Source of the DNA: a virus
Strand: one strand, 5' to 3'
Virus record (IMG/VR): IMGVR_UViG_3300024262_000278
Coordinates: 1-22,238 of that record
Length of the DNA: 22,238 nucleotides
In this document: piece by piece, positions 1 through 22,238 of the stretch
Layout: each line of letters opens with the position of its first letter
Position numbering within the stretch: position 1 is the stretch's first letter
Translations under genes and position numbers: made by a program
The notes under the pieces: generated by a model
Told to the model about the DNA's origin: nothing
What the model saw: only the letters and a program-made list of their open reading frames with translations
The model's database searches: none

Positions 1-485
1 TCCCACCCATTATTATCACCATGCTGATTATCAGTCTCAATCGCCAAATAATCAGTTGCGTTAGCAAGTAATACTTGCAATGACCCCATACCATCGCCAG
101 TATTAATAAACTTATACTTCAGTCCTGTTACAGCTTTTGGGAGGTTAATAACTCCAGCGTTACTCCCATCTGAGTAATTAATAGTTGAGCCTGACTCGGC
201 TGCTGTGAGATCGTATTCAGATGACCCATCATCATATTGAGTTACGCGAGAAACTTGTGCAGCAACAGCATACTTCCCTGAAATGCCTAGCCAACGTGTA
301 TTCCCACCATTGCCAGTGATAAGGATTCCAAGGTCATTTGCAGTATATGCTGATCCAGAGGGCTCATAGTAGTACATGGTATCTGTTGCTTTTACAAAGC
401 ACGTTTCATTTGCCTTGGGTGAAGCTGCTTTTGCATCAGCCACCGTAGCAAATATAAATCTTTGTATCATTTTCTGTTTAAACAT
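1..485 (-). CDS. Tail fibre / appendage protein, N-terminal part (runs off the left edge)
   Basis: This is an open frame of 161 complete codons that continues past the left edge without a stop. The start is an ATG at 485-483 with an AAAGGGA ribosome binding site five bases upstream. The protein begins MFKQKMIQRFIFATVADA. It then shows a short beta-rich block and a segment with the pattern of a virion beta-sandwich: E-Y-D-L-T-A-A-E-S-G, then V-I-N-L-P-K-A, then G-L-K-Y-K-F. That segment type is common in phage tail fibre and baseplate appendage proteins, which is established knowledge recalled from pattern and not a search result. As the last of a run of fibre-like genes, it probably forms another adsorption structure. 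The C-terminal receptor-binding part is not visible, so specificity cannot be guessed. I am confident it is a real gene and moderately confident of the fibre role. Confidence 0.7.
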   Translation of the reverse strand, partial: MFKQKMIQRFIFATVADAKAASPKANETCFVKATDTMYYYEPSGSAYTANDLGILITGNGGNTRWLGISGKYAVAAQVSRVTQYDDGSSEYDLTAAESGSTINYSDGSNAGVINLPKAVTGLKYKFINTGDGMGSLQVLLANATDYLAIETDNQHGDNNGW

Positions 486-496
486 GTTAATCCCTT

Positions 497-508
497 TCGC
501 TTTCGCGA
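497..508 (-). other. Small GAAA-tetraloop hairpin in the leader of the leftmost gene
   Basis: On the minus strand the sequence TCGC-GAAA-GCGA forms a 4-bp stem closed by a GNRA-type loop. It lies just before the ribosome binding site of the leftmost gene and right after the larger hairpin at 510-535. Its short stem makes any function uncertain; it could extend the structured leader or be chance. Confidence 0.3.
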
Positions 509-509
509 T

Positions 510-535
510 GGGAGGGGATACTAAAATCCCCTCCC
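510..535 (-). terminator. Hairpin between two fibre genes (terminator-like or processing element)
   Basis: GGGAGGGGAT and ATCCCCTCCC form a perfect 10-bp inverted repeat with a 6-base loop. It lies in the 67-bp gap after the GC-rich fibre gene. No U-tract follows on the minus strand, so it is not a classical intrinsic terminator. It could be a partial terminator, an RNA 3'-end stabiliser or a translational spacer. The structure is seen directly; the role is inferred. Confidence 0.55.
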
Positions 536-552
536 TAGGTCTTCTTTTCAGA

Positions 553-1473
553 CTACGACGTAAAGTTGTAGAGCAAGTCTACTTGATCATCCGCGTCTAA
601 ATCGAACTCCGCGATAGCACCATTCCAGTACAGTTCGTTTGTCGCGACGATGTCTGCAATAGCCATCGCTGTTGCGCCGGCATCATCGGTGAAGTAACAG
701 TCCTTCGTTTTCACACCGTCGCCCAGGGTTTGCAGACCCCCATTCACGAAGACACATACCATGCCGTCACCATTCGGTGTGTTAGTGATAGCAAGTCCGG
801 TGTCCGAATCATCCCCGTCCGTGACTGCAGGAGTCAGCTCTTTATCGCCAGTCGTAGGCATTGCGGCTTTCGAGCCCGACGCTCCTGTAACAATCGATGT
901 CCCGTCCTTCTTGACCGAGAACGAGTTTCCCGTCAGCAACAGACCACCAGTAGCTCCAGCGTCGTACGCTCCGGGTGACGCCGTTTTCCACTCACCGGTC
1001 GGGACTGCACCGTCGAAGATGAATCCCAGATTTTCGTAATTGCCGTTCTCCGCTTTCGCGAAGATGACCTTTCCATCCTGAGCATTTCCGGTATCTATCA
1101 ATGCTTCCAGATCCGCACCGTCGAACTCCATCACCTTGCCGTCGTCTGTAGCATCCGTGTAGGGGGCAATCAATGCTGTCTGAGTAGACAACGTGACTCG
1201 AGTTCCCGCCGGAGGAACATCACCGGACATAGCAACCACCTTATACCAGTTCGTCCCGTCGTACTGAACCATGTCACCCTCAACGACACTGACCGTACCA
1301 GGATTCACTGTCCCCGCGATTCCGGTCACGACATAAGCGTCACCGGCCGTCGGGGACAAACCGTTGATTGTCGCAACACTCGCATTTCCCACAAGGCCAA
1401 GAATGTCAACGCACTGGTTGAGTTTCCTTGGATCTACTGAATCATCTCGTAACATTTTTCCAGGCTTCTGCAT
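553..1473 (-). CDS. GC-rich tail fibre / appendage protein (306 aa)
   Basis: This 306-residue protein follows the 573-residue fibre gene after a 12-bp gap. Its ATG has a good AAAGGAG site (AAAAGGAGAAGGTC before ATG). An N-terminal block contains GDAYVV, a GTVNPG segment and then GDMVQYDGTNWYKV. This resembles modules in phage fibres that have a Gly-Asp-x-Tyr-Val-Val strand and a Gly-x-Asn-Trp turn. The C-terminal module (about residues 250-306) contains CYFTDDAGATA and ELYWNGAIAEFDLD, and is clearly related to the end of the upstream 573-residue protein. It is probably a virion-surface tail protein; no enzymatic motif is visible. Composition is unusual: a sampled 60-base line is 57 percent G+C, while the tape measure falls to about 20 percent in places. 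That points to recent acquisition from another source. Confidence 0.72.
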   Translation of the reverse strand: MQKPGKMLRDDSVDPRKLNQCVDILGLVGNASVATINGLSPTAGDAYVVTGIAGTVNPGTVSVVEGDMVQYDGTNWYKVVAMSGDVPPAGTRVTLSTQTALIAPYTDATDDGKVMEFDGADLEALIDTGNAQDGKVIFAKAENGNYENLGFIFDGAVPTGEWKTASPGAYDAGATGGLLLTGNSFSVKKDGTSIVTGASGSKAAMPTTGDKELTPAVTDGDDSDTGLAITNTPNGDGMVCVFVNGGLQTLGDGVKTKDCYFTDDAGATAMAIADIVATNELYWNGAIAEFDLDADDQVDLLYNFTS

Positions 1474-1485
1474 GACCTTCTCCTT

Positions 1486-3207
1486 TTACTTGTCGTACAC
1501 GAATGCTACGACGTCGTTACTATCTAATTGAAAACCGGCAACCGAGCCGTTCCAATATAATCCATCTGCTGCTTTAACTGCATCTCTTGCCTTAGCTGTT
1601 GCGCCCGCGTCATCAGAAAAATAACACGCTCCAAGCTTATCTCCGGATGGTTCATAAAGGTCAAAGTTTATCCCGATCTTAACATAACCGCCATTCACTG
1701 GAGTAAAGCCAACAAGCATCGCTGTTGCTTGATCGCCATCGCTTGAAGTTACAAGGCCAGCACCCGACTCATCATATGGAACAGGTACTCTCTGATCCGT
1801 TGACACTATTCCAAGAGCTGCCCGGTAAACAAACGAGAATAAGGTTGATGCTCCGGCTGTGAGGTCAACAGCGGGCACAACACCACCGGGAAATTTGAAA
1901 GCTACGTTGAAAGTTGGAAGCCAACCACCAACACCATCTTGAATCCACTCGAAACGAAGTTCTTCACCTTCCACCAAATTAGTTGGAAGCCCAACGATCC
2001 TGTTTGCAGTCGCAGTTACATGGCCGAACGCTCCAAGTTTACAATCCCAAGCAATCGTCGCAGCGTCAACTAACTGCTGAACGCCATGTGCCTGATTGCC
2101 TTTGAATACGTAATTCTTCAAATCAGAGTACGGCCCTTGAACAACAATCGTACTCAGTTCCCAAGCAGCACAACCTTCATTGGCATACACGCCACCATTA
2201 ATGGTAAGCGTTCCTCCCCCTAATTCCAAAAGTCGTGATGCATACATATCCAAGCGTTTACCAGCATTGAGGGTGAGATTCTTAGCAAACAGTGTACTAA
2301 AATAAAGTGTAAGATCACCATCAAATACGCACTGCGCTTGATCCATGCTAATGGAGCAGTTATAAGCACAGATTTTATCATTAGCGGTGATCCCCTTGCC
2401 ACTTGCCGGGTCATACCACAAGTTATAAAAATGCACATCCTTTGATGCAGCATCAATTGTAACATCACCGCTCAACTTAATATTCGTACGCATAGGTGAA
2501 GTACCAGCTATTGTAATCCCTCTGTCAGATGCGCTTGGATTAATGTCCTCAGCCGAACTGCCATCTGCCCAAATTACAAACTTGTCTGCTGTTACTAAGC
2601 TTGCAATCTTTACAGCAGCAATTGCTTTAGCTAAGGTGTCAAAAGGCTTAGCCATATTTCCCATCTCGCCCGTATCCACTACAGCATTAGGATCATACCT
2701 GCATTGATTAGTCCTCATAACTCTGGAGTCAACCCACGCTAGACCACCAGTACCATTAGGTTGAAGAGTCTTATACAAAGTCATCTCTGTTGTAGCTAAG
2801 TTAGCTATCTCTACTTCATCAGTACCGCCATCTTCATGAGTTGAAGCATGATGCTCTGGTAGACCACCAGAGTCAATAATATCATATTGTAAAGATGAAT
2901 CATTGTAGATAACAGTATCACCAACTTGAACAGGTCTGGCAGCTGGATCAATAGTACCATCAACAGATACAACATAAAAGTCACCGTTATCAGTTCCAGC
3001 AGGTGTACCACCACCTGACGCATCCCACAATCCTTTATACGTCATCTCCCCAACTACGCTCGCTGGTAATGTTGATATATCTAATTTGCCAGTAACATCG
3101 GTTTTAACGCCTTTGTCTGCATCTGCTGCACCAGCAGATGTTTCGATAAACGCTGGTGGACCGCCAATTGGATTGTAGTCTGGTGGCCAACTTCTATGTT
3201 TAGACAT
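1486..3207 (-). CDS. Tail fibre with a probable beta-helix stalk (573 aa)
   Basis: The ATG is preceded by AAAGGAG eight bases upstream. Residues about 72-105 carry a GDFYVV / GTIDP / VGDTVIY block also present in the next gene downstream. Residues 119-130 read HHASTHEDGGTD. This is the His-x-x-x-His...Gly-Gly-x-Asp motif frequent in phage fibres, where paired His residues can bind metal in the trimer (family knowledge). The middle (about 190-400) is a run of short beta strands with Asn and Gly turns, including a DKFVIWADGSS start and repeated NLTLNAG / TLTINGG strands, as in a right-handed parallel beta-helix. The last ~70 residues contain CYFSDDAGATA and GLYWNGSVAGFQLD, shared with the 306-residue neighbour. 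Role: host-recognition fibre or tip appendage. The target is unknown and no hydrolase active site can be assigned. Confidence 0.75.
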   Translation of the reverse strand: MSKHRSWPPDYNPIGGPPAFIETSAGAADADKGVKTDVTGKLDISTLPASVVGEMTYKGLWDASGGGTPAGTDNGDFYVVSVDGTIDPAARPVQVGDTVIYNDSSLQYDIIDSGGLPEHHASTHEDGGTDEVEIANLATTEMTLYKTLQPNGTGGLAWVDSRVMRTNQCRYDPNAVVDTGEMGNMAKPFDTLAKAIAAVKIASLVTADKFVIWADGSSAEDINPSASDRGITIAGTSPMRTNIKLSGDVTIDAASKDVHFYNLWYDPASGKGITANDKICAYNCSISMDQAQCVFDGDLTLYFSTLFAKNLTLNAGKRLDMYASRLLELGGGTLTINGGVYANEGCAAWELSTIVVQGPYSDLKNYVFKGNQAHGVQQLVDAATIAWDCKLGAFGHVTATANRIVGLPTNLVEGEELRFEWIQDGVGGWLPTFNVAFKFPGGVVPAVDLTAGASTLFSFVYRAALGIVSTDQRVPVPYDESGAGLVTSSDGDQATAMLVGFTPVNGGYVKIGINFDLYEPSGDKLGACYFSDDAGATAKARDAVKAADGLYWNGSVAGFQLDSNDVVAFVYDK

Positions 3208-3219
3208 CTCTGTTCTCCT

Positions 3220-4200
3220 TTATTCGTATTTAACAAATGAGCCTCTCACAATAACCTGAACTCTGCAAGCTGGTAAAGCTGAATATTGTAAGACAGGCCA
3301 AATTTTATCTGACCCGTCATCTTCCATAGTAATTGCAGTAATATAACCTCCACTATCAATGTCTGTTCCAATAGTTTGAAGGCTACTGCAAACAGGGGCT
3401 CCACCACCTGTCCTATAAATATACCCCATTCTTTTGGCTACTACAGTATTAGCCCCATGACCTTGTGGAATAATATGTAACAATAATTCAAAAGCAAAAG
3501 AATACTCATCTGGAAATGTGAATTGACTTGGTAAATTAATATCCAAATCATCCTCTGGTGGGGCTGGATCAGCAATTGAAGTTTTATTGAAGTATAAAGC
3601 AATTTCATTTCTAACACCTACTAAATCACCAGCAACTGGATCATCAGCAGCAAATTCATCAGCCCCATGAGCTTTTTGATAAGCATGTGTAGTAGAACTT
3701 TTATAACCAGTCACTAAAGAATGTAAACTAGCCCCATCATTCTCACCATCAAAACGTCCTATTTCCTCCCAAGACATACCAGCTGCATTATACTTTAAGA
3801 TTAGACACGCACCTATTTGCTGAACAAACCAGTCACCAGATAACTGTACATTACCCAGGGAGTTAGGTATTTTAACTGTATTATCTTCTGCTACAAGTCT
3901 AATTACAAGTAGTTGACCACCATATTTACCAGCTGAAATTGAAGTAACTACTTTAGCAGAACTATCTGGTGTAATATCTACACGAGTTTCGTATGTGAAA
4001 ACAATATCTGTTGTTGCGGACAGGTCAACAGCTTTAACTGTGACTGGAACCAGTAGTTTATAAAGTTCAGCCACTGTCATCACTCTACTGGCTGCTTCCG
4101 TCTCACCCTCCGAGATATCAACAATCGGAATAATATCAGCATCAGCAGCATTAACTGCCGTTAAGTATGTTAATTCAGAGAATCTTTTTAAATCAGTCAT
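3220..4200 (-). CDS. Tail fibre / tail-tip appendage protein (326 aa)
   Basis: The start ATG overlaps the TGA of the preceding gene (ATGA), which implies translational coupling. The N-terminus has KRFSELTYLTAVNAADAD followed by IIPIVDIS and a short MTVAELYKLL helix. This layout is common at the start of phage fibre proteins, where the segment mounts the fibre on the tail. A beta-rich block (TDIVFTY, DWFVQQIGACLILKYNAAG) follows, then a linker with HAYQKAHGADEF. The C-terminal jelly-roll-like segment contains FAFELLLHI, GYIYRTGG and ACRVQVIVRG, patterns I associate with exposed phage appendage domains. No transmembrane segment or enzyme signature is visible. Role: structural component of the adsorption apparatus, with the exact position unknown. 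Confidence 0.68.
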   Translation of the reverse strand: MTDLKRFSELTYLTAVNAADADIIPIVDISEGETEAASRVMTVAELYKLLVPVTVKAVDLSATTDIVFTYETRVDITPDSSAKVVTSISAGKYGGQLLVIRLVAEDNTVKIPNSLGNVQLSGDWFVQQIGACLILKYNAAGMSWEEIGRFDGENDGASLHSLVTGYKSSTTHAYQKAHGADEFAADDPVAGDLVGVRNEIALYFNKTSIADPAPPEDDLDINLPSQFTFPDEYSFAFELLLHIIPQGHGANTVVAKRMGYIYRTGGGAPVCSSLQTIGTDIDSGGYITAITMEDDGSDKIWPVLQYSALPACRVQVIVRGSFVKYE

Positions 4201-4574
4201 GGAATTTGTATTCCTTCAAATTCAAGTACAAGATTTCGAAAACCACAATTTCCATCAAAAGTATGATCAATACTTAATGGATCACTGGCAAATCTAACTT
4301 TCCAAACATTTGCATCATAATCTGTCATCTTTATAACATCTCCTAAAGCATCTTCTAAAAATGTATAAAGATTATCTAAGTCAGTTTGCTTCAGTTTGTT
4401 GAAAGTGTAAACAATCCTGGAATACTTTGACTTATTTTGATAAGTATATGCAGTCCCATCTTGAGCTAACTTAATATTGACAGGATTTATTACACCTTCT
4501 CCATCACCCAAAACTGGATTTGGCAATGTAACAGTTAAAGTTGGGGCAGCATAAGGCCACTGTAAAGTTATCAT
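4197..4574 (-). CDS. Distal-tail-like small protein, paralogue of the previous gene's C-terminus
   Basis: I chose the internal ATG at 4574 (protein begins MITLQWP, 125 aa) over an in-frame ATG 12 bases upstream. It overlaps the upstream TGA as ATGA, like its neighbours, and has GGACAG just before it. The protein is beta-rich and has no known catalytic motif. It aligns by eye with the last ~150 residues of the 596-residue protein: ITLQWP with FTLRYP, LPNPVLGD with LRSPVKGD, YTFNKLKQTDLDNLYTFLED with YNFEALSQAMVDDLKTFIDS, and then an I-x-x-x-D-Y pair. Position just after the tape measure and the beta-sandwich character suggest a distal tail ring or tail-tip adaptor. That assignment is inference; the paralogy is visible directly. 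Confidence 0.65.
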   Translation of the reverse strand: MITLQWPYAAPTLTVTLPNPVLGDGEGVINPVNIKLAQDGTAYTYQNKSKYSRIVYTFNKLKQTDLDNLYTFLEDALGDVIKMTDYDANVWKVRFASDPLSIDHTFDGNCGFRNLVLEFEGIQIP

Positions 4575-6361
4575 GTTTCTGTCCATTCGGGAACAAAAGT
4601 CTGTACACCATCCTCAACAGCAAGAAAGTTTTCACCGCCTTCTGTTATGAACTTCGCTACCTTCTTCGCAGACTCTTGAATAATGAGTGCAACATCAAAA
4701 CTACAAGCATCGCCCCTCGTCCTAGCATATTCAATGGACTCAAGAACTACATAACCATATCTAGAAACATCCATGTAATCTATCCAAAGGATTTCAATGC
4801 CAGTTGTACTATCAATGAAGGTTTTAAGATCGTCAACCATTGCTTGACTAAGTGCTTCAAAATTATATGTATATCTTTTAACTATCGGCCAATTCTTATC
4901 TCTTATAACCCTTAAGTTAGCAAGCTTCAATCTATCTAAATTAGCATTAGTAGTTCTTACTAAGTTATCACCTTTAACTGGACTTCTTAAAACTGCTTCA
5001 TATGTTGGATTACCTGTAATTGGGTATCTTAATGTGAATCCAGTAATTCTAATGAAAACTACTACAATTTTGTGATCAGCGTCAATATCAACTATTGAAA
5101 AAGTATTTGCAACAGTTTGTAAAACACCATCTAAATATATTTTATCTACCTTGTAACCAGTTTCTGGCGTCATCTGAAAAACAGCTGTATTACCTTTTGT
5201 GTAAATCGATTCCCCATCTGGACTGACAGCTCCATGGTTACCGACAATAACTTCAACAGTGTATGATGGAAGGTATGTGGTAAATGATCCTACGTCCCAC
5301 AGTGTTGGACTTGTCGCAGGTGGGTATTCATTTCCAAGAATGTCAACGACGTTGCCGTACCCGTCAGTCACTGTCGAAAGGTAAGCACCACCTAAATCAT
5401 TTATATTATACCCTTCACCCTTAAGTTGCGTGTCAATATCACCTAATATGAAATCAGCCTTACTCCCATCCTGTTGCTCACCAAGAGAATTGATATAATA
5501 CGGTCTATTCGCATGACATTGATCTGAGCCAGGCGTAGACCCGGCACTATACATATTTGTAGTTACCTCATTTTTACCAGAAATATTGAAGTTAGTTTCA
5601 ATGGTTTTATCAGGCACACTCCATGAAGGAGCAGCCTGATATTTTCCATAGCAATTCATAAAACGACTATTAGTCACTGCTGTATAATTTGTTCTATATC
5701 TGCCAAAACCTGTGCAATTAACTACATAACAATGCTGCCTTTGTGTCTGATAAAAGAACTCATCAGCTTCTTGATTATAACCAAGGCAATTGCCTATGCG
5801 AACAGCCTGTCCGCCGATGTTGGTACCTGCGTAAACACCGCCACATGTACCCAAGCCAATAGCCCAACTTGACAAATCATGGAAGATACAATTCTGTACA
5901 TAAATAGGATTAGCATAATAAGCATCAGCAAACGAAACAAACCCTGCCCTTGCGCCACCATCACCAGAGAACTCAATACCATCGATTCGCAAAAAGTCAC
6001 ATAATTTACCAGATACTGCCCAATACATGAAACATTTACCGCTCGATGGCTCCATCGTAAATGAAGACCCTGCTGTACCATCATATCTATGACCAACTTT
6101 AGCCCTTACCCACAAATACCTAGTTGAATCTGATGTAAAATATCGAGTGCCACTACCAACGGTAACATTCTCAGTGCTAACCCATGCTTCGCAATCAAGA
6201 ATAAGCCGAATATTGAGGGATACCAAATCTCTTCCCAAACTCAGATGCGCAATGAAAGCGTCCAGCGCGGCATTGATAAGCGTATACTCACCAGTATTTC
6301 CTGGCACATTTAAAGAATTTGATGCACCTGGCTTTATAGTAATTATAAAATCAGTTACCAT
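4571..6361 (-). CDS. Chimeric tail-tip protein: beta-helix, InlB-type repeat, distal-tail-like domain (596 aa)
   Basis: The ATG at 6361 overlaps the tape measure stop by 7 bp and has GGAAGG upstream. Three parts can be seen. Residues ~1-360 look like a right-handed parallel beta-helix: LRIDGIEFSGDGG, YVQNCIFHDLSSWAIGLG, YVVNCTGFGRYR, then the typical end DILGNEYPP...WDVGSF. Residues ~367-436 match the divergent InlB B-repeat pattern, with GNHGAVSPDG, TPETGYKVDKIYLDG and a final HKIVVVF. Residues ~440-596 (FTLRYP to VPEWTET) are homologous to the small protein encoded next. Beta-helix parts in phages often bind or cut surface polysaccharide, but no catalytic residues can be named here. Its position directly after the tape measure fits a tail-tip adsorption component. 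The start and the fusion are both within one uninterrupted frame. Confidence 0.7.
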   Translation of the reverse strand: MVTDFIITIKPGASNSLNVPGNTGEYTLINAALDAFIAHLSLGRDLVSLNIRLILDCEAWVSTENVTVGSGTRYFTSDSTRYLWVRAKVGHRYDGTAGSSFTMEPSSGKCFMYWAVSGKLCDFLRIDGIEFSGDGGARAGFVSFADAYYANPIYVQNCIFHDLSSWAIGLGTCGGVYAGTNIGGQAVRIGNCLGYNQEADEFFYQTQRQHCYVVNCTGFGRYRTNYTAVTNSRFMNCYGKYQAAPSWSVPDKTIETNFNISGKNEVTTNMYSAGSTPGSDQCHANRPYYINSLGEQQDGSKADFILGDIDTQLKGEGYNINDLGGAYLSTVTDGYGNVVDILGNEYPPATSPTLWDVGSFTTYLPSYTVEVIVGNHGAVSPDGESIYTKGNTAVFQMTPETGYKVDKIYLDGVLQTVANTFSIVDIDADHKIVVVFIRITGFTLRYPITGNPTYEAVLRSPVKGDNLVRTTNANLDRLKLANLRVIRDKNWPIVKRYTYNFEALSQAMVDDLKTFIDSTTGIEILWIDYMDVSRYGYVVLESIEYARTRGDACSFDVALIIQESAKKVAKFITEGGENFLAVEDGVQTFVPEWTET

Positions 6362-9300
6362 TTGAGCCTTCCGGAGTCTATAGCTCCCTTTATTCTTCTA
6401 CCAATAGCGACAACATCAGCTTCTACATTTCCATGAGATGCTACTGAAATATTAACATCCCCAACATTAGTTACTGACCCGCCACTTTCAAAGCGTTTTA
6501 CTCCACTATTCATTGCAATAAGTTGGCTATAAAATTCACCTGTTGCACCTCTATTTACAACAAACTCACCTTGACTCAGGAGTGCGGGTATTCTATCAGA
6601 ACCATGCCCGCCAAGAGCAAACATCTTAGGTACTCCACCTAGACGCTCATTAACAACTGTTGATTCTAGCGGAAGTACTTTAAAACTATCCACAACTTCT
6701 TTTAAAGCATCTGCAGCTTTAATAGTGTTCTCTAATCTTTCATTTAATTTATCTGTGTAACCACCGGCTAAGTCAATAAACTCAGCAATAGCTTCTTCAG
6801 ATGTTAGAATATCTTTTAAAACACTTCTCTCAAGACCTGTTTCAGTAGTAAGTATACCTAGCCCCTTTAACTTCTCTTTTACTATATCTGCCTCATTTTT
6901 TACTTCTACCTTTTTAATTGCTGCCAACTCTTCTTCAGCTTCTTTCAATTTTTCTCTTAAATTTAATGTACCTTCAACATTTTTTGTTAATTCTTCTTCA
7001 AAGCGAGTAAGTTTTCTAGTCTCAGCAACTATGTCTTCAAAATTTTCAAGAGCTTCTTTATAGTCTGGCCAAACTTTTTCACCTTCAGCATCTAGCTTCT
7101 CCATTTTCTTTCTAAGTGCAAAAAGTTGATAAAATAATTCATTAACTTCCTCTAAATCAACTTTTTTATCCTCTAATATTTTTTTACTGAATTTACTAAA
7201 TCTAGAATCTCTACTCAATATTTCATCATCAATTAATCTTTGTTTTATACTTCCCAAATTACTGACTTTACTTACTGCTAATCCTTTTTTCTCTTCCTCA
7301 TATTTCTTTAAAATTAATTTTAGATACGTTGCAGCTTCCTCTTGCTCTTTTTGAGCAATTGATAAGCTAGCTTGTTTCACTTTAAGACTAGACTGTTGTG
7401 CAAAATCAGCAGCTGTTTTTTGAATATCTGCAATATCTTGCTCTTCCAACTTATATTGTTTAGCTAAATCTATTAATTTTTGATAATTTCCTGCAAGTTC
7501 ATCTGAACCTTTTGTAATAACTTCAGGATCAGTAGACTCTAAAATTGCTTTTCTTGCTTCTTTGTTTGTAGCTTTCTTTAATTCCTCAAATTTAAGTATA
7601 TCTGCTTCAAGTTTAAATCTCTCATTTCTCTCTTCATCAATAGCTTTTTTCTTTGCCTTTTTTATTTCTTCTATAGCTTGCTTTTCCTGTTCCCAATAAC
7701 CTGCTTTAACCTTAAATAATTCCTTTTCAAGTTGTCTTTTTTCTTTTATAGCTAATAAGTCTGTCTTAACTTGCTCTTTTGCTTTCAAGTATTCTTCATC
7801 AAGTGCTTTAATTTTAGCTCTAATTACATAAAAAGCTTCAAAATCCTTATCTTTACGAGCTGCTTCAAGTTCTTTTAAAGCATCTAATCTCTTTTTCTTG
7901 TAATCTTCTTCATTCTTATTAAATTCATCAATCTTTTTCTTTTCTTCATCTTTCTCAGTTTTAGTAAGACTTAAACTTTGAGTTAATAATTTATCTCTAT
8001 TTTTGAATAACTCTACTAAAGCGTCAGCATCACCCTTTTTTCTAGCTTCTGCAACTTCACTGTTAATTTTTATCCTAGCCAACTTTATGTATTCAAGTTT
8101 ATTTTGTAAATCATCCTCATTTTTTAATCTTTCATTTAAAATAAACTTCTGATTACTTAAAGTTTTATCTTTAACATAGTCATCAAGTTTAACTATATCA
8201 TCTTTGTGCTTTTTGCTAATTTTTTCGGAGTCGTTAAAGTATTTTTGCAAAGATTTTTCAGTAGTTTTGAAGAATTCTTCAATATCTTTACCAGTTGCTT
8301 TAATATTATCAGCTAAGATATTAAATTGCTCTACTGATTGTTTTCTAATATTAATAGTTTGCCTAGCATTAACTTGTAAAATCTTTTGTAATGCATTTTC
8401 ACGCACTTTTGCTTCATTATCATACCTTTCTCTCACCCTTTTTGCTGCTTGTTGTTGACTTTTCATATACTCTTGCTCTAAGTCTAAAGCACTTTTATAG
8501 TATCTTTTAACAACGTAATTTAAAGCAACATAGGCTCCATAAGCGACCAGAAGAATCAAATTTATTTTATTTAATGTAGCAGCAGAAGCTGCTGATTTTT
8601 GATTAGCTTTAGCCACCAATTCTGCAGCTGCAGCACTAGCAACCTTTGCTTTAGTGTTAAGTATTTGAGTCTGAGTGTTGATGGCTTGTGCTTGAGTTGA
8701 AAGTGCAATAGCTGCAGTCTCTTTAGTTTTTGATAAAACTAAAAGCTCAGTTACCTTAATTTGATTAGCAGTAGCAACATGCCCAACATGCATCTTGTAA
8801 ATCCATTTTATAAGCATTGGGATTGCAAGATAACCCAAACCACTTACAAGGGATCGAATAACTAAATTAAGATTTAAAACATGTTTATTAAATTTGCTTA
8901 ATATACTGATCCAAGTTTGACCAATCTCTGTTGTAAAATAGTTCTTAATTTCATTAAATACTTTCTTAATTTGATAACCTTCTGTCTCCATAACTAAAGT
9001 AACAGCTTTATCATAAGATATGAAACTGTTTCTAATTTTTTCTAAATTTTTATCATAGTCCTTTAAACCTTCGCCGCTTAAAACTAAAGCACCAGTTAGA
9101 CCACGCACACGACTAAATAATTTTGCAACTTCACTGGCAGCACCTAAAGTACGCTCCTCAACGTAACCCATAAATCCACCAAAACCGTACAATTCAATAC
9201 CTTGTTTTGCTGTTTCGACACCAAGTTCACGAAATAGTTCTTTCATTTCATTAGTTGGTTTCAAAAGCTTAACAAAAATACCACGCAACTGCGTTGCAGC

Positions 9301-10914
9301 ATCCGAGTATTTTAAACCACGTACTGTTAAAACTGAGAGTGCAGACTGTAATTCTTCTAGTTCTACGCCTGTTTCAGCAGCTACAACAGCAACTCGTCCA
9401 AAACTTTCAGCCATATCAGATGCTCTGACACGACCTACTTCAATTGTTTTGAAGAATGTAGCTGCAACCCGTTCTGCATCAGAAGCTTCAAGATGGAAAG
9501 ACTTTATAGCAGCACCAATAAGGTTTTGCGCTTCAGTAGCTGTAGAAACTGTTGCTATTGAAAATTTATTTACGGTTGTTAAATATTCGGTAACTTCAGC
9601 GGCCTTAACAACTTGGTTTGATAAAGCTTGATAAGCAGCATTAGCTTGGTCTAGTACAGGAATACCAAAAGAGTCTGATAATTTTACTAAAGATTTAGAC
9701 CACTGTTCTGATGTATAATTTGCATCTTGACTTATTGTTTGAATTTCACCTATTCTTATTGAAAATTCTTGAGCTGTTTGAATACCTTCTCTTAAATAAT
9801 TTAAAACTTTAAAAAACTGTGAAAGTATCGCTTGAGATACCATCAACCTTACCATAGATTGCCAACTAAATAAAACTCCATCAATATGTTGACCTAAAGT
9901 TTTAGCCTCTTTACCAACTTGTGTAAGGGAATTTTGTAATCCTCGCATACCTTGAGCAAGTTGTAATTGCTTTCCTCGATAGCTATCAACTTTGCCCTGT
10001 GCAACTTTGCCCCACATCGTATTAAATTTATCACCAACAATACCAGCTTGCACAGCAAGTTGTTCTAACGCAAGTTTTTGAGCTTGAATACTTAATAATT
10101 GATCAGGTGTACTAATACCTCCTATAGCTGCCACTGGCCCAGCAGTTACACCTGCAACTGACCTTCTTGCAGCTCTGTTAGCAGCAGTTTGCTGGGCTTG
10201 TTGAGCAATTTTCTCTGCTTGCTGGAGTTTTTGTTGATCTATTTTTATTTGATCTACTAATTGTTCACGTAAAAGTGCTTGACGCTTTATATTCTCCCTT
10301 CGTGCTATTTGTAACTCTTTTTCAGTTGTCTCTTGCTCTAATGCAATGCGTTTTTGTGCACTTTCTGCTCTTTTTGTTTGCTCTTCTTCTATTAATTGTT
10401 TTTTTCTACTAGCAAGTTGCTCATTAACCTTTAAAACATAATTCTTAATAGCTTCACCAGTTTTATAGATATTAGAGGTGTCTTCTGCTATAAACGGCGA
10501 ATACTTTTCTGATTGTTTTTCAAAATCACTGTATGCAGGCATAGATGTTGGTAATCCTTTACCAAACCCTGCACTTTTAAATGCTGCAATAGAGTCATAA
10601 TATTTATGAGCTGCAATTTCTGCTTCAGTTAAACTTGCAATATTTTTCTTTAATCCAGTGTTTAAACTAGCAGTACTTGTGCTAAATTTACCAGCTTCAT
10701 TAACAAGTCCAGTTAAAGTTCCTTTTAAAACAGTACCATCTTTTGACATCTGCTGGAAACCAGTAGATACTTTAATCCCATCTTCAGTTATTTTAGCTGT
10801 AACAGTTCCAAGTTGGTAACCCATTGCGATATATTTTTTCCAAGCTTCAACAGCTTGATTTATCGCATTAACTAATGAATTTGCACTACCTGTAAATTCT
10901 ACATTATCACTCAT
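6355..10914 (-). CDS. Tail tape measure protein (1519 aa)
   Basis: The length, coiled-coil content and location are those of a siphophage tape measure, which templates tail length and is carried inside the tube for DNA entry. Residues ~163-255 form a charged coiled coil (EEEQTKRAESAQKR). Residues ~365-610 match the phage minor tail / TP901 core: EFSIRIGEIQTISQD, AYQALSNQ, FSIATVSTATEAQNLIGAA, SAL-x-x-LTVRGL and ATQLRGIFVKLLKP. Two hydrophobic stretches (~683-706 and ~783-802) could insert in the host membrane. Residues ~805-1400 are Lys/Glu-rich helices. The C-terminus has ALLSQGEFVVNRGA, frequent at tape measure ends. The ATG directly abuts the previous TAA. At the approximate 0.15 nm per residue known for lambda-like tails, the tail would be a little over 200 nm. 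No peptidase or lysozyme motif was found. Confidence 0.93.
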   Translation of the reverse strand: MSDNVEFTGSANSLVNAINQAVEAWKKYIAMGYQLGTVTAKITEDGIKVSTGFQQMSKDGTVLKGTLTGLVNEAGKFSTSTASLNTGLKKNIASLTEAEIAAHKYYDSIAAFKSAGFGKGLPTSMPAYSDFEKQSEKYSPFIAEDTSNIYKTGEAIKNYVLKVNEQLASRKKQLIEEEQTKRAESAQKRIALEQETTEKELQIARRENIKRQALLREQLVDQIKIDQQKLQQAEKIAQQAQQTAANRAARRSVAGVTAGPVAAIGGISTPDQLLSIQAQKLALEQLAVQAGIVGDKFNTMWGKVAQGKVDSYRGKQLQLAQGMRGLQNSLTQVGKEAKTLGQHIDGVLFSWQSMVRLMVSQAILSQFFKVLNYLREGIQTAQEFSIRIGEIQTISQDANYTSEQWSKSLVKLSDSFGIPVLDQANAAYQALSNQVVKAAEVTEYLTTVNKFSIATVSTATEAQNLIGAAIKSFHLEASDAERVAATFFKTIEVGRVRASDMAESFGRVAVVAAETGVELEELQSALSVLTVRGLKYSDAATQLRGIFVKLLKPTNEMKELFRELGVETAKQGIELYGFGGFMGYVEERTLGAASEVAKLFSRVRGLTGALVLSGEGLKDYDKNLEKIRNSFISYDKAVTLVMETEGYQIKKVFNEIKNYFTTEIGQTWISILSKFNKHVLNLNLVIRSLVSGLGYLAIPMLIKWIYKMHVGHVATANQIKVTELLVLSKTKETAAIALSTQAQAINTQTQILNTKAKVASAAAAELVAKANQKSAASAATLNKINLILLVAYGAYVALNYVVKRYYKSALDLEQEYMKSQQQAAKRVRERYDNEAKVRENALQKILQVNARQTINIRKQSVEQFNILADNIKATGKDIEEFFKTTEKSLQKYFNDSEKISKKHKDDIVKLDDYVKDKTLSNQKFILNERLKNEDDLQNKLEYIKLARIKINSEVAEARKKGDADALVELFKNRDKLLTQSLSLTKTEKDEEKKKIDEFNKNEEDYKKKRLDALKELEAARKDKDFEAFYVIRAKIKALDEEYLKAKEQVKTDLLAIKEKRQLEKELFKVKAGYWEQEKQAIEEIKKAKKKAIDEERNERFKLEADILKFEELKKATNKEARKAILESTDPEVITKGSDELAGNYQKLIDLAKQYKLEEQDIADIQKTAADFAQQSSLKVKQASLSIAQKEQEEAATYLKLILKKYEEEKKGLAVSKVSNLGSIKQRLIDDEILSRDSRFSKFSKKILEDKKVDLEEVNELFYQLFALRKKMEKLDAEGEKVWPDYKEALENFEDIVAETRKLTRFEEELTKNVEGTLNLREKLKEAEEELAAIKKVEVKNEADIVKEKLKGLGILTTETGLERSVLKDILTSEEAIAEFIDLAGGYTDKLNERLENTIKAADALKEVVDSFKVLPLESTVVNERLGGVPKMFALGGHGSDRIPALLSQGEFVVNRGATGEFYSQLIAMNSGVKRFESGGSVTNVGDVNISVASHGNVEADVVAIGRRIKGAIDSGRLKW

Positions 10915-11526
10915 TTATTCATCCTCTGGATGAGGTATTACCAAACCTTTTAGCGCCCAGCTTTTAAACTCTGTTTTAAGTTTCTTCGCATCCCAATTAG
11001 CATGTATGGCTTTCTCAAAAGCTGCTTTACCAGCCTTCATAGCATTCCAATGTTGGCCGCCAGACCAATTACCACCTTCATGCAACCACCATTGTAATAT
11101 TTTTATCTCCATTTTAAATTTTAAAACTGCTTTACTAACTGTTCCATAACTTACTGTATAAAAATCTTCTGACAAAATTTCACCAGCAGTTTGGCTTTTA
11201 GATGCCATATTATTAGATGACCATCTACCATAAAGACCAGTATGCCCTGGTCTAGTTTCGCGTTTTTTGGCAGCTAATTTAACACGAAAAGCCATCAAAA
11301 ATTTAAAATCCTTAGCCATCTTGTACATTGAAGCTGCTGCCATACCAGTATCAACATGGACTTTAGCTAAAGTTGCCAGTCCACAGGCTCTAATACCTTT
11401 ATTCCAAAGTATTCTTAAATAATTTAACAATCCTTTTGTCATGATTCTTTCATTAAAATACCTTTCTGGTCGTGACCAAATACGCCCTAACTTTATATTA
11501 AAAAGTCCCTGGCCCTGTTCTACCAT
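10915..11526 (-). CDS. Uncharacterised minor virion protein, possibly gp10-like connector (203 aa)
   Basis: This gene lies between the tail chaperone and the tape measure. Its start overlaps the last 29 bases of the frameshifted chaperone frame, and it ends directly against the tape measure start. The start ATG has GAGG upstream but no perfect site. The product is basic and helical at the N-terminus (about residues 20-95), with KVHVDTGMAAASMYKMAK. That is reminiscent of the VDTG-x-x-x-x-S strand-helix of HK97 gp10-like neck proteins. Further on it has an SYGTVSKAVLKFKMEIKILQWWLHEGGNW segment in the middle and a charged tail. I do not recognise a family with certainty. Position and basic character fit a minor neck or tail protein. 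No signal peptide, membrane helix or catalytic motif is seen. Confidence 0.6.
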   Translation of the reverse strand: MVEQGQGLFNIKLGRIWSRPERYFNERIMTKGLLNYLRILWNKGIRACGLATLAKVHVDTGMAAASMYKMAKDFKFLMAFRVKLAAKKRETRPGHTGLYGRWSSNNMASKSQTAGEILSEDFYTVSYGTVSKAVLKFKMEIKILQWWLHEGGNWSGGQHWNAMKAGKAAFEKAIHANWDAKKLKTEFKSWALKGLVIPHPEDE

Positions 11527-12168
11527 TTAATGCCTCAGCTTCCTCATGGTCTCTGACAAAGTTAAAGGACAAAATATGTGCTTGAGTTTCAACATCACAA
11601 TCTTCCCAACAATCTTTAACCTCAGGAGGCTTTATACCTAATCTTTCACACGCTCGCCAGATACTGTAGAGGCTTTTCCTGTACGGGGGAAAGATGATTC
11701 GTCTGACTCCTTCCCCTGACCAGCTAAAAAATCCTTCGTAGCCTTATCTATCTTTTCCTGATTCAGTCCACAAGCATCGATAACAATTTGAACAATTCTT
11801 GCAATTTCAGCTTGCGAAAATCCATCATCTGTAAGTTCGACTTCCCAATTAGCCCAAGTTTCAGGCTTAAGATAATCAACAGTCTCCCATACAATTTCTG
11901 GAGTAGCTTTTAATGACTCCAAAATCATCCAAGTAGTCTTATACTCTGACCACTTTGAAACCTGCTCTAAATATACTGAATCTTCAACATTACTTACAGT
12001 TATCCCACCCGGCTTCAAAACTTTAGGTGGAAGAGGCGCCGGACAAAGTTTATCAAATTTTTCATAATTTTTAACAGAATGCGCCTTAAAAATAACATCA
12101 AAACCTTGACGCGGTATTACTACCACCTCAATTGGACGACTTTCAAACTTTTTTCCTGCATACTTCAT
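11498..12168 (-). CDS. Tail assembly chaperone, -1 frameshift product (gpGT-like, ~223 aa)
   Basis: The short chaperone frame stops at 11640-11638, but the -1 frame is open from 11743 to a TAA at 11500-11498. A slip of -1 in this overlap yields a ~223-residue fusion. The extension contains LYSIWRACERLGIKPPEV, CWEDCDVETQAHILSFN and FVRDHEEAE. This matches the gpT-like C-terminal pattern of tail chaperones (an aromatic, then LGI-PP, then WED, ETQA and an N-x-x-R-x-x-E-E end). In lambda the gpG and gpGT forms are made in a fixed ratio and guide tube polymerisation around the tape measure. Two slippery heptamers fit the zero-frame spacing (11725-11731 and 11686-11692). The frame does not start independently: no ribosome binding site or start codon explains it. 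Reported as a joined CDS; strictly it is two segments. Confidence 0.85.
11638..12168 (-). CDS. Tail assembly chaperone, short form (gpG-like, 176 aa)
   Basis: I start at the ATG at 12168, which has AAAGGA six bases upstream. An in-frame TTG 15 bases further upstream is less likely because it would consume that site. The product is mixed alpha/beta: an N-terminal KKFESRPIEVVVIPR strand region, a middle helix (LEQVSKWSEYKTTWMILESL) and a polar C-terminus that reaches the frameshift zone. Location between the tail tube gene and the tape measure is the standard site of siphophage tail assembly chaperones (lambda gpG). These bind the tape measure and recruit tube subunits, and are absent from the finished virion. 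The last 16-34 residues differ between this and the frameshifted form. Confidence 0.82.
   Translation of the reverse strand: MKYAGKKFESRPIEVVVIPRQGFDVIFKAHSVKNYEKFDKLCPAPLPPKVLKPGGITVSNVEDSVYLEQVSKWSEYKTTWMILESLKATPEIVWETVDYLKPETWANWEVELTDDGFSQAEIARIVQIVIDACGLNQEKIDKATKDFLAGQGKESDESSFPRTGKASTVSGERVKD
11686..11692 (-). promoter_or_regulatory. Slippery heptamer TTTCCCC (candidate -1 frameshift site)
   Basis: In the zero frame the codons read TCT-TTC-CCC, giving T-TTC-CCC, an exact X-XXY-YYZ heptamer. After a -1 slip the tRNAs re-pair on TTT and CCC. An SD-like AAGGAG (11707-11712) lies 14 bases upstream, near the spacing at which internal SD elements stimulate -1 slipping in E. coli dnaX (about 10 bases). 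Confidence 0.65.
11707..11712 (-). promoter_or_regulatory. Internal Shine-Dalgarno-like AAGGAG, possible frameshift stimulator
   Basis: AAGGAG occurs inside the chaperone gene (codons AAG-GAG) 14 bases before the TTTCCCC heptamer and 12 bases after the other heptamer. It is not positioned to start any gene. Upstream SD-like sequences are known stimulators of bacterial -1 frameshifting, so its presence between the two slippery sites is suggestive. It is also just two ordinary Lys-Glu codons, so it could be coincidental. Confidence 0.4.
11725..11731 (-). promoter_or_regulatory. Slippery heptamer TTTTTTA (alternative -1 frameshift site)
   Basis: The zero-frame codons GAT-TTT-TTA give T-TTT-TTA, the same heptamer type as the HIV-1 gag-pol site. 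The -1 frame is already open here, since its last upstream stop is at 11746-11744. Slipping here adds 13 more -1-frame residues than slipping at 11686-11692. The sequence cannot say which site is used, or whether both are. Confidence 0.5.
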
Positions 12169-12221
12169 GATAATTCCTTTCAAACACCTTGCTATTTCCC
12201 CTGCAAGTTAGGGTATTGTAA

Positions 12222-12254
12222 GATGGTGTGGAAGAACCGTTCTCCCACACCATC
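12222..12254 (-). terminator. Long hairpin after the tail tube gene
   Basis: On the minus strand, GATGGTGTGG pairs with CCACACCATC, and the stem extends inward (GAGA with TTCT, one G-T wobble) to about 14 bp with a short loop. It begins 18 bases after the tail tube stop. Downstream bases are mixed (TTACAATACC), so there is no U-tract and complete termination is unlikely. A partial terminator or an RNA 3'-end protector for the abundant tail tube message is plausible. Confidence 0.6.
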
Positions 12255-12271
12255 CCAGGTTCGAGAACAGA

Positions 12272-13072
12272 TTAAGTAACAGTTTCTGGGCCGTCAGACG
12301 TAATAAGCGAATGCCTACCTACAGTATCAACTGACCAAACAGAGACATAGTAATCACCAGCTGTTAAGCCAGTGAATATATATTCCTCAACACCAATAGC
12401 AATCTCTACGATTGTCTGAGTTCCAGTCGCAATTGGGAGTGTTGGTGCACTTCCTTCATCTGTTTCACTCAAAACAGCTACAATCCTATCAACATCAGTA
12501 GTTACAACAGGATCAGTCCATGCAGCTTTAGCAGAACCGAGTGCAACTTCATCCGTAAGAGTCAAAACAGACACTGCTTCAGGATCAGTCAAGATACGGG
12601 ACTTAACAGCATCTTCTACGTTACAGTTGCCCGCACAGGCAACAGTTCCCGCTCTAACATCATGATCCAAAGACTCATAACGAAAGTCTGGAAGCGCAAT
12701 AATTTCACCACCAGTTGTGCCACAATTTGGATCATTTTCAATCCTAATGTCAACAGCATAGGGTTCGCAGTCATCGTCTGAAGCAGACTGCCAATCAGAT
12801 GCATTACCTTCTTGCTTCAGTGCTTCTTCGACAGTCGGCACAGATTCTGAGGTTTTAGATGTAATGTAATCCCACGTAAAGCCAAAGGATACGGTCATCA
12901 CTTCAGCATCAGCATTGCGAACAGTATCAAGGTTTCCACGATCTTTGACGTAGGTTCGAGGTTTTCTTTCACCGTACGTTAGGTTTCCTTCTCCAATTTT
13001 AATAGTGATATCATGTGCACCATTCTTATCAGAGATTTTAAAAAGGCAGTTATTAATGTTAATTACAGCCAT
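12272..13072 (-). CDS. Major tail (tube) protein with C-terminal Ig/FN3-like domain (266 aa)
   Basis: The gene sits directly before the tail chaperone and after the tail terminator, the canonical place of the tail tube subunit. The ATG has AGGAG eight bases upstream, overlapping the previous stop. Residues ~1-165 form the tube domain: an N-terminal MAVININNCLFKISDK strand, then GEGNLTYGERKPRTYVKDRG, VMTVSFGFTWDYI and the late FRYESLDHDVRAGTVACAG stretch. Several Cys residues (C102, C117, C146, C150) are present. Residues ~167-266 resemble an Ig or fibronectin-III fold ending in TGLTAGDYYVSVWSVD, a decoration known on siphophage tube proteins that projects from the tail surface. A strong hairpin lies just downstream. 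The tube role comes mainly from order and size; the FN3-like tail is recognised by pattern. Confidence 0.83.
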   Translation of the reverse strand: MAVININNCLFKISDKNGAHDITIKIGEGNLTYGERKPRTYVKDRGNLDTVRNADAEVMTVSFGFTWDYITSKTSESVPTVEEALKQEGNASDWQSASDDDCEPYAVDIRIENDPNCGTTGGEIIALPDFRYESLDHDVRAGTVACAGNCNVEDAVKSRILTDPEAVSVLTLTDEVALGSAKAAWTDPVVTTDVDRIVAVLSETDEGSAPTLPIATGTQTIVEIAIGVEEYIFTGLTAGDYYVSVWSVDTVGRHSLITSDGPETVT

Positions 13073-13083
13073 GAATTTTACTC

Positions 13084-13560
13084 CTAATCAAAAAGGTCTA
13101 TGCGGTAATGTGCTTCAACAGAAGCTTGTTCCAATCTAACTTTTGGATCAACAATACCAAAATGGGCTATTACAAGACGTTCACCACCATCACCTGCAGT
13201 TAAATTTAAGCAGTCTATGAAGGATTGATCATCATCAATACCGTTACCTAATTTATAGATAGGTATCGGATCAGCACCATCCAAATACGTAGCGCATAAT
13301 CCAACATACCTATGAATTTTGTGATAGTCCTTATCATCCATCACAGATTGAACTAACAGGTTGACTTCAATGTATGCCTCATAGTGCCCCTTTGACATCG
13401 GTTGATACTTCGGCCCATCCATGCGAAACTCAAAGAAATTTTGTAAGTCTCGCGTGTTTCGAGTCTGGCCTTCAATATACAGCTTAAAATCTGAAGGTTC
13501 AAGAGCCTTCAAATGTTTACTGATTGAAGCAAAAATCCATCTTGGCCAGTTTGCGTTCAT
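13084..13560 (-). CDS. Tail terminator / tail completion protein (158 aa)
   Basis: The ATG overlaps the preceding TGA (ATGA). The gene lies between head closure and tail tube, the place of the tail terminator, a hexameric ring that caps the finished tube and joins it to the head. The N-terminus reads NWPRWIFASISKHLKA (residues 4-19), followed by LYIEGQTRNT and FEFRMDGPKY, then an EVNLLVQSV strand and a C-terminal AHYRIDLFD. These have the alpha-beta order of tail terminator-like proteins in my recollection. The assignment is therefore synteny plus pattern; no motif proves it. Confidence 0.7.
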   Translation of the reverse strand: MNANWPRWIFASISKHLKALEPSDFKLYIEGQTRNTRDLQNFFEFRMDGPKYQPMSKGHYEAYIEVNLLVQSVMDDKDYHKIHRYVGLCATYLDGADPIPIYKLGNGIDDDQSFIDCLNLTAGDGGERLVIAHFGIVDPKVRLEQASVEAHYRIDLFD

Positions 13561-14768
13561 AATGTTCGCCCTAAAAACAGGTTAAATGCATGGATTGCAT
13601 CATACAAGGACAGAACCTGAGCTGGCGTCAGTTTCGGCCCAAGAGTTAAAGTTAATACCTTAAACTTAGTAAAATTACTAGGTGTTCCATTTATATTTGA
13701 TGCACCCAAGAAAGCTGTTAAACTCGGTAATATTTGACTTCTGACATTTACATTAGTATCCTTTAATGCACCGTTAATGTACAGTTTTAAACTGTCATCA
13801 TCTTCAGCACTTATGCAAATCTGACCTAAGTCAGTTGAGTCAATTTTAGAAACTATATCTGTATTAAGCCCACAAGAACCCAAAAATTCATCTGTATCAA
13901 AATAAAGCAATGCTTCACCTGCACCATCGGATGCTCCAGTAAAATCTCCAGTTACAAGATCAATTTGCTGTAAAGCATCTCCATAAAGCGAGACATGCAT
14001 GTCTTTAAAATCAATTTCATCAAAGGAAAATCCAGTATCAAAGTATTGATCTACACCATTTAACTGTAATCCACCTCTTTTACCTATCTCAATATAATCT
14101 GATTCTTCAACATTATAATTAACTAATGCAGTACCTTGACCATCAGGGTGCCAAACACATTTTAAAGCATCCTCAAGTAAACTACCACAAAAAGTACATA
14201 ACATAAAGTTTGCAGGCACACTATAATCAAAAACGTCTTTAATAATTACTCTACCCAAATTATCTAATGCAGCAAGTGTATGCTCTTCTGCACTAAAACT
14301 TGAAACTTTTATAAAATCATCTATTTCCTTAACTCTTGCTACATTATTTGAAATCATTGAACAAATTACAACTGTGCACTTATACTCTTGGTATTTTTGC
14401 ACTTCACTGACTTCGTACCTATTTCCTGCAAATGTGATGTGATCGTTTTGCGTAATTACAAAATCCCTTGGCAATTTCGTATGCTCTAAAATCATCCACC
14501 TTGTTGACTCATCAAAATACCCACCATAAGTAAAATTCTTATTGGTAGCAATGAATGATAGGTCGTAATTAAATTTCCTTAAATCACGGGACTCTAAAAC
14601 TATAATTTTAGGCATATAGTAAAGGTCAAAGTCTACAAACTCTGCACCAGTCTCAACATTGTCAACTTGATCTGTATAGTGATAAAAAGTTACAGGCTCA
14701 CCGAAACCAATATTTAATTGGTAAAGAACTTTACTGATCTCGTTTAACCTATTATTCAACAACATCAT
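13557..14768 (-). CDS. Head-closure protein fused to a LamG-like lectin domain (403 aa)
   Basis: The start is the ATG at 14768, overlapping the upstream TGA as TGATG with GGAG before it. A GTG 18 bases upstream is less likely. Residues ~1-135 have head-tail joining features: FYHYTDQVDNV, RWMILEHTKLPRDF, and DHITFAGNRYEVSEVQKYQEYK followed by a closing strand. Residues 181-197 hold C-x2-C-x9-C-x2-H, a possible zinc knuckle. Residues ~212-403 look like a concanavalin/LamG domain: RGGLQLNGVDQYFDTG, LKLYINGALKDT, TAFLGASNINGTP and the ending LTPAQVLSLYDAIHAFN. The N-terminal part would seal the portal channel at the neck; the lectin part could project outward and bind glycans. The fusion is continuous in one frame. 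Confidence 0.72.
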   Translation of the reverse strand: MMLLNNRLNEISKVLYQLNIGFGEPVTFYHYTDQVDNVETGAEFVDFDLYYMPKIIVLESRDLRKFNYDLSFIATNKNFTYGGYFDESTRWMILEHTKLPRDFVITQNDHITFAGNRYEVSEVQKYQEYKCTVVICSMISNNVARVKEIDDFIKVSSFSAEEHTLAALDNLGRVIIKDVFDYSVPANFMLCTFCGSLLEDALKCVWHPDGQGTALVNYNVEESDYIEIGKRGGLQLNGVDQYFDTGFSFDEIDFKDMHVSLYGDALQQIDLVTGDFTGASDGAGEALLYFDTDEFLGSCGLNTDIVSKIDSTDLGQICISAEDDDSLKLYINGALKDTNVNVRSQILPSLTAFLGASNINGTPSNFTKFKVLTLTLGPKLTPAQVLSLYDAIHAFNLFLGRTL

Positions 14769-15055
14769 CACTCTCCACGTAAACACGGCCGCGCATCAAG
14801 TTTTCTTGCGAAATTATTACTACTTTCTGCTAATCTATCCATAGCTTTTGTCGATTTGTCTAAAGCTACTGTGGTTTCGGCAACCATCGCAGTTAATGTA
14901 GTCCTTTGAAAATCTTCCAACTTTTCGACACGCTTAAGCAATTGATCTTCTTTTTCATGCTCTCGTTGCTCTTTTCTCCAATCTTTCCATAATATGAAAG
15001 CAAGGATTACTACAGGTACTCCAAAATTTTGAGCTATTCTGACCCAAGTTTCCAT
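14768..15055 (-). CDS. Small single-helix membrane protein with coiled coil (95 aa)
   Basis: The ATG has AAAGGA eight bases upstream. Residues 11-23 (FGVPVVILAFILW) form one hydrophobic helix. A strongly charged coiled coil follows (KDWRKEQREHEKEDQLL, about residues 24-55), then an amphipathic polar tail. This layout resembles small BhlA/UviB-like holin or membrane-anchored proteins, but the similarity is only in general architecture. The position is unusual: it lies between the major capsid gene and head closure, not in a lysis cassette. Alternatives are an internal virion membrane factor or a superinfection or DNA-injection protein. No endolysin or spanin gene lies near. Confidence 0.65.
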   Translation of the reverse strand: METWVRIAQNFGVPVVILAFILWKDWRKEQREHEKEDQLLKRVEKLEDFQRTTLTAMVAETTVALDKSTKAMDRLAESSNNFARKLDARPCLRGE

Positions 15056-15073
15056 TTTCTAAATCCTTTATAA

Positions 15074-15099
15074 TGGATGGGCTCAAACGAGCCCACCCA
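15074..15099 (-). terminator. Hairpin directly after the major capsid gene
   Basis: TGGGTGGGCTC and GAGCCCATCCA form an 11-bp stem (one G-T wobble) with a GTTT loop, starting 8 bases after the capsid stop. The following bases (TTATAAAGG) contain only a very short T-run and then the ribosome binding site of the next gene. It probably acts as a partial terminator or protects the capsid mRNA 3' end. Like the hairpin after the tail tube gene, it follows a very highly expressed gene. Confidence 0.6.
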
Positions 15100-15107
15100 A
15101 TAGGAGA

Positions 15108-16538
15108 TTAAGCAAACATCAAGCAACCAAGATTCTCATTGAGGACTTTGACACCGCAAAGCATGTCAATAACCACCAATGTACCACGTTTCTTACCATC
15201 GTAAGACATAGTGACTCGAACAGAGAAGCCATTCAAGTTTGCTACATAAGACCTGACTCCAGTTCCGGGGTTCGGAGAAGCCAATGGTCTATTAACGAAT
15301 GCCAAAGCATTCTTATTGAAAGCAAATCCATACTCACCCTTCGGGCCAAGACCAACCTGATCAGCATTAAGGACAGCAGCCTCAAGCGGACGATCAAGTA
15401 GCATCTCAGTAGTTGTCGGAGTTTCAAGCGCACCGTAAATCTTATCGGTAGACGCTTCTCCAATACTGATCAGTTGACCAGCTTTGGGTGCAACACTGAA
15501 CCCATCGATGGCAAGATTTTCAGACCAATTAGCAGCATACCCTGCCAAAAGATTAATGGCTCCAGGCACATATGCAGTAATATCAGCAGAGTCAATAACT
15601 GCACTTTGAAGACCAGGCCATACAGTAACTTGAGTACACGCACCAAGCGTATCGCTACCCGCAATAATCTTCTGAGGCGTCATATCACCAGCAATGGTAC
15701 ACCAACCACCGAGAAGGTCAGCTATAGGACTCGTGAAAGTCTTCACTGTCAAAACAGTACTACCCTTCACATAACCAGCACCATTATTTATGGCACCAGC
15801 TTCAGTAGTATTCCCTTCTGCAATAGAAGGAGCATTCTGCGTCGTAAAGATATCAAAGCCAAATTTACGACCAAGATAACCTTCACGCATAGCCAAACCC
15901 ATGTCATCAGTAATCTGAGCCTGCACAAAGTTATCAACCTTCAGGAGTTGACCTTCCATATTCGGCGGTATAATGAGGCGCCGATCATTTGACGGAACTT
16001 TGTTAGTCGTCATGAGCTCTTTCAAATCAATCAGCGGAGTGGTATTAGAGATTGCAGTTGACAACTTGCCAGTCGCCTTGCCATCACCCCAAAACTGATA
16101 AATTTGACTCATGATAATGCGGTCTACACCCTGAGCCATTGCAACCATAGCAGGAGTCAGATACCATTCAACAAGGTTCATCAAAGACATGCTGGCTTCA
16201 TCGTCATAGATCATGAAGCTGACATCCGGAAGCTGATTCAGAACGACTGGAACCGTATCACTGTCAGCATCCTGAACAGTGACATCGTTTCCAGAATGCT
16301 TACGACCCATAACAAAGTCACGGGGACGCTGCGCATTAACAGTATCACCAAACTTGGAGATATCCTCGTCAAAGTCACGATGAACCAAATTAGCCATAAT
16401 CATGTTGTTTTGCAGAATCATCAAAGCCTCTGCAACCCAAATTTCCGGAACGAGACAGTCATTTTCATTAGTGTGCGCAGGTTTGATCACATACACACTT
16501 TTTCGAGGTTTGTTAAAAAAGTAATTCGTAGAATTCAT
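15108..16538 (-). CDS. Major capsid protein, P22-coat-like HK97 fold (476 aa)
   Basis: The start is the ATG at 16538 with AAAGGGA eight bases upstream. An in-frame TTG 18 bases earlier, overlapping the scaffold stop, would leave no such site. The gene follows the scaffold, and the product has P22-coat-like landmarks: VPEIWVAEALMILQNN...ANLVHRDFD (residues 30-57), DTVNAQRPRDF (65-75), VSFMIYDDEASMS (106-118) and FAFNKNALAFVNRPLA (405-420). An insertion-rich region lies between residues ~235 and 395. It carries beta turns with GGWCTIAGD and GQLISIGEAS and is somewhat larger than in a typical coat. It builds the procapsid and mature shell around the scaffold. No protease gene is seen, and P22-type coats mature without a protease, which is consistent. 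Confidence 0.88.
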   Translation of the reverse strand: MNSTNYFFNKPRKSVYVIKPAHTNENDCLVPEIWVAEALMILQNNMIMANLVHRDFDEDISKFGDTVNAQRPRDFVMGRKHSGNDVTVQDADSDTVPVVLNQLPDVSFMIYDDEASMSLMNLVEWYLTPAMVAMAQGVDRIIMSQIYQFWGDGKATGKLSTAISNTTPLIDLKELMTTNKVPSNDRRLIIPPNMEGQLLKVDNFVQAQITDDMGLAMREGYLGRKFGFDIFTTQNAPSIAEGNTTEAGAINNGAGYVKGSTVLTVKTFTSPIADLLGGWCTIAGDMTPQKIIAGSDTLGACTQVTVWPGLQSAVIDSADITAYVPGAINLLAGYAANWSENLAIDGFSVAPKAGQLISIGEASTDKIYGALETPTTTEMLLDRPLEAAVLNADQVGLGPKGEYGFAFNKNALAFVNRPLASPNPGTGVRSYVANLNGFSVRVTMSYDGKKRGTLVVIDMLCGVKVLNENLGCLMFA

Positions 16539-16552
16539 GTTTACATTCCCTT

Positions 16553-17392
16553 TCAAGTAAGTTTAACTTTGCCATCTTTTCGAGCTTTTGCCCAAGCAGC
16601 TGGATCTTTAGCTAACTCCTTTAAGTCAACACCAGTTCCGCTGCCACCACCACGATTTTGGAGACCAAGACCACCAACACCTTCACCCTTAAACAAATTA
16701 AGATACTTCTCCATTTCACGCATTTTCTTGACCGCCTCTGAGGGTGTCAACTCAAGATTAATAGGCTTGTTGTCTTTAATATCCTTAAAAGCTACTTTGG
16801 GAACCATTTCGCCAGTAGGTTTGCCTTCATCATCAAGAGCCTCAACCAACCGAGTTGAAGGGCGTAATATAGCAAGAATCTGTTCTGGAGAGTATGCATT
16901 ATTTTCAATAGCTGAATCAAACAAAGATCGTGCGATTGTAGATTCAGTGAATCTGTGCTGCCAGCTGTCGCGCTCCTTCGTAAGTGAATCAACTGCATCT
17001 TTATGCTTCTTCTCCAACTTTGTCATTTTATCTTTTGCCAACTCTTCTTTTGTCAAAAGATCTTTCTGAACACCTTGTAATCTTTCTTCCAATTCTGAAC
17101 GTTCTTGAGCTGTCAAAGTTGATTTTGACTTAAGAGCCTCAAACTCTGACATAACCTTGGCATAAGCACTTTGATGTTTCCTTCGATCTCTTGCAAGGAT
17201 AGCATTAATATGATCTTGAGAAAATTTTCCATCAATCGGCTTGATGCCTTCCATCAAATCACCATCAATAGCATTACCATCAGGTTCAGGGGTAACTGGT
17301 GGAGTTACCGGAGGAGGAGGAAGAGGAGTTCCTTCGCCTTCTGCATAATACGTTTTCCAAGTTTTCCTGAACCAATTTGCCTTCTCAAACAT
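16553..17392 (-). CDS. Capsid scaffolding protein (279 aa)
   Basis: The ATG has the strong site AAAGGAG seven bases upstream. A proline-rich stretch lies at residues 22-37. The segment FSQDHINAILARDRRKHQ (57-74) has the D-x-x-N-x-x-x-A-x-x-R pattern typical of phage scaffolds. A long coiled coil runs from ~68 to 155 and is followed by a more folded part (YSPEQILAIL). The last ~20 residues are basic (DPAAWAKARKDGKVKLT), a form that could bind coat. Location between adaptor and major capsid supports this. Scaffolds direct correct shell size and are lost before packaging. No protease Ser/His dyad is visible, so this is not a protease-scaffold fusion. Confidence 0.83.
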   Translation of the reverse strand: MFEKANWFRKTWKTYYAEGEGTPLPPPPVTPPVTPEPDGNAIDGDLMEGIKPIDGKFSQDHINAILARDRRKHQSAYAKVMSEFEALKSKSTLTAQERSELEERLQGVQKDLLTKEELAKDKMTKLEKKHKDAVDSLTKERDSWQHRFTESTIARSLFDSAIENNAYSPEQILAILRPSTRLVEALDDEGKPTGEMVPKVAFKDIKDNKPINLELTPSEAVKKMREMEKYLNLFKGEGVGGLGLQNRGGGSGTGVDLKELAKDPAAWAKARKDGKVKLT

Positions 17393-17404
17393 GATACAAC
17401 TCCT

Positions 17405-17854
17405 TTAAGTTGCCCTATGTAGAGTTATCTCCGAAGCATCCAGCAGATAAGGTTTTAAATATTTCCAAGCTTCTGCACTTGGAACACCTGCTGCAGTGTA
17501 AGGAGGGACATTATCTCTATCATAGGTTGACCGAACACTAGAAAACCCTTGACTAACAACAGTCAAGTTTTCGAAATCTAAATCAGTATTTCTACCCTCA
17601 AGTAGTGGTATTGTAATAAAACAACAAGCCCACTTAATATCATCTGGAACATCAGTATCTCCATCACGTGGAAATTCATTTTCTTGGGCAGCTACAGTCT
17701 TTGCACCTTTGTAACGAAGTCTATCAATGATCCTTGTAGCAGTCTTCAACCCTTTAAGTCTATTAGCTTCTGTAGCCAAGTCCCAGGCTTCAGTATGCAA
17801 AACTTCATCGAAGAAAATCTGAGCTTCGGTTGTATTTAAGTAAGCAGTTGTCAT
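17405..17854 (-). CDS. Head-tail adaptor / head completion protein (149 aa)
   Basis: The ATG shares one base with the portal stop (TAATG). The N-terminus (YLNTTEAQIFFDEVLHTEAW) and the segment ANRLKGLKTATRIIDRLRYKG followed by NEFPRDGDTDVPDDIKWACCF match a family often annotated as DnaT-like/head-tail adaptor in phages. The pattern is A-L-x-x-A-T-x-x-I-D, then F-P-R, then x-P-x-x-I-K-x-A. In the virion such proteins form the ring below the portal. The DnaT-like label reflects fold similarity only and no replication role is implied here. The place directly after the portal and before the scaffold is slightly early for an adaptor, but occurs in many phages. Confidence 0.7.
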   Translation of the reverse strand: MTTAYLNTTEAQIFFDEVLHTEAWDLATEANRLKGLKTATRIIDRLRYKGAKTVAAQENEFPRDGDTDVPDDIKWACCFITIPLLEGRNTDLDFENLTVVSQGFSSVRSTYDRDNVPPYTAAGVPSAEAWKYLKPYLLDASEITLHRAT

Positions 17855-19596
17855 TACTTAGCATCTCCTCGAACTTTTTTGCCTACACCAGCTACATTTT
17901 GCGAGGAATCTTGTGAAAGCTGTTTTTCTTTATTAGCCTCCTCAGTCGGATCGACGGATAAGTCAGTAACTCCTCGTGCTCCCGCATTCTCCATGTTGGC
18001 AACACCAGTTTGACCCGCCTCACTTTGAGCAAGTGCCACTGCAGCTGCTCGCTCAGCCCTATCCTGCTTAGCCTTCTCAACTTCTCCATCTGGGTACCCC
18101 CTTGCAGAACTAGCCAACTCTGTTCCAATCAAGCCATTTTGCATATCCTTTGTAATAACTTCTGGATCAATTACTACAACTTCAGCTGAATCTAGCTCAG
18201 ATAACATAGTCTTCTGAGCTTCACTACTTATTTTGGAACCAAGAACAAGATCAACAATACGCTTTACAGACTCCCTTTGGAAAGTTATAGATGGTACTCT
18301 TGGCAATAATTCCGAAAGTTCATCAGCTTCTTTCCTACGATCTTCATCAGAAATCAAATAGAATCTATCTGGATACTCTACAACAGCTGGTTTTTGGGCA
18401 GAACCGTCATAAAGATTCCAAATTTTTGCAATCTCATTCTCACCTGCTTCAAGAATCATCGCGACAAAAGATAGACCAGCTTCAGGTGAAAGTACTTCAG
18501 AACCGGTTCCAACAGCAGCAAGATTAATGCCCATCAAAACTTCAATATCTTGCTCGAGCTTTTTCTGCTTTTCCATACTAATAGCAAGCGGCTCAGAGGA
18601 TGGGTTTATAAATTCTGGCCTGTCAAGTCCTTTCCCATACTGCCTACCCTTAGTTACACCAACTTTAATTTGTTTCCCTTCAGATGCATTAGCTCCAGCT
18701 GATGTACCAGCATCATCTTCTGATGCATCAACTCCCTCTTTAATGTGAGGCATTTGAGTTACTGGATTAAATTGTTCAGTGTAAAATGGGAAATTAGCCT
18801 TCAACGAGTAAGACATATCCGATGATCCAAGATTTGTAAGTGCAACTTGGTAGTCTGCAACATCTTGAAGTAAGGACTGCGGAATCTCAAAGAATACAAA
18901 AGGTATCCTCGGAATCTCTAAAATTGTCTCCTCGATGACCTCACCATTCTCATTAATCAAAGTAACTGAAACGCCTTCATTATTATCAAGTAATTTTAAA
19001 TACCTAAACTGCTGAACTGTGCCTTTAACTAGACCTGACTCTGTTTCAATGTCATCTATTGCGTCAACCAACAGAATAGCTTGCAGCTCATTCTTACTAT
19101 TAATCAACCAAGACTGTATATACTCTGCTGAATAGGGATACAAATACGGAGTAGTATTTTTAGTTTCAGCCAACGTCTTAGAGTCATGCAGTGGGTCCTT
19201 ATCTATGTAAACGCCGACACGTTTCAATACAAGTAACTCTTCAACCAAATATTTAGCCACAAAAGTATTCATAGAAAGACCAGCACCATCAACACCGTAA
19301 TTCAAACCTTTTACAGCATTCTGGTAACTTTCTGAACCACCAGATCTTACAATATCACTAAATCTTTGAAACATTGCATTTTTAATTTTAAACAAAGTAG
19401 ACTTAACGTAAGCTGCGCAATAAGATATAGATTTACGCTCTTCAAATTCAACTGAAGTCTCACGCAAAGAAAATCTTACGAGATACTTATCAATAAAGTT
19501 TGGACCACCTTCCATAACATCACGAAATTTCTGCCACTGGCTAGTCATGTATGCAAAATCTGGATGCTGAATGGTTACGATGCTTTTAAAATCCAT
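17854..19596 (-). CDS. Portal protein (580 aa)
   Basis: The ATG overlaps the terminase stop by one base (TAATG). Size and order (terminase, portal, capsid) are typical. The N-terminus has HPDFAYMTSQWQKFRDVMEGG. It is followed by a long helical stem region and YLVEELLVLKRVGVYIDKDP, then PYLYPYSAEYIQSW, a pattern shared with the DUF4055-like group of portals. The C-terminal ~100 residues are low-complexity and polar/Ala-rich (ERAAAVALAQSEAGQTGVAN), as in the flexible portal barrel tails. Twelve copies would form the DNA channel at one capsid vertex, docked by the terminase during packaging. Confidence 0.85.
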   Translation of the reverse strand: MDFKSIVTIQHPDFAYMTSQWQKFRDVMEGGPNFIDKYLVRFSLRETSVEFEERKSISYCAAYVKSTLFKIKNAMFQRFSDIVRSGGSESYQNAVKGLNYGVDGAGLSMNTFVAKYLVEELLVLKRVGVYIDKDPLHDSKTLAETKNTTPYLYPYSAEYIQSWLINSKNELQAILLVDAIDDIETESGLVKGTVQQFRYLKLLDNNEGVSVTLINENGEVIEETILEIPRIPFVFFEIPQSLLQDVADYQVALTNLGSSDMSYSLKANFPFYTEQFNPVTQMPHIKEGVDASEDDAGTSAGANASEGKQIKVGVTKGRQYGKGLDRPEFINPSSEPLAISMEKQKKLEQDIEVLMGINLAAVGTGSEVLSPEAGLSFVAMILEAGENEIAKIWNLYDGSAQKPAVVEYPDRFYLISDEDRRKEADELSELLPRVPSITFQRESVKRIVDLVLGSKISSEAQKTMLSELDSAEVVVIDPEVITKDMQNGLIGTELASSARGYPDGEVEKAKQDRAERAAAVALAQSEAGQTGVANMENAGARGVTDLSVDPTEEANKEKQLSQDSSQNVAGVGKKVRGDAK

Positions 19597-21251
19597 TAAA
19601 TTTCCTCAATATCTCGGTTACCTGTAACATTCCCAACCAGAGCTAAAGCAATCTCTGAATAAGTACGTGCATGTGCATAATGGTCATCATTACCACTATT
19701 AATATACTTCCCAACAGGATTACCGTTTGCATCATGCTTATATATGCGCGCCGGAACTTTGATCTGATCCTTGTACTCCTGATCCATATCATAAGGCAGC
19801 CGAATTGTCCCGTGCTTGAATCGACCTAAACTAACATCCATCCAAGAAGTACGGTCAACAGAAACTGTGTTTACAGTATCTTCTTTAGGTACGCTCAATT
19901 CTTTACCACTTATGCCATTAGCATAGAAGCAAAGTTTAACGTGCCCCATAAATCTTGATGCAAAGTTTGAAGCAATTCGCCTTTCAGGATTGCCATCAAT
20001 AACGCAGTAAACTACACGAAATTTACGCATTAAATCATCAAGCTCTTCTGGATTCATTACCTTACCCTGGGTAAGAACCTTCGCAACAGTCGAGGCGTTA
20101 ATGTCAGCAAGACTATCATCTTTAATAAACCATTGAACAATCTCATAATGGAAAAATGTGCCCACATCAACACCCATTGTTATAATTTGTGGTTCTAAAA
20201 ACCGTTCAAATTTTTTGTGACCTTTTGTACAAGCTTCAATATCAGTTTCCGTTACTTGGGCACCCTTGACTGCGTGCGGCAAACCAAGTTTTGAATTCCA
20301 GAACTCTTGTTCGACTGCAGGGTCTTTAAAACTCTTCAAATATTTCTGTGCAATTTTATAAGGTTCCATAGTTGTAGAATACAACTGATTAACATGAAAA
20401 CCTCTACTAAGTTTTCCAAACTGTGTTACTTCCCAGAAACCTTTACCAAGCCAATCTGGTTTTGTTTCATGGTCAAGTTTCGCACCGCACTCTTTACATA
20501 TAAGATACGAGTTAAGTATTTCCTCATCCTGATGATCATCTGCTGTGATAACTAAACATTCTGGAAAAGTAAGTTCGGTAAAAACATTGCAATGTGGGCA
20601 AGGAAACATGAAGTGTTCTTGCGAGGAAGATTTAAACTCTTTATTGATCCCTACATTTTCCAATGTCGGTGTAGAAATCTTTATGGTTTGTTGAACCAAT
20701 TGCCCAGACTTCCTCTCCTCCGCCAATTCTACATTGTCCTGATCAAACTCATCCAGCTCATCTTGAACCAATAAACCTGCTGGTACTGACTTCATCTGAG
20801 AACGTGATCTTGAGCCACGAATATACAGATTAACTCCTCCAGCACGTTTATGACCTGTGTTCGACACATCAGAAAATAGTCTTCTAAGATGTAAAGAAGC
20901 TTCCAAAGCAGCATCAAACCTATCACTAGAGAAGTCCGTAGCATCTGGTTTCTGTGTAGGCAAAGTGTAAAGTACAGAAATTTTGAGAACATCAATAAAG
21001 TAAAAAGTTTTGTTCAACGCCACTTCTGTATAACCCATCTGAGCTGACTTCTGCCCAACGATCAAGTCAGCATCACAATCATGCATCTCCCTCGCCCATG
21101 GATGGTACTTGAAAGTCCATTTACCAGGATAAGGAGTACCCATGACACGATAAAGCATTGCCCAATCAGAACATGATCTGATGGACTCCCTCCTCAAGGA
21201 GGAGATCATCTGCTTATAGAAAGCATTTTTAAGCTTGATCGAAGTCGTCAT
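19596..21251 (-). CDS. terL: Terminase large subunit, lambda gpA-like (551 aa)
   Basis: The ATG lies inside the small-subunit gene (23-bp overlap). The ATPase has a Walker-A variant VGQKSAQMGYTE at residues 65-76, close to lambda gpA's KSARVGYSK type, and a Walker-B-like LLVQDELDEF at 160-169. C218-x2-C221 and C252-x2-C255 form a zinc-ribbon-like insertion (CPHC and CKEC). The C-terminal nuclease has candidate metal ligands D362 (MGVDVG), D419 (VIDG) and D522/D523 (DDHYAHA). It drives DNA translocation into the prohead and cuts the concatemer. gpA-family members typically act on cos sites, suggesting cohesive ends, though that is inference. All key elements seem intact. Confidence 0.93.
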   Translation of the reverse strand: MTTSIKLKNAFYKQMISSLRRESIRSCSDWAMLYRVMGTPYPGKWTFKYHPWAREMHDCDADLIVGQKSAQMGYTEVALNKTFYFIDVLKISVLYTLPTQKPDATDFSSDRFDAALEASLHLRRLFSDVSNTGHKRAGGVNLYIRGSRSRSQMKSVPAGLLVQDELDEFDQDNVELAEERKSGQLVQQTIKISTPTLENVGINKEFKSSSQEHFMFPCPHCNVFTELTFPECLVITADDHQDEEILNSYLICKECGAKLDHETKPDWLGKGFWEVTQFGKLSRGFHVNQLYSTTMEPYKIAQKYLKSFKDPAVEQEFWNSKLGLPHAVKGAQVTETDIEACTKGHKKFERFLEPQIITMGVDVGTFFHYEIVQWFIKDDSLADINASTVAKVLTQGKVMNPEELDDLMRKFRVVYCVIDGNPERRIASNFASRFMGHVKLCFYANGISGKELSVPKEDTVNTVSVDRTSWMDVSLGRFKHGTIRLPYDMDQEYKDQIKVPARIYKHDANGNPVGKYINSGNDDHYAHARTYSEIALALVGNVTGNRDIEEI

Positions 21252-21792
21252 CGTCGAAATTCTTATCCATAAAAGTTGTGGTAACTAAGTCACCAATCTT
21301 GTCAATGATTTTCCGCACCAGGTTCTGATCTTCAATCTCATCGGAGATAATTGTCGAGAGTCCAGCAGCCATCTGCATCAGTGCCTGCTTATCAAGCATC
21401 TGACCAAGTTGCATATCCAACTTAGTCATAGAGCTTACCACCTTCTCAATCTTCATAACCATGTCCGAAATATACTGTGAGTTAAGAAGCAAGTCAGTTT
21501 CATCCATAATCTGATTCAACCGCTCTTCAAGAATCATCCTCAGGATACCAACTTCCTCCTTAAGACTCTTGATAGCAGAAGAATCAGCCATGCGGTCAAG
21601 CCGAGTTTGCCATTTCTGCAGCTTATAGTTTTTGTACGCCTGCTTAGCTTGACCTTGCTTAATCTGTAAGCCACCATGAATCTGGCAATATTGTGTTCCA
21701 GGAACAGCTTTGTTATAGCATTGATTACCCATAAGCATACCTTGGCAGCGATCTGGATCATCTTCTCGCTCTATCCTTGTAATATCACTCAT
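21229..21792 (-). CDS. Putative terminase small subunit / zinc-binding packaging protein (187 aa)
   Basis: I start at the internal ATG at 21792 (MSDITRIERE) with GGGAG a few bases upstream. An ATG 39 bases earlier is preceded by no clear site. Near the N-terminus, C16, C25, C36 and H39 form C-x8-C-x10-C-x2-H followed by GG, a zinc-knuckle-like motif frequent in proteins beside phage terminases. The rest is helical with coiled-coil character (about residues 60-165) and ends in a very acidic tail (DKNFDDDDFDQA). Location just before the large terminase, with an overlapping start, supports a small-subunit role in recognising packaging DNA. No classical winged-helix HTH is evident, so a different DNA-binding protein is possible. 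Confidence 0.65.
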   Translation of the reverse strand: MSDITRIEREDDPDRCQGMLMGNQCYNKAVPGTQYCQIHGGLQIKQGQAKQAYKNYKLQKWQTRLDRMADSSAIKSLKEEVGILRMILEERLNQIMDETDLLLNSQYISDMVMKIEKVVSSMTKLDMQLGQMLDKQALMQMAAGLSTIISDEIEDQNLVRKIIDKIGDLVTTTFMDKNFDDDDFDQA

Positions 21793-21928
21793 AGTTGCTC
21801 CCGCTTTCTTGACCTTGTTATTAAAGCACATAATCAGTTACCCTACACAAGACATAACGGCACTTTAGCACACTTCGGAAAAAAATTCAGCAAAATTTAT
21901 GATATTATTTTGCAGACCAAAAACCAGG

Positions 21929-21958
21929 AGCATATTTTTGAGATTTCCAAACTTTCAA
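21929..21958 (-). promoter_or_regulatory. Possible sigma70-like promoter for the packaging-head operon
   Basis: On the minus strand, TTGAAA (21958-21953) is separated by 18 bases from TATGCT (21934-21929), a plausible -35/-10 pair with four of six -10 matches. It lies about 140 bases before the chosen small-terminase start. In AT-rich sequence such a match is often chance, and the host polymerase is unknown. Confidence 0.25.
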
Positions 21959-22012
21959 AGATTTTTAACAATTTCCTTTGGTTTTAATAACCCACCCACC
22001 CCTAGAATTCTC

Positions 22013-22193
22013 TTCGCAAACAAAATCTTTTTTCAAACAATTTATTAGAAAACTATTTATTCGCAAACAATTTATTCGCAAACAAAATCTTTTTTCAAAC
22101 AAAATCTTTTTTCAAACAAAATCTCTTCGCAAACAAAATCTCTTCGCAAACAAAATCTCTTCGCAAACAAAATCTCTTCGCAAACAAAATCCC
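22013..22193. repeat. Tandem repeat array, 11 units of 17 or 15 bp
   Basis: Units start at 22013, 22030, 22045, 22060, 22075, 22092, 22109, 22126, 22143, 22160 and 22177. The 17-base consensus is TTCGCAAACAAAATCTC, perfect or near-perfect in the last units; variants have TTTTC in place of TTCGC. Three central units are 15 bases and end in AATTTA, and one of them is degenerate (TTAGAAAACTATTTA). The core is TTCGCAAACAA. The array is not a CRISPR because no unique spacers separate the units. It lies ~220 bp upstream of the small terminase start, so terminase-binding sites, a transcription-factor array or a replication iteron are possible. Confidence 0.85.
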
Positions 22194-22238
22194 GGAGGTC
22201 AGAAAACAGGTCCAGTGTAGGGGAGATATCTAGAGTAT

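Follow-up and report, generated by a model that had tools for sequence, protein, structure and literature searches.

One gene in this viral genome very probably produces a pair of tail assembly chaperones by programmed -1 ribosomal frameshifting; we put the probability of this reading at roughly 94%. The window, by which we mean the whole stretch of DNA analysed, is a 22,238-base IMG/VR virus record with 39% GC and nearly all of its genes on the minus strand. These run in the order terminase, portal, head-tail adaptor, scaffold, capsid, several small genes, presumed tail tube, chaperone, one further gene and tape measure. The features that concern us are the following.

12272..13072, minus strand: presumed major tail tube protein, 266 aa, named from position and conservation
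11638..12168, minus strand: 0-frame tail assembly chaperone (gpG-equivalent), ATG at 12168, 176 aa
11725..11731, minus strand: slippery heptamer T TTT TTA in the X_XXY_YYZ register
11686..11716, minus strand: candidate stimulatory hairpin, 9-bp stem and 13-nt loop
11498..11725, minus strand: -1 frame extension (gpT-equivalent domain), 75 aa past the slip plus the stop codon
10915..11526, minus strand: extra gene separating chaperone from tape measure, conserved, with homologues in 15 loci
6355..10914, minus strand: tail length tape measure protein, 1519 aa (PHROG 991, E 5.3e-26; Pfam PhageMin_Tail, E 1.2e-23)

Our case is built on the reading frames, their register, the conservation of both the site and the peptide, and the coding signature of the -1 frame. 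The chaperone ATG lies 6 nt downstream of a ribosome-binding-like AAAGGA (12180-12175), and the 0 frame closes with a TAG at 11640-11638. The open stretch of the -1 frame starts at 11743 and runs to a TAA at 11500-11498. The frame ends agree with those of the initial annotation, which had proposed a hidden -1 frameshift extension of the tail chaperone with the short frame ending at 11638. That proposal holds up: the -1 peptide is conserved, a slip site lies in register, there is no early start in the -1 frame, and the gene lies upstream of the tape measure gene. The slip site itself, T TTT TTA at 11731-11725, had not been named and was identified here. Its 0-frame codons are TTT TTA, which places it in exact X_XXY_YYZ register, and this heptamer is the junction, with 11743 being merely the edge of the open -1 stretch. 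Tandem slippage here is predicted to yield a fusion of 223 aa (148 aa from the 0 frame and 75 aa from the -1 frame) in which ...KDFL is joined to SWSGEG...

Viral contigs searched directly with the window's chaperone and with the next gene gave no relatives, nor did nucleotide and tblastn searches of named phages, and no named phage is similar to the window at the DNA level. The first relatives came from a scan with the window's major capsid protein, which returned 33 contigs. Among these, tblastn located the 0-frame half in 25 and the -1 half in 24, the latter with 38-55% identity to the window's -1 peptide. In every relative having both halves (24/24) it is the -1 frame that encodes the second half, and all 24 carry TTTTTTA in register at the junction. 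As a control, a -1 extension 45 or more codons long together with an in-register X_XXY_YYZ heptamer was present in 4 of 365 other long ORFs from the same loci. On these sequence comparisons, the pattern at the chaperone junction exceeds chance.

We then have a wider scan, made with the -1 domain alignment, which yielded 200 stretches encoding relatives; 80 were kept. A further 3 came from bacterial genome bins. Two -1 domain relatives, L119 and L120, are in bins labelled Anaerolinea and Patescibacteria, which is a possible hint of the host, or the contigs may be mis-binned phage. Profile searches of the wider set found 107 loci with both halves, the second half lying in the -1 register in 107/107, corresponding to 70 distinct loci at 90% identity. 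A single-base insertion or deletion can mimic a change of frame, and the two halves could in principle be one in-frame gene split by a sequencing or assembly error. The same arrangement in all 107 loci, drawn from many independent metagenomes, refutes this explanation, to which we assign a vanishingly small probability.

Near-duplicates occurred among the 24 relatives, and the alignment therefore comprises 20 non-redundant sequences plus the window (21 sequences). The -1 domain has 9 invariant columns and keeps the pattern FFSxSG...P..RT..Y..WRACER..I.PP....W.......QA.L.AY..IR..EE, its conservation starting at the slip site itself (the FFS motif). Among relatives the 0-frame tail past the slip ranges from 6 to 31 codons, and the -1 domain is steady at 68-84 aa. 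Downstream of the 0-frame stop, differences between family members at -1 codon positions 1, 2 and 3 stand at 0.448, 0.358 and 0.656. They are thus concentrated at third positions in a region where only the -1 frame codes, the pattern to be expected of a constrained coding frame.

A conserved -1 frame could also be a separate gene with its own start, reached through coupling or re-initiation at the 0-frame stop. Phages often have separate genes that overlap, and the lambda record itself shows T as a CDS of its own. However, the first ATG, GTG or TTG in the window's -1 frame lies 159 nt past the slip, leaving 53 codons start-free and making independent initiation unlikely, and the start positions in relatives are not conserved. 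Moreover, the conservation begins at the slip site, and a separately initiated gene would leave the heptamer without a reason for retention. We consider this explanation extremely improbable.

The site itself varies across the family. In the 70 distinct loci the junction reads TTTTTTA in 40, TTTTCTA in 20, TTTTCTT in 3 and something else in 7, so that about 40% lack TTTTTTA, most of these having GTT TTT CTA or GTT TTT CTT as their 0-frame codons. A AAT TTC is the site in four loci of the extended set, two of them distinct (L079 and L110) and counted among the 7. These sites bear on whether RNA polymerase slipping on the T6 run, and not the ribosome, makes the fusion. The six-T run is conserved in most members, as that explanation would have it. 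The A AAT TTC of L079 and L110, however, is a proper tandem slip heptamer and not a homopolymer, and the A after T6, needless for a polymerase, is kept in 24/24 relatives of the first scan. Polymerase slippage is therefore very unlikely in our judgement.

Returning to ribosomal frameshifting, a sister group consisting of L040 and about 30 other loci has mostly GTTTTTCTA or GTTTTTCTT at the junction, with the C-terminal half still in the -1 frame. On such sites Phe-tRNA can re-pair on TTT in the -1 frame and Leu-tRNA from CTA would re-pair poorly on TCT, which suggests slippage in the P site only. We tentatively propose, at somewhat less than even odds, that part of this one chaperone family has seen its slip site drift away from the canonical tandem heptamer T TTT TTA, mostly to GTTTTTCTA or GTTTTTCTT and similar sites, and that the sister group may frameshift by P-site-only slippage with the same -1 product kept. 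A group lacking the strict heptamer is unusual and mildly surprising, but it has precedent, because PRFect (PMC10885494) reports phage chaperones with annotated frameshifts that lack X_XXY_YYZ, and it includes in its motif list 'five', which by the naming scheme would be five identical bases in a run.

For the window, we infer that slippage occurs, how efficient it is and what the two products bind, as follows. Most ribosomes would stay in the 0 frame and produce the 176-aa short chaperone. A minority, on reaching T TTT TTA (11731-11725) with Phe-tRNA on the P-site TTT and Leu-tRNA on the A-site TTA, would move back by one base and read the -1 frame to 11498 to give the 223-aa fusion. If lambda gpG/gpGT is a guide, the common N-terminal part may coat the tape measure protein, and tail tube subunits may be recruited by the -1 domain.

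Slippage is probably aided by the candidate hairpin, which starts 8 nt 3' of the heptamer. In the window RNA its arms are GGGGAAGGA and UCUUUCCCC, and the folding energy of the segment is -19.3 kcal/mol (z -2.91), with none of 200 shuffles equally stable. Over 71 family members the folding z is weak, averaging -0.41 +/- 0.15, which does not demonstrate a common stimulatory structure across the family, and an Rfam search gave no match. A second in-register heptamer, T TTC CCC at 11692-11686, falls within the hairpin's 3' arm, is absent from relatives and was set aside as chance.

The chaperone gene sits between the tape measure gene, recognised by PHROG and Pfam profiles, and the tube gene, for which only position and conservation speak. 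The placement between tube and tape measure described by the initial annotation stands, save that one extra gene, 10915-11526, intervenes before the tape measure gene. No profile names the product of 12272..13072 as a tail tube protein, the most being Ig_J at E 0.025. Its N-terminal ~160 aa are conserved and its C-terminal part is longer in the window phage. This C-terminal part weakly resembles Ig-like profiles (Ig_J E 0.025; phrog_16410 E 0.0036) and, among the relatives found, is common only to the contig behind L002 and L003.

The extra gene may start at 11526 or at M28 (11442), the latter because alignments with most relatives begin only at about residue 24-56. A 111-bp gap that had been noted after the short frame is arithmetically correct to the mechanical start at 11526. 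The product carries the motif VDTGM..AS and has no convincing PHROG and no PDB match. In many relatives the start codon of its homologue overlaps or abuts the -1 frame stop.

The motifs WRACERLGIKPPEV and CWEDCDVETQAHILSFN are both present in the window's -1 translation, as the initial annotation had said; the gpT-like pattern it saw in them was found by no profile search, and comparison of the -1 peptide with gpT-like profiles gave no Pfam, PHROG, NCBIfam or hhalign match. Against the Pfam and PHROG chaperone families, no -1 domain among 21 members had a gpT-type match at E <= 1. The best PHROG match of any -1 domain was to phrog_17856, of unknown function, at E 4.3e-6 in 1 of 21 members, and phrog_9001, a 'tail assembly chaperone', reached only E 0.21. 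NCBIfam gave no chaperone match for the chaperone halves, and the N-terminal half had no convincing gpG or named chaperone match in Pfam or PHROG. With hhalign, the -1 domain aligned to lambda T with a probability of 0.4%, and both halves against lambda G and T stayed below 1%. AlphaFold2 models were of fair to good quality, with a pLDDT of 87 for the first 148 aa and 76 for the C-terminal part, which includes two confident helices. Fold searches with these models gave no match below E 0.001; the best viral matches of the N-terminal domain were at E 0.004-0.1, one of them, at E 0.11, being an annotated tail assembly chaperone. It is thus gene position, architecture and frameshift, and not detectable homology, that mark the protein as a tail assembly chaperone, and 'gpT-like' applies to position and mechanism only.

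We take the slip site of lambda to be G GGA AAG, unlike the T TTT TTA of the window. The lambda system also differs in that the window has an extra gene before its tape measure gene and in that neither window half has a detectable sequence relation to it (hhalign below 1%). The two systems are alike in shifting to the -1 frame towards the end of the short gene, which gives a C-terminally extended minor product, and in their position between tube and tape measure (PMC5009743). Long-tailed phages retain such chaperone frameshifting even though their sequences have little similarity (PMC5009743).

Distant relatives of the window's capsid protein occur in Streptomyces phage Keanu, Gordonia phage VanLee and Vibrio phages. 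Keanu (gp19/gp20) and VanLee (gp16/gp17) resemble the window in this related major capsid protein and in having annotated joined chaperones, which there lie directly before the tape measure gene. Unlike the window, both carry GGGAAAA close to where the frame changes; that of VanLee is in slip register and that of Keanu is not. Profiles of both halves of the window family gave no significant match to the tail regions of Keanu, VanLee and Vibrio phage KF6. In KF6 (L038 11314-12158), the hypothetical gene KF6_034 lies between tube and tape measure, and at its end GGGAAAC stands in register; a -1 frame of about 130 open codons is present there, with only the 3' part annotated, as a separate ORF. 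KF6_034 is probably an unannotated frameshifted chaperone.

Together, these data describe an uncatalogued chaperone family that uses a well-known textbook mechanism. The family is absent from PHROGs, Pfam and NCBIfam, save for one member's weak match to a PHROG of unknown function. Automatic gene calling, which considers single-frame genes only, would drop the second domain of the chaperone. The annotation rule is to find TTTTTTA or GTTTTTCTA and read on in the -1 frame, and it applies to at least 200 viral contigs. If the drift of the slip site is true, the family would offer a natural series for the study of slip-site evolution.
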